64,000 nt of DNA from Oscillospiraceae bacterium (GTDB taxonomy: Bacteria > Bacillota > Clostridia > Oscillospirales > CAG-272), in NCBI GenBank assembly GCA_015063685.1, contig SVTR01000001.1:62001-126000 (forward strand), read 5' to 3'. The position numbers were made by a program, and so were the translations under genes. Below, in pieces: positions 1-64,000 of the stretch. Numbering within the stretch: position 1 is the first letter of the stretch; each line of letters starts with the position of its first letter. Under the pieces are notes generated by a model, which had not been told where the DNA came from, did no database searches, and was given only the letters and a program-made list of their open reading frames with translations.

Positions 1-3000
1 CGGCGTGTTTGACGTACTTCTTGGCAGACTCATCATAGAACACGGTCTCGGTGTTGCCGTCGCAGAAGATCATGACGAGGTTTTCGGCCTTCTTGTAGAT
101 CTCGCCCTCAAGGTCGGGAACGCGGAGATAGACGCGGACGGGGACTTGGGGTTTGGGAGGCTCGCCCGGGTGTTCGATGGCGGCGGGCCTGCGCTGTGCC
201 GCGTTCGCGGGCGGCACAGCGCGGGGCTCCGGACGCCCCCCGGTGGGGCTCATCATGGATTCGTAAGGATTGTAGACAGGGGGAGATACTTCCGCACGGT
301 GGGACGTGGTCGGGGGCGTCTGCGGAGCCTTTGCTTCGGCCTCAGCCGAAGCGGCCCGCCGCCTGGGGTGGGGGGTGGGGGGCGTTGGGACGGCCTCTCG
401 GTAATGGGCATCGTCTACCAAAAGCCCAATGGTGGAAACGAGAATCTTGGGTGCCTCGTCCTCGCGGATAGAGAGATTGCCCTCCACAAAAACCGCTTGG
501 TCCACTCTGATCAAATCTCCGTCCTGACTAAAGATCTTGGGGAAAGCCAGGCACTCGATCTCACCGGACGCATCTTCTATGGTGAAAAACGCCATGCGCT
601 CGTCCTTGCGAGTGGTTTTTGCAGTCACCGATGAGATCATGCCCGCCACCCGAACGTGAGCCTTGTCCGGGAGCAAGGCGATGGGCGCATCCTCGTCCTC
701 TGCAGTGTCCGCAGGGATGATTTCCGAAACAGACAAGGGCTTCAGTCCCGCGATACACTTCCGATAATCATCCAAAAGCTGTCCCGAGAAGAACATGCCC
801 GAGGCCTCCTTCTCCAGCATCAGCTTTTCGCGAAGGGTGTATTCGGGGATATCGGGATACGCAAAATGATCGGGTTGAACAGAGGCATCCTCACGCTCGT
901 CAACCACCGAAAACATATCCATCTGCCCCTCCAGATTGGCACGGTTTTTGGCAGCTCGCACCTCGATCATGTGCTCATAAACCGCCAGGAGCTGGGCTCT
1001 GTGGGTGGGGAAGCTGTCGAAGGCCCCCGCCTTGATGAGTCCCTCCACCTGACGCTTGTTCATATCCTGTCCAGACAGACGGTCAAGGAAATCGTCGAAG
1101 GAAGCGAAGGGACGGCGGGCGCGCTCGGCAAAGATAGCGTCCAGGAAGGACTCGCCCACGTTCTTGAGGGCAAGGAGACCGTAGCGGATGGCGGTACCGT
1201 CGTAGTGGAAGGTCTTGCGGGAGGTGTTGATATCGGGGGGGAGCACCTTGATGCCGTATTTGCCGCATTCGGCGGTGTACTCCGCCATTTTGGGCTGATT
1301 GCCCAGGACGCTGGTGAGCAGGGCGGCAAAATAGGCGCCGGGATGGTGGGCTTTCAAGTAGGCGGTTCGATAGGAAATGAGGGCGTAGGCGGCGGCGTGG
1401 GATTTGTTGAAGGCGTAGTTGGCAAAGCCACCCATATCGTCAAAGAGTTGATTGGCATTTTCTTTGGTCATCCCCCGTTCGGTCGCGCCCTTCACGAAAT
1501 CTGCCCGCTCGGCCTCCAGCACCGAGGCCTTTTTCTTGGACATGGCGCGGCGGACGATGTCGGCGTGGCCGTAGGTATAGCCCGCCAGCACGCGGAAGAT
1601 GCTCATGACCTGCTCTTGGTACACCGTCACGCCGAAGGTAGAGGCCAGAACGGGCTCCAGGAGGGGCGAGGGATAGGTGACCTTTTCGGGATGCTGTCTG
1701 TTTTCAATATAGGTGGGGATAGCTTCCATGGGGCCGGGACGGTACAGGGCAATGGCCGCCTCAATGTCCCCGATGCGTATGGGCTTCAGATTCATGAGGG
1801 TCTGCCTCATCCCCCCTGACTCCAGCTGGAAGATACCCGAGGTATTGCCCTTCCCGATCAGCTCATAGGTAGTCTTATCGTCCAAAGGACATTTCTCCAG
1901 ATCGAAATCGGGATCATTTTCCTTCACCTGATTTTCCGCGTCGTGCATGATGGTCAGGTAGCGCAAACCGAGGAAGTCGAATTTCAGAACCCCCAGCTTG
2001 GCCACGGTATCCATATCGTACTGGGTGACGGTAGTGCCGTTGTTTACCGCCAAGGGGACGTAATCGGCCACAGGGTGGTCGGTGATGACGATACCTGCCG
2101 CGTGGACCGAGGCGTTACGGGGCATTCCCTCGATAGCGGCGGCGGTGTCGATGAGCTTTTTGATTTGCTCCGAGGAGCCGTAGAGAGTTTTGAGATCGGG
2201 GAGCTTCAAGGCGTCGGCAATGGTGATGCCCAGGGCTTGGGGGACGGCCCTTGCCACCACGTCCACGTCGGCGTAGCTCATGCCCATGGCGCGTCCTACG
2301 TCACGGATGGCGGCACGGGCGGCCAGGGTACCGAAGGTGATGATCTGGGACACGTGATCCCGTCCGTACCGCTCAGCCACGTAGGCGATGACCTCGTCAC
2401 GGCGGTTATAGCAAAAGTCCACGTCGATATCGGGCATGGACACACGTTCGGGGTTCAAAAAACGCTCAAAGAGCAGGTCAAAGGCGATGGAATCCACCTC
2501 GGTGATGGCCAGGCAATAGGCCACGAGGCTCCCCGCGCCCGAGCCACGGCCGGGGCCTACGGGGATATCCTTGCGCTTGGCAAAGCCCACGTAATCCTGG
2601 ACGATGAGAAAATAATCGTCATAGCCCATCTCCGAGATGACCGACAGCTCGTATTGAATGCGCTGACGGTACTCCTCCTCTGGGTGCTTGTCCGAAAAGA
2701 CGATCTGCCCGTCTGAAATACGCTTTTGAAGTCCCGCTTCGGTGAGACGTGTGAGGTATTCGGTGGCGGTCAGGCCGTCTGGGCAAGGGAATTTGGGCAG
2801 GTAGGTCTTGGAAAAATCAAAGTCCACCCGGCACCGATCGGCGATACGGACGGTATTTTCAATGGCACCCTCGTATCTGCCGAAGAGCATGGACATCTCC
2901 GCCGTGTCCTTATAATAGAACTCATCGGTGGCAAAGCCGATACGTCCGCCCTCCGTGAGGGTATGACCCGTCTGGATGCAGGTAAGGATCTCCTGCATGG

Positions 3001-3649
3001 GGGCATCGGAGCGGCGGAGGTAGTGACAGTCGTTGGTAGCCACCAAGGGGAGGCCGCACTCTCTGGCCACGCGGAGCATGGTGGGGAGGATCTGCTTTTC
3101 CTCCGCCAGGCCGTGGTTTTGCAGTTCGATGAAGAAATTGCCCTCTCCAAAGATATCAGACAAGGTCATAGCGGCGGTCTTCGCCCCTTCAATATCCCCC
3201 ATGATGACCTTTTTGGGGATCTCACCCGAAAGGCAAGCGGACAGGGCGATGAGGCCGTGATGATATTTGCGCAAAAGCTCCATATCCACCCTGGGCTTGC
3301 CGTAAAAGCCCTCGGTAAAGCCTGCGGATACCAGCTTCATGAGGTTTTGGTAGCCCTCGTTGTTCTCGCAGAGCAGCACCAAATGGTAGTATTGCCCTTC
3401 CCTGCCGGCGCCCATCTTTTCAAAGCGGGAACCGGGGGCGACATAGACCTCGCAGCCGATGATGGGCTTGACCCCCGCCTTTTGGCAGGCCTCGTAGAAG
3501 GCCACGGCGCCGTAAAGGACACCGTGATCGGTGAGGGCAACGGTGTCATGCCCGCATTCCTTCACGCGGGCGGGGATATCGCTGATACGGCACGCGCCGT
3601 CCAAAAGACTGTATTCGCTGTGGAGATGAAGATGGACGAAATCGGACAT
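1..3649 (-). CDS. dnaE: DNA polymerase III subunit alpha (DnaE), C-terminal end beyond the window
   Basis: Replicative DNA polymerase catalytic subunit. The reading frame is open from an ATG at 3649 (preceded by AAGGAG) to the left window edge, giving 1,216 codons without a stop. The N-terminus MSDFVHLHLHSEYSLLDG is a PHP domain. The polymerase motifs GPGRGSGAGS and PDIDVDF (catalytic aspartates, near residue 403) are readable. The last visible residues (VYLRVPDLEGEIYKKAENL, then DGNTETVFYDESAKKYV) match the usual DnaE C-terminal domain, so only a few codons should be missing. A proline-rich, low-complexity linker of about 75 residues (roughly 150-400) sits just before that terminal domain and is not typical of DnaE. 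PolC is not in the window. Confidence 0.96.
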   Translation of the reverse strand, partial: MSDFVHLHLHSEYSLLDGACRISDIPARVKECGHDTVALTDHGVLYGAVAFYEACQKAGVKPIIGCEVYVAPGSRFEKMGAGREGQYYHLVLLCENNEGYQNLMKLVSAGFTEGFYGKPRVDMELLRKYHHGLIALSACLSGEIPKKVIMGDIEGAKTAAMTLSDIFGEGNFFIELQNHGLAEEKQILPTMLRVARECGLPLVATNDCHYLRRSDAPMQEILTCIQTGHTLTEGGRIGFATDEFYYKDTAEMSMLFGRYEGAIENTVRIADRCRVDFDFSKTYLPKFPCPDGLTATEYLTRLTEAGLQKRISDGQIVFSDKHPEEEYRQRIQYELSVISEMGYDDYFLIVQDYVGFAKRKDIPVGPGRGSGAGSLVAYCLAITEVDSIAFDLLFERFLNPERVSMPDIDVDFCYNRRDEVIAYVAERYGRDHVSQIITFGTLAARAAIRDVGRAMGMSYADVDVVARAVPQALGITIADALKLPDLKTLYGSSEQIKKLIDTAAAIEGMPRNASVHAAGIVITDHPVADYVPLAVNNGTTVTQYDMDTVAKLGVLKFDFLGLRYLTIMHDAENQVKENDPDFDLEKCPLDDKTTYELIGKGNTSGIFQLESGGMRQTLMNLKPIRIGDIEAAIALYRPGPMEAIPTYIENRQHPEKVTYPSPLLEPVLASTFGVTVYQEQVMSIFRVLAGYTYGHADIVRRAMSKKKASVLEAERADFVKGATERGMTKENANQLFDDMGGFANYAFNKSHAAAYALISYRTAYLKAHHPGAYFAALLTSVLGNQPKMAEYTAECGKYGIKVLPPDINTSRKTFHYDGTAIRYGLLALKNVGESFLDAIFAERARRPFASFDDFLDRLSGQDMNKRQVEGLIKAGAFDSFPTHRAQLLAVYEHMIEVRAAKNRANLEGQMDMFSVVDEREDASVQPDHFAYPDIPEYTLREKLMLEKEASGMFFSGQLLDDYRKCIAGLKPLSVSEIIPADTAEDEDAPIALLPDKAHVRVAGMISSVTAKTTRKDERMAFFTIEDASGEIECLAFPKIFSQDGDLIRVDQAVFVEGNLSIREDEAPKILVSTIGLLVDDAHYREAVPTPPTPHPRRRAASAEAEAKAPQTPPTTSHRAEVSPPVYNPYESMMSPTGGRPEPRAVPPANAAQRRPAAIEHPGEPPKPQVPVRVYLRVPDLEGEIYKKAENLVMIFCDGNTETVFYDESAKKYVKHA

Positions 3650-3681
3650 GGTGGCTCCTTTCTATAGATGTGAATGTGCGA

Positions 3682-4061
3682 TAAATTGTTGTTTACCACC
3701 TACGGTGGGGCTTTGGTTCAGGGGAGTGCATCCTGTGCGAGCTGCATACCGCGATGGGGAGTACAACGGTAAATTGTTGTTTATGGGCGTTTACTGACCA
3801 ACGCGGTCATCCTGAGCAAGGCCGCTGGCCGCGCCGAAGGATCTCTTTATACCTGTAAAAAAACATTGTCATAAAAAGGTTTTGCTTCCTGTGGGATCCT
3901 TCGACTCGGGCATCGCCCTCGCTCAGGATGACTGTTTCAAGGCGGGGCACAACAACGCTAAACAACAATTTATCGTTGTACCGCCCCTCGCGGGATGTTC
4001 GTGGCACAGGATGCACTACCCCGAGCAATGGCAGCCGGCACGGCCGGCAAACAACAATTCA
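3682..4061. repeat. Mirror-symmetric repeat island 1 between dnaE and a small gene
   Basis: This fills the dnaE upstream gap. The boundary motif occurs as TAAATTGTTGTTTA at 3682-3695 and 3770-3783. It recurs in the opposite orientation at 3959-3972 and, slightly degenerate, at 4049-4061. A module of about 74-76 bp lies between each pair. The left module (3696-3769) and the right module (3973-4048) are reverse-complement relatives, sharing AGTGCATCCTGTGC and GTACAACG. The centre (3784-3958) holds a different palindrome. The last motif overlaps the stop codon of the 80-aa gene at 4059. No ORF in the stretch looks real. Confidence 0.85.
3806..3932. repeat. Palindromic element at the centre of island 1
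   Basis: Perfect 12-bp terminal inverted repeats, GTCATCCTGAGC (3806-3817) and GCTCAGGATGAC (3921-3932), enclose a second inverted pair, GAAGGATC (3836-3843) and GATCCTTC (3895-3902). The element is 127 bp and has no coding capacity. It resembles small non-autonomous palindromic repeats common in bacterial genomes; the family is not identified here. Confidence 0.75.
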
Positions 4062-4301
4062 CACGTTCTCCCCGCGGAAGATCAGCTCTGCATTTCCCTT
4101 CTTGTCCACCGCCAGGATGGCTTGCTCGTCGCCAAGGCGGAAGATCTCGCGGCGGGACACCTTGAGGCCAAGAAATCCCGCGGGCAGGTCAAAGCTGTCC
4201 CCGTCGATGGTGACGGTGATCTTCCCCTTTAGGCGGGCAAAGGTATATCCGACGGTATGGGTGGTGTCGTCCACCGCGACAGACCAGTTTTTCTGTTTCA
4301 T
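4059..4301 (-). CDS. Small conserved hypothetical protein (80 aa)
   Basis: An 80-residue cytoplasmic protein without signal peptide or membrane segment, with alternating hydrophobic and charged residues suggesting an all-beta fold (WSVAVDDTTHTVGYTF, then ITVTIDGDSF). It has GGAGGT 6 bp before the ATG and a canonical promoter at 4372-4400, so it is very likely translated. The pattern faintly recalls FAIM-like beta-sandwich proteins, but this is a weak impression and no function is proposed. Its TGA stop lies inside the last boundary motif of repeat island 1. Confidence 0.75.
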   Translation of the reverse strand: MKQKNWSVAVDDTTHTVGYTFARLKGKITVTIDGDSFDLPAGFLGLKVSRREIFRLGDEQAILAVDKKGNAELIFRGENV

Positions 4302-4371
4302 GGGTTACCTCCGTGGTCTATGATGATCATACTGTAGGGGAAGCGTTTCGCCTCCCGTTTTTATTGGTACC

Positions 4372-4400
4372 ATTATACAGGAAAATGAGGGGCTTGTCAA
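4372..4400 (-). promoter_or_regulatory. Sigma-A-type promoter for the 80-aa gene
   Basis: On the minus strand TTGACA (4395-4400), a 17-bp spacer and TATAAT (4372-4377), about 70 bp upstream of the ATG at 4301. Confidence 0.85.
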
Positions 4401-4598
4401 GGCGGCGGGATAAAAAACAACCGCTATGCCGTCCGAGTTCTGTCCTCTCCCGGGGCAAAGGGGATTTTACGCACGAAAGCGAACGGATTTTGTCAAAGTC
4501 AACATTCTTCACGCGTTCTTCATATGCAGTTCATATCCGTATGATAGAATTGAAAAGCCAAAGAAAATTGGCAAAAAATACAAAGGAGGGAAAACCTT

Positions 4599-6740
4599 AT
4601 GAAACATACTCGAAAACACAAGCTTCATCTGCCTATTGCCCTTTTGCTTTCCCTCATTTTGATTTTTGAGGGAATGGCTGTGGCAGCCTTTGCCGCAGAC
4701 TCCGATGACACCACGGCGGGCACAGAGATTGACACAGGCGCGATGGTTCCCGAACCGTCCGATACAGAAGACGAGGAGCTTGAAAGTGAAGTGATCATTT
4801 CACCCCCATGCATCTCGGTGGGTGACGGTGAGCCGGCTTCCCCCGCCGCAACCACCGATACCCAGCTCATTCCCGACGGCATATATGCATTGCGGAATGC
4901 AGGCAATGCGGGACTGTACATGGACACCCAATATGACGCTTCCTCGCCGGGGTATAAGCTACAGCAATACGCATATAGTCAAGCCCCTGTTAAAACCTTG
5001 TCGGAGGGCGGTTATGCAAACGGGGGTGTATTCAAGGTGTCTTACCGCTCAGACCTTGGTACCTACGTCATCCGCTCCATGACCAATAATCTGCTGAGCT
5101 ACCAATTTTGGGGGAACAACGTGGTGACCCATGAAATCCCCGCTGAGGATACAGAAGTAGCCGCAGCAGACACGTTTACCATTACCCGGGGAGGCAGCGG
5201 CTACTTCATTTCGCCCTACGGCAGCAGTTATTGTATTGCCGCCAATGCCACCACCGCCTCAGGCTCGGCAGGCGCACCCGATTCGTATCTTATCAAAAGC
5301 ACGCAGACGGCGGCGGGCAAGCAAGCCCAATGGTTGTTTTCTTACTACAGCTACTATACGACGGCACATAAGCAGGGTTATTTGATGCAACAGGAGCCTA
5401 CGGCCGATGATCTGGTGGCAGGTAACACCTGCACGTTCAAGGCCAAAACCTGGTCAACGAAAATCAATCATAATGTACCGTATTTGCGCTTGTCTATATC
5501 CAACGGCTCGACCGGCACTTTCAACTGGCAAACAAATACATTATCAGTTAGCCTCCATAAAGAGGGGCCGATTGGTTTATGGATCGAAGCCAGAGTAGAC
5601 GATTCTACCCCCAACCTGATCGCTACCCGCAACTATAACGTGACACTTCCGTTCGAGCAGGGTATATATTTCTTCAAAAACAGGCAACTGGAAAAGCACA
5701 TGCAAATCGATGACGTTGGCAGCGCGACCATGGAAGTCTTGCCGTTTGAAGGTACGGATGACCAAAAATGGGTTGTGGAACACTACAGTGGGCTGTATTA
5801 CACGATTAAATCTGCCCAAAACGGTTTGTATCTTTCTGTTCCGTCAGGATCATATGACATTGATAACGTCAAGCTTCGACTCCAAGAATTTACCATGGCC
5901 AACGGCCAATTTTGGCATTTTGAAAAGCCTCACGAAGATGTAGATTCCTACGTCATTCGACCCAAATCGGGGGAAGGCAAAACCACCGATTGGTGTATCA
6001 ATGCCAAAAATGTGACGTGGGGATTGGATAACGGTGCTATCGTACAAAGCAGTTTTGTGAATAATAACAGTTATTACGATGAATGGATGCTGGAATTAAT
6101 AGATTCCTTCAGATTCACATTTTACGGTGTAACAAACATCGGACACGACCATATAACTTCATTGAAAACCATCGAAGGTAATTTGCGTCTTGCGGGTTTC
6201 AACAATGTCAATCTATCTGATGGCGCCATGACACCGTTGAATTGTCTTGACGATCTGATTGAATCAAATGTATTTACCTTCCGTGGCCATGGAGAAGTCC
6301 TTATAAATCCTAGAACCGGTAAGGAAGAGTGTACCGGAATCATACTGAACGATCAAACCGAAGACGGTAGAATTGGTTTGTATAGCCATCTATCCAATCA
6401 AACAACAGCTAACAGCATGAATATTGAGTCAATAGACTCTTTTGAAAATGTGAAACTAGCCATATTCATGGGATGTGAAACAGGATACGGAGGAGAAGCG
6501 GGAAAGAATTTACCTGCGATCGTTGTAAGCCAAGGCGCAGAAGTTGCTATTGGTTTTCAATTGAAGATAGATTGCAACGAATCAAACGTTTGGATTAATC
6601 AGTTTTATACGGCTTTATTAGAGGGAGATAACGTAAGCGATGCAGTTGCTGCCGCATCATGGGGAAAAACCACCAGTTCGCCATTAAACCCAACATTTAT
6701 CACTATTTGCGGCAATGAAAATTACGAATTGAGCGAGTAG
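4599..6740 (+). CDS. Secreted ricin-type lectin / caspase-fold (CHAT-like) protein
   Basis: A 713-aa exported protein. The N-terminus has a basic stretch, a long hydrophobic core and a likely cleavage site after AFAA (about residue 31), then an acidic linker. Residues about 85-240 and 345-500 carry beta-trefoil, ricin-B-like repeats (IPDGIYALRNAGNAGLYMD; FEQGIYFFKNRQLEKHMQID; GQFWHFEKP). The C-terminal part (about 510-713) looks like a clan CD caspase-fold or CHAT peptidase domain. It has TFRGHGE with candidate catalytic His564 and IFMGCETGYGG with candidate Cys626, followed by the typical alanine-rich helix. The start is set by AAAGGAGGG upstream. A lipoprotein gene follows after 20 bp and is probably co-transcribed. 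The 3' half is visibly more AT-rich than the neighbouring genes. The fold assignment is inference from motifs. Confidence 0.75.
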   Translation: MKHTRKHKLHLPIALLLSLILIFEGMAVAAFAADSDDTTAGTEIDTGAMVPEPSDTEDEELESEVIISPPCISVGDGEPASPAATTDTQLIPDGIYALRNAGNAGLYMDTQYDASSPGYKLQQYAYSQAPVKTLSEGGYANGGVFKVSYRSDLGTYVIRSMTNNLLSYQFWGNNVVTHEIPAEDTEVAAADTFTITRGGSGYFISPYGSSYCIAANATTASGSAGAPDSYLIKSTQTAAGKQAQWLFSYYSYYTTAHKQGYLMQQEPTADDLVAGNTCTFKAKTWSTKINHNVPYLRLSISNGSTGTFNWQTNTLSVSLHKEGPIGLWIEARVDDSTPNLIATRNYNVTLPFEQGIYFFKNRQLEKHMQIDDVGSATMEVLPFEGTDDQKWVVEHYSGLYYTIKSAQNGLYLSVPSGSYDIDNVKLRLQEFTMANGQFWHFEKPHEDVDSYVIRPKSGEGKTTDWCINAKNVTWGLDNGAIVQSSFVNNNSYYDEWMLELIDSFRFTFYGVTNIGHDHITSLKTIEGNLRLAGFNNVNLSDGAMTPLNCLDDLIESNVFTFRGHGEVLINPRTGKEECTGIILNDQTEDGRIGLYSHLSNQTTANSMNIESIDSFENVKLAIFMGCETGYGGEAGKNLPAIVVSQGAEVAIGFQLKIDCNESNVWINQFYTALLEGDNVSDAVAAASWGKTTSSPLNPTFITICGNENYELSE

Positions 6741-6760
6741 GAAAGAAAGGAGCAAATATT

Positions 6761-7648
6761 ATGACAAAAATCATAATTTGTCTATTGTCCGCCTTGATAT
6801 TTACGCTGTCTTTTTCGGGTTGTTCCGAAAGCGAGCCAAAAGAAAGATATAACATTCAGCTTTGCAGCTTTTCGGATTGCCTCCCGGAAGCGATGCATCA
6901 ATTGGAATATGACAAATGGAGCCGCGACGTCTATACCGATGATTCCGTGGAGAAAAAAATCACGGTATCTTTGGACGGTCGTTCGATTGAAGCAGAATAT
7001 GATTATTCAACGTACTGGCACTATGATTTTTATCCGACACACGTCTACCGCGATGCGGATCGCAACCGATACGCTTATACCGAAGACGGAAATCTCAACG
7101 GCTTTCTCTGCTTGTGTGATCAAGATGAGGTAAAAGATACTGATGAAATATACACGGAGGAAGAGTGCCGTGATATCGCCACGACTTTCTTGAGCCGTTA
7201 TGTTAACGCCGAAAATTATACGATCGATACGAATTATGATGCCGACTCCCGGAGTTATTCGTTTGCGTTTAAACGATATGTAAATGGACTTCAATCTGCC
7301 GAGGAAGCAGAGCTTCGGGTAGCGGAGAACGGGCATTTGCACTATATGTGTATCTTTATGCTTGACAAAATGTCCTCGGAGGCCCGGGTTGATTTTGACT
7401 TTGAAGAGATTGAGGCACAAATTACGGCACGACTGGACGAAGCATACGCTAAAGTCAAAGAAACGTATGACCGCGTAGAGTATGATTTTGAAGGATATAC
7501 CTTAACGATGGATGAAAACGGTAAATACATGTTGGTATGTGATGTGGACGTAGATTGTTTCATTGATTCGGAATCCGGATCTGTTCGCAGCGGTGGTATG
7601 CTTCAATTTGTCATCAAAGAAAACAACAATGTGCAACGTCAACCCTAA
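6761..7648 (+). CDS. Putative lipoprotein (PepSY-like architecture)
   Basis: A 295-aa protein with a lipoprotein signal peptide (lipobox FSGC, Cys21). The mature part is acidic and rich in Tyr and Asp, with no membrane segment. The organisation (two repeats of strand-helix-strand, about 120-210 and 215-290, e.g. EECRDIATTFLSRYV and EIEAQITARLDEAYAKV) resembles PepSY-like lipoproteins, but I cannot assign a family firmly. It lies 20 bp downstream of the caspase-fold protein, has its own AAAGGAG site, and is followed by a strong terminator. The two genes are therefore a likely operon, and the lipoprotein may be a partner or inhibitor of the secreted protein (inference). It shares that gene's AT-rich composition. 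Confidence 0.75.
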   Translation: MTKIIICLLSALIFTLSFSGCSESEPKERYNIQLCSFSDCLPEAMHQLEYDKWSRDVYTDDSVEKKITVSLDGRSIEAEYDYSTYWHYDFYPTHVYRDADRNRYAYTEDGNLNGFLCLCDQDEVKDTDEIYTEEECRDIATTFLSRYVNAENYTIDTNYDADSRSYSFAFKRYVNGLQSAEEAELRVAENGHLHYMCIFMLDKMSSEARVDFDFEEIEAQITARLDEAYAKVKETYDRVEYDFEGYTLTMDENGKYMLVCDVDVDCFIDSESGSVRSGGMLQFVIKENNNVQRQP

Positions 7649-7652
7649 ATTT

Positions 7653-7683
7653 AGCCGAGAGGGCCCACCCTCTCGGCTTTGCT
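7653..7683 (+). terminator. Rho-independent terminator after the lipoprotein
   Basis: AGCCGAGAGGG and CCCTCTCGGCT form an 11-bp stem followed by a short T run. Confidence 0.85.
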
Positions 7684-7730
7684 ATGCCTAAAATCCTCAA
7701 GCCGCAAATGTAAACATTCTTCCCACAGTC

Positions 7731-7759
7731 TTGCAAACCCCGAAAATTTGTGGTATGAT
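7731..7759 (+). promoter_or_regulatory. Promoter of the DtxR/MntR-type gene
   Basis: TTGCAA (7731-7736), a 17-bp spacer and TATGAT (7754-7759), with AGAAAGGAG and the ATG at 7797 downstream. Confidence 0.7.
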
Positions 7760-7796
7760 ATGTGTAGTTTCAAAATACACAGAAAGGAGCATCGGT

Positions 7797-8159
7797 ATGC
7801 ATCTTGCGGAATCCGGCGAAATGTATCTGGAAACCATATACGTTTTGTCAAAAGAAAAAAGCGTGGTTCACTCGGTTGACGTAAGTGAGCATATGGGATA
7901 TTCCAAGCCAAGCGTCAGCCGCGCCATCGGACTTCTGAAAAACGGCGGCTACGTGGAAATGGCCGAGGACGGTGCCCTCACCCTGACGCCTTCGGGCCGG
8001 GAGGTTGCCGAAAAGATCTTTGAGCGTCACACGGTGCTCACGGCGCTTTTGGTCAAGCTGGGTGTGGATATCCCCACGGCCACAGAAGACGCCTGCAAAA
8101 TGGAGCACGATATCAGCGACGTTTCCTTAGCCGCCATCAAGGCCTTTGTCGAGACCTGA
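7797..8159 (+). CDS. DtxR/MntR-family metal-dependent transcriptional repressor
   Basis: A 120-aa winged-helix regulator expected to sense Mn2+ or Fe2+ and repress metal uptake genes. Residues about 1-60 form the DNA-binding domain (EMYLETIYVLS; then VDVSEHMGYSKPSVSRAIGLL as the recognition helix). Residues 70-110 carry the metal-binding and dimerisation segment typical of MntR (ERHTVL, then ACKMEHDIS). The length fits the short MntR-like subgroup without an SH3 domain. The start is the ATG 6 bp after AAAGGAG. It is monocistronic, between its own promoter and a bidirectional terminator, and no metal transporter is adjacent. Confidence 0.9.
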   Translation: MHLAESGEMYLETIYVLSKEKSVVHSVDVSEHMGYSKPSVSRAIGLLKNGGYVEMAEDGALTLTPSGREVAEKIFERHTVLTALLVKLGVDIPTATEDACKMEHDISDVSLAAIKAFVET

Positions 8160-8196
8160 TCATCGGGCATACTCCCAAAGCTCATCCATATGCGAA

Positions 8197-8231
8197 AGCG
8201 CCCCTCACCGGTCGGTGAGGGGCGCTGTTTT
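8197..8231. terminator. Terminator between convergent genes
   Basis: AGCGCCCCTCACC and GGTGAGGGGCGCT form a 13-bp perfect stem followed by GTTTT. It lies between the repressor (+) and the hydrolase-like lipoprotein (-). Confidence 0.8.
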
Positions 8232-8252
8232 GGTGAGATACCCCAAGCCAAA

Positions 8253-10796
8253 TCAGCTCAAGGCTCGGTACAGAATTTGCAGGGTGTCCTTATCGGTGAT
8301 CTCGCTGTCGGCAATGATCACCATGCCCTCATGGGTCACGGTCACGGCCTTGCCTGCGGCGGCGATGATTTCATCCGCTTTGACGTAGGCCACACCGTAA
8401 TGGTTGTAGGTGGTCTCACCCTCGCAGGAAATTCCCCAGGTGGCTTCCACAAAGGACACGGGAAGCCAGAAGGCGTGATCCGAGCAAAGGGTGGTCGCCA
8501 GGGTATTATCCTCCACCAGACGCACCTGTCGTCCGCCTACAAAGGCGTTGTAGGAACGGGAACGGAGCACCACCATGTCATCGGTGAGGCACTCGGGGAT
8601 CTTCTCTTCAAACTGAGTGTCCTCCAGGGTGAAGCGATAGTTGAAACGGTCATTGGGGGCGGCGTCGCCCAGGTCAATGAACTCCATGACGTCGCCGTAA
8701 GCAACCGAGTTATCCGCCCATTTGAAATCCATGGTGCCCGTAAACTCAATGAGGGAGCGGTGCACCTTGATCTGCAGTACGTTGCCCTCCAGGGTATACA
8801 GACCGCTGCCCACGGTTTCCATGCTCCATTGGTCGGTACCGTTGAACTTCTCAACCGACACCAGAGTTTCGCTCTGGGCACGGTTGATGATGAAATCGTA
8901 ACCGTACCAGCCGGTGTCATTGTTGCAGTCGGCGTCGATGAACAGATTCATCCAGTTGGGGCTCCTGTTATCGTTGGTGGTGATGTCGTCGGCGCACTCC
9001 ACGTAGAAATAAACATAGGTGCTGTCGGTAGACACCTTGGCAGTAACGATGTCGTTTCTGCCGGTATAGTTCTCGTAGAAGCCGTACTCCAGGCCGCCCA
9101 CGTGTCCGGGGGACTTGCGGTGGGTGATATCGCCCTCATAGTCGCGGAATTCGGGACCTACGGCGTACCATTGACCCACGGAACCGCCAATGTCAATGGC
9201 CCATTGACCGAAGGCGGATTCCACCTCGCGGGCACCTCTGTACTGACGGATGTAGTTGGCAATCTGATAGAAATAGTTATCGCCAAAGCCGCCCTTCATA
9301 GGCTCAAGGTCACGGGAGTATTCGGGATTGAACTGATCGACGAAGTAAGTCGATTCCTTTTTGGTGGGGTCGTTGGAGACGATATACTCATTAGCGATCT
9401 TCTGGCCTACACCTGCGGCACCGGCGCCGGCGCCGGACCAGCGGCCGGCGATCCACTCGTTCCAGCCGGTGATCATCAGGATGGGCTGATGGCGCTTCAT
9501 GGCCAGCTGGAAATGCTGCGCCAGCAGCGCACCCTCTCCGGTGGTGGTTTCCATCAGGGCAAAGCCCATATCCCAGCTACCCTCGTAGGAAGGAATCCGA
9601 CCGCAGTAGCTTCGACCGCCATTGGTACCCCAACCGCCGTTGGCACCGTAGCCACACATGATGACCACCTGCTCAGGGTTGCCCTCGTAGTCCTTACCCA
9701 AAGACTGGGGATATAGGTCGTTCCACAGCCAGCAGCCCCGACCGTTGCGGGAGGTGTACCATTCGGTACGCCCGTAGGCCCAGCAGAGACGGGTAGTGAA
9801 AAAGTCCTTTTGCTCCTGGGTCATGGATACGTCACCCGAGAACATCATCAGGGGTTTACCGTCCCAGTAGAACCAAAGATCCTCGTAAAGGCCCTTGGAA
9901 TAGATCTTATCCCAAAGCTCGTTGAACTCACCTGTAAAGCCACCGCAGATGAAGCACAGCTTGGGCACGTTGTAGCCCTCCTGCTTCACCTCTTCCCACA
10001 CCTTGAACAGCGCCATAACGGTGCGCTCGTGGATATTATTGTTGGTGGTGTCAAAGAACAGGAAGTCAATGCCTGCCTCAGCAAACATATAAGCATGCTT
10101 GCGAAGCACCCATTCATCGTTGGAGGAATAGTAACCGAAGTAAGGCTCTGCCCAATAGTGGGGATGACCCTCGCCGCCGACCTGCATTTCCTCCCATAGC
10201 TTGTCCATACCGCCTTCAAGGTAGGCCTTGTAGTGGTCGGTGGCACCGATGGGATTCAAATAATCCTGATCGGCATCACGCCAGAGGAAGTAGAACATGC
10301 CGATCTGGGAATTGTCCACCACCTTGGCGTCTGTGGGCATGGAACGGCCCACGTCATCGGTAGCGGTCCAGGTATCAGCCAGCACGTCACGGTTGGTGGG
10401 AATGATGCCGTTATTGCTGTCAGCCGCCTCCGCGGTATCGTAAGTATATTCGGGGAGCACCAGATCCGATGTGGTTACATATTCTGCGTTCTTGGGAACG
10501 TCGGATGCCAAAGTTTCAGCATCGGTTTCAGCCTCCGTCTCCACAGGCGCCTCGGTGGGGGCTTCGGTAGGTGCCTCTGTGGGTACCTCAGTAGGTACAT
10601 CGGTAGGCGCCTCCGTGGGCATCTCGGTAGGAGCCTCGGTGGGCGCCTCCGTATCATTAGCTGTCTCCGCAGCAGTAGTCTCTTCAGAAGGTACAGTCTC
10701 AAGGGGCGTGTCGGTATCCGTACACGCCACAGCGCCTAACAGCATCAAAAACGCCAGCAATAAGGATAAGCCGCCCAATACAGATTTTCGACTCAT
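8253..10796 (-). CDS. Lipoprotein with GH99/WbsX-like barrel, CBM9-like and stalk domains
   Basis: An 847-aa surface lipoprotein. The signal peptide ends in the lipobox GAVAC, and a TEAP/TEVP repeat linker (about residues 45-90) follows. A (beta/alpha)8-type domain (about 160-510) shows YFGYYSSNDEWVLRKHAY, DFLFFDTTN, GWNEW (445-448) and SRDLEPMKGG. These recall the GH71/GH99/WbsX-like clan of endo-acting alpha-glycan enzymes. A CBM9/DOMON-like beta-sandwich follows (about 560-710; NDTGWYGYDFIINR). A copper-amine-oxidase-N-like stalk domain closes it (about 720-840). The start at 10796 is chosen because GGAGG lies 8 bp upstream; a GTG 15 bp earlier would overlap that site. Paralogues lie at 21602 and 34848. 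The enzymatic function is inferred and the substrate is unknown. Confidence 0.8.
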   Translation of the reverse strand: MSRKSVLGGLSLLLAFLMLLGAVACTDTDTPLETVPSEETTAAETANDTEAPTEAPTEMPTEAPTDVPTEVPTEAPTEAPTEAPVETEAETDAETLASDVPKNAEYVTTSDLVLPEYTYDTAEAADSNNGIIPTNRDVLADTWTATDDVGRSMPTDAKVVDNSQIGMFYFLWRDADQDYLNPIGATDHYKAYLEGGMDKLWEEMQVGGEGHPHYWAEPYFGYYSSNDEWVLRKHAYMFAEAGIDFLFFDTTNNNIHERTVMALFKVWEEVKQEGYNVPKLCFICGGFTGEFNELWDKIYSKGLYEDLWFYWDGKPLMMFSGDVSMTQEQKDFFTTRLCWAYGRTEWYTSRNGRGCWLWNDLYPQSLGKDYEGNPEQVVIMCGYGANGGWGTNGGRSYCGRIPSYEGSWDMGFALMETTTGEGALLAQHFQLAMKRHQPILMITGWNEWIAGRWSGAGAGAAGVGQKIANEYIVSNDPTKKESTYFVDQFNPEYSRDLEPMKGGFGDNYFYQIANYIRQYRGAREVESAFGQWAIDIGGSVGQWYAVGPEFRDYEGDITHRKSPGHVGGLEYGFYENYTGRNDIVTAKVSTDSTYVYFYVECADDITTNDNRSPNWMNLFIDADCNNDTGWYGYDFIINRAQSETLVSVEKFNGTDQWSMETVGSGLYTLEGNVLQIKVHRSLIEFTGTMDFKWADNSVAYGDVMEFIDLGDAAPNDRFNYRFTLEDTQFEEKIPECLTDDMVVLRSRSYNAFVGGRQVRLVEDNTLATTLCSDHAFWLPVSFVEATWGISCEGETTYNHYGVAYVKADEIIAAAGKAVTVTHEGMVIIADSEITDKDTLQILYRALS

Positions 10797-10829
10797 AAGG
10801 AAAACCTCCACACAAAATCAATTGCCATT

Positions 10830-10858
10830 ATTATACATGATTTTTCCCAAAATGTCAA
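10830..10858 (-). promoter_or_regulatory. Promoter of the surface lipoprotein
   Basis: On the minus strand TTGACA (10853-10858), a 17-bp spacer and TATAAT (10830-10835); a perfect consensus. Confidence 0.9.
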
Positions 10859-11046
10859 CATTTTTTTGTGGCATTTCGCCAAGTACCCAGGGGGCTTTTT
10901 TTCGTGTGCGAAAATTTCAGCACAAATCCCCACCGCAATTTTATGGAAACATGCCTAAAGGAATGAAAGATAATCCACATTTAACTAAACATATTTGAGC
11001 AATATGCCGAAATCTTAAAATTATCAAGAATTTTGTCAAAAAAGTG
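10859..11046. other. Gene-free divergent intergenic stretch
   Basis: AT-rich spacer between two divergent promoters (the gene-free gap as a whole is 10797-11146). I see no ORF, hairpin or repeat that I can support in it. Confidence 0.6.
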
Positions 11047-11076
11047 TTGTTTTTTACGGGGGAGTTGTGTTATAAT
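11047..11076 (+). promoter_or_regulatory. Probable promoter of the RDD gene and the ABC cluster
   Basis: TTGTTT (11047-11052), an 18-bp spacer and a perfect TATAAT (11071-11076). The -35 is weak. It may also drive the ABC genes, because no terminator is visible at 11905-11968. Confidence 0.6.
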
Positions 11077-11146
11077 ATACTATGTATGAGTATGATCGGG
11101 TTGAATGCCCGCTGGGGAATATCAGCCATCGAAGGAGGTAATCGTC

Positions 11147-11905
11147 ATGTATGAATTTCAGAAAGCCGGCATGTGGAAGCGCATTTCCGCTGCCCTTTTC
11201 GACCTCGTGATGCTGGTAGCGGTAGCCCTTGCGTTGGCACTTCTTCTCTCCACCGTTTTGGGCTATGACGGTCTTATGAACCGTATGGAGGCGCTTTACG
11301 ATGAATACGAGGAGCGCTACGGTCTTTCCTTTGACATCACCGCCGAGGAATACCAAGCCATGTCCCCAGAGGAAAAAATCCCTTACGACGAGGCTTACGA
11401 TGCTTTTGAGAAGGACGAGGAAGCTATTTATTTACAAAACTTCATTTTTAATTATATCCTGATCATCGTTGTCTTTAGTATCCTCATCGCCTTTCTTATC
11501 CTGGAGTTCGTGATCCCGCTGCTTTTCAAAAACGGACAGACCTTGGGCAAAAAGGTATTTGGCATCGGTGTTATGCGCATCGATTGCGTCAAGATCTCTC
11601 CCCTTTTGCTTTTTGCCCGTTCCATGCTGGGAAAATGCACGGTTGAGACCTTGCTTCCCGTGCTCATCGTGATCATGATCCTGTTTAACTTGACCGGTAT
11701 GGGCGGCACCCTCCTGCTCCTGGCTTTGGCCATCGCGCAAATCATTTTGGTAGGCGTGACCCGCGGCCGCACCCCCATCCACGATCTTCTTGCGCAGACG
11801 GTAACCGTGGATTTCGCCAGCCAGCGCATCTTCGACAGTCCTGAGGCACTCTTGGAATACAAAAAGCGCATCCACGCTGAATCCGTGGATGAATCCCAAA
11901 GCTGA
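11147..11905 (+). CDS. RDD-family membrane protein
   Basis: A 252-aa integral membrane protein with the RDD signature (MWKRISAALFDLVML, later GQTLGKKVFGIGVMR and RTPIHDLLAQTVTV). Hydrophobic segments lie near residues 15-40, 100-130, 160-180 and 185-205. An acidic extracytoplasmic loop (about 45-95) separates TM1 and TM2, which is longer than in the smallest RDD proteins. The start is the ATG after AAGGAGG at 11133; an upstream in-frame ATG at 11105 has no ribosome site. The function of RDD proteins is poorly defined and no specific role is proposed. The sugar ABC genes follow after 62 bp. Confidence 0.85.
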   Translation: MYEFQKAGMWKRISAALFDLVMLVAVALALALLLSTVLGYDGLMNRMEALYDEYEERYGLSFDITAEEYQAMSPEEKIPYDEAYDAFEKDEEAIYLQNFIFNYILIIVVFSILIAFLILEFVIPLLFKNGQTLGKKVFGIGVMRIDCVKISPLLLFARSMLGKCTVETLLPVLIVIMILFNLTGMGGTLLLLALAIAQIILVGVTRGRTPIHDLLAQTVTVDFASQRIFDSPEALLEYKKRIHAESVDESQS

Positions 11906-11967
11906 TCCCCTCCCCTTCTTCAAAAAATTATTAAATATAAAATAACAATGTTAGAAAGGAAGGCAAA

Positions 11968-13434
11968 ATGAAAGTTGTTTTGCAAAATCTGACAAAGATC
12001 TTCCCCAGCCGCAGTAAAAAGGCCGGTGAAGAGGTGGTGGCAGTCAATGACTTCACCTTTGAGATCCCTGACGGAAAGCTGATCGGACTTTTGGGTCCTT
12101 CAGGCTGTGGTAAAAGTACCACACTGTACATGATCAGCGGCCTTCAAAAGCCCTCCGGCGGTCAGATCTTCTTTGGTGACGATGACGTGACTGAGCTGTC
12201 CGCCGAGAACCGCGGCGTGGGTCTGGTGTTCCAGAACTACGCACTCTACCCTCACATGACGGTGAAGCAGAACATCATGTTCCCCCTTCAGAATCTGAAG
12301 GGCGAGGACAAGCTCACGAAGGAGGTCATGTTGGATCGCGCGTACCAGGCAGCCAAGCTGGTGCAGATCGACGAGCTCATGGAGAGAAAGCCCTCCGAGC
12401 TTTCGGGTGGTCAGCAGCAGCGTGTAGCCATCGCCCGCGCCCTGGTCAAGATGCCCAAGGTGCTGCTTCTGGACGAGCCCCTTTCTAACCTGGACGCCCG
12501 CCTGCGCCTCCAGACCCGTGAGGAGATCCGCCGTATCCAGAAGGAGACCGGCATCACCACCATCTTCGTCACCCACGACCAGGAGGAGGCCATGTCCATC
12601 TCCGACATGATCGTGGTTATGAAGCTGGGCGTGGTTCAGCAGATCGGTGCACCTCAGAACGTGTATGACAATCCCACCAACCTGTTTGTTGCCAAGTTCC
12701 TGGGCACACCTCCCATCAATGTGTTCAAAGGATATGTGGAGGATGGAAAACTGTACATCGGTGAGAAAACCCCCATCTATGCCGAGCCCGCTGTTGAGGC
12801 CGATACCGAGTCTCTCGCCGAGGTCAATGCGGAGCCTGCCGTTGAAGCTGATGCTGACGCAGAACCTCTCGCCGAAGTCAATGCGGAGCCCGCAATTACC
12901 GGTTATCAGCACGGCGAGTATGTACTTGATATTGCCGATATGGATTTGGATCCCATTGAAGATCAGGCTGTCATAATCGGCATCCGTCCCGAGGGCTTTG
13001 TTCCCTGTGCTGACGGACCCTTGACTTGTGATCTCAGCAGTGTGGAAGTTATGGGACGCGATGTAAGTATCGTTTCTACCCACAAGGCTTCTCTGAACCC
13101 CATGATCCGCTCTATCGTAGACACGGATGCCGCCAAGGGAACCAAGGGCAACACCGTTCGTTTCGCGCTGAAGCCCCATAAGGTCTTTATCTTCTCCGCA
13201 GAAGACGAAACCCGTCTTGGAAAGGATCCTTCTACTTGGGATCTTCCCGCCCCCACCCCCGCCGTTGTCGCAGTCGAGGGGGAAGGTGAAGCGAGCACCA
13301 CCAAGTCTACCAAAAAAGACAGCACGAGCAATAAGAAGAAGAAGCGCAGAAAGAACCAGGCTTCAGGCAAAAAGAAGAACAACAAAAAGATTGGCAGTAA
13401 AAAGAAAAAGAGCAAGAAGAAGGGTTCGAGGTAA
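11968..13434 (+). CDS. Sugar ABC importer ATPase (MalK/UgpC type) with acidic repeats and Lys-rich tail
   Basis: A 488-aa ATPase energising the permeases encoded just downstream. The nucleotide-binding domain (1-235) is complete: Walker A GPSGCGKST, Q-loop FQNYALYPHMT, signature LSGGQQQ, Walker B VLLLDEP, D-loop LSNLDARL and H-loop [11 protein letters not shown]. The MalK-type regulatory MOBE/OB domain follows. Two features are unusual. An acidic tandem repeat (EPAVEAD...LAEVNA twice, residues about 273-310) is inserted in the regulatory domain. A tail of about 40 residues dominated by Lys (about 446-488) ends the protein. Usual family length is 360-380 aa. The permease gene starts 6 bp later, so coupled expression is likely. 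Confidence 0.93.
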   Translation: MKVVLQNLTKIFPSRSKKAGEEVVAVNDFTFEIPDGKLIGLLGPSGCGKSTTLYMISGLQKPSGGQIFFGDDDVTELSAENRGVGLVFQNYALYPHMTVKQNIMFPLQNLKGEDKLTKEVMLDRAYQAAKLVQIDELMERKPSELSGGQQQRVAIARALVKMPKVLLLDEPLSNLDARLRLQTREEIRRIQKETGITTIFVTHDQEEAMSISDMIVVMKLGVVQQIGAPQNVYDNPTNLFVAKFLGTPPINVFKGYVEDGKLYIGEKTPIYAEPAVEADTESLAEVNAEPAVEADADAEPLAEVNAEPAITGYQHGEYVLDIADMDLDPIEDQAVIIGIRPEGFVPCADGPLTCDLSSVEVMGRDVSIVSTHKASLNPMIRSIVDTDAAKGTKGNTVRFALKPHKVFIFSAEDETRLGKDPSTWDLPAPTPAVVAVEGEGEASTTKSTKKDSTSNKKKKRRKNQASGKKKNNKKIGSKKKKSKKKGSR

Positions 13435-13440
13435 AGTGAT

Positions 13441-14367
13441 ATGGTAGAAAGCAAGCATAAATGGAAAGCGTGGCTATACCTTTCCCCTGCCATCATCCTT
13501 CTTTTGGTCTTTACGGTATGGCCCATCATCAATACCCTTCGCATGGCTTTTCTGAATGGCTACAGCCTCTCCAGAGAAGTGGGCGGCTGGACCTTCGGCT
13601 TCGGCATTGAAAACTTCAAAATGGTGTTTAACGAGTACAGCGGATTTAAGCAGTGTCTGATCAACACCCTGCTCTTGACTGTTCTGACTGTACCGATCTC
13701 CACCATGCTGGCTCTGCTCATTGCCGTATGCCTCAATTCCATCAAGCCCCTGCAAAGACTTCTGCAGACCATCTTCTTCCTGCCCTACGTCACCAACTCC
13801 ATCGCTATCGGTATGGTGTTTGAGGCTATGTTCAATATCGTAGGCTTCAACTCCTCCAGCCCCTCCTTCGGTATCATCAACAGCGTCATCGGACTCTTCG
13901 GCGTAGACCCCATCAACTGGATCAACGAAAGCTCCCCCTACTGGGCAAACATCACGGTTCTGGTAATCTACATCGTCTGGAACGCGCTTCCCTTTAAGAT
14001 CCTCATCCTTCTGGGCGGTCTCCAGAGCATCAACCGCCAATACTACGACGCCGCCAAGATCGACAGTACCCCCAGAGCCCGCGTGTTCACCAAGATCACC
14101 GTGCCTCTTCTGTCCCCCATGCTGGCGTACGTCGTCATCACCGGCTTCATCGGCGGCTTTAAGGAATACTCAAGCATCGTCGGTATCTTCGGTGACGACA
14201 TGCAAGCCGCGGGCGGTAAATCCCTGGACACCATGGTCGGATTTATCTACCGAGCCTTGGGTAACCAGGAGGGTATCGCCTCAGCATCCGCACTCATCCT
14301 CTTTGCCATCATATTCGTGGTCACCATGATCAACCTGTATGTGAGCAAAAAGAAGACCCATTACTGA
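13441..14367 (+). CDS. Sugar ABC transporter permease (MalF/UgpA type)
   Basis: A 308-aa inner-membrane permease with six predicted transmembrane segments. The EAA-loop motif is DAAKIDSTPRARVFTKITVP (about residues 202-221), which docks on the ATPase. The N-terminus KHKWKAWLYLSPAIILLLVF is typical of the carbohydrate uptake type 1 family. It starts 6 bp after the ATPase stop and is followed 13 bp later by the second permease, in one operon. Confidence 0.93.
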   Translation: MVESKHKWKAWLYLSPAIILLLVFTVWPIINTLRMAFLNGYSLSREVGGWTFGFGIENFKMVFNEYSGFKQCLINTLLLTVLTVPISTMLALLIAVCLNSIKPLQRLLQTIFFLPYVTNSIAIGMVFEAMFNIVGFNSSSPSFGIINSVIGLFGVDPINWINESSPYWANITVLVIYIVWNALPFKILILLGGLQSINRQYYDAAKIDSTPRARVFTKITVPLLSPMLAYVVITGFIGGFKEYSSIVGIFGDDMQAAGGKSLDTMVGFIYRALGNQEGIASASALILFAIIFVVTMINLYVSKKKTHY

Positions 14368-14380
14368 TAGGAGGTACCGT

Positions 14381-15268
14381 ATGACAAATCAAGTCACCCT
14401 GAGTGAAAAGAACATGCAAAAGGTCTCCGCCCATCAGAAGGTCATGAAGGTGGTTGTGCAGGTGCTTCTCTACACCTTCCTCATCACCATGGCCATCATC
14501 GTGGTCTTCCCCTTCTACTGGATGATCATCTCCTCCTTGAAGAGCGAGACCGAATACCGTATGGCCGTTCCCACCCTCTTCCCCAAGGAGATCATCTGGC
14601 ACAACTATGTGGAAGCCTTCACCGCCGCCAACCTCGGCAGACTGTTCTTCAACACGGTTTTGGTGGGTATCGTATCCACCGTCCTCTCCCTGGTCATCAC
14701 CGTGCTCTCCGCCTTTGCCTTTGCGCGATTGGAGTTCAAGGGAAAGAACGCCCTGTTTGCCGCTTTGCTGGCCACCATGATGATCCCCGGTGAGCTTTTC
14801 ACCATCACCAACTACATCACCGTAACCAAGCTGGGATGGATCGACAGCTACACGGTTCTGATCGTTCCCTTCCTTGTCAGTATCTTCTATATCTACCTCC
14901 TGCGTCAGAACTTTATGCAGATCCCCAACGAGCTGTATCTGGCCGCCAAGGTGGACGGAACCTCTGACATCAAGTATCTCTGGAAGGTCATGATCCCCCT
15001 GTCCCTGCCCACCCTGATCTCCATCACCATCCTCAAGATGATGGGCGCGTGGAACTCCTACGTCTGGCCTCGTCTGGTCACCTCCTCGGAGGACATGCGA
15101 CTCATCACCAACGGTCTGCGTGATGCCTTTACCAACACGACGGGTACCGCAAACTACCCCGTCCAGATGGCTGCCGTCACGGTAGTCTCCATCCCTCTGT
15201 TCCTGGTGTTCATCTTCCTTCGTAAGTATATTATGAAGGGCGTATCCAGAAGCGGTATCAAGGGATAA
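14381..15268 (+). CDS. Sugar ABC transporter permease (MalG/UgpE type)
   Basis: A 295-aa partner permease. It has six hydrophobic segments, the N-terminal VVFPFYWMIISSLKS signature and the EAA loop LAAKVDGTSDIKYLWKVMIP (about residues 187-206). The ribosome site is TAGGAGG. It completes the heterodimeric channel with the preceding permease. The substrate-binding protein gene lies downstream behind two hairpins. Confidence 0.93.
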   Translation: MTNQVTLSEKNMQKVSAHQKVMKVVVQVLLYTFLITMAIIVVFPFYWMIISSLKSETEYRMAVPTLFPKEIIWHNYVEAFTAANLGRLFFNTVLVGIVSTVLSLVITVLSAFAFARLEFKGKNALFAALLATMMIPGELFTITNYITVTKLGWIDSYTVLIVPFLVSIFYIYLLRQNFMQIPNELYLAAKVDGTSDIKYLWKVMIPLSLPTLISITILKMMGAWNSYVWPRLVTSSEDMRLITNGLRDAFTNTTGTANYPVQMAAVTVVSIPLFLVFIFLRKYIMKGVSRSGIKG

Positions 15269-15295
15269 TTCCCGCCCAACACTATGGTTGAATGC

Positions 15296-15361
15296 GCGGC
15301 CCGGTCTCATCGGTCGGGTCGCCGCTTAACGAATAACGGCAGTTCACCCCGTGTGACTGCC
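15296..15361 (+). promoter_or_regulatory. Two intercistronic hairpins before the binding-protein gene
   Basis: GCGGCCCG with CGGGTCGCCGC (15296-15324), and GGCAGTTCAC with GTGTGACTGCC (15338-15361). Neither has a T tract. Such hairpins between permease and binding-protein genes often stabilise the downstream mRNA so that more binding protein is made; that role is inferred here. Confidence 0.55.
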
Positions 15362-15382
15362 ACCAATGAAAGGAAAAAGGAA

Positions 15383-16882
15383 ATGAAAAAGAAGATTCTC
15401 TCCCTCCTGCTCATCGCCACCATGCTTCTGTCCGTGCTGGCAATGGCAAGCTGCGGTACCACCGCTCCCCCCAGCAGCAACGACGGTAACGAAACCCTTG
15501 CAGAAGGCGAAACCGCCGATCCCAACGCAAATCTGCCCAATGCCGCAGGTCTGGCCTCCTATGACGTTCCCTCCGTCGGATATGACGGAAGCGCCGTCAC
15601 CGTGGTGTTCTACCACTCCATGGGTGCTAAGCTGCAGGGCGTCCTCAATACCTATATTGAGGAGTTCAACAAGCTGTATCCCAACATCACCATCGAGCAC
15701 TCCTCCATGGGTGACTACGACGGTGTCCGCGACCAGATCAAGACCCAGCTCACCGCAGGTCAGCAGCCCAACATCGCTTACTGCTATCCTGACCACGTAG
15801 CTCTGTATAACATGACCAAGAAGGTCATCCCCCTGGACAACTTCATCAACAGCACCATCGAGGTCACCGACAGCGAGGGCAACAAGACCGTTCTGGGTCT
15901 GACCGCTGAGCAGAAGGCTGACTTCATCGAGGGTTACTACAAAGAGGGTGCTGCCTTCGATAAGAGAGGCACCATGTACACCCTGCCTATGTCCAAGTCC
16001 ACCGAGGCTCTGTACTACAACAAGACCTTCTTCGAGGAGCACGACCTGAAGGTTCCCACCACTTGGGAAGAGATGGAGCAGGTTTGCGCAGACATCAAGG
16101 CAATCGATCCCGAGTGCACTCCTCTGGGCTATGACTCCGAGGCTAACTGGTTCATCACCATGTGCGAGCAGTACGGCTCTCCCTACACCAGCCTGGATGA
16201 GACCAACCACTTCCAGTTTGACAACGAGACCAACCGCAGCTTCGTAAAGATGTTCCACGACTGGTACAAGAAGGACTATGTCACCACCGAGGAGCTCAAC
16301 GGCTCCTACACCTCCGGTCTGTTCACCGCAACTGAGGGTCGTAAGTGCTACATGGTTATCGGCTCCACCGGCGGCGCAAGCTATCAGACTCCTCCCCAGG
16401 TAGACGGTGTTTCCCTCTTCGAGACCGCCATGGCTACACCTCCTCAGGTAAATCCCGACGCCCCCAAGGTCATCTCTCAGGGTCCCTCCCTCTGCCTCTT
16501 CGAAAGCGATAATCCTCAGGAGGTCGTTGCTTCCTGGCTGTTCATGAAGTTCCTGACCACCGACGTAGCCTTCCAGGCTGAGTTCTCTATGGCCTCCGGT
16601 TACGCTCCTGTTATCAAGTCCGTTCAGGAGAACGCCATCTACAAGGAGTGGCTGGACAGCGCTAACGGCTTCAACAACATGACCGCTCTGAGCGTTAAGC
16701 TGGCTCTCTCCCAGAGCAACGCTTACTTCGTATCCCCCGCATTCAACGGTTCCTCCGTTGCCCGTGACCAGGTTGGTATCCTCATGCAGGATGCCCTGGT
16801 TTGCAGCGAAGCAGACATCGACGCCGCCATCGCCAAGCTCTTCAAGGACGCTGTCGGTAAGTGCAAGTTCGCCATCGCGTAA
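15383..16882 (+). CDS. Sugar ABC transporter substrate-binding lipoprotein
   Basis: A 499-aa extracellular solute-binding protein (family 1/MalE-like). The lipobox is AMASC, with a Ser/Glu/Pro linker after it. The mature protein shows VTVVFYHSMGA, the LYNMTKKVIPLDNFI hinge region, TMYTLPMSKSTEALYYN and the ligand-pocket stretch VPTTWEEMEQV, all usual for carbohydrate binders. An in-frame ATG at 15284 is rejected because AAAGGAAAAAGGA lies just before the ATG at 15383 and the signal peptide starts there. Its longer-than-usual length (about 420 is common) reflects the linker and loop insertions. The ligand is unknown. Confidence 0.92.
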   Translation: MKKKILSLLLIATMLLSVLAMASCGTTAPPSSNDGNETLAEGETADPNANLPNAAGLASYDVPSVGYDGSAVTVVFYHSMGAKLQGVLNTYIEEFNKLYPNITIEHSSMGDYDGVRDQIKTQLTAGQQPNIAYCYPDHVALYNMTKKVIPLDNFINSTIEVTDSEGNKTVLGLTAEQKADFIEGYYKEGAAFDKRGTMYTLPMSKSTEALYYNKTFFEEHDLKVPTTWEEMEQVCADIKAIDPECTPLGYDSEANWFITMCEQYGSPYTSLDETNHFQFDNETNRSFVKMFHDWYKKDYVTTEELNGSYTSGLFTATEGRKCYMVIGSTGGASYQTPPQVDGVSLFETAMATPPQVNPDAPKVISQGPSLCLFESDNPQEVVASWLFMKFLTTDVAFQAEFSMASGYAPVIKSVQENAIYKEWLDSANGFNNMTALSVKLALSQSNAYFVSPAFNGSSVARDQVGILMQDALVCSEADIDAAIAKLFKDAVGKCKFAIA

Positions 16883-16911
16883 GGCAGAATTTACTGTAAC
16901 AGGAATTGCCT

Positions 16912-18357
16912 ATGAAATTCTTATCTAAAATAACCGTTCTTCTGCTGGCTCTCACTATGATCGCAGGCTGCTTTGCAGCCTGCGGCGTTGCGAACGCCCC
17001 CGGCACGGAGACGGGAACACAACAAGAATCCTCTGCGGAAAGCGTCCCTTCGGGAACCCAGGCGGGAACCGAGGCGGAAACCAAGGCAGAAGCCAGCGGT
17101 TTCGTAGATTATGCTTCCACCGTGAAGTTTGACCCCAATTCCGGTCGCGCCAGCGCTGAGGTGACTGTAAAAACCTTCGTTGACGGTGACACAACGCATT
17201 TCAACATCAACGATCCTTCCTTCCAGGGCGGCGTGCTCAAGGCAAGATATCTGGGTGTCAACACCCCCGAATCCACGGGTCAGATCGAGCCTTGGGGCAA
17301 AAAGGCCTCCAATTTCACCAAGGAAACCCTGAAGGAAGCCACCTCCATCATTGTAGAATCCGATAGCACCACCTGGAATCCCGATTCCACCGGTGACCGT
17401 TATCTCGTTTGGGTCTGGTACAAGACCGCGTCTGATACCGACTATCACTGCCTGAATCTGGAAATCCTCCAGCAGGGTCTGGCCGTAGCCTCCAAGTCCT
17501 CGGACACCGTCTACGCCGACATCTGTGTAAAAATTCTGAACCAGGCTGTCAACAACAAGCTCCACGTGCACTCCAAGGAGAAGGATCCCGATTTCTACTA
17601 CGGTAACGCTATGCCCATGACTCTCAAGGAGCTTAAGACCAACATCGAGTCCTACCGCGACAAGACCGTCAGCTTTGAGGGTGTGGTGATCCGTAATTCG
17701 GGTCAGACCGCCTACATCGAGGAATACGACGATGAAACCGGCCTGTACTTCGGTATTCAGGTCTACTACGGCTACAATCTCGGCTCCCATGGCGAGGCCA
17801 TCCTCACCGTGGGCAACCGCGTGCTCATCGTAGGCTCGGTGCAGTATTATGAGACCGGCGGTACTTATCAGATCTCTGACATCTCTTACCGTGCCATGAA
17901 GCCCGATGATCCCGATAATATCCAGAAGATCAGCGACGGACATACCGGTGCATATACGGAGGTCAGCGCCAAGGATCTTCTCACCAAAAAGATCGATATC
18001 GAGATCACCGAGACAGATGACGACGGCAACGAGTCTCTGATCACCAAGTCTTATGACTACGGCTTCCTCACCATGCACGGATCCGCTTCTCTGAAGGATC
18101 TGGTCATCAAGAGCATCTACACCACCCAGAATGAGGACAGCTCAAACTTCGGCGCACTCTCCATTACCTGTGAGGCCCGCGACGGTACAGAGATCGTTCT
18201 CCGCACCATCGTCCTCAAGGACGCGGATGGCAAGACCATTACCGCCAGCGCATTCCCCATTGGCAGCATCATTGATGCCAAGGGCGTGGTAGACGTCTTC
18301 AACGGCGTATACCAGCTCAAGGTCTTCTCCGCCAATGATATCACCTTCCGTAATTAA
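16912..18357 (+). CDS. Lipoprotein with thermonuclease (SNase-like) domain
   Basis: A 481-aa lipoprotein (lipobox IAGC or FAAC). A staphylococcal-nuclease-like domain occupies about residues 75-225. Its landmarks are FVDGDTTHF, RYLGVNTPE (the equivalents of catalytic Arg35 and Glu43 are present), GDRYLVWVWY (Arg87 equivalent) and NLEILQQGLAVAS. The remaining part contains OB-fold-like segments (TVSFEGVVIRNSG; GNRVLIVGSVQYYE; IDAKGVVDVFNGVYQLKV) like those of YhcR-type surface nucleases. The start at 16912 follows AGGA; an upstream TTG is less likely. It lies 29 bp after the sugar-binding protein and is probably in the same transcript, an odd partner for a sugar importer. Confidence 0.85.
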   Translation: MKFLSKITVLLLALTMIAGCFAACGVANAPGTETGTQQESSAESVPSGTQAGTEAETKAEASGFVDYASTVKFDPNSGRASAEVTVKTFVDGDTTHFNINDPSFQGGVLKARYLGVNTPESTGQIEPWGKKASNFTKETLKEATSIIVESDSTTWNPDSTGDRYLVWVWYKTASDTDYHCLNLEILQQGLAVASKSSDTVYADICVKILNQAVNNKLHVHSKEKDPDFYYGNAMPMTLKELKTNIESYRDKTVSFEGVVIRNSGQTAYIEEYDDETGLYFGIQVYYGYNLGSHGEAILTVGNRVLIVGSVQYYETGGTYQISDISYRAMKPDDPDNIQKISDGHTGAYTEVSAKDLLTKKIDIEITETDDDGNESLITKSYDYGFLTMHGSASLKDLVIKSIYTTQNEDSSNFGALSITCEARDGTEIVLRTIVLKDADGKTITASAFPIGSIIDAKGVVDVFNGVYQLKVFSANDITFRN

Positions 18358-18378
18358 TTTTTGAAAGGAATCATACAC

Positions 18379-21300
18379 ATGAAAAAGATTTTACTTTTGC
18401 TGCTTGCTCTGGTCATGTGCCTGGGCTGCTTCGCGGCTTGTACCTCGGGTAACGATCCCCTGGATACCACCGCTACCGGTGGTGACACAACCGCAACCGA
18501 AGAAGCCACCAATGGCGCTACCGGCACCACTCTTGAAGAGGCTGTTGATTACCTCCGCAGCATTTACAAGGACAATGCTAAGGAAACCCCCGCTGACTAC
18601 GACGTGGTTGGCAAGATCATCATCGGCCAGGATACCTTCACCGTAACCTGGACTACCGACAACGCGGGCATTTCCGTCAAGGAAGGCAAGACCGCAGGCT
18701 TCTACACCATCGACCTGCCCGCCAAAAACGACGCAGTCGTTGATTACAAGCTGACCGCTACCGTGGCTGATGCCAACGGCAAGACCCAGGATGTTTCCTT
18801 CGATCGCACCCTGCCCGTATACGATGCCTCTGCCATCGTAGCTAAGCCCGAGGAAGGCACCGCCTATAAGTTCTACATGGTTCATGCCGCTTTGGGTCAG
18901 ACCCTGTTCGCAACCGGCGAGACTCAGGACAACGCCAACAAGTACATCATCTCCACCACCGATCCCAAGGCTGCTCCCGACTTCTTTGTCGAGGCTGACG
19001 GAGAGGGCTTCAAGTTCTACACCGAGATCGGCGGCACCAAGACCTACATTCTGGCTAAGACTACCACCTCCGACGACGGCAAGGTGTCCAAGTACATCGG
19101 CTACTCCACCGAGACAGGCACCACCTGGACCTACAAGTCCGAGACCAACGGCTGGTACACCACCATCGACGGTATCGAGTACGTTGTGGGTACTTACGGC
19201 ACCTACAGCACCTTCTGCATCTCTGAGGGCACTTATCTTACCGTGGAGAACAGCGGTACTACCCAGTTCCCCGGCGGTCTGATGCTCAAGGAGACCGCTG
19301 AGGCCATGACTCCCTCTGCCGGCCCCACCATCTATGAGACTCCTGAGGAAATCGTCAAGGCTGCTTACGAGCTGGAGCTGAACGGCATCCTCTCCGGCGG
19401 TCATACCTACACCCTGACCGGTGTGATCACCGATATCCCCAGCCCCTACGACGAGGCTTACGGCAACGCTACCGTTGTGATCGTTGTGGGTGATATGACC
19501 GACATGCCCATCGAGTGCTTCCGCCTGAAGGGTGAGGGCATCGAAAAGCTGAAGGTTGGCGACATCATCACTGTTTCCGGCCAGATTCTCAAGTATGATA
19601 ACAAGTCCGAGACCGGTAAGGTCGAATTCAATACCGGTTGCACCCTGGATGCTTACAAGAACGGCTGTGAGCACGAGGAAGAGATTATCCCCGGTAAGGC
19701 TGCCACCTGCACCGAGGCCGGTCTGACCGAAGGTAAGCAGTGCTCCAAGTGTGGCGAGATCTTCACCGCACAGGAAGAGATCCCCGCTACCGGCCACACC
19801 CCCGGCGACGAGGCTACCTGCTCCGCTGCCCAGATTTGTACCGTATGTAACACTGAGCTGGTTGCAGCTCTCCCTCACACCCCCGGCGATGAGGCTACCT
19901 GTACCACCGCTCAGATCTGTACCGTTTGTGAAACCGAGCTGGTTGCAGCTCTGGGCCACGACTGGTCTCCCGTATACGCTCAGGATGATGACAATCACTG
20001 GGTAATTTGCACCAGATGCGATGAAACCAAGGATCAGGCCGCTCACGAGCTGGGCGACGATGAGATTTGTGACGTTTGCGGCTACGGTTGCGAGCATGAA
20101 AACACCTCTGAGCCTACCTGTACCGCTCCCGGCGTCTGCGCCGACTGCGGCTCCGCTGTTGTGAACCCCAAGGGCCACACCGAGGAAGTTGTTCCCGGCA
20201 AGGCTGCTACCTGTACCGAAAAGGGTCTGACCGACGGTAAGAAGTGCTCTGTTTGTAACGAGACTCTGCTGGCTCAGTCCGAGATTCCCGCAGCCGGTCA
20301 TAAGGAAGAGACCGTTGCTGCCGTTGCTCCCACCTGTAAGGACACCGGTCTGACCGAGGGTAAGAAGTGCTCTGTTTGCGGCACCGTTACCAAGGCTCAG
20401 GAGACCGTTGCCAAGACCGAGAATCACGTATACGACAACGACAAGGACGCTACCTGTAACGTCTGCGGCGCTGAGCGTCAGGTCGCTAAGATGGTCGTTC
20501 TTTACTACCCCAAGGATAACAAGTATGCTACCGGTACTGAACACTTTTATTCCCCCAAGAAGATGGAGCTGACCCTGAGCGACAGCAAGGCTGAGGCCAT
20601 TGCTCTCGAGCAGATCACCAATGCTGACGGCTCCGTTTCCTTCAAGGCCGGTAACAAGTGGCTCTATGCCGACGGCACCCACGTTGAGTTCGTTTCTGCC
20701 GCAGGTGACAACACCAAGTTCGTGCTGGAAGAGACCGACGGTGGTGTACTCATCCGTTGCCACACTGCCAACTATAACGGTAAGGCTCAGTATCTTGAGG
20801 TTTACAGCGGTTACCTGACCGTTTACGGCTTGAACTCTGATCTGTCCATTTTCACCTTCGTGCTGCAGGATGCTGACGGCGCAAACGGCAAGGTTCAGGA
20901 TGATGCCAACAGTAAGGTTGAGGGCAACGGCGGTAGCAGTACCCCCAGCACTCCTTCTACCGGTGCTACCAGCATCTCCGGCGGCGTTACCTCCGTATCC
21001 GTAGACCAGAACTACAAGCTGGCCGGTGTCAATGCTTCCGGTCAGATGTACTTTGACGGCACTCTCAACAATGGCCGTATCAATGCTACTGCTACCGGTA
21101 TCACCGTGAAGCTGGAGGCAGGTGCAGCAGCAAATGAGTATTATATCTACTTCATGGACGGCTCTACCAAGACCTACATTGGCATGGCCGGTGAAGACGA
21201 CTCCTCTGATTTCGCTTTCTCCACCACCAAGAGCGATTCTTGTGTTTGGACCATTGATGCTTCTGCCAAGACCATTGTCTCCAAGGCTAACCCCAAGAGA

Positions 21301-21420
21301 GGTATGGCTACTCAGAATGGCTCTACTTTCAGCAATTACAGTACGTATGCCATCTCCAATTTTGGCAATGACAGCGGTGGCTACGGCATTTACGTTCCTT
21401 GTTGGTTCGTAGCCGCATAA
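18379..21420 (+). CDS. Large lipoprotein with CxxC/GH repeat region
   Basis: A 1,013-aa surface lipoprotein (lipobox LGCFAAC). In order it has a Thr-rich linker; an atrophied Ig-like domain (about 45-150, WTTDNAGISV); a beta-rich domain (about 155-310); and an OB-fold (about 320-430, VGDIITVSGQILKYDN) similar to those in the preceding nuclease lipoprotein. About six repeats follow (430-700) of the type PGKAATCTEAGLTEGK, then CSKCGE, then IPATGH, each with a CxxC pair that could bind zinc. Two further beta domains follow, separated by a Ser/Pro/Thr-rich linker. It has no catalytic motif that I recognise. It follows the nuclease lipoprotein by 21 bp and ends at a terminator, closing the 11-21 kb operon. 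Confidence 0.8.
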   Translation: MKKILLLLLALVMCLGCFAACTSGNDPLDTTATGGDTTATEEATNGATGTTLEEAVDYLRSIYKDNAKETPADYDVVGKIIIGQDTFTVTWTTDNAGISVKEGKTAGFYTIDLPAKNDAVVDYKLTATVADANGKTQDVSFDRTLPVYDASAIVAKPEEGTAYKFYMVHAALGQTLFATGETQDNANKYIISTTDPKAAPDFFVEADGEGFKFYTEIGGTKTYILAKTTTSDDGKVSKYIGYSTETGTTWTYKSETNGWYTTIDGIEYVVGTYGTYSTFCISEGTYLTVENSGTTQFPGGLMLKETAEAMTPSAGPTIYETPEEIVKAAYELELNGILSGGHTYTLTGVITDIPSPYDEAYGNATVVIVVGDMTDMPIECFRLKGEGIEKLKVGDIITVSGQILKYDNKSETGKVEFNTGCTLDAYKNGCEHEEEIIPGKAATCTEAGLTEGKQCSKCGEIFTAQEEIPATGHTPGDEATCSAAQICTVCNTELVAALPHTPGDEATCTTAQICTVCETELVAALGHDWSPVYAQDDDNHWVICTRCDETKDQAAHELGDDEICDVCGYGCEHENTSEPTCTAPGVCADCGSAVVNPKGHTEEVVPGKAATCTEKGLTDGKKCSVCNETLLAQSEIPAAGHKEETVAAVAPTCKDTGLTEGKKCSVCGTVTKAQETVAKTENHVYDNDKDATCNVCGAERQVAKMVVLYYPKDNKYATGTEHFYSPKKMELTLSDSKAEAIALEQITNADGSVSFKAGNKWLYADGTHVEFVSAAGDNTKFVLEETDGGVLIRCHTANYNGKAQYLEVYSGYLTVYGLNSDLSIFTFVLQDADGANGKVQDDANSKVEGNGGSSTPSTPSTGATSISGGVTSVSVDQNYKLAGVNASGQMYFDGTLNNGRINATATGITVKLEAGAAANEYYIYFMDGSTKTYIGMAGEDDSSDFAFSTTKSDSCVWTIDASAKTIVSKANPKRGMATQNGSTFSNYSTYAISNFGNDSGGYGIYVPCWFVAA

Positions 21421-21440
21421 GTTTTCTCAATATTTTCCAA

Positions 21441-21472
21441 GATGGATCACGCAAGTGGTCCATCTTTTTTCA
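21441..21472 (+). terminator. Terminator of the ABC/lipoprotein operon
   Basis: GATGGATCAC and GTGGTCCATC form a 10-bp stem (one wobble pair) followed by six T. Confidence 0.85.
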
Positions 21473-21511
21473 AAAAAGCAGATTCTTTTTGAGAAAGTAT
21501 CACAAATCATC

Positions 21512-21540
21512 TTGCTTTATTTATAATTTTCTGCTATAAT
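21512..21540 (+). promoter_or_regulatory. Promoter of the wall-anchored barrel protein
   Basis: TTGCTT (21512-21517), a 17-bp spacer and TATAAT (21535-21540), about 60 bp before the ATG at 21602. Confidence 0.75.
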
Positions 21541-21601
21541 ATTCACAACAGGTGAAACGGACGCTATTCCCTTCACCAAAACCAAGAAAGGAAACCCGCA
21601 T

Positions 21602-24600
21602 ATGAAAAAATTTCTACTGATCCTGGCGGTCACTCTTCTCTGTGTTGTGATGACGGGAGCCGTGGTTCTGACGGCGCTCTCCATGACACAAGACAAAGCC
21701 CCCGCCAACAAACCTTCTGTTGAATATCTGGCAGAAGGAGAAACAGAAGCCCCCACCTTTAACACCACCACCCCAAAAAACATTCTGACCCCCAAAATGC
21801 TGACCGTCACCACCGGTGCTAACAATGTGGTCTCCGCAGATGTGATCGAGGACTACGTTCATATCGTGCCCGGTGTGTCCGATCCCTTCTACTATCCCCT
21901 GGCCAACTTCACCGCAGGTCGCTATGTCGTGTACGTCTACCGTGCCAGCAGCTGCGGTAATACCACCACCCAGTTCTTCATGGGTACTTACCAGTCCGGC
22001 CCCTCGGATGACTCCTCCATGCTGGAGACCGACGTCATTTCCGACGGCCAATGGCAGACCCACATTTTCGATACCCAAAGCCTCATCGACGCGGAAATCT
22101 TCGACGGCAAAACCGCTCAGTATTTCCGCTTTGACGTGCTTGAGGCAGGCTATAAGCTGAATGACGCCGGCGAAGCCTACAAGGAGGAAAGCGGCGGTTG
22201 GGCCAAGGAGCCCATTCCCGAAGGCGCTACCATCGACTTCAAGTGTGTCGCCTTCTTCGACACCCTGGAAGCAGCCGAGGGCTTTGATATCGACCAGTAC
22301 AACGCCAAGGTTGCCTACGAGGAAGAGCAGAAGCGCCTGGAAGAAGAAGAGGCCAAGAAGTATCTGTGGCCCGAGGTGGAGCTCAAGGATATGGACACCA
22401 CCGGCTTTGATCTTTCCGACGGTACCCTGAAGTACACCTACTCCGATGACAACTCCACCGTGACCATCTCCTATGAGGTCAACGGCGAGACCCGCTCCTA
22501 CACCGTTCCCAACAACAAGAACCTGACCTCCGGCGGCTTCGCGGCTACCGACGATCTGGATCGCACCATGTACACCTCTGAGCAGGTAGGCCTGTACGGA
22601 GACAACGGCGAGCATTACGTCGGACTGTTCTACTTCCTGTGGCAGGGTGAGCACGGTGACAGCGGCGTCTTTGATTTGCAGAAGATCATCGACGAGGTAG
22701 GCGTAGAGGCCGCCGGCAGCACCAACTGCGGCAGATACGGCGACGTAGGTGCCATGCACTGGTTTGCCGAGCCTCTCTACGGCTATTATTACGCTAAGGA
22801 TGCCTGGGTGCAGAGAAAGCACGCAGAGCTGCTTTGCAACATCAACATCGACTTCCTGTATTTTGATGTCACCAACGCGTATGCCTATATCTCCAACGCC
22901 CTTCAGCTCATGGAAATCCTCCATCAGCTCAACGAGGAGGGCTACGACGCTCCCCAGGTTGTGTTCTACACCAATACCAACGCAGCAAATACCGTTCGTG
23001 AGATCTATAATAAGATCTACGCCAAGAATCTTTATCCCGACACTTGGTTCTGCATTAACGGCAAGCCCGTGATCGTCGCTCCCGAAAGCGCCAACATCAA
23101 CGGCTTCTTCACCACCAAGCAGAACCAGTGGCCCAACGAAGCCTCCAAGGAAAACGGCTGGCCCTGGATGGATTTCGAGTGGCCCTCCCGCCTCTACGAG
23201 TCCTCCTATGACTTTGACGGTGCCGCTATCAGCGTCTCTGTCGCTCAGCACAGCGGTACGGTTGCCTTCTCGGATTCCTCCCTGTATAACAACCACAGCA
23301 ACCGTGGCCGTTCCTTCAACAATCCCGAAAACTTCACCCACAACCAGGGTGCCCGTTACAACCGAGTACTCAAGGAGTCTTATGAAGCGTGGAAAGCAGA
23401 TGAGTCTCTGACCGATCAGGGCATCAATTTCCAACAGCAATGGGATCGCGCCATTGAGTCCGAGGCTATGTACGTCCTCGTTACCGGTTGGAACGAGTGG
23501 GTAGCCCAAAGACAGAACCCCGCCAATAAGGGTCAAGCAAGCGACCATATCTGGTTCGTGGATACCTCCTCCATGGAGTTCTCCCGCGACACCGAAATGA
23601 TGCGCGGCGGTTACTTTGATAACTACTACATCCAGCTGGCCTACAACGTCCAGAAGCTGAACGGCACCGCGCCCATCGTGGTACAGGATGCCCGCAAGGC
23701 CATCAACGTCACCGGCGCCTTCGATCAGTGGGATGACGTGGTCGTCACCTACAACGATCCTTCGGGCGATACCGTGGATCGTAACGCCACCGGCTTCGGC
23801 CGCACCAAGTACACCAACGAAACCGGCCGCAACGACATTATTGCCGCCAAGGTGGTTTCCGACTCCAAGAATCTCCACTTCTATGTAGAGACCCTGGAGA
23901 ATATCACCATGTACGACAAGGATTCCTCCTGGATGCAGCTCTACGTTGACGTAGACAGCTCTGCCGCCACCGGCTGGTACGGCTACGACTACATCATCAA
24001 CTATAACGCCAAGGATCACTTCACCACCACCGTGGCCAAGTGCACCAGCAACCTGGGTACCTTCAAGTTTGAAGTGGTGGGCGAGGTCAGCTACCAGGTC
24101 AAGGGCAAGCAGATGATGATCACCGTTCCCATGGAGCTGCTGGGCATCGAAGGCTACAAGGAGATCTGCATGCAATTCAAGTGGGCTGACAGCAAGTCTC
24201 TCTACGATGAAATGGAAGACTTCTACATCGATGGTGACGTAGCTCCTTTGGGCCGACTGAATTACGTCTACCAGAACTACATCCCCGGCGTGTCCGAGAT
24301 CACCTATCCCGAGGATGAAACCACGGTTGAGACCGAGCCTGTCACTGAGCCTGTCACTGAGCCTGTGACCGAACCCGTCACCGAGGCTGCCACCGAGGCC
24401 GCTACCGAAAAGGCCACCGAGGAGCCCGCCACTGAAAAGGCTACCGACGCAGCTACTACCCCTGTGGTTGATACGGAAGCCGGTTCGGAGGAGAGTACCT
24501 CTTCTGGTGAAGCAGAAGCCGGTTGCGCCTCTGCCGTCCTTTCCCTGTCCGGTCTGTCTCTTATGAGCATGATCGCGCTGGGCGCAGCAGTCATTCGTAA

Positions 24601-24613
24601 AAAGAAAGACTGA
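21602..24613 (+). CDS. Membrane/wall-anchored GH99/WbsX-like barrel protein
   Basis: A 1,003-aa exported protein. It has an N-terminal signal/anchor (residues 5-27), then a beta-sandwich (about 65-240; a possible carbohydrate-binding module) with a short Glu-rich helix after it. A (beta/alpha)8-type domain (about 320-690) shows HWFAEPLYGYYYAKDAW, DFLYFDVTN, GWNEW (630-633) and SRDTEMMRGG, the same signature as the lipoprotein at 8253. A CBM9/DOMON-like domain follows (about 700-890; TGWYGYDYIINY). A TEPV/TEAA repeat linker leads to a hydrophobic C-terminal helix and RKKKD, a likely membrane or sorting anchor without an obvious LPxTG. It is monocistronic, between its own promoter and terminator. 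The catalytic residues and substrate are not established. Confidence 0.8.
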   Translation: MKKFLLILAVTLLCVVMTGAVVLTALSMTQDKAPANKPSVEYLAEGETEAPTFNTTTPKNILTPKMLTVTTGANNVVSADVIEDYVHIVPGVSDPFYYPLANFTAGRYVVYVYRASSCGNTTTQFFMGTYQSGPSDDSSMLETDVISDGQWQTHIFDTQSLIDAEIFDGKTAQYFRFDVLEAGYKLNDAGEAYKEESGGWAKEPIPEGATIDFKCVAFFDTLEAAEGFDIDQYNAKVAYEEEQKRLEEEEAKKYLWPEVELKDMDTTGFDLSDGTLKYTYSDDNSTVTISYEVNGETRSYTVPNNKNLTSGGFAATDDLDRTMYTSEQVGLYGDNGEHYVGLFYFLWQGEHGDSGVFDLQKIIDEVGVEAAGSTNCGRYGDVGAMHWFAEPLYGYYYAKDAWVQRKHAELLCNINIDFLYFDVTNAYAYISNALQLMEILHQLNEEGYDAPQVVFYTNTNAANTVREIYNKIYAKNLYPDTWFCINGKPVIVAPESANINGFFTTKQNQWPNEASKENGWPWMDFEWPSRLYESSYDFDGAAISVSVAQHSGTVAFSDSSLYNNHSNRGRSFNNPENFTHNQGARYNRVLKESYEAWKADESLTDQGINFQQQWDRAIESEAMYVLVTGWNEWVAQRQNPANKGQASDHIWFVDTSSMEFSRDTEMMRGGYFDNYYIQLAYNVQKLNGTAPIVVQDARKAINVTGAFDQWDDVVVTYNDPSGDTVDRNATGFGRTKYTNETGRNDIIAAKVVSDSKNLHFYVETLENITMYDKDSSWMQLYVDVDSSAATGWYGYDYIINYNAKDHFTTTVAKCTSNLGTFKFEVVGEVSYQVKGKQMMITVPMELLGIEGYKEICMQFKWADSKSLYDEMEDFYIDGDVAPLGRLNYVYQNYIPGVSEITYPEDETTVETEPVTEPVTEPVTEPVTEAATEAATEKATEEPATEKATDAATTPVVDTEAGSEESTSSGEAEAGCASAVLSLSGLSLMSMIALGAAVIRKKKD

Positions 24614-24631
24614 TTCTCCTCAGTGATACCA

Positions 24632-24665
24632 GCCCCCGACGGAATTTCCGTCGGGGGCATTTTTA
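24632..24665 (+). terminator. Terminator after the anchored barrel protein
   Basis: GCCCCCGACGGA and TCCGTCGGGGGC form a 12-bp stem with a tight loop, followed by ATTTTTA. Confidence 0.92.
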
Positions 24666-24689
24666 TGCGTCATAACTTGGGCGTCTTCA

Positions 24690-24718
24690 TTGACTTCTTC
24701 CCCAAAACGTGGTATAAT
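24690..24718 (+). promoter_or_regulatory. Promoter of the MATE exporter
   Basis: TTGACT (24690-24695), a 17-bp spacer and TATAAT (24713-24718), 46 bp before the start codon. Confidence 0.88.
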
Positions 24719-24763
24719 ATCCCCATAGATTTAACTTTTCTCCGAGATCTTCCCGGAGGAATC

Positions 24764-26152
24764 ATGGGGAAGGACAATATTTTGAAACGTCAAACACTAT
24801 CAAAGGATTTTACCGGCGGCTCCATTCCGCGCCAATTGCTGTGGTTCGCTCTGCCATTCATGGCATCCAATGCCATGCAAGTGCTTTATAGCACCATTGA
24901 TATGATTATCGTGGGCGAATTTGTCGGCACCCCGGGGCTCTCAGCGGTATCGCAAAGCAGCCAAATCGTGAATTTTGCCACCATGGTCTGCCTGGGCTTT
25001 TCCAACGGCGGCCAGGTGCTCATATCCCAGGCCTTGGGCGCCGGAAAGCGAAAAGAAATGAACCATGTCATCGGTACCCTTTTCGGATTCGTGTCGGTCC
25101 TCTCCCTGCTGCTTTCCATCATCATCATGGCGGCAAGCACGCCTATCCTCACCGTCATGAAGATCCCTCCGGAATCCTACGACATGGCCATGGATTATCT
25201 CCTCATCTGCGGTGCGGGCCTCTTCTTTACCGCGGGCTATAACATGGTCTCCGCCGTCCTTCGGGGCATGGGGGATGCTAAGCGTCCCTTCCTCTTCATC
25301 GGCATCGCCTCCGCCACCAATCTGATATTGGATCTTCTCTTTACAGGCCTCTTGGGATGGGGTGTGGCAGGTGCGGCCTGGGCAACGATTATCGGCCAAG
25401 CGGTATCCTTCCTCTTCTCCATCTATTACCTCTACAAGCACAGGGACGCCTTTGGCTTTGACTTCAAAAAGGAGAGCTTTATCCCCAACAAGCGGTATGT
25501 GGGTATGATCGCGGGACTGGGTACCCCCATGGCCATCCAGTCGGGCTTTATCAACCTCTCCATGCTCTTTGTCAATTCCATGATCAATGATGCCGGCGTG
25601 GTCGCCTCGGCCACCTTCGGTGTGGGTGTGAAAATTGACGATATCGTCAACAAGATCTCCCAAGGCATCCAATACGCCGCCATGCCCATGATCAGCCAAA
25701 ATATCGGCGCAGGACAGCCCAAACGCGCCAAAAGCACCGTGTATTGGGCGTGGATCTACTCGGTGGCCTTGACTGTTTTCTTCATGATCCTGTACATCTT
25801 TTTCGGGAAACAGCTCTTTATGGTGTTCTCGGATGATCCCTTGGTGCACGACATGTCATCGACCTTCATTGCCGCCATTCTCTGGATGTTCCCTGCCTTC
25901 TCCATCATGCGCGGCAGCGGCGCCTTCATCCAAGGCCTGGGCAACGCCAAGCTGGGCATGGTACTGGCCATGCTGGATGGCGTGGTTCTCCGTATCGGCC
26001 TCAGCTGGCTCTTCGGTATCGGCTTCGGATGGGGCTTTTACGGATTCGTCCTGGGTTACGGCCTGGCGCCTTACGGATACGCCATTCCCAGCCTCACCTA
26101 CTTCCTGTCCGGCATCTGGAAAAAGCGCCGCGCCCTGGCGGAGAAGCTATGA
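24764..26152 (+). CDS. MATE-family efflux transporter
   Basis: A 462-aa membrane protein with twelve hydrophobic segments in two homologous halves, typical of the MATE exporters that expel cationic drugs or metabolites using Na+ or H+ gradients. Recognisable stretches are GSIPRQLLWFALPFMASNAMQ, DMIIVGEFVG, GVAGAAWATIIGQAVSFL and NIGAGQPKRAK. The start is the ATG after CGGAGG at 24754. An upstream ATG at 24665 would lie before the promoter and is rejected. The substrate cannot be deduced. Confidence 0.93.
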   Translation: MGKDNILKRQTLSKDFTGGSIPRQLLWFALPFMASNAMQVLYSTIDMIIVGEFVGTPGLSAVSQSSQIVNFATMVCLGFSNGGQVLISQALGAGKRKEMNHVIGTLFGFVSVLSLLLSIIIMAASTPILTVMKIPPESYDMAMDYLLICGAGLFFTAGYNMVSAVLRGMGDAKRPFLFIGIASATNLILDLLFTGLLGWGVAGAAWATIIGQAVSFLFSIYYLYKHRDAFGFDFKKESFIPNKRYVGMIAGLGTPMAIQSGFINLSMLFVNSMINDAGVVASATFGVGVKIDDIVNKISQGIQYAAMPMISQNIGAGQPKRAKSTVYWAWIYSVALTVFFMILYIFFGKQLFMVFSDDPLVHDMSSTFIAAILWMFPAFSIMRGSGAFIQGLGNAKLGMVLAMLDGVVLRIGLSWLFGIGFGWGFYGFVLGYGLAPYGYAIPSLTYFLSGIWKKRRALAEKL

Positions 26153-26248
26153 TGTTGCTATATGGCGCTCCATTGCCTTTTTGCGATACGTTGGGCAAAT
26201 TAGCCACATTTTTCGCAGTTAATTTGTGCGATTCGTTGGTTTTGTTCC

Positions 26249-26277
26249 TTGACTTTGGTAGCGTTCGGTGCTATAAT
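26249..26277 (+). promoter_or_regulatory. Promoter of the antiporter and its leader
   Basis: TTGACT (26249-26254), a 17-bp spacer and TATAAT (26272-26277). Transcription should begin near 26284. Confidence 0.88.
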
Positions 26278-26283
26278 GGTGAA

Positions 26284-26391
26284 CGCATTTAAGAATCGGG
26301 AATTTCTGAAAACACTACCGTCAAGGGAGTGGCCAACAAGCATTTTCAGAGGTAACCGCTCATTTACAGCGTATCATACAGGAGTTACACC
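26284..26391 (+). promoter_or_regulatory. Structured 5' leader, candidate cation riboswitch
   Basis: The leader is about 108 nt. An outer stem CTGAAAA (26306-26312) / TTTTCAG (26343-26349) encloses an inner stem CACTACC (26313-26319) / GGAGTG (26326-26331) and an unpaired purine-rich joint. A downstream pair, GTAAC (26352-26356) with GTTAC (26384-26388), would place the AGGAG ribosome site (26380-26384) in a hairpin. The nested helices, a second helix touching the ribosome site and the ion transporter downstream suggest a translational riboswitch. The Na+-I (DUF1646) class is a candidate by context only; I cannot confirm the consensus. Confidence 0.5.
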
Positions 26392-27714
26392 ATGTCCACC
26401 ATACAGATCCTTTTGAGCATGGCCGTTTGTCTTTTCATCGGTCTCATGCTCACCCGCTTATTCAAGCCCTTTCATCTGCCCGACGTCACCGCATATCTCA
26501 TCGGCGGCGTGCTCATTGGCACCTATTGCTTGGGTAGATTCACCCTCGGCGGCTTCAGCTTTGGCTTTAACCAATCGGTTGCCCCCGTGGAGGCCTTTAC
26601 CATCATCTCAGATATCGCCCTCGGATTCATCGCCTTTGATATCGGCAACGAATTTCGTGTCAAGGATCTTAAAAAGATCGGCAAACAGGCCTCGGTGATC
26701 GGTATTATTCAGGCTTTAGTAGCCACCATCGTCGTAGATGCCGCCCTCATTGGCCTGCATTTCATTCTTTTGTCCGCTACGGGAACAGATTATCTTCCCC
26801 TGCCCGCCTGCATCCTGCTGGGTGCCATTGCCTCCGCTACCGCTCCTGCGGCCACCCTCATGGTCGTGCGTCAGTACAAGGCCAAGGGTAAGCTGACAGA
26901 TCTGCTGCTCCCCATCGTCGCCCTGGACGATGCCGTAGGTCTTATCATCTTCGCGGTTTCCTTCGGTATATCCAAAGCCATGTACGGCGGCCACATGGAC
27001 GTGATTTCCGTTGCGGTTGAGCCTCTCCTGGAGATCCTGCTCTCCCTGGCGCTGGGCGCTGTGCTGGGCGTTCTGCTTTCCTACGTGGAAAAGCTTTTCC
27101 ATTCCCACAGCAACCGTCTTACCCTCATGATCACCTTTGTGCTTCTGTCGGTAGCGCTGGCTAAGCTTCATTTCACCCCCGGATACGTCAATCTCCACTT
27201 CTCTTCCCTGCTTACCTGCATGATGATGGGTACTGTTTTCTGCAACCTTTGCTCCACGTCCGAGGAAATGATGGAGCGAACCGAAAAATGGACCAAGCCC
27301 ATTTTCCTGCTTTTCTTCGTGATCAGCGGTGCCTCTCTTGATTTGAGCGTATTCGCGCAGCCCCTCTTTGTCCTTATTGGCGTGATCTACATCCTCTTCC
27401 GCTCCCTCGGCAAGTATTTCGGCGCCATGGGAAGCGCCAAAATGGTACACTGCGACAAGAGCACCGTCAAATACCTGGGCATTACCCTGCTTCCCCAGGC
27501 GGGTGTAGCGCTAGGCATGGTCAGCACGGTAGCCGCCGACTCGGTATTCGGTCATACCGCTATCGGCAATACGGTCCGCTTCACCGTTCTCTTTGGCGTG
27601 CTTGTCTATGAGATCTTCGGCCCCATGATGACCAAGTGGGCCCTGACCCGGGCAGGCGACATCACCGCCAAGCCCGAGGGCATTACGGCCAGACGGGAAA
27701 ATCCCAAGGAGTAA
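26392..27714 (+). CDS. CPA2-family Na+(K+)/H+ antiporter (NapA/Kef type)
   Basis: A 440-aa transporter with about twelve hydrophobic segments exchanging monovalent cations for protons. The CPA2 landmarks are PDVTAYLIGGVLIG, ISDIALGFIAFDIG, and the ion-binding LDDAVGLIIFAV. That Asp-Asp pair fits electrogenic NapA-like members. No C-terminal RCK/TrkA-N regulatory domain is present, unlike full Kef proteins. The ribosome site AGGAG is 7 bp before the ATG and is predicted to pair within the leader. It has its own promoter and terminator. Confidence 0.9.
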   Translation: MSTIQILLSMAVCLFIGLMLTRLFKPFHLPDVTAYLIGGVLIGTYCLGRFTLGGFSFGFNQSVAPVEAFTIISDIALGFIAFDIGNEFRVKDLKKIGKQASVIGIIQALVATIVVDAALIGLHFILLSATGTDYLPLPACILLGAIASATAPAATLMVVRQYKAKGKLTDLLLPIVALDDAVGLIIFAVSFGISKAMYGGHMDVISVAVEPLLEILLSLALGAVLGVLLSYVEKLFHSHSNRLTLMITFVLLSVALAKLHFTPGYVNLHFSSLLTCMMMGTVFCNLCSTSEEMMERTEKWTKPIFLLFFVISGASLDLSVFAQPLFVLIGVIYILFRSLGKYFGAMGSAKMVHCDKSTVKYLGITLLPQAGVALGMVSTVAADSVFGHTAIGNTVRFTVLFGVLVYEIFGPMMTKWALTRAGDITAKPEGITARRENPKE

Positions 27715-27730
27715 AAAAGACATAAATACA

Positions 27731-27763
27731 AAAGAACACAGGCAAAGCCTGTGTTCTTTTTTA
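27731..27763 (+). terminator. Terminator after the antiporter
   Basis: AAAGAACACAGGC and GCCTGTGTTCTTT form a long stem with a tight loop and run into T residues. Confidence 0.9.
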
Positions 27764-27775
27764 GAGGCAGCTATT

Positions 27776-27936
27776 GGGCATCTCTAAATACTCAGCGTGC
27801 GGCGAGATGCGAGGGATTTTTTCGTCTGACTAAACAAAAATCTGCACGCATAGTTGACCCTATGCGAAAGAATTTTGTGACGTATGACGGAAAAAGCACC
27901 GCCATATCGGCGTGCGATGAGTTTTTAGAGATGCCC
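27776..27936. mobile_element. MITE-like non-autonomous element (161 bp)
   Basis: Terminal inverted repeats GGGCATCTCTAAAtACTC (27776-27793) and GAGTTTTTAGAGATGCCC (27919-27936) match at 17 of 18 positions. The element has no ORF, is flanked on both sides by TATT (possible target-site duplication), and sits in an intergenic space next to terminators. No matching transposase is in the window. Confidence 0.7.
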
Positions 27937-27944
27937 TATTGTTT

Positions 27945-27968
27945 ACGGGTTAAGAGACCCGTCTTTTT
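27945..27968 (+). terminator. Second plus-strand terminator, overlapping the hydrolase stop
   Basis: ACGGGT, loop TAAGAG, ACCCGT, then CTTTTT. The T tract overlaps the stop codon of the convergent minus-strand gene. Confidence 0.65.
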
Positions 27969-30900
27969 ATCCGTTTTTCTCGCAGATAATGGGAGTGCTC
28001 AGCACACCCGTTCTCCGCAGTCGGTACTCATAGGTCCAGGACGAACCGCTCGTGACCCAGGCCGAGGGTCCCTGCCATGCGAGGCGTTCGTCGGCGTCGT
28101 GGACGTCGCCGAAGCAGTTGCGGCGGGTGATGTAGGCCGTGACGGTCAGCTCGTGCTTGCCCGCGGGGATCACGCCGATATCGGCCAGATAGGGCGGGTA
28201 GGCAATGACGGCCCGCTTCTCGCCATCCAGCTCCACCGTGTTGACGGCGGCGGTGTAGTGAGGCACCTGCACCAGAGCCGCCCAGTCGGCGGGCGCGTCC
28301 ACGGGGATGCGGTAGGAGATGGCACCGCCGTAGAAGGGCAAGCCCTGGTAGGTCAGATCCGAGAAGCCCACGGTCTCGGGCAACTCGGTCACAGTCAGGA
28401 GACGGCCAGCCACGCGGACACCGAAGTTACCCAGCAGGTACATGGCCTCGCAGTTGGAGCGCACCGCGAAGGGAATGGTAACGGTCAAGGTGTTCACGCC
28501 CTTGCGGAGAGGAGGCAGAGCCACCTTCTGGATGGACAGGTCTACGTAGTACCCCTCGGGCTTTGCGGTGACGGCCTCGCCGTTCCATTGGATGGTGGCG
28601 ATGTCGGCATCCTCCAGCGCGATATAGGGATTTGCGTAATCAATATCGCTATACACCATGAACTCCAGAGTCACGGTATGCTCGGCGGGCTTATCCTCCA
28701 TGACCCAAGGCTGTGCTTTACCGGCGGGGAAGCCCAGACGGCGACGGACGGCGGCGTCAATGCGGAGGATCTCCTCGGTGGGATGCAGATCCTCACCGTC
28801 CAGGGCGTAACGTGCCATATCCAGCAGAAGCACATTAGGCTCGGACAGGGTGTAGGGCACCGTCATGGGGATCTCGGCCACGGGGGCGGTGGCGTCGGCC
28901 TCGGCCCAGGCGGCGTAGCCGTCGGTCATGCGCTTGATGCCGATGGGGGTGGGAGCGGGAGCGGCCACAGGCTCGTAGCTGCTGTCCTCCTCGGTGTCGC
29001 GGAGGTACAGGAGCGCCGAATCGTAATCGAACAGGCTCATGACGATGTGGGTCTTGCCCTCCTTGTTGCTGTAGCGGATGGGTTTTACTTCACCCGTAAT
29101 GGTGTCCCACAGCTCGGCCTTGTACTTGCCCTTGACGTAAATGTGGATGCCCTGCTCACGAGCCACGTCCTTGTTGTAGGGCTCGTTTGCCTGGGAGATG
29201 AACAGCCACAGACCGTCGGTGTCGCGGCGGACCTGGTGGATCAGATTGCCTGTGAAGGCACCGCCAAAGTTGCGGATCTCTACGGTGCGGTCCTCGTACA
29301 GCGCGTCCAGCAGAGCGCCGCGGTTGAAGCCGATTTGGATGGACTTGTCAAAGAGGGCCTTACCGCGTGCCGAGGGCTTGGCGTCCTCGTACTTGGGGGC
29401 GTCACCCATGAACACCAGCTTACCGCCCGCGGCGCGGAAGGCCTCCAGACGGTCCAGGGTGGTGGAGCGCAGGGTCTCGCACTCAGGAACCACCACCATG
29501 TCGTAGGCCATCTCGCCCACGGTCAGGGGCGCGCCGCCCACGGGACACTGAACGGGGAAGGTGGACTCACAGATGTAGTCGAAGTCAATGTTACCGCGAA
29601 GCAGCCAATCCGTGACGTTTTGGAAGTTGCCGTCCAGCTTGTCTCGGATGAGCGCGGTCTGCTCGTTGGGACCCCAGTGGAGCCAGTAGCTCTCCACGGG
29701 ATGCATGACCGCCACCTTGACCAGGGGCTTACCGCGGGTCAGCGCGGTGTTCACGCGGCCGAAGTGGTCCTCCACGTAGGAGTACTCCTTGTACCAGGGG
29801 GACTGGTAGGAGATGGAAGCGGGGTAGTCCCGCTTGGCGGTACCCTTCATGGACACCCAGGATAGGTGCTGCACACGGACGGTGACACCCAGCGCGGCCT
29901 GCCAGTCGCCGTGGAGCTTGTGACCGCGGAAGTCAAAGTCCCAGCCCGTAACGCCGTACAGCTCACTCATCATGCCGGGCTTGCCGTACTGATGGACGGC
30001 GGACTGGCACTGCTTGGCGGTGGTGAACTCAAAGCGGGCGCAAAGCATATCAATACCGGGGATGCCAAAGCCGCGGTAGGAGCGCATACAGTCACCGATA
30101 GCAGCGGTCTGGGAGTGGAGGGTAGGCTCCTCCATCATGTGGCCCGTCAACTCGATGCCGTGAGCCTTGCACCAATCGCCGCAGTTATCGGCAAAGGCTT
30201 CGGCGAAGCGCTCGGAGATGTGGTCGTGGTAGTGGTAGCGGGTCAGGGAGATCTCACCATTGGGGAGATCCCACAGAAGCTCGGGCAGATGCTCCACCAG
30301 AGACTCCCCGTAGGTGGCCTTGAAGGTGTCCTCAAAATCATCCGTCCAGGGCAAATGGACGTTCTGACGACTGTCGGCAAAGGCCAGCGTCCCCTTACGC
30401 ATGAACTGAGGCTCGTCGGTAAAGATGGCGGGGACGGTCTTGCCAAATTCGTCGCCAACGGTCGCGAAGTACCGCTCGTGAGTCACCTCGATGAAGCGGT
30501 CGATGGCCTTCTTGTTCAACGTGTCCACGTAGGACTGGTTGTTGTACCAAGGGCTGTTCCCAGAAATCTCCCGCCAGACCGTCCAAAGGGTACCCTCAAC
30601 GGCGTCCCCCTCAGCCACCTTGTGGTAGGACTTCAGGCACTTGTCCTCCCCCAGCACCACGTCGAAGCGGGCGATGAGGAGGGCGTTGTCACGGACCTTG
30701 TAGTTCTCGTCACAGGTAAAAGTGAGGTATCTTTGGCGGAACGTGTCCTCCTTGGTGACGTAGCCGCCGCCAAAGCCCGAGGGCCACTTGTCCTCGTCGT
30801 AGAGCCAGGCCAGCATCTCGTTCTCCTTGGCGTGATCTGTGCAGGCCTTGACCAGACCCATGAAGCCGTCGGAAAGGTAAGTCGTGGACATACCGTCGCG

Positions 30901-31080
30901 GCAATGCATATGGAAGCCGCCCAGGCCCATCTCCTTGAAAACGTCGATCTGACGGCACAGCTCCTCCTTCTGCAAATCACAGTTCCATGCCCAGAAGGGG
31001 GTGCCGCGGTACTCGGCGGTGGGATTCTTGAACAATTGAGGATCCAACGCAGAATTTTTTCGGTTTTTATCGTAGATCAT
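27967..31080 (-). CDS. GH106-like glycoside hydrolase (alpha-L-rhamnosidase-related)
   Basis: A 1,037-aa protein without a signal peptide, so probably cytoplasmic. The N-terminal YRGTPFWAWN, MGLGGFHMHCRDG and LAWLYDEDKWPSGFGGGYVT stretches are characteristic of the large GH106-related catalytic barrel. Further barrel landmarks are AIFTDEP, HGIELTGHMMEEP and GKPGMMSELYG. A mid-region (about 500-650) has a glutamine-amidotransferase-like fold (MVVVPECETLRS, AAGGKLVFMGDAP), as in related enzymes. The C-terminal 300 residues look like beta-sandwich accessory domains. The start is the ATG after AGGAGA. It would act on oligosaccharides already imported. The rhamnosidase label is by family resemblance only. 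Confidence 0.8.
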   Translation of the reverse strand: MIYDKNRKNSALDPQLFKNPTAEYRGTPFWAWNCDLQKEELCRQIDVFKEMGLGGFHMHCRDGMSTTYLSDGFMGLVKACTDHAKENEMLAWLYDEDKWPSGFGGGYVTKEDTFRQRYLTFTCDENYKVRDNALLIARFDVVLGEDKCLKSYHKVAEGDAVEGTLWTVWREISGNSPWYNNQSYVDTLNKKAIDRFIEVTHERYFATVGDEFGKTVPAIFTDEPQFMRKGTLAFADSRQNVHLPWTDDFEDTFKATYGESLVEHLPELLWDLPNGEISLTRYHYHDHISERFAEAFADNCGDWCKAHGIELTGHMMEEPTLHSQTAAIGDCMRSYRGFGIPGIDMLCARFEFTTAKQCQSAVHQYGKPGMMSELYGVTGWDFDFRGHKLHGDWQAALGVTVRVQHLSWVSMKGTAKRDYPASISYQSPWYKEYSYVEDHFGRVNTALTRGKPLVKVAVMHPVESYWLHWGPNEQTALIRDKLDGNFQNVTDWLLRGNIDFDYICESTFPVQCPVGGAPLTVGEMAYDMVVVPECETLRSTTLDRLEAFRAAGGKLVFMGDAPKYEDAKPSARGKALFDKSIQIGFNRGALLDALYEDRTVEIRNFGGAFTGNLIHQVRRDTDGLWLFISQANEPYNKDVAREQGIHIYVKGKYKAELWDTITGEVKPIRYSNKEGKTHIVMSLFDYDSALLYLRDTEEDSSYEPVAAPAPTPIGIKRMTDGYAAWAEADATAPVAEIPMTVPYTLSEPNVLLLDMARYALDGEDLHPTEEILRIDAAVRRRLGFPAGKAQPWVMEDKPAEHTVTLEFMVYSDIDYANPYIALEDADIATIQWNGEAVTAKPEGYYVDLSIQKVALPPLRKGVNTLTVTIPFAVRSNCEAMYLLGNFGVRVAGRLLTVTELPETVGFSDLTYQGLPFYGGAISYRIPVDAPADWAALVQVPHYTAAVNTVELDGEKRAVIAYPPYLADIGVIPAGKHELTVTAYITRRNCFGDVHDADERLAWQGPSAWVTSGSSWTYEYRLRRTGVLSTPIICEKNG

Positions 31081-31203
31081 AGATGTCTCCTGACCTCCCC
31101 CAAAGAGCGGGGGAAAATTTGTGCATTCCCATGGGATGCCGCTTTCATTATATAGGAATCAGGGCAAGATGTCAATAGAATTTGTCATTTTTTATGAAAA
31201 CTC

Positions 31204-31232
31204 TTGACTGTTCGCCCCTTTTGTTGTATCAT
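31204..31232 (+). promoter_or_regulatory. Promoter of the GDPD-PHP / dehydrogenase pair
   Basis: TTGACT (31204-31209), a 17-bp spacer and TATCAT (31227-31232). Confidence 0.8.
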
Positions 31233-31276
31233 ATGGATACACAAAGAAAACCTTTAAAAACGGAGGAGATCAATAC

Positions 31277-32860
31277 GTGACACTTTCATTCAGCGCCCCC
31301 ATGCTGCAGGCCCATCGAGGCGTGGCGGCGGAATATCCCGAAAACACCATGGTTGCCTTCCGCGCGGCGGTCAGGCAAGGGTACGAATATATTGAGCTTG
31401 ATCCTGCTTACACCAAAGATCTTAAGCTCGTTGTCCTTCACGACAACACCATCAACCGAACCGCCCGCACCAGGGAGGGACTCCCCCTTGATGAAAAAAT
31501 CAGTATCAACGATATCTCCTACGACGAGGCCATGGCCTACGACTACGGCGTTTGGCTTGCCCCCAAATTCAAGGACGAAAAGATCCCCCTTCTCCGTGAG
31601 GCTCTGGGTTTGGCGAGGGATCATGGCGTCAAGGTCAAGATAGATAACAAAATCGAGCGCTTCAGTGCTGAGGCGTCGGAGGCTCTGTACAAGCTCATCG
31701 CAGAATTTGAGGATACCGTCGCTCTGACCAGCGGCAACGCTGATATGATGGCATTCTACGCGCAAAAATTTCCCAAGGCTGAGCTTCATTACGACGGCGC
31801 AGTAGACGAAGCTGTCCTCGCCCGTCTCGCCCCTCTCGGTGACCGCTTGACAGTTTGGCTACCCTACCCTTCCCCACGCACGTCATGGGTCACAGTTCCC
31901 TTCGCGGACGAAGCCCTTTGCGCTCTGGTCAAAAAGCACGCCAAGCTGGGCATATGGATCATCGGTGACTACAAGGCTTACGAGGACGCGTGCGCAAGAT
32001 TTTCTCCCCACATTGTGGAAACCACAGGTGCCATCAAGCCTGAGGTGAATCCGGGAAAACGCTATGACATGCACGTGCACTCCCATAATTCCCACGACAG
32101 TCGGGCACCGGTAGCCGAAACCGCGGAGGTCTGCAAGGCCAAAGGGCTTTCGGGCTTTGCCGTAACGGACCATTTGGACGTTCAGCATTATCACGGACAG
32201 GATATTTCCGGTCACATCACAGCCTCCGTACGGGAGGCCGAGGCGGTGGCGCAGGAATGCGCGGGGCAGATCAAGATCCTTCGAGGGGTGGAGATCGGCG
32301 AAGGCATCTGGCACGAGGATTACGTCAAGGATCTGCTGAAGCAACAGAATTTTGACGTGGTGCTTGGTTCGGTGCACGCGGTGCGGTACAAGGATATGCA
32401 CATGGCATACTCCGGGATAGACTTCGGCATCATGAGCGAGGAAGACATCTACGGGTATCTGACGCTGTATTTTGACGAGGTCATGACCATGCTGGATACC
32501 ATCCCCTGCGATATCGTGACTCACCTGACCTGCCCCCTCAGATACATCAACGAAAAATACAAACGCGGGGTAGATATCACGAAATACGAACCCCAAATCG
32601 AAGCCATTCTGCGGCGGATCATTGACCGCTCGCTGGTCTTGGAGGTCAACACCTCCTGTGACGCCTTCTATATGCCCGACGCGTGGATTGTTCAAAAATA
32701 CCGTGACATGGGCGGCTACCTGGTCACCCTCGGCTCGGACGCCCACGTTTCTCAAAACCTCGGCAAAAGCTTTGACGAGGCCCTTCGCTTTCTGAAGGAA
32801 ACGGGCTTCAGACATTGCTATTATTTTGAAAATCGAATTGGACTTCCATACGAAATATGA
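31277..32860 (+). CDS. Fusion of glycerophosphodiester phosphodiesterase and PHP-type phosphoesterase
   Basis: A 527-aa cytoplasmic protein with two catalytic units. Residues 1-255 form a GDPD TIM barrel. His13 lies in AHRG, followed by PENT; Glu40 and Asp42 lie in IELD, and His55 in LHDN. The usual glutamate of the third metal motif is Asp here (KIDNK). Residues about 263-527 form a PHP domain like histidinol-phosphatases (MHVHSHNSHDS, AVTDHLDV, LRGVEIGEG, VLGSVHAV, VTHLTCPLRY, LGSDAHVSQNLG), with the metal-binding histidines present. The start is GTG, 7 bp after GGAGGAG. The dehydrogenase gene follows after 12 bp. A role in degrading a glycerol-phosphate or sugar-phosphate compound is plausible but not shown. 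Confidence 0.87.
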   Translation: MTLSFSAPMLQAHRGVAAEYPENTMVAFRAAVRQGYEYIELDPAYTKDLKLVVLHDNTINRTARTREGLPLDEKISINDISYDEAMAYDYGVWLAPKFKDEKIPLLREALGLARDHGVKVKIDNKIERFSAEASEALYKLIAEFEDTVALTSGNADMMAFYAQKFPKAELHYDGAVDEAVLARLAPLGDRLTVWLPYPSPRTSWVTVPFADEALCALVKKHAKLGIWIIGDYKAYEDACARFSPHIVETTGAIKPEVNPGKRYDMHVHSHNSHDSRAPVAETAEVCKAKGLSGFAVTDHLDVQHYHGQDISGHITASVREAEAVAQECAGQIKILRGVEIGEGIWHEDYVKDLLKQQNFDVVLGSVHAVRYKDMHMAYSGIDFGIMSEEDIYGYLTLYFDEVMTMLDTIPCDIVTHLTCPLRYINEKYKRGVDITKYEPQIEAILRRIIDRSLVLEVNTSCDAFYMPDAWIVQKYRDMGGYLVTLGSDAHVSQNLGKSFDEALRFLKETGFRHCYYFENRIGLPYEI

Positions 32861-32872
32861 AAGGAGATGCTG

Positions 32873-33901
32873 ATGAAAGCAGCTGTTTTTTACGGTAAAG
32901 ACGATTTAAGAATTGAAGAGCTCGACAGGCCCGAGATCACTTGCGCCGACCGCGTACTCATCAAGGTTAAGGCCTGCGGTGTATGCGGCACGGATATGCA
33001 CATTTTTGACGGAGACGAGGGCGCGGCAGCTACCCCTGCGGGCACCGTTCTCGGTCATGAATTTGCGGGAGAGGTCATCGCTGTAGGCGATAGTGTCAGA
33101 AGCGTCAAGGTGGGGGATCGTGTATGCGTTGACCCCAACTGGCTCTGCAACACCTGCGACTATTGCAGAGAAGGCATCGGCCATTTCTGTGAGCATATGA
33201 ACGGCATCGGTACCACCATGAACGGCGGCTTTGCGGAATACTGTGTGATCCCCGAGAGCCAGGTCTACGCCTTTGGAAAGAATACCAGCTACGCTCAGGC
33301 AGCCATGACCGAGCCCGTGGCCTGCTGTCTCCACGGCATGGATATGTGCGATATTGAGCAGGGCGCGACCGTGGCAGTCATCGGCGGCGGCATGATCGGA
33401 CTGCTCATGCTCCAGCTGGCCAAGCTGAAGGGTGCGGCTACCCTGATCCTCCTTGAGCCCATCAAGGAAAAAAGAGAGATCGCCCAAAAGCTGGGAGCGG
33501 ATATCACCATTGACCCCATGAGCGAGGACGTTTTGACAGTCATCCGTGACCACAGCATCACCCGTATCAGCACCGTCATCGAATGCGTGGGCAAGACCGC
33601 CACCATGGAGCAGGCCATTGCCATCGCCGGCAAGAAATCCACCGTCATGCTCTTCGGTCTGTCCAAACCCGACGACAAAATCGCCATCAAGCCCTTTGAG
33701 ATCTTTAAGAAGGAGATCGTCATCAAGGCCTCCTTCATCAATCCTTATACCCAGAGAAGAGCGTTGTCCCTCATCGACAGCGGCAAGATCGACGTCTCCT
33801 CCATGATCTACAAGACCATCTCCCTGGAGGAGTTGCCCGTGGTGCTGGCGGACAAGAAGGCCAGATCCTTGGGCAAATATATCGTTAGCTACTCCGAATG
33901 A
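32873..33901 (+). CDS. Zinc-dependent alcohol/polyol dehydrogenase (MDR family)
   Basis: A 342-aa medium-chain dehydrogenase oxidising an alcohol or polyol with NAD(P). Catalytic zinc ligands are Cys38 (ACGVCGTD) and His61/Glu62 (LGHEF). The structural zinc cluster CNTCDYCREGIGHFC and the Rossmann motif VAVIGGGMIGLL are both present. It resembles sorbitol/threonine dehydrogenase-type enzymes. The start at 32873 is preferred over the ATG at 32867, which would leave no space after AAGGAG. It is probably co-transcribed with the GDPD-PHP gene and ends at a strong terminator. Confidence 0.92.
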   Translation: MKAAVFYGKDDLRIEELDRPEITCADRVLIKVKACGVCGTDMHIFDGDEGAAATPAGTVLGHEFAGEVIAVGDSVRSVKVGDRVCVDPNWLCNTCDYCREGIGHFCEHMNGIGTTMNGGFAEYCVIPESQVYAFGKNTSYAQAAMTEPVACCLHGMDMCDIEQGATVAVIGGGMIGLLMLQLAKLKGAATLILLEPIKEKREIAQKLGADITIDPMSEDVLTVIRDHSITRISTVIECVGKTATMEQAIAIAGKKSTVMLFGLSKPDDKIAIKPFEIFKKEIVIKASFINPYTQRRALSLIDSGKIDVSSMIYKTISLEELPVVLADKKARSLGKYIVSYSE

Positions 33902-33957
33902 GCAGAGCTTGACGGTAGACCGCATCAAAAAGCCCCTCTAAGGGCTTATCCATCGGC

Positions 33958-34008
33958 AAGAACTGCCCCGAATGCATTTTTTCAGCATTCGGGGCAGTTC
34001 TTTTTTAT
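33958..34008 (+). terminator. Strong terminator after the dehydrogenase
   Basis: AAGAACTGCCCCGAATGC pairs with GCATTCGGGGCAGTTCTT (18 bp), followed by a T tract. Confidence 0.93.
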
Positions 34009-34018
34009 CAAAATGATC

Positions 34019-34837
34019 TCAGCGGTACAAAAGGGGAGATAGCGAAAACTCATCAGCCAAGGGATCTTTGCCCTTGCAGTTTCGGAGGATCAACGCCATG
34101 GTGTCCCTCATGATCCTCGCGTCGCAGGCTTGGGCAGGGGCGTTTCCCACAAAGCCGTCGGTGATAGCACCGTGGTAACGGAAGGCAGTCTCGTATTTGG
34201 GAAAGCGCAGGGAGACATCATTCGTAAAATCCGTGTGATGAGTCTTGACTTCACGGGTCACAAGCTCCCCTGACATACGCCTGACGGTGACCTTCCGAGG
34301 CTCCGCTGACAAACGGTTAGGCATATTCAGCATTTCTTCCACACAGTGCAGGTAGGTGTTCCGACTGTGGGACACGCCCACCAAAAGGATGTAACCGCCG
34401 TCACGGCAGATCTTTCCGTAACAGCTCTCAGGGTCTGTTCCCGAGGATATGTGACACTCATCGCTGACAAATTCCAAGGCGCGCTCGGTATCCCCGAACA
34501 CCATCATGGAGTGGGTGGGATTTTCCGAGCGGATACCTCTGGGGTCGGCGGCGGCAAAATTCGAAAACGCCCCCAGGCAGGTATGGGGATCCTTCATATC
34601 CAAGGTGATCTCTTGACCGATATTGCCCCAGGTGTGGGTAGGTACACAGAAAAGACCGCCCTCCGCAGTGAAATATTCGATCATGGCGTCCAAAACCGTG
34701 GCGGCACCGCCCTCCACGAGGCCGATCAGGCGGAGAGAGGAATGCATCAGAACCACCTTGTCCCGGGGTAGTCCCATGGCGGTCAGCTGGGAGATCAGGT
34801 CTTTTTTGGTATAGCTCTCGTTTTGACGCTTGCTCAT
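34019..34837 (-). CDS. AAC(3)-family N-acetyltransferase
   Basis: A 272-aa acetyl-CoA-dependent acetyltransferase of the AAC(3)/YokD type. VVLMHSSLRLIGLVEGGA, FCVPTHTWG and NPTHSMMVFGD contain the family's conserved positions. The start at 34837 (MSKRQNES) is set by the neighbouring gene's stop 11 bp upstream. Longer in-frame starts would run through that gene. It is probably co-transcribed with the cytoplasmic barrel protein at 34848, so a role in modifying an amino sugar is at least as likely as antibiotic modification. Resistance cannot be claimed from the sequence. Confidence 0.88.
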   Translation of the reverse strand: MSKRQNESYTKKDLISQLTAMGLPRDKVVLMHSSLRLIGLVEGGAATVLDAMIEYFTAEGGLFCVPTHTWGNIGQEITLDMKDPHTCLGAFSNFAAADPRGIRSENPTHSMMVFGDTERALEFVSDECHISSGTDPESCYGKICRDGGYILLVGVSHSRNTYLHCVEEMLNMPNRLSAEPRKVTVRRMSGELVTREVKTHHTDFTNDVSLRFPKYETAFRYHGAITDGFVGNAPAQACDARIMRDTMALILRNCKGKDPLADEFSLSPLLYR

Positions 34838-34847
34838 AGCCGCCTCT

Positions 34848-35891
34848 TCAATCTTCCTGCACAAGATGGGGACAGGTCTCGTGTGCCTTGTAAGCGCGGA
34901 TATACTGGCAGAGCCAACGGTAATACAGGTCACCGTGGCCCCCCTTCATGGGTTCAATGTCACGGCTGAATTCCTGATTGAAATTGTCGGTGAAAACGTA
35001 TCTCCCGTCAATTTTGAAAAGCTGGGCGCACCATTCGTTCCACCAGGTCAGGGTAACCATCTTGGGGTGAGTCTCAAAGGCGGTCTGCCATTGGGTATTC
35101 CAGAAACGTCCCCCTTGACGGCCGTGGGCGGTTTGCGTGTTGGACATATAGGTGGACTGGGTGGCTACCGACACGCCAATATGCTCGGGCTTGCCCTCGG
35201 CATCGTAGGCTATGGTAAGGCGATTGTCCGCTTCCAGATAGCTCCATTGACCGAGCTTCACCTGTCCCTGGAGACCGTACATACCGCGGGTCACAAAGGT
35301 ATCGGTCTCGGAGGTGCGGTAACGCCAATGAAGAATGAAGGGCTTACCATTCCAGTACACGAAGCAATCCTTCCATTTTTCCACACCGTAGAATTTCTCG
35401 TAAAAGACGTCGAAGGCCTCCACCTCGTTGGGCCACATGACCACGTAGGGTGTCTTGCGCCCCTCCTTTCGCATCTCCGTAATGGTGTCCAGAAGGGCGA
35501 TGGTGGAGTATTCCACGTGGCTGTTCCAGAAGGGCTTGTTGTTGACGGTATTTCCGCCCACGAAGGTGAAATCCAGCACAAGAAAATCCACCCCCGCCTC
35601 CTGCAAAAGGGTCAGGTTACGGCGGTGAGCCTCCTTGTCGGTGCTACGGTAGTAGCCTTGGGCGGGCTCTGCCCAGTAGTGAAAGGCGTACATATCGTTG
35701 TGCTGCTCTTGTGCATTTCCAAAGCCGTACTCGTCGCTCCAGCCGTATTTTTCGGTCAGCTCGGTGACGTTGTTTGCGTGGGTCACGGGCTCCTCCCCGC
35801 TGCCCAGCACCGCATTGAACCACATGGTGTAGCAAATGCCCACCAGGTCTTGGCGGTGGGTGATATCGAGGCCGTATTGGTTGTTATTCAT
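34848..35891 (-). CDS. Cytoplasmic GH99/WbsX-like barrel protein
   Basis: A 347-aa, single-domain relative of the surface proteins at 8253 and 21602. It shows HYWAEPAQGYYRSTDKEA, DFLVLDFTF, WWNEW (283-287) and SRDIEPMKGG in the same order. There is no signal peptide, carbohydrate-binding module or anchor. The start at 35891 (MNNNQYG) has AAGAAAGGGA upstream; an in-frame upstream extension carries no ribosome site. It precedes the acetyltransferase in a likely two-gene operon. It probably acts on an imported product of the surface paralogues (inference). Confidence 0.82.
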   Translation of the reverse strand: MNNNQYGLDITHRQDLVGICYTMWFNAVLGSGEEPVTHANNVTELTEKYGWSDEYGFGNAQEQHNDMYAFHYWAEPAQGYYRSTDKEAHRRNLTLLQEAGVDFLVLDFTFVGGNTVNNKPFWNSHVEYSTIALLDTITEMRKEGRKTPYVVMWPNEVEAFDVFYEKFYGVEKWKDCFVYWNGKPFILHWRYRTSETDTFVTRGMYGLQGQVKLGQWSYLEADNRLTIAYDAEGKPEHIGVSVATQSTYMSNTQTAHGRQGGRFWNTQWQTAFETHPKMVTLTWWNEWCAQLFKIDGRYVFTDNFNQEFSRDIEPMKGGHGDLYYRWLCQYIRAYKAHETCPHLVQED

Positions 35892-36054
35892 AGTGTTTTC
35901 CCTTTCTTGTGGCAAAGGTATGGTTTCATTCATTGTACCATATAGAGCAAAGAAAAGCAAGGGAAAAAAAGTAAAAAGAATCAGTCCAAACGCTTCATTT
36001 TCTAAGCCGCTGGTTGCCAGATTACCGCAAATACCAAAGTCTCCCTATCTCTGC

Positions 36055-36440
36055 CAAAACAAAAACACCAAGCGCATGGCTAAACGGAGGATTCGAACCC
36101 CGCTTCTCCGCCTGCGGGCGGACGAAGCACGACCTTGCTCGGCGGATGAATTCCGCCGTTTGCTATGCAAAACGCAAGTGTCGTCCACGGCGCGGCTTCG
36201 CCTCGCCACGATTTCTCAAGCTCCCCACCTCGGCCAAAACAAAAACACCAAGCGCATGACTAAACGGAGGATTCGAACCCCGCTTCGCCGCCTGTGGGCG
36301 GACGAAGCACGACCTTGCTCGGCGGATGAATTCCGCCGTTTGCTATGCAAAACGCAAGTGTCGTCCACGGCGCGGCTTCGCCTCGCCACGATTTCTCAAG
36401 CTCCCCACCTCTGCCAAAACAAAAACACCAAGCACATGGC
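36055..36440. repeat. 180-bp tandem repeat array derived from a tRNA 3' end and terminator
   Basis: Two nearly identical units of exactly 180 bp (36055-36234, 36235-36414) and the first part of a third (36415-36440). Read on the minus strand, each unit ends with a TψC-arm-like GTTCGAATCCTCC followed by the CTTGGTGTTTTTG terminator arm, the same order as in the intact tRNA-Trp next door. Units differ at only a few positions. The translations in this stretch are not genes. The space 35892-36054 holds nothing else I can support. Confidence 0.85.
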
Positions 36441-36451
36441 TTGGTGTTTTT
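36417..36451 (-). terminator. Terminator of tRNA-Trp
   Basis: AAAAACACCAAGC and GCTTGGTGTTTTT form a 13-bp perfect stem with a 5-nt loop, T-rich on the minus strand, immediately after the tRNA 3' end. Confidence 0.85.
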
Positions 36452-36455
36452 GTTT

Positions 36456-36531
36456 TGGCAGGGGCAGGAGGATTCGAACCCGCGACCCACGGTTTTGGAG
36501 ACCGGTACTCTACCAGCTGAGCTATACCCCT
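36456..36531 (-). tRNA. tRNA-Trp (anticodon CCA)
   Basis: A 76-nt cloverleaf with encoded CCA. The acceptor stem AGGGGTA/TGCCCCT, D-arm GCTC/GAGT and anticodon loop CTCCAAA are clear. Two pairs are irregular: 27-43 is C-U, and T-stem position 50-64 is C-C (GCGGG against CCTCC). The 3' T-arm strand is identical to that of the neighbouring 180-bp repeats. The rest is normal, so the gene is probably functional, but it may have been altered by recombination with the repeats. Confidence 0.92.
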
Positions 36532-36649
36532 GTGTTGATTCACAACAGGGTGTATTATACCACACTTTTTCAGAAAAAGCAAGGGGTTTTTGAAAAAAAG
36601 TAAGAATAATTTTTGGAAATTTGTTCAAATACCCTGGGTCAGGCGCTTT

Positions 36650-37909
36650 TTATGCCTTTTCTGATGCTTCGCCTGAGGCGACAGGGGCGAAAACCGCCTT
36701 GACCCGCTCCACGTAGGCGGCGAAGCGAGGATCGGAACGGATGGGGTCGAACCATTCCCAGCCGCTTTCGGCGGTGAGGGCGTATTCGGGGAATCTGAAG
36801 CCCAGGGTATATACGTATTCGTCGGTTCCCTTCCCTCTGAAAAACCGCAGGAACGGTCTTCTGTCATAATCGGGGTTTTCCTTGTCATGGTTTACCATTC
36901 GCCGTAGCTCAAGCCGCTCGTCCTCGAGGCAAATGCTCTTACAGGAAAGCACGGTTTTGTCAGGCAGACTCATGACCTTCTCCAGCATGGATACTGTATC
37001 CTCCAACACAACAAAAGCCCCCTCGGGATCTTCCGTGGATGCCAGATAGCAGGCACGTCGAATACCCAACTCCATACGGTCACCCACGAAAATGTCCACC
37101 GATCCGTCTCCCGTGATGGGATGGGCAGGATCGGGGGTCACTCCGCAGAGATTGTGGAGAAAATTCAGCATAATTGTACTGATCTGTAAGCTCTCGTGTA
37201 CGTGATTGGGTCGGTCGCCTCTACGCCAAAGTCCGCTGTTGCCAAACTGATCGTGGATGATAGAAAACAGCCGTCTTTGCCGCAAGGGGTCAGACTTATC
37301 CCATTCATCCCGATCCCGATAGCGATTATACAAAAGCATATCCTTGGTCAGATTCTTTTCGGTAGCATACCGATCCAAGAAAGTCTCCACGTGCTCATCG
37401 TCCTCAATGAAGCTCATATGCTCCACCACCGAATCCTTCAGCCACCGCTCATAGTTCCCTTCCAGAATCTCCTTGGCGGTGACACGCAGCTCCGAAAGAA
37501 CGTCGGGATGGTTCTTGAGTGCATCCGCTCCCCAGTGCACGCCGCTGAACAACTGCCACATATACCCTGCAAACGCAGGAGCCGTCATGCAATCCCGCCG
37601 TAGCTCCCGTATAAGGCTCACCACTGTCAGAGGATCGGAGTTATCACTTTCACAGATCTGGAAATATTCGACATAACGCTTACTGATCTGCTCCTTCTTC
37701 TTACTCTCCTCCATCCCGATCAGCTCATCTACCGTCACCCCAAAGATCCCCGCCAGCACAGGCAGAAATTCCATATCGGGATAGGTAGTCCCATTCTCCC
37801 AACGGCTCACCGATTGGTAGGCGACTCCCAGCTTGTCGGCCAGCTGCTCCTGGGTCATGTCGGCGGCACGGCGCAGTCGGCGGAGGTTTTCACCGATGTT
37901 CAGTTTCAT
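36650..37909 (-). CDS. Large XRE-family transcriptional regulator
   Basis: A 419-aa protein. Residues 1-65 form an HTH_3 domain (LRRLRRAADMTQEQLADKLGV, then AYQSVSRWENGTTYPD). The remaining roughly 350 residues are mostly helical, with no family I recognise; they may be a sensor or TPR-like domain (ESLQISTIMLNFLHNLCGV). The start is the ATG after GGAAAGAAG. A protein with the same overall plan is encoded at 41184, though the C-terminal parts align poorly by eye. The target genes are unknown. Confidence 0.85.
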   Translation of the reverse strand: MKLNIGENLRRLRRAADMTQEQLADKLGVAYQSVSRWENGTTYPDMEFLPVLAGIFGVTVDELIGMEESKKKEQISKRYVEYFQICESDNSDPLTVVSLIRELRRDCMTAPAFAGYMWQLFSGVHWGADALKNHPDVLSELRVTAKEILEGNYERWLKDSVVEHMSFIEDDEHVETFLDRYATEKNLTKDMLLYNRYRDRDEWDKSDPLRQRRLFSIIHDQFGNSGLWRRGDRPNHVHESLQISTIMLNFLHNLCGVTPDPAHPITGDGSVDIFVGDRMELGIRRACYLASTEDPEGAFVVLEDTVSMLEKVMSLPDKTVLSCKSICLEDERLELRRMVNHDKENPDYDRRPFLRFFRGKGTDEYVYTLGFRFPEYALTAESGWEWFDPIRSDPRFAAYVERVKAVFAPVASGEASEKA

Positions 37910-38035
37910 AGTTTCTTCCTTTCATTCCCCGCGCGGGTGAGGTTTTTTACCGGTGACTCTATGATACCACATTTCCCTCCAAATTGCAATAACGCATATA
38001 GTGAGAATTATTCTCGGTCTGCGTGAGTCCCGACA

Positions 38036-38068
38036 GCAAAACAGAGCCGGGCACAAAACCCGACTCTG
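38036..38068 (-). terminator. Terminator of the YwaF-like gene
   Basis: On the minus strand AGAGTCGGG and CCCGGCTCT form a stem followed by GTTTT. Confidence 0.7.
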
Positions 38069-38077
38069 CTTGAAAAT

Positions 38078-38863
38078 TCACTTTTTCGGCAATGCTTTTC
38101 TCTTTCTCCGCTCCCACAGGTACACGGGTAAAAAGATCAGATACGCCCCCAACGACACCGCCGCCAGATAAATGGGGGTGTTGACATACCACCCGCAGGC
38201 CGTGGCGATCTCCTTGAACACCGCCAAGGGCGAGATGGCGGGGCCTACGTAGAACATCTTGATGCTCCCCTCCGAGGGGATCCAGAAGATGAGGTTGATG
38301 ATGAACGCCATGACCGCCAGCGCCAAGAACAGCACCACCGAGGAGCGGTAGTCCTTCATGGTCTTAGCCCCGCGTCCCGAAGCAATCAGATAGAAGCCGA
38401 TGAAGATCAGCATCATGTGCCAAATAAACGCGTGGAGGGTCAGGGTCCAGTATCCGTGGATGATCCCCGAGGGCTCCGCAAAGGCCATGATGCCGCCCAG
38501 GAGATTGAAGGTAGTCATGAAATGGTACATGGCACTCTGCACCTTCCCTTCCCTCAGCCAAGGGGCAATGATGCACAGATACATGGGCACGCTGCAAAGC
38601 TGGAAGGGGAAGATCCACCATTGGTAGGTGTGATCCCCGATGTAGTAGTAATAGAACAGCTGCTTGTAGATCTCGGTGACGGCGAGAAAGATGCCCACCG
38701 AGAGCAGGACAGCCTTGTTCCCCCGCTTCCCCGTGTGACGGAGCAGGTAAGCCAGCAGGATACAGACCGCCAGCCCGACAAAGGTGAAGATCAAGTGAAA
38801 AGGGCCATAGGCCTTAGGCTTTTCCATGGTCCAGGCAGTGGCCTCGATGAAAGCTTCAAGCAT
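38078..38863 (-). CDS. YwaF-family (TIGR02206-like) integral membrane protein
   Basis: A 261-aa protein with seven hydrophobic segments. The YwaF hallmarks are GPFHLIFTFVGLAV, YKQLFYYYYIGDHTYQWWIFPFQLCSVPMY, LLGGIMAFAEPSG and LHAFIWHMMLIFIGFYL; the third stretch contains the conserved dense aromatic motif. The start at 38863 (MLEAFIEATAW) follows AAAGGA; an ATG nine codons upstream lies at that ribosome site and is rejected. The biochemical role of the family is unknown. Confidence 0.85.
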   Translation of the reverse strand: MLEAFIEATAWTMEKPKAYGPFHLIFTFVGLAVCILLAYLLRHTGKRGNKAVLLSVGIFLAVTEIYKQLFYYYYIGDHTYQWWIFPFQLCSVPMYLCIIAPWLREGKVQSAMYHFMTTFNLLGGIMAFAEPSGIIHGYWTLTLHAFIWHMMLIFIGFYLIASGRGAKTMKDYRSSVVLFLALAVMAFIINLIFWIPSEGSIKMFYVGPAISPLAVFKEIATACGWYVNTPIYLAAVSLGAYLIFLPVYLWERRKRKALPKK

Positions 38864-39150
38864 ATCGGTACAGTCCTTTCTTAAAATCATATGTTGTCTG
38901 TCAATCCGACAATTTATTTTAACATAGCTTTCTCATGGTTGCAAGGCTTTCAGAAATTCTTCATGATTCTTCATGATTTCTCCTGATTTTGGCGCAGTCG
39001 CCCATTTTCTCGGGGATGATTTCAGCAAAATCAACAAAAGATACCTCCTATATTTATATAATATCGTTTTTTTCAAGTCTTTTCAAATTGCTTTAAATAT
39101 GATAAAATATATTTTTGGAGTATAAAATCTATATGTAGGAGAATAAAACA

Positions 39151-40995
39151 GTGATCAGAAGTGATTTGAGAAACGTAGCCATCATCGCCCACGTTGACCA
39201 CGGTAAGACCACCCTGGTGGACGGACTCTTGAAGCAAGGCGGCATTTACCGTGAAAATCAGGACACCACCACCCGCGTCATGGACTCGGGAGACCTGGAA
39301 AAAGAGCGCGGCATCACCATCCTTGCCAAGAACACCGCAGTTCACTACAAGGACAAGAAGATCAACATCATCGACACCCCCGGCCACGCCGACTTTGGCG
39401 GCGAGGTAGAGCGTGTGCTGAAGATGGTCAACGGCGTTATCCTTCTGGTAGACGCCGCCGAGGGTCCCATGCCTCAGACTCGCTTCGTTTTACAGAAGGC
39501 GCTGGCTCTCAACCACCGTGTCATTGTTTGCATCAATAAGATCGACAAGCCCGACGCCCGTCTCGGCGAGGTAGAGGACGAGATCCTGGAGCTGCTCATT
39601 GACCTGGATGCCTCCGACGAGCAGCTGGACTCCCCCATGCTCTATTGCTCAGGCCGCGACGGCACTGCCTCCTTTGATCCCGACAACAGAAGTGACGATC
39701 TCACCCCCCTCTTTGAGACCATCGTGGACTACATTCCCGCTCCCGAGGGTGATGAGGCAGGCCCCCTGCAGCTGTTGGTCTCCTCCATCGACTATAGCGA
39801 TTACGTAGGCCGTATCGGTATCGGCCGCATTGAGCGAGGCTCCATCAAGGTAGGCCAGGAAGCGCTGATCTGTAACTACCACTCGGGTGCCGCTCCCCGC
39901 AAGACCAAGATCGTCACCGTCATGCAGATCGACGGTCTGGTGCGCAAGCCCGTAGAGACCGCCACCGTGGGTGACATCGTCTGCTTCTCGGGCGCGGGCG
40001 AGATCACCATTGGTGATACCGTTACCGCCACCGACTGCCCCGAGCCTCTGGAGTTTGTCAAGGTGTCCGAGCCCACCCTGGAGATGACCTTCGCGGTCAA
40101 CGATTCTCCCCTGGCAGGCAAGGAGGGTAAGTTCGTCACCTCCCGTCAGATCCGTGAGAGACTTTACCGTGAGCTGCTCAAGGACGTGTCCCTGCGCGTG
40201 TCCGACGGTGAGACCACCGACGAGTTCCGTGTGGCAGGCCGCGGCGAGATGCACCTGTCTATCCTCATTGAGACCATGCGCCGTGAGGGCTTTGAGCTGA
40301 CCTGCTCCAACCCCCGGGTGCTGTATAAGGAGATCGATGGTGTCAAGTGCGAGCCTATGGAGCATATCACCCTGGACGTCCCCAACGATTACGTGGGCCC
40401 CGTGGTGGAGAAGCTGGGTCAGCGCAAGGGCGACCTCATCGAGATGACCCCCCTGGGATCGGGCAACCGTATGCGCATTGAGTACATGATCCCCACCCGT
40501 TGCCTCTTCGGCTATCGCTCCGAGTTCCTCACCGCCACCCATGGCGAGGGTATCATGAACACCCTGTTTGCGGGCTACGAGCCCTACCGCGGCGAGGTGG
40601 TCATGAGATTCACGGGCTCTCTCGTGGCCTCCGAGGCAGGCGAGACCACCCGCTACGGTCTCTACAAGACCCAGGAGCGCGGCCAGATGTTCGTCGGCCC
40701 CCAGACCCAGGTCTACGAGGGCATGATCGTGGGCGAGAACCCCAAGAACGACGACATCGCCCTGAACCCCTGCCAGACCAAGCACATGACCGCCGTCCGT
40801 TCCACGGGTGCGGATGAAAAGCTGCTCCTGACGCCCCCCAAGGTGTTCACCCTGGAGGAGGCCATCGAATATATCAACGATGACGAGCTCATCGAGGTCA
40901 CCCCCAAGTCCATCCGTCTGCGCAAGGTCATCCTGGACACCGAGACCAGAATGAAGGAAATGATGAAGAAGCGCCGCGCCCTTCAGGGGAAATAA
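39151..40995 (+). CDS. typA: Translational GTPase TypA/BipA
   Basis: A 614-aa ribosome-binding GTPase of the EF-G superfamily, involved in ribosome assembly and stress adaptation. G1 ([15 protein letters not shown]), the switch ([10 protein letters not shown]), G3 ([16 protein letters not shown]) and G4 (NKIDKPDA) are intact, and the protein has full family length to the C-terminal KKRRALQGK. It starts with GTG after AGGAGAAT. The last 156 bp are duplicated at 42367-42522, beyond an XRE gene. The bases before it (38864-39150) hold only AT-rich spacer. Confidence 0.96.
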
Positions 40996-41008
40996 TTCAA
41001 TCAAAATA

Positions 41009-41040
41009 AGAGCATCGCTTGTGGGCGGTGCTCTTTGTTT
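41009..41040 (+). terminator. Terminator after typA
   Basis: AGAGCATCGC and GCGGTGCTCT form a stem (with wobble pairs) followed by TTTGTTTT. Confidence 0.75.
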
Positions 41041-41100
41041 TGGGCGGGTATTCGGTAGAAAAATCCTACTTTCCGTAGAGTCGGCTATCCCTTGCGGTTA

Positions 41101-41129
41101 TTGACGGCCAAAAGAATATGTGGTATCAT
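41101..41129 (+). promoter_or_regulatory. Promoter of the XRE gene
   Basis: TTGACG (41101-41106), a 17-bp spacer and TATCAT (41124-41129). Confidence 0.75.
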
Positions 41130-41183
41130 AGTAGCGGACAGAGGCCACTGCATCCGATTAATGAATGATAAGGAGACAATCAT

Positions 41184-42368
41184 ATGGAATTGCTATTTGC
41201 AAAACGCATCCGCGGGAAACGCCTGGAAAAGGGCTTGACCCAGGAGCAGCTGGCACAAGCCATCCAAATATCCCCCCAGGCTGTGAGTAAATGGGAGCGT
41301 GGAGACGGATACCCCGACATTACCCTGCTGCCCAGGATCGCCAACTTCTTTCAAATCTCGGTGGATGAACTGATTGGGAACGATGAAGCCACGCGGGCGG
41401 AGGATGCAGACAATTTTGAGAGAACCTGGTGGAGCATTCCGTTCACCAATGAGGGCTGGCAAAAGAAACTGAAGCTGGCCAAGGAATATTATACGAAATA
41501 TCCCCAGAATTTTGAGGTAATGCACCGTCTGGGTGAGGCCATTGTCAATAATATGGACGTGCTGGAGGAGAACCTGCAGCTGCTCTTTGAGATCCACGCC
41601 AAGATCATGAGCGGATGCACCGAGGAGGAGTACCGCAGAGACTCCCTCCACCGTGTCTGCTATGCCGCCACCGACAGCGAGCTGGACGATCAGATCAGTA
41701 AGAGTGAGCTGAACTGGCAGGAGGCCATCGCCATTGGAGAGCTGCGGGAGGAGCGTTTCCTGCTCCAGCACCGTTTGGACGAATACCGCCGCGAGCGCAA
41801 CGCCACCAATCTGCTGATTTTCATGCAGTACCTTGGCCGCAACGGCATGATGTACTATGGCTCCAACCGTGAGCCTACCTTCACAGAACCCGAGCGGACC
41901 GTAGCCTGGGAGCGGCACAAGATGCGGCTCATCGAGCAATTTGACGTGGACGGCACCCATGAAAACGGCATTCCCGAGGCCTGGTGCGGGTGCTACGCCG
42001 AGTTTTCCCTGAAGGCCGCGGGTGCCCTGATCGGTAGTGGAAAGCTCGACGAGGGCTTTGCACAGTTGGAGCAGACCTTTGCTCTGTACGAGCGGTGGAA
42101 TCGGATTCCCACGGGGAACCTGATGGCGGTAGGGAACCCTGACGCCTTCGGGGAGGTGTATATCAATAAGAACGGAAGCGATTCCATCGTGCATATCCAC
42201 TTCACCGACGGGCATACGGTCTGGACGCCTTACCTGTGGCTGTTCTGGCAGCTCAAGGGGGACATCCAAACCGCGCTGACCTACTGGCCGTGGTTTGACG
42301 GCGTCAAGGACGACCCCCGTTACACCTCCGCCCTGGCTCGCGCAAAAATGATGGCCGAGACCGAGTAA
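41184..42368 (+). CDS. Large XRE-family regulator inserted behind typA
   Basis: A 394-aa protein. Residues 1-65 form the HTH_3 domain ([21 protein letters not shown], then [16 protein letters not shown]). The C-terminal part is helical with tryptophan-rich ends and could contain TPR-like repeats ([23 protein letters not shown]). It is similar in design to the regulator at 36650. Its TAA stop overlaps the first bases of a second copy of the typA 3' end, so the gene lies exactly between two typA 3' ends, suggesting acquisition by recombination. Confidence 0.87.
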
Positions 42369-42522
42369 GGTGTTCACCCTGGAGGAGGCCATCGAATATA
42401 TCAACGATGACGAGCTCATCGAGGTCACCCCCAAGTCCATCCGTCTGCGCAAGGTCATCCTGGACACCGAAACCAGAATGAAGGAAATGATGAAGAAGCG
42501 CAGAGCGCTGCAAGGGAAATAA
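42367..42522 (+). pseudogene. Duplicated 3' end of typA
   Basis: 156 bp matching typA 40840-40995 with only a few changes, clustered at the 3' end. Read in the typA frame it encodes the last 51 residues ([13 protein letters not shown] through RRALQGK) and the stop. It has no start codon or ribosome site of its own. It is probably either the original typA end displaced by an insertion or a by-product of a duplication. Confidence 0.9.
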
Positions 42523-42539
42523 TGTTCAGCTGAAAACAA

Positions 42540-42582
42540 TAAAAACTCCGCTCACAGAAACGATCCGCGAGCGGAGTTTTTG
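42540..42582. terminator. Bidirectional terminator
   Basis: AAAACTCCGCTC pairs with GAGCGGAGTTTT, T-rich on both strands, between the typA fragment (+) and the zinc-ribbon gene (-). Confidence 0.85.
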
Positions 42583-42618
42583 ATTTGGGATAACTTCTAT
42601 CACTGACAGAAGTTAAAA

Positions 42619-43671
42619 TTACATGCCAAAGCTTCTCAGGTAGAACTTGTATTCCATCTTCATCTTGGAGTAAAGCACTGCCGTAGCGATGAAGAAGATG
42701 CTACCCAGCACGAAGGCCACAAGGCCGCCGGTGAGGGCAAGGAAGCCGATAGAGAAGATGTAAGTAAGAACGGTGATCCAGGTCTTGTGGAAGATCACTG
42801 CGAAGATCATGAGGATGACCAGGAAGGTAGCATAACCGTTGATCAGGCTCACGACCATGTTCAGTGCCATAACGGCTTCGTCGTCTTCACCGACTGTGAT
42901 CTCGCCGATCTTGGCCAGGTGGCTGATGGACAGGGGATCGAACAGATCTCTGAACTCCTCAAGAGTCATATCCATTTCATCTTCCAGATCCTCTACGCTG
43001 ATACCGAACTCGCGCTCGAAGTCTCTCCAGTTATCTTCATCATCCAGAGCGTCATCGACGATATCAAGCATATCGCTGTATTCTTCGTCGATCTCATCCA
43101 TATCCTGACCCAGGCTGTCACCAATCATGGAAACAAGGGGAATCTTGAAAATAGAACCGTTGACAAAGCTGTTAGCAGACAGGATCAGAGTCAGAATGCA
43201 AGCGAGACCCAAAGCGAGGGCCACGATGTTGATAACTCTGAACTTCACGGAAGCTTCCTTCCAGAAGAACTTATATCTGCCGGCGGGACGGCCCGTATTG
43301 GGAGCGGGCTGCTGATACTGAGGCTGACCCTGGTAGGGCTGCTGGTACTGGGGCTGACCCTGGTAGGGCTGCTGATACTGGGGCTGACCCTGGTAGGGCT
43401 GCTGGTACTGGGGCTGACCCTGGTAGGGCTGCTGGTACTGAGGCTGACCCTGGTAGGGCTGCTGGTACTGAGGCTGTGCCTGCTGCTGGGGCTGTGCCTG
43501 CTGCTGGGGCTGTGCCTGCTGCTGAGGCTGCTCCTGCTGCTGAGGCTGCGCCTGCTGCTGAGGCTGCGCCTGCTGCTGAGCGTTCTCGTTAGCCTGTGCT
43601 ACGGGATGGTTGCAGGAAGGGCAATTCTTTGCATCTTCAGGCAACTGATTTCCACAATTAGGACAAAACAT
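42619..43671 (-). CDS. Zinc-ribbon membrane protein with Gln-rich decapeptide repeats
   Basis: A 350-aa protein. Residues 1-25 form a zinc ribbon (CPNCGNQL, then CPSCNHP). Residues 30-70 are Gln/Ala/Pro-rich. Five copies of a QPYQGQPQYQ-type decapeptide follow (about 68-122). The C-terminal part carries hydrophobic segments near 148-172, 275-298 and 305-340, with a highly acidic loop between the first and second (DSLGQDMDEIDEEYSDMLD). The ribosome site is AAGGAGAGG. Such zinc-ribbon membrane proteins are common in Clostridia without a defined function. The nucleotide repeats are regular enough to vary in copy number between strains. Confidence 0.82.
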   Translation of the reverse strand: MFCPNCGNQLPEDAKNCPSCNHPVAQANENAQQQAQPQQQAQPQQQEQPQQQAQPQQQAQPQQQAQPQYQQPYQGQPQYQQPYQGQPQYQQPYQGQPQYQQPYQGQPQYQQPYQGQPQYQQPAPNTGRPAGRYKFFWKEASVKFRVINIVALALGLACILTLILSANSFVNGSIFKIPLVSMIGDSLGQDMDEIDEEYSDMLDIVDDALDDEDNWRDFEREFGISVEDLEDEMDMTLEEFRDLFDPLSISHLAKIGEITVGEDDEAVMALNMVVSLINGYATFLVILMIFAVIFHKTWITVLTYIFSIGFLALTGGLVAFVLGSIFFIATAVLYSKMKMEYKFYLRSFGM

Positions 43672-43707
43672 GGTGTTATACCTCTCCTTAATTAAATTGA
43701 TAACTAA

Positions 43708-43736
43708 ATATTAACACATTTGCATTCTTTTGTCAA
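43708..43736 (-). promoter_or_regulatory. Promoter of the zinc-ribbon gene
   Basis: On the minus strand TTGACA (43731-43736), a 17-bp spacer and TAATAT (43708-43713). Confidence 0.75.
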
Positions 43737-43807
43737 GAGTTTTTCCCAAAAACGACACATCTTTCCAAAAAAGCCAAGAAATATTACTTTATGCAAAAGT
43801 TTTTTCG

Positions 43808-43847
43808 CCGATCAAGGCGGTCTGAAAAGTGAAATTTTCTTGATCGG
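43808..43847. other. Inverted repeat in the divergent spacer before potA
   Basis: CCGATCAAG (43808-43816) and CTTGATCGG (43839-43847), a perfect 9-bp inverted repeat 22 bp apart, without a T tract on either strand. It lies between two divergent promoters and could be an operator; nothing else is seen in 43737-43950. Confidence 0.35.
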
Positions 43848-43950
43848 TACTGAACAAATGTCAATTTTCTTATGTTTTTCGTGAATATGAATGCCTGCGG
43901 GTCATAAAATTGGATTAAATGACGAAATTTCAAAGATTTCGCAAAACATC

Positions 43951-43979
43951 TTGCATTTTCGCGTGTTTTCTGCTAAAAT
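43951..43979 (+). promoter_or_regulatory. Promoter of the pot operon
   Basis: TTGCAT (43951-43956), a 17-bp spacer and TAAAAT (43974-43979). Confidence 0.7.
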
Positions 43980-43985
43980 AATCAT

Positions 43986-44126
43986 AAGTTTGCGGACAGT
44001 ATGCATACGAGAGAAATAAGCGCTTACCCACGCCGTGTAACGCGGCGCCTGCAGAAACGCCGAGGGTTTCTCCGTATGACGGGAGACGCGCAAGCACTAA
44101 AGCCTCCAAAGGAGTATTTATGCGAA
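43986..44126 (+). promoter_or_regulatory. Structured 5' leader of the pot operon
   Basis: About 140 nt of untranslated leader with three hairpins in a row: CGCCG/CGGCG, AGAAAC/GTTTCT and CTCCGT/ACGGGAG. A possible long-range pair is CATACG (near 44005) with CGTATG (near 44073). The leader is GC-rich, unlike the AT-rich promoter. It might be a metabolite-sensing or attenuation element; it matches no riboswitch consensus that I can recall. Confidence 0.4.
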
Positions 44127-45251
44127 ATGGAAAACGACATCCTCATTCGACTCAATGGGGTATCCAAGGCCTTTGACGGCGAGACTGTTCTCGATCATGT
44201 CAGCCTTGATATCCACGACAAAGAATTTATCACTTTGCTTGGACCTTCAGGGTGTGGCAAAACCACAACCCTCCGGATCATCGGCGGTTTTGAAACGCCG
44301 GATACCGGGGATGTTTTTTTTGACGGTAAAAGAATCAACGACGTGCCTCCCTACGAGCGTCTTGTCAACACGGTATTCCAAAAGTACGCGTTGTTCCCTC
44401 ACCTCAACGTGTATGAAAACGTTGCCTTTGGTCTTCGCCTGAAAAAGACCCCCGAGGCCGAGATCAGAGAAAAGGTGCAGGAAATGCTGGCCATGGTGAA
44501 CCTCAAGGGCTTTGAGCGCCGCCGTGTCACTACCCTTTCAGGCGGTCAGCAGCAGCGTGTGGCCATTGCCCGCGCCCTCATCAATCACCCCCGTGTCCTG
44601 CTTCTGGACGAGCCTTTGGGCGCCCTTGACCTCAAGCTCCGCAAGGACATGCAGAACGAGCTGAAGCGCATTCAGCGTCAGACAGGCATCACCTTTATCT
44701 ACGTCACCCACGACCAGGAGGAAGCCCTTTCCATGTCCGACACCGTGGTGGTCATGGCGAACGGCCAGATCCAGCAGATCGGGTCTCCCGTAGACATCTA
44801 CAACGAGCCTGAAAACGCGTTTGTAGCCGACTTCATCGGTGAATCCAACATTCTGGACGGCGTCATGCTGGAGGACTACAGGGTCAGATTCTCCGGCCAG
44901 ACCTTCGTCTGCGTTGACGCAGGCTTTTCGCCCCGCGAGAAGGTAGACATCGTGGTGCGCCCCGAGGACGTGGACGTTGTGGCGGTGGAAAAGGGTATGC
45001 TCACGGGCACCGTGTCCTCTGTCACCTTCAAAGGTGACTATTATGAGATCATCGTGGACGTACAAGGCTTCAAATGGATGCTGGAGACCTCCGATTACGT
45101 TGCCCCCGAGGCAGTCATCGGTCTTCACATTGAGCCCGAGGCCATCCACGTTATGAAAAAATCCGAGTATTCGGGTATGTTTGGCGACTATTCCTCCTTC
45201 AGCGACGAGCTGGAGCATCTCGGTGACCCCGAGGAGGAGGTCGAGGAATGA
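44127..45251 (+). CDS. potA: Spermidine/putrescine ABC importer ATPase
   Basis: A 374-aa ATPase. It has Walker [12 protein letters not shown]-loop [10 protein letters not shown], signature LSGGQQQRV, Walker B VLLLDEP and H-loop [16 protein letters not shown] domain follows ([30 protein letters not shown]), as in PotA, with an acidic C-terminal tail. The start at 44127 (MENDILIRL) is the only in-frame start before the conserved region. AAAGGAG lies 12 bp upstream, and an out-of-frame ATG sits between them at 44120, so initiation may be inefficient. It overlaps potB by 4 bp. Confidence 0.94.
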
Positions 45252-46102
45252 GAAAAAATTCTCTGTTCCAGAAGATCGCGGCGGCTCCCCACATTCTGTG
45301 GGCAGTCATGTTCATCGTTGCCCCCATGATCTTCGTGCTGTACTTCGCCTTCACCGATGCTGAGGGGAATTTCTCTTTCTCCAACATCGCGTCCCTGTCC
45401 CAGTACGGCAACGTCTTTATCCTGTCCATCGCCTTTGCGCTGATCGCCACGGTGGTGTGCCTCATCATCGGCTACCCCCTGGCCTACTTCATGTCCAGAC
45501 AGTCCCCCAGAGCCCAAAAGATCCTCATGGTGCTGGTCATGCTCCCCATGTGGTGCAACCTGCTCATTCGCACCTACGCGCTGATGGCACTCCTGGACAA
45601 CGGAGGTCTGCTCAATGCCCTTCTGGAAAAGCTGGGACTCCACAAGCTGTCCATCGTGGGTACCAATTTCGGCGTTATTCTGGGCATGATCTACGATTTT
45701 CTGCCCTACATGGTGCTTCCCATCTTCACCGCCATGACAAAGTTGGACAAGCGCTATATCGAGGCCTCCCACGACCTGGGCTGTAACGCTTTTCAGACCA
45801 TGACCCGGGTCATCATGCCCCTGACGGTGTCGGGCGTCATCTCGGGTATCACCATGGTTTTTGTCCCCTCTATCAGCACCTTTTACATTTCCCAAAAGCT
45901 GGGCGCCGGTAAGATCGACCTGGTGGGTGACACCATCGAGCGTCTGTTCCAGAACCCCAGCACCTACAACGTGGGTGCCGCCATCTCCCTTGTGATGATG
46001 GTGCTCATCCTCATCTCCATCCGCATCATGAATCACTTCTCGGATGACGAGCGTGAGACGTCCGCTCCCAAGAGCGGCAAGGGAGGAGGGATCGTACCGT
46101 GA
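45248..46102 (+). CDS. potB: Spermidine/putrescine ABC permease PotB
   Basis: A 284-aa permease with six hydrophobic segments. The EAA loop is [20 protein letters not shown] (about residues 175-194), a PotB-type signature. [15 protein letters not shown] is a typical conserved stretch. The ATG overlaps the potA stop (ATGA), and the gene overlaps potC by 4 bp, so translation is coupled. Confidence 0.94.
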
Positions 46103-46908
46103 AATTCCTGTCCAAATGCTATATCGGCCTGATCTTCCTGCTCCTGTACACCCCCATCATCGTGCTCATCGTGTTCTCCTTCAACGAGTCGGGAAGCTTG
46201 GCTGAATTTTCGGGCTTCTCCCTCATGTGGTACGAGGAGCTCTTCAATGACGAGGAGGCCTTGTCCTCTCTCATGAATTCCCTGATCCTTGCTATTTCTT
46301 CCTCGGTGATCGCCACGGTCATCGGTACCTTCGGTGCCCTGGGGCTTCACCGCATGAAGAGCAAGTACGTCAAGGGCGCGGTCAACGCCGTGACCAACAT
46401 TCCCATGATGAACCCCGACATCGTCACGGGTGTCTCTATGATGCTTCTGTTTGTGGCGGTAGCGGCTATCATCAAATCCCAGTCCTTCTTCGGCTTTGGC
46501 ACTCTCCTCATCGCCCACGTGACCTTCAACCTGCCTTACGTGCTCCTGTCGGTCATGCCCCGCTTCAAGGGTCTGGATAAGTCCCTGTCCGAGGCGGCGC
46601 AGGATCTGGGCTGTACCCCCGCCCGTGCCTTCTTCATGGTGGAGCTGCCTGAGATCATTCCCGGCATTATTTCGGGTCTGATGTTAGGCTTTACCATGTC
46701 TCTTGACGATTTCGTCATCAGCCATTTCGTCAGCTCCCCCGATTTCCAAACGCTCCCCCTGTACGTCTACAATCAGACGGCTCACAACGTCAAATTCAGC
46801 ATGTACGCCCTGTCTGCCCTCATCGTGGTGATCATCCTCATCATCCTGCTGGTGGTCAATTTTGCCGGCTCTGTGGGGCAACGCAAGGCAAGCAAGAAGA
46901 GGGGGTAA
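46099..46908 (+). CDS. potC: Spermidine/putrescine ABC permease PotC
   Basis: A 269-aa second permease with six hydrophobic segments. The EAA loop is EAAQDLGCTPARAFFMVELP (about residues 168-187). The N-terminal LLLYTPIIVLIVFSFNES and the SLDDFVISHFVSSP stretch are strongly PotC-like. The start is a GTG (46099) overlapping the potB stop. Confidence 0.94.
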   Translation: MKFLSKCYIGLIFLLLYTPIIVLIVFSFNESGSLAEFSGFSLMWYEELFNDEEALSSLMNSLILAISSSVIATVIGTFGALGLHRMKSKYVKGAVNAVTNIPMMNPDIVTGVSMMLLFVAVAAIIKSQSFFGFGTLLIAHVTFNLPYVLLSVMPRFKGLDKSLSEAAQDLGCTPARAFFMVELPEIIPGIISGLMLGFTMSLDDFVISHFVSSPDFQTLPLYVYNQTAHNVKFSMYALSALIVVIILIILLVVNFAGSVGQRKASKKRG

Positions 46909-46912
46909 GGAT

Positions 46913-48190
46913 ATGAAAAGATCAATCATCATCAGAGCCCTCGCGCTTTCTCTGACAATTCTCTGTGTCCTCCCTGCCCTGCTGCTCGGTCTTTCCGGTT
47001 GCTCGGCCGAGGGTGGCAACGGCGATACCCTGACCCTCTACGTTTACAACTGGGGCGAGTATATCTCCGACGGCTCTGAGGGCTGTCTCGACTCCAACGC
47101 CGCTTTTGAGGAGTGGTACTATGACACCTACGGCGTAAAGGTCAAGGTGAACTATTCCACCTTTTCCTCCAACGAGTCCCTCTACGCTAAGCTCAGCTCC
47201 GGGTCTGTAAGCTACGACGTGGTAGTCCCCTCGGACTACATGATCGAGCGCCTCATTGCCGAGGATCTCCTGGCGCCTCTGAACTACGACAATATCCCCC
47301 TGGCCAAGGAAAATCTTCTCCCCACCTTTTTCGGTGAGACCTCCGAGCATTCGGATTACGATCCCGGCAACGTCTATTCCGTGCCTTATATGTACGGCAT
47401 GATCGGCATCATCTACAACACCACCATGGTGGCGGAGGATGATCCCAGTCTGGGCAGCTGGAAGCTCATGTGGGACGAGAACCACGCAGGCAACATCCTG
47501 CAGTTCAACAACTCCCGCGACGCCTTCGGTACCGCGCAGTATTATCTGCAGCTGGACGTCAACTCCAACAGCGAGGATGACTGGCGCACCGCTTTGGATA
47601 TGCTGAAGAAGCAAAAACCCATCCTGCAGGGCTACGTCATGGACGAGATCTACAACAAGATGGAGAACGGCTCCGCAGGCATTGCCGCTTACTATGCGGG
47701 TGACTACCTGGCCATGTACGAAAACAACCCCGATCTGGAGTTCTTCTACCCCGAAGAGGGCACCAACCTCTACGTGGACGCCATGTGTATCCCCAAGGCG
47801 GCCAAGCACAAGGAGGTGGCGGAGCGCTACATCAACTTCATGCTCTCCGTGGATCCCGCCTACGGCGCTCCCGCCATTGCCAACGCGGAGTACACCTATT
47901 ACGCCTCCCCCAACCGCATGGTGGTGGAGAGTGAGGAGTACATCGAGTACATGGGCGAGATCAAGGAAGATGCCTACGAAAAGATGTACGACACCGACGC
48001 GGTAAAGACCTCTTCCTACAAAAATCTCTCCGGTGAGAAGCTGATCCTCATCAACGAGCTTTGGGAGGAGCTGAAGTCCGACGTCACGGTCAGCGCGGGG
48101 ATCTATGTCATCTGTGGGGTGATCATCGGCACCCTGGCTATACTGGCTATATACTTCGCCGTGCGAAAGAAAAAAAGAAGCATTGATTAA
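46913..48190 (+). CDS. potD: Spermidine/putrescine-binding lipoprotein PotD with C-terminal membrane anchor
   Basis: A 425-aa polyamine-binding protein. It has a lipobox (LSGC) and then LTLYVYNWGEYISD, the classic PotD/PotF opening. YDVVVPSDYMIERLIAEDLL and YSVPYMYGMIGIIYN follow, and the ligand pocket residues expected in the family appear conserved. Usual length is about 350. The extra 40-50 residues end in a transmembrane helix (about 398-417) and KKKRSID, so this protein would be tethered at both ends. The start follows GGGGGTAAGG, 4 bp after potC. Confidence 0.93.
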   Translation: MKRSIIIRALALSLTILCVLPALLLGLSGCSAEGGNGDTLTLYVYNWGEYISDGSEGCLDSNAAFEEWYYDTYGVKVKVNYSTFSSNESLYAKLSSGSVSYDVVVPSDYMIERLIAEDLLAPLNYDNIPLAKENLLPTFFGETSEHSDYDPGNVYSVPYMYGMIGIIYNTTMVAEDDPSLGSWKLMWDENHAGNILQFNNSRDAFGTAQYYLQLDVNSNSEDDWRTALDMLKKQKPILQGYVMDEIYNKMENGSAGIAAYYAGDYLAMYENNPDLEFFYPEEGTNLYVDAMCIPKAAKHKEVAERYINFMLSVDPAYGAPAIANAEYTYYASPNRMVVESEEYIEYMGEIKEDAYEKMYDTDAVKTSSYKNLSGEKLILINELWEELKSDVTVSAGIYVICGVIIGTLAILAIYFAVRKKKRSID

Positions 48191-48214
48191 TAAAGGGCAT
48201 CTCAAAAATCCAAA

Positions 48215-48244
48215 GGGGCTGACTCTCAAGAGCCAGCCCCTTTT
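48215..48244 (+). terminator. Terminator of the pot operon
   Basis: GGGGCTGACTC and GAGCCAGCCCC form a stem (one mismatch) with a 4-nt loop and TTTT. A second hairpin, ACCTCTAAAA/TTTTAGAGGT, lies at about 48268-48303. Confidence 0.85.
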
Positions 48245-48310
48245 GGTATGGAACAAACGCCGGAGACCTCTAAAAACTCTATTGGCAAGAAAGTTTTAGA
48301 GGTGACCGCT

Positions 48311-48904
48311 TTATGCTTCGGTATGATCTACGTATACAGGCTCATCCTGCTTAGCTGCGGGCTTCGCCGTAGCAATGCGGATAATCTCCACGACACCAAA
48401 AATCACCGTCAGGCCGATGACCACCCAACCGATCACGGCCAAAAGGATCTTCAGAACGCTCTCGCCGATGGCCAGGAAGGTACCGCCAAAGACCAACAGC
48501 ACCACGCCCAGGATGATGCGAAGTGCCTCACGCTTGAGCTGCTCTGCCCAGTTGCCCTTGGCCAGGATGATGCGGATGATGGGGAAAATGATCATGTACG
48601 CCGCCAGGATGATACTGATTACCTCGTTATGAGATATGATCAGGCCCACGCCCAGAAGGATGCCGATAACAGACATAATGAGATCAAAAATGGCGCCCTT
48701 GTTTTTGATGTTTGCGATGCTGTAGACAACGCCGGGGATGTTACCAATGATGACGATGATGCCCCAAACCACCATGGCCAGCCAGATCAGGGTGCTGACG
48801 TCTACAAGGGCACCCACAATCACCAGGGCAACGCCCATGAGGATACCGATGATCATGGAGATCACGCGATTGGCAATGAGATTGTTCTTGGATAGCTTTT
48901 CCAT
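48311..48904 (-). CDS. HdeD/DUF308-like membrane protein
   Basis: A 197-aa protein consisting mostly of hydrophobic helices (about six), with a hydrophilic C-terminal tail (KPAAKQDEPVYVDHTEA). The spacing of short helices with repeated IGIL and IIG patterns (ISMIIGILMGVALVIVGAL; LRIILGVVLLVFGGTFLAIG) fits the HdeD/DUF308 group. The start at 48904 has GGAGGAAC upstream; longer in-frame starts would overlap coaD and are rejected. It lies 43 bp after coaD and is probably its operon partner. The function is unknown. Confidence 0.78.
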   Translation of the reverse strand: MEKLSKNNLIANRVISMIIGILMGVALVIVGALVDVSTLIWLAMVVWGIIVIIGNIPGVVYSIANIKNKGAIFDLIMSVIGILLGVGLIISHNEVISIILAAYMIIFPIIRIILAKGNWAEQLKREALRIILGVVLLVFGGTFLAIGESVLKILLAVIGWVVIGLTVIFGVVEIIRIATAKPAAKQDEPVYVDHTEA

Positions 48905-48947
48905 ACAAGTTCCTCCGAAAGCAATAGATTTTTGAAATGCTTTTATA

Positions 48948-49454
48948 TCAATCCCTTGGATGGGTATTGATCCATTGAATGACTTCGGGGGCGAGGATCC
49001 CGCTGAGATCCTGCCCTTCCCTGAGCATTTGCCGCGCCAGGGTAGAGCTGACACCGTCAAAGGATGGATCAGCAGGAAGGTACACGGTCTCCGCCCGAGG
49101 ATTATGGGCGCGGTTATAGAGCGCGTGGGTCTGCTCGTAGGCAAAATCCGCCTCGTTGCGCACACCCTTGACGATGAGATCCGCCCCGACCCTGTCCACC
49201 AGGTCAATGAGCCGTCCAGTAGCGGAGATGACCTCCACGTTGGGAAGATGGGCGCAGGTCAACCGCGCCATATGGGTTCTCTCGGTCTCATCAAACAAGT
49301 ATACCTTCGGTGTAACTCCGGCCACATATTTATGCATATCGTTGGTCATAACCGCCACCACCACGCGATCAAATTTCGCCGCCGCGCGGGTGATGATATC
49401 CAGGTGCCCCAGGGTCATGGGGTCATAGCTGCCCGGAATGAGGGCTGTTCCCAT
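48948..49454 (-). CDS. coaD: Phosphopantetheine adenylyltransferase
   Basis: A 168-aa enzyme transferring AMP from ATP to 4'-phosphopantetheine to give dephospho-CoA. The nucleotidyltransferase motif GSYDPMTLGHLDII, the KGVRNEADFAYE stretch and SSTLAR near the C-terminus are all present, and the length is normal for the family. The ribosome site AAGGAGG precedes the ATG. It follows rsmD by 101 bp, the usual rsmD-coaD order. Confidence 0.96.
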   Translation of the reverse strand: MGTALIPGSYDPMTLGHLDIITRAAAKFDRVVVAVMTNDMHKYVAGVTPKVYLFDETERTHMARLTCAHLPNVEVISATGRLIDLVDRVGADLIVKGVRNEADFAYEQTHALYNRAHNPRAETVYLPADPSFDGVSSTLARQMLREGQDLSGILAPEVIQWINTHPRD

Positions 49455-49555
49455 AGCAATACCTCCTTGCGGGCCTCCGCTCTGTCACATTATCCCATAC
49501 TAACATGAACTGAATATGAACAGCGCCAAAACGCCCGATTCTTTCAAAACAACGG

Positions 49556-50119
49556 TTAAGCCTTGGGCGTCAATACGGTGACAAAGGCTTTTCCGTACTT
49601 GGCTTCCTTCAAGACCTCAAATTTCCCCGCCAGCGCTGAGGTCTCTCCCAAGGGACGAGGCTCCTCGCTCTCGCAGATAATGAGGGCGTGGGGCTTCAGG
49701 AGCTTATGTTGCTTCAAGGCCTCCACAGCGGCCGGGATAGCGTGCATAGCATAGGGAGGGTCGAGAAAGACGATATCAAAGGGCTCTTTGCCGTGGTTGC
49801 GGCGCAAAAACTCCGCAAATTCAGCGCAGACAATGGTACAGTCATCGGAAAGCTTTGTTTTCTCCGCGTTTTTGGTAATGACCTTCACGGCTTCCTTGGA
49901 CTGATCCACCAGGACGGCATGAGCCGCCCCACGGGACACGGCCTCCAGACCCAGCTGACCCGAGCCGGCGAAAAGATCCAGGACACGTCTGCCCTCGATC
50001 TCAAATTGGATCATAGAAAAAATGGCCATTTTTGTACGCTCCGCCGTAGGTCTGGTGGCCTCACCCTCCAGGGTATCGAGCTTGATGCCGCGGGCGCGGC
50101 CGGTGATAATTCTCATCAT
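49556..50119 (-). CDS. rsmD: 16S rRNA (guanine966-N2)-methyltransferase
   Basis: A 187-aa methyltransferase. Landmarks are MRIITGRARG, RPTAERTKMAIFSMI, the SAM-binding LDLFAGSGQLGLEAVSRGA and the catalytic DPPY (FLDPPYAMHAI). Length is normal. Translation could begin at 50119 or at the next ATG (50116); AAAGGAAA is 10-13 bp upstream. It lies directly downstream of repeat island 2. Confidence 0.95.
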   Translation of the reverse strand: MMRIITGRARGIKLDTLEGEATRPTAERTKMAIFSMIQFEIEGRRVLDLFAGSGQLGLEAVSRGAAHAVLVDQSKEAVKVITKNAEKTKLSDDCTIVCAEFAEFLRRNHGKEPFDIVFLDPPYAMHAIPAAVEALKQHKLLKPHALIICESEEPRPLGETSALAGKFEVLKEAKYGKAFVTVLTPKA

Positions 50120-50141
50120 AATCGTAGTTTCCTTTAATGTG

Positions 50142-51064
50142 ATTGTTCATGTAAACCACCTGCGGTGGGGCTTTGGCTCGGAGGAGTGCATCCTAAGCCA
50201 TAGGCATCACGCGATGGGTAATTGGTCAAATAAATTGTTGTTTAGCATTCTTTCCACTTTTCTGCCCACGGCGGCATGAAAAGACGCCGCAAGCGGCCCA
50301 AAAGAGCGCCGCTTAGTGCAGAACCTACGGTTCTCCCTAAGAACCCAACTCCCTCGTGACGCACGCAGACCACAGAGGTGGTCTGCTATTGCGTATTTCT
50401 TTTCAGCCACCGGCGGTGGCACGCCCCCACGGCGGAGCGCCTCGGGGCTCATCGAAAAGCCAATTGACATGTTTCTGTTGGCAGAACAGCGGGAGGTTCA
50501 GGGTCATGTAGCGAAGCTATAGTTCTGATGGCGAATGGACAAATAATGTTGTTTTTTAATCAAAAAATCTCCTTTCGCCGTGAGAACTATGGATTCAATG
50601 CTGTACTTCAACATTGAATTTCTTCAAACCCACTAACGCTTTCTAAACAGTACGGTATGAGCCTCAAGGCGCTCCGCCGCAGGGGCGGGCTATCGGCGTT
50701 GGCTGACACAAAACACGCGATAGCCGCTCCACTCCCTTTCGGGGAGCGGCGTGCGTCACGAGGGAGTTGGGTTCTTAGGGAGAACCGTAGGTTCTGCACT
50801 AAGCGGCGTTCTTTACTCCACTTTCTTTCGCCGAGGAAAGAAAGTGGAAAAGAACATAAACAACAATTTATCTGACCAACTGTTCATCGCGGTATGCGGC
50901 CTGCATGGGTTGAACATCCCCGAGCGTTGGCAGCCGGCACGGCCGGCAAACAACAATTTATCCGCCCAACTACCCATTGCGGGATGCGGTACGCACAGGA
51001 TGCACTACCCCGAGCGTTGACCGCGGCACGGCCGCCCCCACCGCAGGTGGTAAACAACAATTTA
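50142..51064. repeat. Mirror-symmetric repeat island 2 between uvrC and rsmD
   Basis: Left part: a degenerate motif near 50142-50156, a module (50157-50230), then TAAATTGTTGTTTA at 50231-50244. Centre: a palindromic block of about 610 bp (50245-50856). Right part: TAAACAACAATTTA-type motifs at 50857-50870, 50948-50960 and 51051-51064 separated by modules of 77 and 90 bp. Left and right modules are in opposite orientation. The last motif ends 6 bp from the uvrC stop codon. Short translations in this block are unlikely to be genes. Confidence 0.85.
50307..50808. repeat. 60-bp perfect inverted repeats in the centre of island 2
   Basis: 50307-50366 and 50749-50808 are exact reverse complements over 60 bp. 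An inner pair, 50431-50452 and 50657-50678, matches at 20 of 22 positions. The region between the inner pair has no ORF that I can support. Confidence 0.88.
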
Positions 51065-51069
51065 GCCGC

Positions 51070-52902
51070 CTATTTGTGCAACGCTTCGTACACGTTTCTG
51101 GCATCAGCCTTGGAGATCCCTTTTACGTCAGCCAGCGCTTCCTCCGAAGCGGCTTTCACCCCCGCGAGTCCTCCAAAGGATTTCAGCAACACCTTGGCTT
51201 TAGCATCCCCGATACCCTTGATCTTGGTCAGACTGGAATGGGTCAGGGTCTTGCGCTTAGCCGCATCCATGCGGGATACGGTAAATCGGTGTACCTCCTC
51301 TTGGATGCGGTATATGAAGGTAAACACCGCCTGCTCACGGGCTATGGAGATTTCCTCCTCCTCGGTGCACAGCGCGCGGGTCTTGTGGAAATCGTCCTTC
51401 ACCATGCCGAACACGGGAATGTCCAGCTCCATTTCTGCCAGCAGCTCCCGCGCCACAGAAACGTGACCCTTGCCGCCGTCCAGAAGAATAAGATCCGGTC
51501 GTTTGGAGAAGGCGCCTTCCCTATCCTCCAAATGAGCCAAGCGACGGGACAATGCCTCTCTCATACTGGCGTAGTCGTCGGTGCCTTCCACAGTTTTGAT
51601 CTTAAAATATCGATAATCAGCCTTGGCAAACTTGCCATCCTCACAGACGATCATACCGGCGGTCAGATGCTCCGAGCCCACGTTGGAAATATCATAGGCC
51701 TCGATGCGCTGAGGATAGTCGGGGAGCATGAGCAGCTCCAAAAGCCGCACCAGCACACCTTCGTCATGCTTTGCCTTCAGGCCGTATTGTCGCACCTGCT
51801 CGGCGGCGTTGGAGGAAACCAGATCACAGAGAGTCTTATTGGTTCCCCGCTCCGGTGTTCGGACGGTAACGCGATGCCCCGCCCGTTGGGAGAGAAATGT
51901 CTCCACGCCCACTCGCTCCTCCTCATCCATGACTGCCGACAGAAGAATGGTTTTGGGAATCTCGGTGCGCACACTGTAATGCTCGCACAAAAAGGTTCCC
52001 ATGCTTTCCTCGTCCACGATCCGCTCCGCTCCGAACAGAAAGTCCTCCTTGTCGGTGACAGCGCCACCTCGGATATAGAACACCGAAATGCAGGCGCAAA
52101 GATCGTCCGCGAAGAATCCCACCACGTCCTGCTCGGTCTCGGGGGAGGCCACCACAGTCTGCTTTTGGTGCAATCGGTCAAGGGCTTGTATGGTATCGCG
52201 GCACTTGGCTGCCGCCTCGAACCGCTCCTCCTCAGCATAGGCGTACATCTGCTCAGTCAGCGCGGCCTTTGCCTTGGCGGTATGTCCTCGCAAAAGGTCG
52301 GCGGCCAAGGTGATCAGCTCTCCATAGGCCTCCTCGGTGACCTTTCCCGTACACGGCCCACAGCACCGCCCCATCTGGGCGTAGAGACAGGGACGGTCTT
52401 TTCCGATATCTCTCGGAAAACGGCGGTTGCAGGAGGGGAGCCCTAAGGTGCGATTGATAGTATCAATGATATGGTACACCGTTTTTGTACCCGAGTAAGG
52501 CCCGAAATACTTCCCTCGATCCTGCTCCCGCTTGCGGGTCATGACCAGACGGGGATAGGGGCCATCGGTGATTTTGATGTAGGGATAGGATTTCGCGTCC
52601 TTCAGCTTGATGTTGTACTTGGGATGGTGCTGCTTGATAAGGGTATTTTCCAGCGTCAGCGCTTCGATTTCGGTATCGCAAAGGAAATACTCAAAATCAT
52701 GGACAGCGGCCACCATGCGGGCTGTCTTGATATGCTTTTCGCTTTTTTGAAAATATTGGGACACCCGATTTTTCAGCTTGCGGGATTTACCCACGTATAT
52801 GATCTGCCCCGTCCGATCCTTCATGATGTAGACACCGGGCGTCAGGGGCAAGCTATTGGCGCGCTCCAAAAGCCGCGCGCGGTGTTCTTCTGTGACAGGC
52901 AT
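51070..52902 (-). CDS. uvrC: Excinuclease ABC subunit C
   Basis: A 610-aa nuclease making both incisions in nucleotide excision repair. The GIY-YIG domain (GVYIMKDRTGQIIYVGKSRKL), the Cys-containing segment CLYAQMGRCCGPC, the UvrB-binding UVR motif (about 200-235), the C-terminal RNase H-like nuclease (EAYDISNVGSEHLTAGMIV; DLILLDGGKGH) and the final HhH pair (TKIKGIGDAKAKVLL) are all present. The start at 52902 (MPVTEEHRARL) is chosen because the homology begins there and AGAGG precedes it; an upstream in-frame extension is not UvrC-like. Confidence 0.95.
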   Translation of the reverse strand: MPVTEEHRARLLERANSLPLTPGVYIMKDRTGQIIYVGKSRKLKNRVSQYFQKSEKHIKTARMVAAVHDFEYFLCDTEIEALTLENTLIKQHHPKYNIKLKDAKSYPYIKITDGPYPRLVMTRKREQDRGKYFGPYSGTKTVYHIIDTINRTLGLPSCNRRFPRDIGKDRPCLYAQMGRCCGPCTGKVTEEAYGELITLAADLLRGHTAKAKAALTEQMYAYAEEERFEAAAKCRDTIQALDRLHQKQTVVASPETEQDVVGFFADDLCACISVFYIRGGAVTDKEDFLFGAERIVDEESMGTFLCEHYSVRTEIPKTILLSAVMDEEERVGVETFLSQRAGHRVTVRTPERGTNKTLCDLVSSNAAEQVRQYGLKAKHDEGVLVRLLELLMLPDYPQRIEAYDISNVGSEHLTAGMIVCEDGKFAKADYRYFKIKTVEGTDDYASMREALSRRLAHLEDREGAFSKRPDLILLDGGKGHVSVARELLAEMELDIPVFGMVKDDFHKTRALCTEEEEISIAREQAVFTFIYRIQEEVHRFTVSRMDAAKRKTLTHSSLTKIKGIGDAKAKVLLKSFGGLAGVKAASEEALADVKGISKADARNVYEALHK

Positions 52903-53025
52903 AAACGCACCTCTTCGTAAATTGAGATCGAAAACAGCCCTCTCGGTAACGCATACACGCAAGAGAGCGGATAAATGAGCAAGGCCCTTTACCGCAATGA
53001 GGATACGCGCTCTGCCGGATACAAA

Positions 53026-53072
53026 GAAAAACGGCGCGGCCCCATATCTCTCGGGGAAACCCGCACCGTTTT
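53026..53072 (-). terminator. Terminator downstream of the HPr gene
   Basis: On the minus strand AACGGTGCGG and CCGCGCCGTT form a stem (one wobble) followed by TTTC. The surrounding gap 52903-53197 also contains short hairpins near 53105-53125 and 53160-53177 without T tracts. Confidence 0.65.
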
Positions 53073-53197
53073 CCGATGACCTATACGCATCACACATGAT
53101 CCTGCAACCAAGCCGCAGGATGCTTCCTCAAACAAGGACAGAAACAAGCATCCGATATCGGCGGACAAGTGCCGCCGTCAATGCTTTATTCCGAGAC

Positions 53198-53464
53198 TTA
53201 CGCCTCAACAAAACCGGAATCCACAAGGGCGGCCAGGCCTGCCAGTGCATCAGCCTCGTCGGGACCTTCTGCGATCAAGGTTACAGTCATGCCCTTGGCA
53301 ATACCCAAAGAGAGCACACCGAGGAGGCTCTTGGCGTTCACCTTGCGATCCTCTTTCTCAACCCAAATGGTGCTCTTATAGGTGTTTGCCTTCTGAATGA
53401 AGAAGGTAGCGGGTCTTGCATGAAGACCGCTGGCATTGGTAATGACTACATCACGACTTTTCAT
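53198..53464 (-). CDS. ptsH: HPr-family phosphocarrier protein
   Basis: An 88-aa phosphocarrier. The His15 active site is in SGLHARPA, and the Gram-positive regulatory Ser46 is in NAKSLLGVLSLGI, so both phosphotransfer and HPr-kinase control are possible. Presence of His15 argues against a Crh protein. No PTS enzyme genes are in the window. The start at 53464 is set by CAGGAGA; a slightly longer ORF has no ribosome site. Single-gene unit with its own promoter. Confidence 0.93.
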   Translation of the reverse strand: MKSRDVVITNASGLHARPATFFIQKANTYKSTIWVEKEDRKVNAKSLLGVLSLGIAKGMTVTLIAEGPDEADALAGLAALVDSGFVEA

Positions 53465-53512
53465 AGTATATCTCCTGTTACTTGATAGAATCAACCATTA
53501 TCCTACAGAAGT

Positions 53513-53541
53513 AGTATACCAAAAAATCACGAGAAAATCAA
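53513..53541 (-). promoter_or_regulatory. Promoter of the HPr gene
   Basis: On the minus strand TTGATT (53536-53541), a 17-bp spacer and TATACT (53513-53518). Confidence 0.65.
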
Positions 53542-53615
53542 GTGTCAATGTTGCGGATTTTTTACATATAGCAGAGATATATTTTTATCAATTTTCACAA
53601 GAAATCGGCAATTTC

Positions 53616-54191
53616 CTACCCGGCCGTCCGGATGTTAAGAATCTCAACCTTCATCACGGCGCGGTCAGTCCGAAGAGTCAGAACAGAGCCCGGAGACAGA
53701 TAACGATCCATGCCCGTGACAAGCAGGCTTCCGTTGCGGTATATGCCCTCCAGGCAAACCATGCATCCCTCGGCCGCCACAGACGTATCGTTGTCGGCTT
53801 CCACAATAGGCAGAGCGTGAAGCGCACGGGTGCCGTCATCATAAAAGCCCACGTAGCCCACCAGCTCGCCGGTGCCGTACAGATACAAGGCATCGGAGGA
53901 TTTGATCTCATCCAACACCGAGGAGTGGATCTCCTCCACCTTGAAGTCCACATAGAAGGGTCCCTCCGCAGGGATCTTTTCCTTTTGTCGGTGATCCATA
54001 ACGCCGCGCACCACGACCCCCGCAATGGCCAAAAGGATCAGCAGGAGAAGGGTGGTATCCACCGCCGTCCATCGCAGGCCCTTGCCGTTTTTACCGGAGC
54101 TTCTTTCGGTACTCTTTTCAGTTTCCGCCTCTCTTGGAGCAGAGGGCTCCATTTTTTCATTCTTATCCATATCGTTTTTCATAGCGCTCAT
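53616..54191 (-). CDS. DUF4330-like membrane-anchored protein (second of a pair)
   Basis: A 191-aa protein with a charged cytoplasmic N-terminus (about 40 residues), one transmembrane helix (TLLLLILLAIAGVVVRGV) and an extracytoplasmic beta-rich domain (FYVDFKVEEIHSSVLDEIKSSD...). The pattern fits DUF4330. The ATG overlaps the stop of the preceding gene (ATGA), so translation is coupled. GAGGAGG is directly upstream. The pair lies just downstream of an O-antigen-ligase-like gene, so a role in cell-envelope polysaccharide assembly is a reasonable guess, unproven. Confidence 0.72.
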   Translation of the reverse strand: MSAMKNDMDKNEKMEPSAPREAETEKSTERSSGKNGKGLRWTAVDTTLLLLILLAIAGVVVRGVMDHRQKEKIPAEGPFYVDFKVEEIHSSVLDEIKSSDALYLYGTGELVGYVGFYDDGTRALHALPIVEADNDTSVAAEGCMVCLEGIYRNGSLLVTGMDRYLSPGSVLTLRTDRAVMKVEILNIRTAG

Positions 54192-54814
54192 GCCGCCTCC
54201 TCAGATAGATCCTTTACAGACACCAGCATGCCCTCAGCGATCATGCCCTCAGCACGGAACATACTCATCTCACCAGCCAACAGGCGTGTTTTTCCTACGT
54301 AATAGCCCTCACCCTTGCGATAATTGGCCTGGGTATATACGGTCAGATAAAGCGTCATGATCTCGCGGCCTTCCTCGGTTACGCCCAAAACGGCACGCAC
54401 CTCACGGACTGATCCCAGGTAGTCTCCGTCGGCAGCGGCGGTATGCCACAGGCCGTGGTTGGGCAGACTGGCCAACAGCTCATTAGCCAGATCGTAATCC
54501 AGATCGCGGATCTCTACGCAAAACTCCACGTCCCTGGTCTCCCAGGTGGGCGCGTATCCTTCCTTAACAGCGCCGTACCCGAACCATATACCCACGCCCA
54601 GACCAACTAAAAGCAATAGCAGAACCAAGTCTACAACCAGGCCGCGCCCCGAAAAACGCCGTCTTCCGGGTAAAGATTTTTCCTTCTTTCCCTTTTGCTT
54701 TCTCAAGCCGCTTGAGGTATGGGAGAGCGGGGTCAAGGTATCGTCAGAGAGACTGGAAACCTTTCTTTCGGTCAGGTCTCTGTCATCATGCTTCATAGCC
54801 ATATTCATCTCCAT
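54188..54814 (-). CDS. DUF4330-like membrane-anchored protein (first of a pair)
   Basis: A 208-aa protein with the same plan as its downstream neighbour: a basic N-terminal region (LRKQKGKKEKSLPGRRRFSGR), a transmembrane helix (LVVDLVLLLLLVGLGVGIWFG) and an outer domain (VEFCVEIRDLDYDLANELL). The start is uncertain. ATGs at 54814, 54808, 54802 and 54796 are in frame and an upstream TTG is also possible; the first ATG is used here. It overlaps the next gene by 4 bp and follows the O-antigen-ligase-like gene by 70 bp. Confidence 0.7.
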   Translation of the reverse strand: MEMNMAMKHDDRDLTERKVSSLSDDTLTPLSHTSSGLRKQKGKKEKSLPGRRRFSGRGLVVDLVLLLLLVGLGVGIWFGYGAVKEGYAPTWETRDVEFCVEIRDLDYDLANELLASLPNHGLWHTAAADGDYLGSVREVRAVLGVTEEGREIMTLYLTVYTQANYRKGEGYYVGKTRLLAGEMSMFRAEGMIAEGMLVSVKDLSEEAA

Positions 54815-54884
54815 TCCGCCGCTCTGCGGCGGCAAAATACATTTTGAAATTTGTCCATGTCAGACTTCAGGGTAGTTATATCTC

Positions 54885-56840
54885 CTAAGGATGGATAATG
54901 ATGTCTGCACTTCGGTCATTTCCCGTCATGCCGACGGTCACCCGATCCCACTCAGCAAAGATCATATTCTCATAGGTACTGCAAAGAGCCAGGGCAATAA
55001 ACGCCATGAAGAAAACGGGCACAGACGCAGGGGCAGAAGATACAAAGCCGTAGATCAGCAGACTCAGAATGGACATCATGCCGCCCAGGATCTTTGCCGT
55101 ATCTTCCCTTCTTTCTGACACCTTGAGACAGGTGAAGGTTTTTTGGATGAACAAGAAGACCATCACGGCAAAAACAATCAATCCGGGAATACCAATGCGG
55201 ACGAGCAGGGTCAAATAGATGCTGGCCACGTCGGTGGCGTGGGCCAGACCCGCTTCGGCATACAAGGGATAGGTAGCTTCAAATGCTTTATCCCCCAAGC
55301 CAATCCCCGCAGGATGATCGCACACCAAGCGCCAGGCCCCTCGCCAGAGGGACTCCCTATGAAGCTGTCCTGCCACCATGCGGGTTATCGCTCCTTGAAT
55401 CCTTTCGTGGAATACCGTAAAGAGCCAAGTACCGCCGCAAACCAGGGCGGGCAAGGAAAGAATTCCCGCGGCGAGGCTACGATAACTGAACAACAAAAAG
55501 TAAAGCATGGTGCCAATCAACGCCGCTACAAGTGCCGCCTTGGCACCGATCAGGTACAAGCAAACAAAGCAAACGCCCATGGCTACCAACACCATGATGT
55601 GATTCAGCGCGCGCTTTTTCCTCATGAGCATAGCACAGAGGAAGGGGACGGCCATCAGCAAAATACAGATGTTCTCCTGATATGCCATTTGATTTGTAAA
55701 CATCTTTATACCCAGGAAGCCGTTCACCAGGAAATCACCGCCCAGGGAGCCGCCCAACCAGTTCAAAAGATCGGCAGGAATGGCGCGGATGACTGAGATC
55801 CCCATCGCCAGGAGCAACACAAGGAAGGGGCCGATCAGACAGCGGCGAAGCTGGTCGCGGGAGGTCATCAGATTGGTGATGAGAAAATAGAGGGACAGAA
55901 GCACCAGCATTCCCAACCCCTCGCAAACGCTTTCCACGGTCACGTATCCACCCGTCAGGCCCCCAAGACACAGGGTAACCCCAAAAATCAACACAGACAC
56001 GTCCAAAAGGTTAAAACGGAGAGTACGTTGCATAAACAAAAGCTTCACACCGTAGCCCATCCAGGTAAGCAGGATCAGCAGGATCGCGGCCAAAAGAATC
56101 TGTTTATTCCACCAAACCAAGGGCAGGACCGTCACGGACAGGACAACGCCCGTTTCAGGGAAGGCGAAGATCATGGCCACAACGGCAAGGATACCCAAAA
56201 CACCGGGAATGATCAGGGGATGAATCCACAAGGTCACCACCGCACATACAGTTGCCAGCATCATGGCCACGTAGGGCACAATGCTGACACCCACACGCTG
56301 TTTTTTCGGTCGGCTCAGCTGTTCTTCAGGCAGACCCAGCCACCCCACCGTCAGCCATCGGGTCAGCTTACCGGTCACCAGAAGTTGAATAACAGGCTTT
56401 TTTGAAAATAACAAGGGAACGCTCAAAAGAACAATGACCGCGAACAAGATCAGCCGAGGGACATTGATCGTTACGTCAGCACGAACCATGGCTTCAACCA
56501 TATGCACTGCCGCTCCCAGGACGCCGTAAAACAGCCCACAAAGGCCGTAAAAAACAGCGGGGGCGTAAGCCGCCAAGGAGAACAAGCCTCCCAAAATACG
56601 GAAAATACCGCCCTGATGAACCGCCTCCAAAAGCTTCAATCGGGCAGGAGACATGGGACGGCAATCATCCCGCAGGGTACGGCGACGATCGTGATGCAGC
56701 AGGGCATCTGCTCGCCTGTAGGACGTCAGACTTCTGCCCAAAAAGCTATTGCCCACAAAGCGGTAAACACCATGACTGAAGCCCATAAGCTTTTTCCATA
56801 TAAAAGAACCCTTCGGGGAGTGTCGTTTTGAACTGTCCAT
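54885..56840 (-). CDS. O-antigen ligase / polymerase-like membrane protein
   Basis: A 651-aa membrane protein with about twelve hydrophobic helices. The WaaL/Wzy_C-type region is recognisable in the second half (HRESLWRGAWRLVCDHPAGIGLGDKAFEATYPLY), with the conserved Arg and the HP-x-GIGLG motif of O-antigen ligases. An extra N-terminal region of about 200 residues (cytoplasmic, then two or three helices) is longer than in simple ligases. The start at 56840 (MDSSKRHS) follows AAAGGAG; an ATG six codons upstream lies at that site. It probably joins or exports an envelope polysaccharide; no glycosyltransferases are adjacent. Confidence 0.82.
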   Translation of the reverse strand: MDSSKRHSPKGSFIWKKLMGFSHGVYRFVGNSFLGRSLTSYRRADALLHHDRRRTLRDDCRPMSPARLKLLEAVHQGGIFRILGGLFSLAAYAPAVFYGLCGLFYGVLGAAVHMVEAMVRADVTINVPRLILFAVIVLLSVPLLFSKKPVIQLLVTGKLTRWLTVGWLGLPEEQLSRPKKQRVGVSIVPYVAMMLATVCAVVTLWIHPLIIPGVLGILAVVAMIFAFPETGVVLSVTVLPLVWWNKQILLAAILLILLTWMGYGVKLLFMQRTLRFNLLDVSVLIFGVTLCLGGLTGGYVTVESVCEGLGMLVLLSLYFLITNLMTSRDQLRRCLIGPFLVLLLAMGISVIRAIPADLLNWLGGSLGGDFLVNGFLGIKMFTNQMAYQENICILLMAVPFLCAMLMRKKRALNHIMVLVAMGVCFVCLYLIGAKAALVAALIGTMLYFLLFSYRSLAAGILSLPALVCGGTWLFTVFHERIQGAITRMVAGQLHRESLWRGAWRLVCDHPAGIGLGDKAFEATYPLYAEAGLAHATDVASIYLTLLVRIGIPGLIVFAVMVFLFIQKTFTCLKVSERREDTAKILGGMMSILSLLIYGFVSSAPASVPVFFMAFIALALCSTYENMIFAEWDRVTVGMTGNDRSADIIIHP

Positions 56841-56879
56841 AGCGTCTCCTTTCATCAAACATTCAAGGGGCAGATATGT

Positions 56880-57620
56880 TTATTTTTGGGGATCCGTCTG
56901 CCCCTCCGATTTTTCGGGAGATTCATCCGGCAGAAGGTCAGGGCGATTGCGGCGAGTCAGCGCCAGGGCCGCCTCATACCGCCAGGCATCGATTTTTTTA
57001 TGGTCACCCGAGGTCAGGACATCGGGCACCTTCATGCCATGGTAGTCCAAAGGGCGGGTATATTGAGGATACTCCAGAAGTCCCGAGGATATGCTCTCGT
57101 TTTCAAAGCATTCGGCGGCAGACAGTACGCCGTCGGTCAGGCGAGCCACACAGTCCACCAGGATGCAGGCAGGAATCTCACCGCCTGTCAGCACATAATC
57201 GCCAATGGAGATCTCCTCATCCACGATTTCCTCCACGATACGGCGGTCAACGCCCTCATAGTGCCCGCAAAGCAGGATCAGATTATCATAGGAAGCGGCC
57301 AGCTCCTCGGCCTTTTTCTGGGTCAGCACCTTACCGGTAGGTGAGAGGTAGATCACATGACGACGGCCGTCAAAGCCCTCGGCCAGTTGCTTTTCCAAAA
57401 CACCGCAGTAGCAGTTATAAATGGGGGGCGCGGCCATGAGCATACCCATGCCTCCACCATAAGGGGTATCGTCTACCCGACGGTTTTTATCCTCAGAATA
57501 ATCGCGGATATTGTGGGCATAAACCTCACAGGCGCCGCTTTTTTGGGCGCGACCGATGATGCTTTCCCCGAGAACGTGGGTCACCAGGTCGGGAAACAAA
57601 GTCATGATATCAAAGCGCAT
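56880..57620 (-). CDS. trmD: tRNA (guanine37-N1)-methyltransferase
   Basis: A 246-aa SPOUT methyltransferase. MRFDIMTLFPDLV at the start, the knot motifs LILLCGHYEGVDRRI and YVLTGGEIPA, and the DGVLS stretch are diagnostic. The C-terminal tail after residue 230 is charged and family-variable. It starts 1 bp after the rimM stop, the classical rimM-trmD order; no rplS follows. Confidence 0.96.
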   Translation of the reverse strand: MRFDIMTLFPDLVTHVLGESIIGRAQKSGACEVYAHNIRDYSEDKNRRVDDTPYGGGMGMLMAAPPIYNCYCGVLEKQLAEGFDGRRHVIYLSPTGKVLTQKKAEELAASYDNLILLCGHYEGVDRRIVEEIVDEEISIGDYVLTGGEIPACILVDCVARLTDGVLSAAECFENESISSGLLEYPQYTRPLDYHGMKVPDVLTSGDHKKIDAWRYEAALALTRRNRPDLLPDESPEKSEGQTDPQK

Positions 57621-57621
57621 A

Positions 57622-58167
57622 CTATCTCACCTCGTCGGCACCGTCGTCAAACATACCGTCAATGGGTGTCATACGGACGAGCTCACCGGGGATTACGTCG
57701 GCAATGAAGGCCGGAACGGCAGGCACCATGACCTGTCCCTTGGGGGTGTCCACAACGTAAAGGGCGGACGCCACGCCGGGGTTGATCTCGGCCACAGTAC
57801 CCAACAATTGTCCTTCCCTACCCTCTCGGGCATCGTACACGGGAAGGCCCACCACGTCAGACAGGAAATACTGTCCCTCCTCCAGATGAAAATCCTCGCG
57901 GGCGGCATACAGCACCGTATTTCTCATGGCGTCGGCGGCATCCATATCCTCAATGCCCTCCAGGGTCAAAAGGACGAACCGTCCCTGCATGACCGAAGCG
58001 CGCAGGATCTTACGGGGGGTCTTGTTTTCACCGTCTCCGATAAACACGCGATCAAGGTCACAGAAATCCTCGGGAGCATCCATCCAAGGGTCAACCTTCA
58101 TGCCACCCTTGCAGCCGTGAGTATTAATGATCCTTCCGCATTCAAGATAAGGGGTAAGCTTGGGCAT
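57622..58167 (-). CDS. rimM: Ribosome maturation factor RimM
   Basis: A 181-aa 16S rRNA processing factor. The N-terminal RimM domain (LECGRIINTHGCKGGMKVDPW; ILRASVMQGRFVLLTLEGI) and the C-terminal PRC-barrel (FLSDVVGLPVYDAREG, then MVPAVPAFI) are both present. The start at 58167 has TGGAGG upstream; a longer in-frame start upstream is not supported. A canonical promoter is at 58208-58236. Confidence 0.94.
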   Translation of the reverse strand: MPKLTPYLECGRIINTHGCKGGMKVDPWMDAPEDFCDLDRVFIGDGENKTPRKILRASVMQGRFVLLTLEGIEDMDAADAMRNTVLYAAREDFHLEEGQYFLSDVVGLPVYDAREGREGQLLGTVAEINPGVASALYVVDTPKGQVMVPAVPAFIADVIPGELVRMTPIDGMFDDGADEVR

Positions 58168-58207
58168 GTTGCGCCTCCATTGTACGTATAGATAATTATT
58201 CAGCATT

Positions 58208-58236
58208 AGTATACCATAAAATTCAATATATTGCAA
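58208..58236 (-). promoter_or_regulatory. Promoter of rimM-trmD
   Basis: On the minus strand TTGCAA (58231-58236), a 17-bp spacer and TATACT (58208-58213). Confidence 0.75.
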
Positions 58237-58344
58237 GGGGGAAAAGGCGATAAAATATCAAATTTGAATAAAGGATCAGAGGATTCCCCCACTTTCAAAA
58301 GTCATGCAGCAAGAAGATTGATCGTCCAAGAGCTCAAGCCATAC

Positions 58345-58373
58345 TTGACAACCGATGACCGCCGTGGTATCAT
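58345..58373 (+). promoter_or_regulatory. Promoter of the radical SAM gene
   Basis: TTGACA (58345-58350), a 17-bp spacer and TATCAT (58368-58373). Confidence 0.8.
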
Positions 58374-58412
58374 AGTATAAAAGATACCCCAAAACAACCG
58401 CGGAGGGCAGCC

Positions 58413-59366
58413 ATGACGCAAAAAGACACCAATCCATATCCTTATAGCGATAGCCATAAACGATACCAGACCTACGAATATTGGCTACGGAAAACCTTCG
58501 GCGGCAAGTGCGCCAAGATCCCTTTGGACGGTGGCTTCACCTGCCCCAATATGGACGGCCGATGCGGCGTTGGCGGATGCATTTACTGCTCTGACCGAGG
58601 CAGTGGAGATTTTGCTTCTCCCGCCGTCCTCCCTTTGAGGGAGCAGTACGAGATACAACGCCGTCGCCTAGCGGGAAAGTGGCCTACCGACCGCTGTATT
58701 GCCTATTTCCAGGCGAGAACCAACACCTACGCCCCTGTCAGCGTTCTACGGGGAAAATTTGAAGAAGCCCTTACCTTTGACGGTGTGGTAGGTCTGAACA
58801 TCGCCACCCGCGCCGATTGTCTCCCGCTTGATACGGTGGAGTATCTGGCAGAGCTTTCGGAGCGCACCACCCTGACGGTGGAGCTGGGACTCCAGACCGT
58901 CCACGATGCTACGGCGCTTCTCATTAACCGCGGACATACCTTCGCTGAGTTTGTTGATGGCTATACACGCCTGAGAACCGCGTCATCCAAGATCAACACC
59001 TGTATTCACATGATCCTGGGACTTCCCGGAGAGGATTTTACCATGATGCTGGAGAGCATGGAGGCCATATCGGCTCTTCGTCCCACCATGGTCAAAATAC
59101 ATTTGCTCCACGTTCTGCGTGGAACGGTGCTGGGGGAGATGTATGACCGCGGCGATTACGCACCCATGAGTCGTGAGGATTACGTTTCGGCCGTGGTGAA
59201 ATGTCTTGAAGTCCTGCCGCCCGAGACTGTCATTGCCCGTTTGACGGGGGACGGCAACGGCAAGGCGTTGTTGGCGCCTCTGTGGAGCATCAAAAAGATG
59301 GCGGTCATCAATGATATTGATAAGTTGATGTACCAAGAGCATACATGGCAGGGAAAATTATTCTGA
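58413..59366 (+). CDS. TIGR01212-family radical SAM protein (YhcC-like)
   Basis: A 317-aa radical SAM enzyme. The cluster-binding region is CPNMDGRCGVGGCIYCSDRG with the wide-spaced cysteines of this family. YSDSHKRYQTYEYWLRKTFG opens the protein as in YhcC/TIGR01212. GLNIATRADCL and VELGLQTVHDATA are further barrel motifs. The start is the ATG after CGGAGGG. The reaction is not established for this family. Terminated by a bidirectional hairpin. Confidence 0.92.
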   Translation: MTQKDTNPYPYSDSHKRYQTYEYWLRKTFGGKCAKIPLDGGFTCPNMDGRCGVGGCIYCSDRGSGDFASPAVLPLREQYEIQRRRLAGKWPTDRCIAYFQARTNTYAPVSVLRGKFEEALTFDGVVGLNIATRADCLPLDTVEYLAELSERTTLTVELGLQTVHDATALLINRGHTFAEFVDGYTRLRTASSKINTCIHMILGLPGEDFTMMLESMEAISALRPTMVKIHLLHVLRGTVLGEMYDRGDYAPMSREDYVSAVVKCLEVLPPETVIARLTGDGNGKALLAPLWSIKKMAVINDIDKLMYQEHTWQGKLF

Positions 59367-59371
59367 ATATA

Positions 59372-59408
59372 AAAAGCAACCGCAGACAGAATTTGCGGTT
59401 GCTTTTTG
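59372..59408. terminator. Bidirectional terminator between convergent genes
   Basis: AAAAAGCAACCGCA and TGCGGTTGCTTTTT form a 14-bp perfect stem, T-rich on both strands. Confidence 0.9.
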
Positions 59409-59416
59409 CGTATTGA

Positions 59417-60253
59417 TCATTTTGTATAGGCATGAGTTCTGATATACTGCAGGATCACCGTGTAGGCCTCCTCGGTAAGATGGATGCCGTCAGAGCTGAT
59501 GCAATATTCGGGCTTCAAAGCGTTATCCTCCCCCTTGAGCACGGATTGGGTATCAAGATAGGGGCAATCACACGCGGCGGCGAGCTCCTTTACCCAAAGG
59601 TTGCAGGCGTCGATCTTTTCATTGCTCAAGGTAACACAGCCTTGGGTCACGGGAAAAATGGATTGGAGGATCACCGTAGTGTCGGGCGAGGCGGCTTGAA
59701 TGGCGAGGATAAGTGCTTTATAGCAATCCTTGAACTGAGCCTCGCTCAGATGGGCAACGCCCCATTCAGAACCCAGGGTGACGATCAGAACCGAGGGCTT
59801 GGCCTTGGCTGTGGCTTCGGCCACGGTCAGATTCTCGCCGGTTTCCGGGTATATGATTTTAGCGGAGGTGATCTCGGCGTTGAGATTGAGGGTGTCGGTT
59901 TTGGTGCGCCAGACCTGTTTGGTGGTCTCGCCTCCCGTCAGCACGCCACGGTTGATCATATGAGCGGTAAGGGAATCCCCTACGAAGATCAGCTGATCTT
60001 GATATGCCACACCGGCATCGGGGGTCTCAGGCAAAGGCTTTTGACTGATTGAAGGAGCAGGCGTGATCTGATGGGTGCCGTCGGTAGCATGTACTTCTGT
60101 GACCAGTTCCTCCGGAAGCTTATCGGTTCCTTTGACATTGGCAGAAACCAGGAGGCAGATCATCAGAATCACACAAACGAGCAGGAGCATACCAATGGCC
60201 ATCAGAAGGCCCATCAGGATTTTATAATAGCTTTTCTGTGCGCGGATATTCAT
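59417..60253 (-). CDS. Membrane-anchored SGNH/GDSL hydrolase
   Basis: A 278-aa protein with an N-terminal membrane anchor (LMGLLMAIGMLLLVCVILMI, about residues 13-36), a linker, and an SGNH-hydrolase domain outside the cell. Block I is LIFVGDSLTAHM (nucleophile Ser), and block V is SSDGIHLTEEAY, with the Asp and His of the triad. VTLGSEWGV stands where the block III Gly-Asn usually is, so the oxyanion Asn may be replaced by Ser-Glu. The family includes lipases and acyl-sugar esterases. The start at 60253 follows GGAAGGA; a TTG 12 bp upstream is less likely. It lies 8 bp after the upstream membrane gene. Confidence 0.83.
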   Translation of the reverse strand: MNIRAQKSYYKILMGLLMAIGMLLLVCVILMICLLVSANVKGTDKLPEELVTEVHATDGTHQITPAPSISQKPLPETPDAGVAYQDQLIFVGDSLTAHMINRGVLTGGETTKQVWRTKTDTLNLNAEITSAKIIYPETGENLTVAEATAKAKPSVLIVTLGSEWGVAHLSEAQFKDCYKALILAIQAASPDTTVILQSIFPVTQGCVTLSNEKIDACNLWVKELAAACDCPYLDTQSVLKGEDNALKPEYCISSDGIHLTEEAYTVILQYIRTHAYTK

Positions 60254-60261
60254 AGAAAACG

Positions 60262-60747
60262 TCAATCCTTCCGATTGTTTTTGGCGGTGTTGAATTGAGC
60301 AAGGTAGGTCTCGTCGTCTTTATCCTTTGAACGGCGGTGCGTTGCCATGGAGATGATGCAGACCACAGCAGTGATCACGCTGTAAACAATGGCAAAAACA
60401 AGCATATGCAGGAGCGCTGTCCCGGCGGGAAAATGATTGGCATTCATATAGGGGATGTAGACAAGGAAAATACCGCCCAGGCACAGGAGGGGGTGGAGGA
60501 TCACCTTGCCAACCGTGGGGATCTGCTCCGAAGTGCGGATCATGCGGGCCCCCGAGATACAGAGGGACAGGGGGAGCAACATGAGAAACAGACCTGCGTT
60601 GATGGATTTTTCAAGATTTTGTTCAATGAGCCACTGTATCAATAGCAAAAGTAATGTCAGGACGGTAAAAATGCAGCAAGCGTCCATGACCAGCCTTTTT
60701 ATGATGGTAAGTGGAGAAATGGTATTTTCGGATTTGGATGGAGTCAT
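60262..60747 (-). CDS. Small four-helix membrane protein, possibly DUF3021-like
   Basis: A 161-aa protein with four hydrophobic segments (about 19-41, 50-68, 80-98 and 107-133) and a charged tail ending RRSKDKDDETYLAQF, followed by NTAKNNRKD. The overall plan and the Y-x-x-QF tail recall DUF3021 proteins, with low certainty. The start at 60747 (MTPSKSEN) has AAAGGAT upstream; an ATG ten codons before it lies ahead of that site. It is probably the first gene of an operon with the SGNH hydrolase. Confidence 0.68.
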   Translation of the reverse strand: MTPSKSENTISPLTIIKRLVMDACCIFTVLTLLLLLIQWLIEQNLEKSINAGLFLMLLPLSLCISGARMIRTSEQIPTVGKVILHPLLCLGGIFLVYIPYMNANHFPAGTALLHMLVFAIVYSVITAVVCIISMATHRRSKDKDDETYLAQFNTAKNNRKD

Positions 60748-60795
60748 AGCCGGATCCTTTCTTTTTTCGTAGGGCATACTTACACATTATACAAT

Positions 60796-60824
60796 ATTAT
60801 AATATATTGCAGAAGGAAATGCAA
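60796..60824 (-). promoter_or_regulatory. Promoter of the membrane protein / SGNH hydrolase pair
   Basis: On the minus strand TTGCAT (60819-60824), a 17-bp spacer and TATAAT (60796-60801). Confidence 0.75.
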
Positions 60825-60918
60825 GGGGTAATTGTAAATTTTTGGGCACCATCGGCTATGCTGCACAAATGTAAATGTCGGGCCACTCCCCAAGCTCCCT
60901 CCCATCCGCCTATTCCTC

Positions 60919-60956
60919 AAAAATTCCCGACTGAACAACGTCCGTCGGGAATTTTT
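60919..60956. terminator. Terminator after the octapeptide-repeat gene
   Basis: AAAAATTCCCGAC and GTCGGGAATTTTT form a perfect 13-bp stem, T-rich on both strands. Confidence 0.88.
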
Positions 60957-60967
60957 CGCATTTTTCT

Positions 60968-62431
60968 TTATTCGTTTTCGCCCTCTTCATTGGCGTGGAT
61001 ACTTTCTCCGGCTACGTCACCCAGGATCTCTCCCAAGACTGTGCCGTATATGTGGCCGTTGATCTGGCCGTGGATATCACCGTTAACCGTTCCGTACACG
61101 TTGCCGTCAACGTTGCCCAGAATGTCTCCCGACACCACCGCATCCTTGCCGATGTCACCGTTGACATCTCCGTGGATATCTCCACCTACCATGCCCGTCA
61201 AATCACCGTCCACGGTGCCAACGATATCACCCTGCACAACGCCGTGCAGATCCCCCAGAATGGTGCCGCGAAAATCTCCCTGCACCATGCCCAGAAGATG
61301 ACCGTCCAACGTGCCGTCAAAGTCTCCTTCTACGAGCCCCGCCAGGTTGCCGCCCACAAAGCCACGGTAATCGCCGCCGATGTGTCCGCAAAGGTCACCG
61401 TCAATATCGCCGCGCATATCTCCCTGCACTTCCCCATACAGGTCGCCCCATACATTGCCGTTCAGGTCGCCCTCCACAAGGCCTTGCATATCACAATCCA
61501 TGACACCCGCGTAGTCGCCCCGGATTGAGCCCTTCATATCTCCTAGGATCGAGGCAGAGACATCTCCCTCCACGGCGCCCAGAAGCGAGCCCGACCAGTT
61601 GGCAATACGTCCGTGGAAGCCGCGGTTCAAGGAGCCAAGGATCACGTCTCCCTTCACGGTACCCTTGATGTCACCCCGCATACCGGGGGAGATGATACTG
61701 CCCTCAAAGGTATCGTACACGGTTCCCACCACTTCACGGAGCATATCTCCATCTGCGGGTAGCTCTGCCTCCCGAAGAAAGTTGAGATCTGCCGCATAAG
61801 CCTCCAGACGGCGAATGCGATCGCCATCCCGTCGGGTGCGATCCTGCTCACGGCGCTTTCTGTCGCTTTCACGGCGCTTGCGATCACTCCGACGGCGATC
61901 AAACCACGCCTCCCGCGTTTTTTCATCGGTGCTGTAAAAGCGCAAGCCGTCCGAGGGCGAGCCGTTTCCATAGCCTGCCTGCCGTGCTTGGCTACCCTGT
62001 CGGCCGTAATTCTTGCCGAACATATCCCTCAGGTTGATTCCCTGGATACCCAGACTTTCCATCACGGCGTTGGCATTTTCCAAAGCCTCACGAATCTTCT
62101 CAACGTCGGGTATATGGTCAGTCGAGCCATCCTCGCTTCTCTCGGCGCATTCTTCGGCCTGACCGGCAAAATCCTCGGCCTCATACATATAGTCCTCGGC
62201 CTGAGAAGCGGCGTCCTCTGCTTGCTTGGCAAAAGCCTCACATTGGGCCTTGATAGCTTCGCATTCATCCCGCAAGGCTTCACAGGCCGCCAATACCGCG
62301 TTGAGATCAGCGGGTGCTTTCTCCGTGCGGTCGGGGGAATGACGGTCGGCAGCATCCAAAAGAAGCTCTGCCTGGGCAGGGGTGATCTTCCCTTCGGCCA
62401 GCATTTGCAGTATATCCATTCGTTCGTTCAT
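60968..62431 (-). CDS. SHOCT-like protein with a long Gly-Asp octapeptide repeat (beta-solenoid candidate)
   Basis: A 487-aa protein without signal peptide or membrane helix. Residues 1-30 (MDILQMLAEGKITPAQAELLLDAAD) form a SHOCT-like helical domain, as at the N-terminus of DUF4097-type proteins. Residues 45-115 are a Glu/Ala/Cys-rich coiled coil. Residues 165-205 are strongly basic (RRRSDRKRRESDRKRR). From about 250 to 480 there are roughly 24 octads of the form G-D-hydrophobic-x-G-x-(V/I)-x (GDLYGEVQ, GDMRGDID, GDLCGHIG, GDFRGTIL and so on). The fixed spacing of Gly and aliphatic residues suggests a right-handed beta-helix, as in bactofilins and related scaffolds. Function unknown. It follows an XRE regulator by 13 bp. 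Confidence 0.82.
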   Translation of the reverse strand: MNERMDILQMLAEGKITPAQAELLLDAADRHSPDRTEKAPADLNAVLAACEALRDECEAIKAQCEAFAKQAEDAASQAEDYMYEAEDFAGQAEECAERSEDGSTDHIPDVEKIREALENANAVMESLGIQGINLRDMFGKNYGRQGSQARQAGYGNGSPSDGLRFYSTDEKTREAWFDRRRSDRKRRESDRKRREQDRTRRDGDRIRRLEAYAADLNFLREAELPADGDMLREVVGTVYDTFEGSIISPGMRGDIKGTVKGDVILGSLNRGFHGRIANWSGSLLGAVEGDVSASILGDMKGSIRGDYAGVMDCDMQGLVEGDLNGNVWGDLYGEVQGDMRGDIDGDLCGHIGGDYRGFVGGNLAGLVEGDFDGTLDGHLLGMVQGDFRGTILGDLHGVVQGDIVGTVDGDLTGMVGGDIHGDVNGDIGKDAVVSGDILGNVDGNVYGTVNGDIHGQINGHIYGTVLGEILGDVAGESIHANEEGENE

Positions 62432-62444
62432 AGGTTTCTCCCTT

Positions 62445-62699
62445 CTAAGAATCGGTATCTATCCGAACCGATGTATTCTTTGCCGTGTGATCCCGTCCCC
62501 ACAAAAGCTCAGTGATTTCGACATCCAGCGCCGCCGCCAGCTCGTCAAGGCGGGACAGATCCGGCAAGGCGCGGCCCGTTTCCCATTTGGACACCGCCTG
62601 AGGAGTCACATCCATGAGTTCTGACAAGGTGTTTTGCGTCAAGCCTTTTTTTCGTCGCAAGCTTTTGATCCGACGAGCAAGGTCTTCGGGATAGATCAT
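62445..62699 (-). CDS. Small XRE-family regulator
   Basis: An 84-aa DNA-binding protein consisting of one HTH_3 domain (LARRIKSLRRKKGLTQNTLSELM, then [17 protein letters not shown]) and a short tail. The start at 62699 has AAAGGAG upstream; a longer ORF reaches back into repeat island 3 and is rejected. It probably regulates its own operon with the octapeptide-repeat protein (inference from the 13-bp gap). Confidence 0.88.
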   Translation of the reverse strand: MIYPEDLARRIKSLRRKKGLTQNTLSELMDVTPQAVSKWETGRALPDLSRLDELAAALDVEITELLWGRDHTAKNTSVRIDTDS

Positions 62700-62747
62700 A
62701 TCGGCTCCTTTCTGTGATAGCAAGATGTGGGTGCTGAATGTGGCGCA

Positions 62748-63354
62748 TAAATTGTTGTTTACCACCTGCGGTGGGGCTCCGGCTCGGGGGAGTGCATCCT
62801 GTGCGAAACTCATACCGCGATGGGTAGTTGGGCGGATAAATTGTTGTTTACCACCTGCGGTGGGGCTTTGACTCGGGGATGTTTAACTTATGCGAGCCGT
62901 GTCCCACGATGGGGGGTAAGCCTGTAAATTGTTGTTTGCGTGGGCTTACTATGAACCCGTAGGGGCGAACTGCGTTCGCCCGCCGTTCCCCAAAAGCCTT
63001 TGTTTATCAATATACTTTTTATTACGGGCGAACACAGTTCGCCCCTACGACCACGTTGGTCAGAAGCCCGCAAACAACAATTTATCTAATCAACTACCCA
63101 TCGCGGTATGCGGCTTGCATGGGTTGAACATCCCCGAGCGTTGGCCGCGGGCACTGCCCGCAAACAACAATTTATCTGCCTAACCACCCATCGCGTGATG
63201 CAGTAGGTACAGGATGCACTACCCCGAGCGTTGGCCGCGGGCACTGCCCGCTAAACAACAATTTATCCGCCCAACTACCCATCGCGTGATGCAGTAGGTA
63301 CAGGATGCACTACCCCGAGCCAAAGCCCCACCGCAGGTGGCAAACAACAATTTA
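62748..63354. repeat. Mirror-symmetric repeat island 3
   Basis: Left side: TAAATTGTTGTTTA-type motifs at 62748-62761, 62837-62850 and 62925-62938 separated by modules of 75 and 74 bp. Centre: a palindrome (62939-63070). Right side: TAAACAACAATTTA-type motifs at 63071-63084, 63161-63174, 63252-63265 and 63341-63354 with modules of 76-77 bp between them. Left and right modules are reverse complements of one family (GAGTGCATCCTGT, ACCGCGATGGGTAGTTGGGCGGAT and their complements). Each module carries a short GC hairpin next to the motif, which differs between modules. The last motif contains the stop codon of the LiaF-like gene. Confidence 0.9.
62959..63048. repeat. Palindromic element at the centre of island 3
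   Basis: 62959-62982 and 63025-63048 are inverted repeats matching at 23 of 24 positions (GTAGGGGCGAACTG at the outer end), enclosing 42 bp without an ORF. Similar GTAGGGGCGA-type palindromes are widely dispersed in bacterial genomes. Confidence 0.8.
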
Positions 63355-64000
63355 CTTGATCGAAATTTCTCCAAAGGAGCAATCTGCGTTGATATACAGA
63401 GTCGGTGCCGTAGGATCGCTCGAATCCGTGTGACGATTGGAAACCTCTCCGAAGGCGGCGGAGGGGTTCAGCTCCACCTTAACGTCAGGGGGTAGCAAGA
63501 TATCAATCTCGCCAAAGGAGCAACGGGCGTCGATAACTGCGGGATCCTCAATGAGGGCGCCGCGCAGATCAAGGTTCAGCTGCCCGAAAGCGGCATTCAG
63601 CGTAGCGCTGGAAAAGGCCTGTCCGTCCACAACTACGGTGCGCTCACCGAAGCGAACGGAATATGTGTTGGCACCGTCAGCATGGGTCGTGACCGTACTG
63701 AATTTCTCCCGCTTTCTGCGTTTTACCCGGCGAAACAGAGGAGACAACAGAATGCGAAGTCCCACGAAAATGATGGCCACGGCCAGCACGATGGCAGCGG
63801 CTTTTCCAAACTCAAAATTCTGTTGATTAGACAGAAGAATCAACACACCAACGAGAAAAATCACGGGCCAGAAAATCGACGTGGGACGTCGGATGAAAAA
63901 GTACAGCGCCGGCACGATGAGGAACAAAGACCCCCATCCCGGGAAAAAGAGGGTAAAATTCTGCCAGGGGCAAAAATCCAGGTAATTACCAAGATATCCC
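63352..64000 (-). CDS. LiaF-like membrane protein, N-terminus beyond the window
   Basis: The reading frame is open to the right edge (at least 216 codons). The visible part begins GYLGNYLDFCPW, followed by two or three membrane helices (LFLIVPALYFFI; WPVIFLVGVLILLS; AAAIVLAVAIIFVGLRILL), a basic cytoplasmic segment (RRVKRRKREKF), and a C-terminal beta domain with repeated AFGQ, SFGEIDI, AFGEVS and SFGEISI motifs. This is the pattern of the LiaF/YvqF cell-wall-stress proteins. A TTG at 63927 is not the start, since coding sequence continues upstream. The stop codon TAA is part of the last boundary motif of repeat island 3. LiaRS-type genes would be expected outside the window, if present. Confidence 0.8.
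   Translation of the reverse strand, partial: GYLGNYLDFCPWQNFTLFFPGWGSLFLIVPALYFFIRRPTSIFWPVIFLVGVLILLSNQQNFEFGKAAAIVLAVAIIFVGLRILLSPLFRRVKRRKREKFSTVTTHADGANTYSVRFGERTVVVDGQAFSSATLNAAFGQLNLDLRGALIEDPAVIDARCSFGEIDILLPPDVKVELNPSAAFGEVSNRHTDSSDPTAPTLYINADCSFGEISIK

Follow-up and report, generated by a model that had tools for sequence, protein, structure and literature searches.

Outward-pointing 13-bp repeats bound modular islands in uncultured Clostridia: a probable MITE-like family, possibly with exchange of motif-bounded cassettes

Island 3 (62748–63354) lies in a 64,000-nucleotide stretch of DNA (the window) from the 2.72-Mb draft genome of an uncultured gut bacterium of the Oscillospiraceae. 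Within the island, a short boundary motif recurs next to GC hairpins of differing sequence. A sequence-only reading saw here the signature either of a structure under selection, as in RNA, or of cassette exchange.

All seven boundary motifs attributed to island 3 are present as exact 13-bp copies, three on the left (TAAATTGTTGTTT) and four on the right (AAACAACAATTTA), and all point outward from a core of 134 bp. The island consists of two minus modules, the core and three plus modules; the modules are 75–78 bp long without the motif and about 90 bp with it, and carry a GC hairpin on the inner side of the motif, directly beside it. The outermost left motif, a terminal repeat (62748–62760, minus strand), is followed by a 76-bp minus module (62761–62836) with hairpin CCACCTGCGGTGG at 62762–62774, the second left motif (62837–62849, minus), a 75-bp minus module (62850–62924) with the same hairpin at 62851–62863, and the inner left motif (62925–62937, minus), which is the left end of the core. 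The core, designated type A (62938–63071), contains inverted GTAGGGGCG... palindromes (62958–62982 and 63025–63049), assigned to the REP type by their association with RAYT genes. The inner right motif (63072–63084, plus) is the right end of the core. The plus modules occupy 63085–63161 (hairpin GCGGGCACTGCCCGC at 63147–63161), 63175–63252 (hairpin GCGGGCACTGCCCGC at 63237–63251) and 63266–63341 (hairpin CCACCGCAGGTGG at 63328–63340, the reverse complement of CCACCTGCGGTGG); they end in plus-strand motifs at 63162–63174, 63253–63265 and, outermost, 63342–63354. On the minus strand, positions 63352–63354 form the TAA stop codon of the adjoining minus-strand ORF (63352–63999). The hairpin had been described as constant in place and variable in sequence; this is accurate for the five motifs that end a module, but not for the inner motifs at 62925 and 63072, which are core ends and have no module hairpin.

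The window contains 14 exact copies of the 13-mer. Island 1 (3682–4061) comprises one minus module, a type B core (177 bp, 3783–3959) and one plus module, which ends in hairpin GCCGGCACGGCCGGC (ending at 4048) and a motif with one mismatch. Island 2 (50156–51064) comprises a minus module (50156–50230) with a decayed outer motif, a type C core (614 bp, 50244–50857) and two plus modules. Hairpin GCCGGCACGGCCGGC is present here too, ending at 50947, and the outer plus module, 91 bp long, has two hairpins in tandem. Modules of about 91 bp whose motif is preceded by two different tandem hairpins were noted at 1163–1253 of L014 and at 50961–51051 of the window; they look as if a single hairpin had been added by itself. 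Tandem repeats are found in the window at 36041–36441 (180 bp) and 43246–43575 (30 bp).

The genome contains about 280 exact motifs, the 14-mer AAACAACAATTTAT occurring 160 times and AAACAACAATTTAC 123 times; since the reversed patterns had 0 matches, a chance origin is excluded. The motifs belong to roughly a hundred islands, small non-coding mobile repeats in this genome. Four members of the genus are rich in the motif, namely the window's genome (G000) and the sister species G001, G003 and G004, and it was not found in eight other members. A scan of 395 genomes of the family gave convincing further copies only in G037 and G268; G037 has four islands or more, whose cores and one module resemble those of G003. 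In a scan of named genomes, the motif was detected in several more uncultured Clostridia from metagenomes, including those of water-deer and roe-deer gut, and in distant uncultured Clostridia the same 13-mer encloses quite different cores. In another of the uncultured Clostridia (L169, 1077–1299), both island ends carry the same variant, TAAATTGGTGTTT ... AAACACCAATTTA, as if both had changed together. Matches in Faecalitalea (L217), G245 and G225 have no island structure and look like chance matches. A 17-mer search also gave matches in viral contigs.

Parsing of 130 islands from the four species into 276 segments showed a strict polarity: minus motifs precede plus motifs in all 130, and the reverse order was never seen. 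Each arm carries 0–4 modules, every one made up of a body, a hairpin and a repeat. Module-free islands, in which the motif directly adjoins the core at both ends, also occur, including in other uncultured Clostridia. One module family is common to all four species (165 segments); the cores are mostly species-specific and of many unrelated types. A motif lies directly upstream of 198 of the 222 module matches, the remainder being mostly partial matches or matches with decayed motifs. Cores A and D consist of inverted pairs of GTAGGGGCG... palindromes such as the RAYT genes in these genomes also carry, and are REP pairs of the RAYT type. The largest spacing between motifs is about 870 bp (L208, 1101–2097, with an 865-bp core). 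This L208 core is largely composed of direct repeats of about 250 bp with GTAGGGGCGAC REPs.

Within the arms, mutated motifs are more frequent in outer (33/102) than in inner positions (16/102; p = 0.008; 29 versus 10 in paired comparison), so the outer parts look older. Modules from the left and right arms of one island resemble each other no more than random pairs do, and the arms are often unequal; a palindromic parent split by nested insertion was rejected on these grounds. Among islands sharing a core, the likeness of adjacent modules (0.692) does not exceed that of controls (0.695). Near-identical modules were found in different islands in 32 pairs; beyond the bounding motifs, the sequence on either side is unrelated in most of them, and in about a third the inner neighbour also matches. 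Because such pairs mostly have unrelated neighbours and are uncoupled from core identity, modules appear to spread largely as motif-bounded units, sometimes with the core; joint movement of core and module was discarded as a general rule, although some pairs share both. Cassette exchange is thus the better supported half of the earlier interpretation.

The islands sit at TA dinucleotides in short gaps between genes. A TA is always present on both sides but lies within the 13-mer, and no longer duplication was seen. The flanks outside both outermost motifs show a weak palindromic preference, TA|YCTnnYYAA, which the start of the modules, TCTGCCTAAC, also matches. Of 65 gene ends that face an island, 17 have the motif's TAA as their stop codon. 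When eight islands were followed into relatives by synteny, five of the sites were occupied in at least one relative. Occupants with a different core each time were found in four species at the site of L027 island 3 and in three at that of L045 island 2. Window island 3 is absent from G001; in G004, a different core, whose left boundary is less certain, occurs at the same stop codon. At the site of window island 2, G001 has a core that also resembles type C. The site of L027 island 4 contains different cores in G000 and G001 and is empty in G003, where a TAA stop stands at that place; in G004 it reads TA-AATT-TA, an apparent deletion or excision scar, as if two repeats had collapsed. Flank matching yielded further pairs of islands at shared sites, some with exact boundaries and others a few bases off. 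Since the motifs at shared sites have few mismatches despite diverged flanks, they are the products of renewal in place or of fresh insertion at the same TA.

Of 159 module tails, 92% have a hairpin with a stem of 5 bp or more, compared with 10% of shuffled tails. Covariation was assessed on 33 distinct tails against 500 shuffles: 86.4% of the cells in hairpin stems are paired versus 67.7% (0/500), 34 cells have changed on both stem sides versus 12.2, and the covariation score, 0.488 versus 0.176, was reached by 0/500 shuffles and falls when the partner is slid. Measures counting pairs or pair types showed no clear excess over shuffles (77/500 and 144/500). The proposal that paired changes keep the stem is borne out, compensatory changes being present in the module tails; they represent few independent events, however, because the variants amount to about six discrete stem alleles (GCGGGC, GGCGGC, GCCGGC, GCCGC/GCGGC, CCACC and partners) with point mutants, some hairpins combining arms from two alleles. 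Swapping of whole hairpins contributes to the stem variation. The structure is kept and its alleles are also swapped, and RNA in particular is not indicated. G–T and A–C mismatches are both rare in the stems and give no indication as to which strand matters. The module hairpins have no GTAG tag beside them, the hairpin being followed by AAACAACAATTTA.

These observations bear directly on the possible explanations. If the islands were conserved RNA elements, with hairpins acting in transcripts as 5′ leaders, stabilisers or terminators, the paired stem changes and the position of many islands between a stop codon and the start region of the next gene would be accounted for. This is nonetheless highly improbable: every two-armed island has its arms in both orientations, the orientations of the flanking genes are mixed (23 ++, 18 −−, 12 divergent and 12 convergent), an Rfam search of the window matched only a tRNA and no family for the modules, no T-run follows the hairpin, and the module outside the hairpin has no consensus fold. 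More probably, the islands constitute a non-autonomous MITE-like family whose terminal inverted repeats are 13 bp long (TAAATTGTTGTTT ... AAACAACAATTTA) and whose members are located at TA, often that of a TAA stop codon. An element would comprise a core (paired palindromic repeats, of the REP type or another), a repeat at each end and 0–4 modules per side, and could be delimited by any pair of outward-facing repeats. Mobility would be due to an enzyme that works on the repeats in trans; cores would insert at TA, and the inner unit could be lost and another take its place there, with old shells remaining outside. Modules would be copied as repeat-bounded units, and the end recognised as folded DNA may include the hairpin beside the repeat. 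Several points weigh against this MITE-like reading. The TA lies within the 13-mer, which leaves target duplication unproven, and plain transposition by terminal inverted repeats does not explain modules with one repeat. The repeats at shared sites are also less diverged than vertical inheritance suggests, and repeated insertion may have taken place there instead of the survival of an old shell.

Template switching, single-strand mobility or a site-specific recombinase would account for the copying of one-motif modules. Exchange could proceed without a transposase if repeats and hairpins stalled replication forks and a template switch between islands copied segments from motif to motif, polarity being kept since the switch needs the same repeat orientation. 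Segments indeed end at the motif with order and orientation always kept, identical modules lie in unrelated surroundings, cores differ at orthologous sites, and the TA-AATT-TA scar resembles a deletion between short repeats. This is a possible, if rather unlikely, explanation, as it accounts neither for islands at new TA sites with a two-sided palindromic target preference nor for the same 13-mer enclosing quite different cores in distant Clostridia. An unlikely alternative would make the 13-bp motif and hairpin the recombination site of gene-less cassettes of about 90 bp, inserted behind any site in fixed polarity by a hypothetical recombinase, with cores exchanged between inverted sites at conserved positions. 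Single-strand mobility of the HUH/Y1 (REP/RAYT-like) type, in which the hairpin and AAACAACAATTTA would form a nicking site and modules would leave as single-stranded DNA circles and insert 3′ of another site, giving one-way arrays, is more doubtful still. It fits the fixed place of the hairpin in 92% of modules, its conserved pairing, the outward extension of modules that almost always follow a motif, and the presence of RAYT genes. The RAYTs, however, carry GTAG REPs, i.e., they belong with the core palindromes, and none was found near the motif; G004 contains the motif without any PF01797 match, and neither symmetric inverted ends nor a two-sided target preference would be expected.

The search for an enzyme partner of the MITE-like family covered PF13358, PF01609 and PF01797 loci and disclosed no transposase with these ends; contigs of the draft genomes often end at the islands, and the gene may have been lost from the assemblies in this way. 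An IS630 transposase was rejected, PF13358 being without a match in the four motif-rich genomes, as was an IS4/IS5-type enzyme, the single PF01609 match (in G004) having no motif at its flanks. PF01797 (RAYT) genes have no motif within 1.5 kb; one RAYT protein passes the NCBIfam cut-off for a REP-associated tyrosine transposase. An autonomous copy with a longer interior was also discarded, the L208 maximum being filled with repeats and containing no transposase-like ORF.

Like the bacterial MITEs Correia/NEMIS, RUP, Nezha and ERIC, the islands are short, non-coding, dispersed and intergenic, have terminal inverted repeats (the outermost 13-mers are inverted at the island ends, and minimal islands are module-free) and are presumed to be mobilised in trans. 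They differ in sharing one 13-bp end among many unrelated cores and species, in having further copies of that end on the modules stacked beyond the core and in the failure to find a cognate transposase. In integrons, cassettes form one-way arrays and each terminates in a short site by a structured palindrome. The cassettes of the islands likewise end in a short site beside a hairpin, but they are gene-less, with a length of about 90 bp, the arrays run both ways from the core, and AAACAACAATTTA / TAAATTGTTGTTT does not fit the attC core consensus RYYYAAC/GTTRRRY. In Streptococcus pneumoniae and S. suis, BOX elements are similarly modular and MITE-like and vary in their count of tandem modules, the boxB units between boxA and boxC (PMC3049150). 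However, boxB lies between two ends, whereas the modules of the islands are placed outside the core to its left and right, each closed by a terminal repeat, and end modules enclosing tandem inner modules are not a feature of the islands. The BrickBuilt-type MITE of Porphyromonas gingivalis (PMC4596501) is similar in having an internal tandem array (a minisatellite), and TIMEs (PMC4133298) in being mosaic non-autonomous elements with reused ends; the parts of these two accounts that were consulted make no mention of motif-bounded cassettes stacked outside a core in fixed polarity. An exact text search for the motif in open-licence papers returned nothing relevant. Stacking outside the core in one direction, together with core swapping at conserved sites, is unusual, and the islands are best read as a MITE-like family with a new modular architecture, possibly a motif-bounded cassette-exchange system. 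If so, growing directional arrays can arise from simple terminal repeats, which can also serve as landing sites where the position stays and the contents turn over. Because orthologous sites can hold different cores, stand empty or show a collapsed scar, the process lends itself to testing among close strains.

The cores resemble GTAG REPs, REPINs/BIMEs and the systems of RAYTs (PMC3733652, PMC3116915) in that types A and D are made of inverted pairs of GTAGGGGCG... palindromes and the genome has RAYT genes with such REPs. The tag by the palindrome and a RAYT gene with the same kind of REP were found for these two cores only; the 13-bp motif and module hairpins, in contrast, are without the GTAG tag and not near RAYT genes. 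GTAG REPs with RAYTs, and REPs within coding regions, have been described (PMC3733652). RAYT-like genes with GTAGGGGCG REP palindromes in their own coding sequence were also noted here (L008, 1456–2244; L009, 1432–1923; L010, 1456–2025; L005, about 1459–1640), the REPs encoding peptides such as VGATLRGRP and VGADSISARM. A second small element (GGGCATCTCTAAAAA ... TTTAGAGATGCCC) lies inside a 13-bp motif at about 2034–2193 of L141, its insertion having apparently duplicated AACA; similar junctions are present in L023, L028 and L030.
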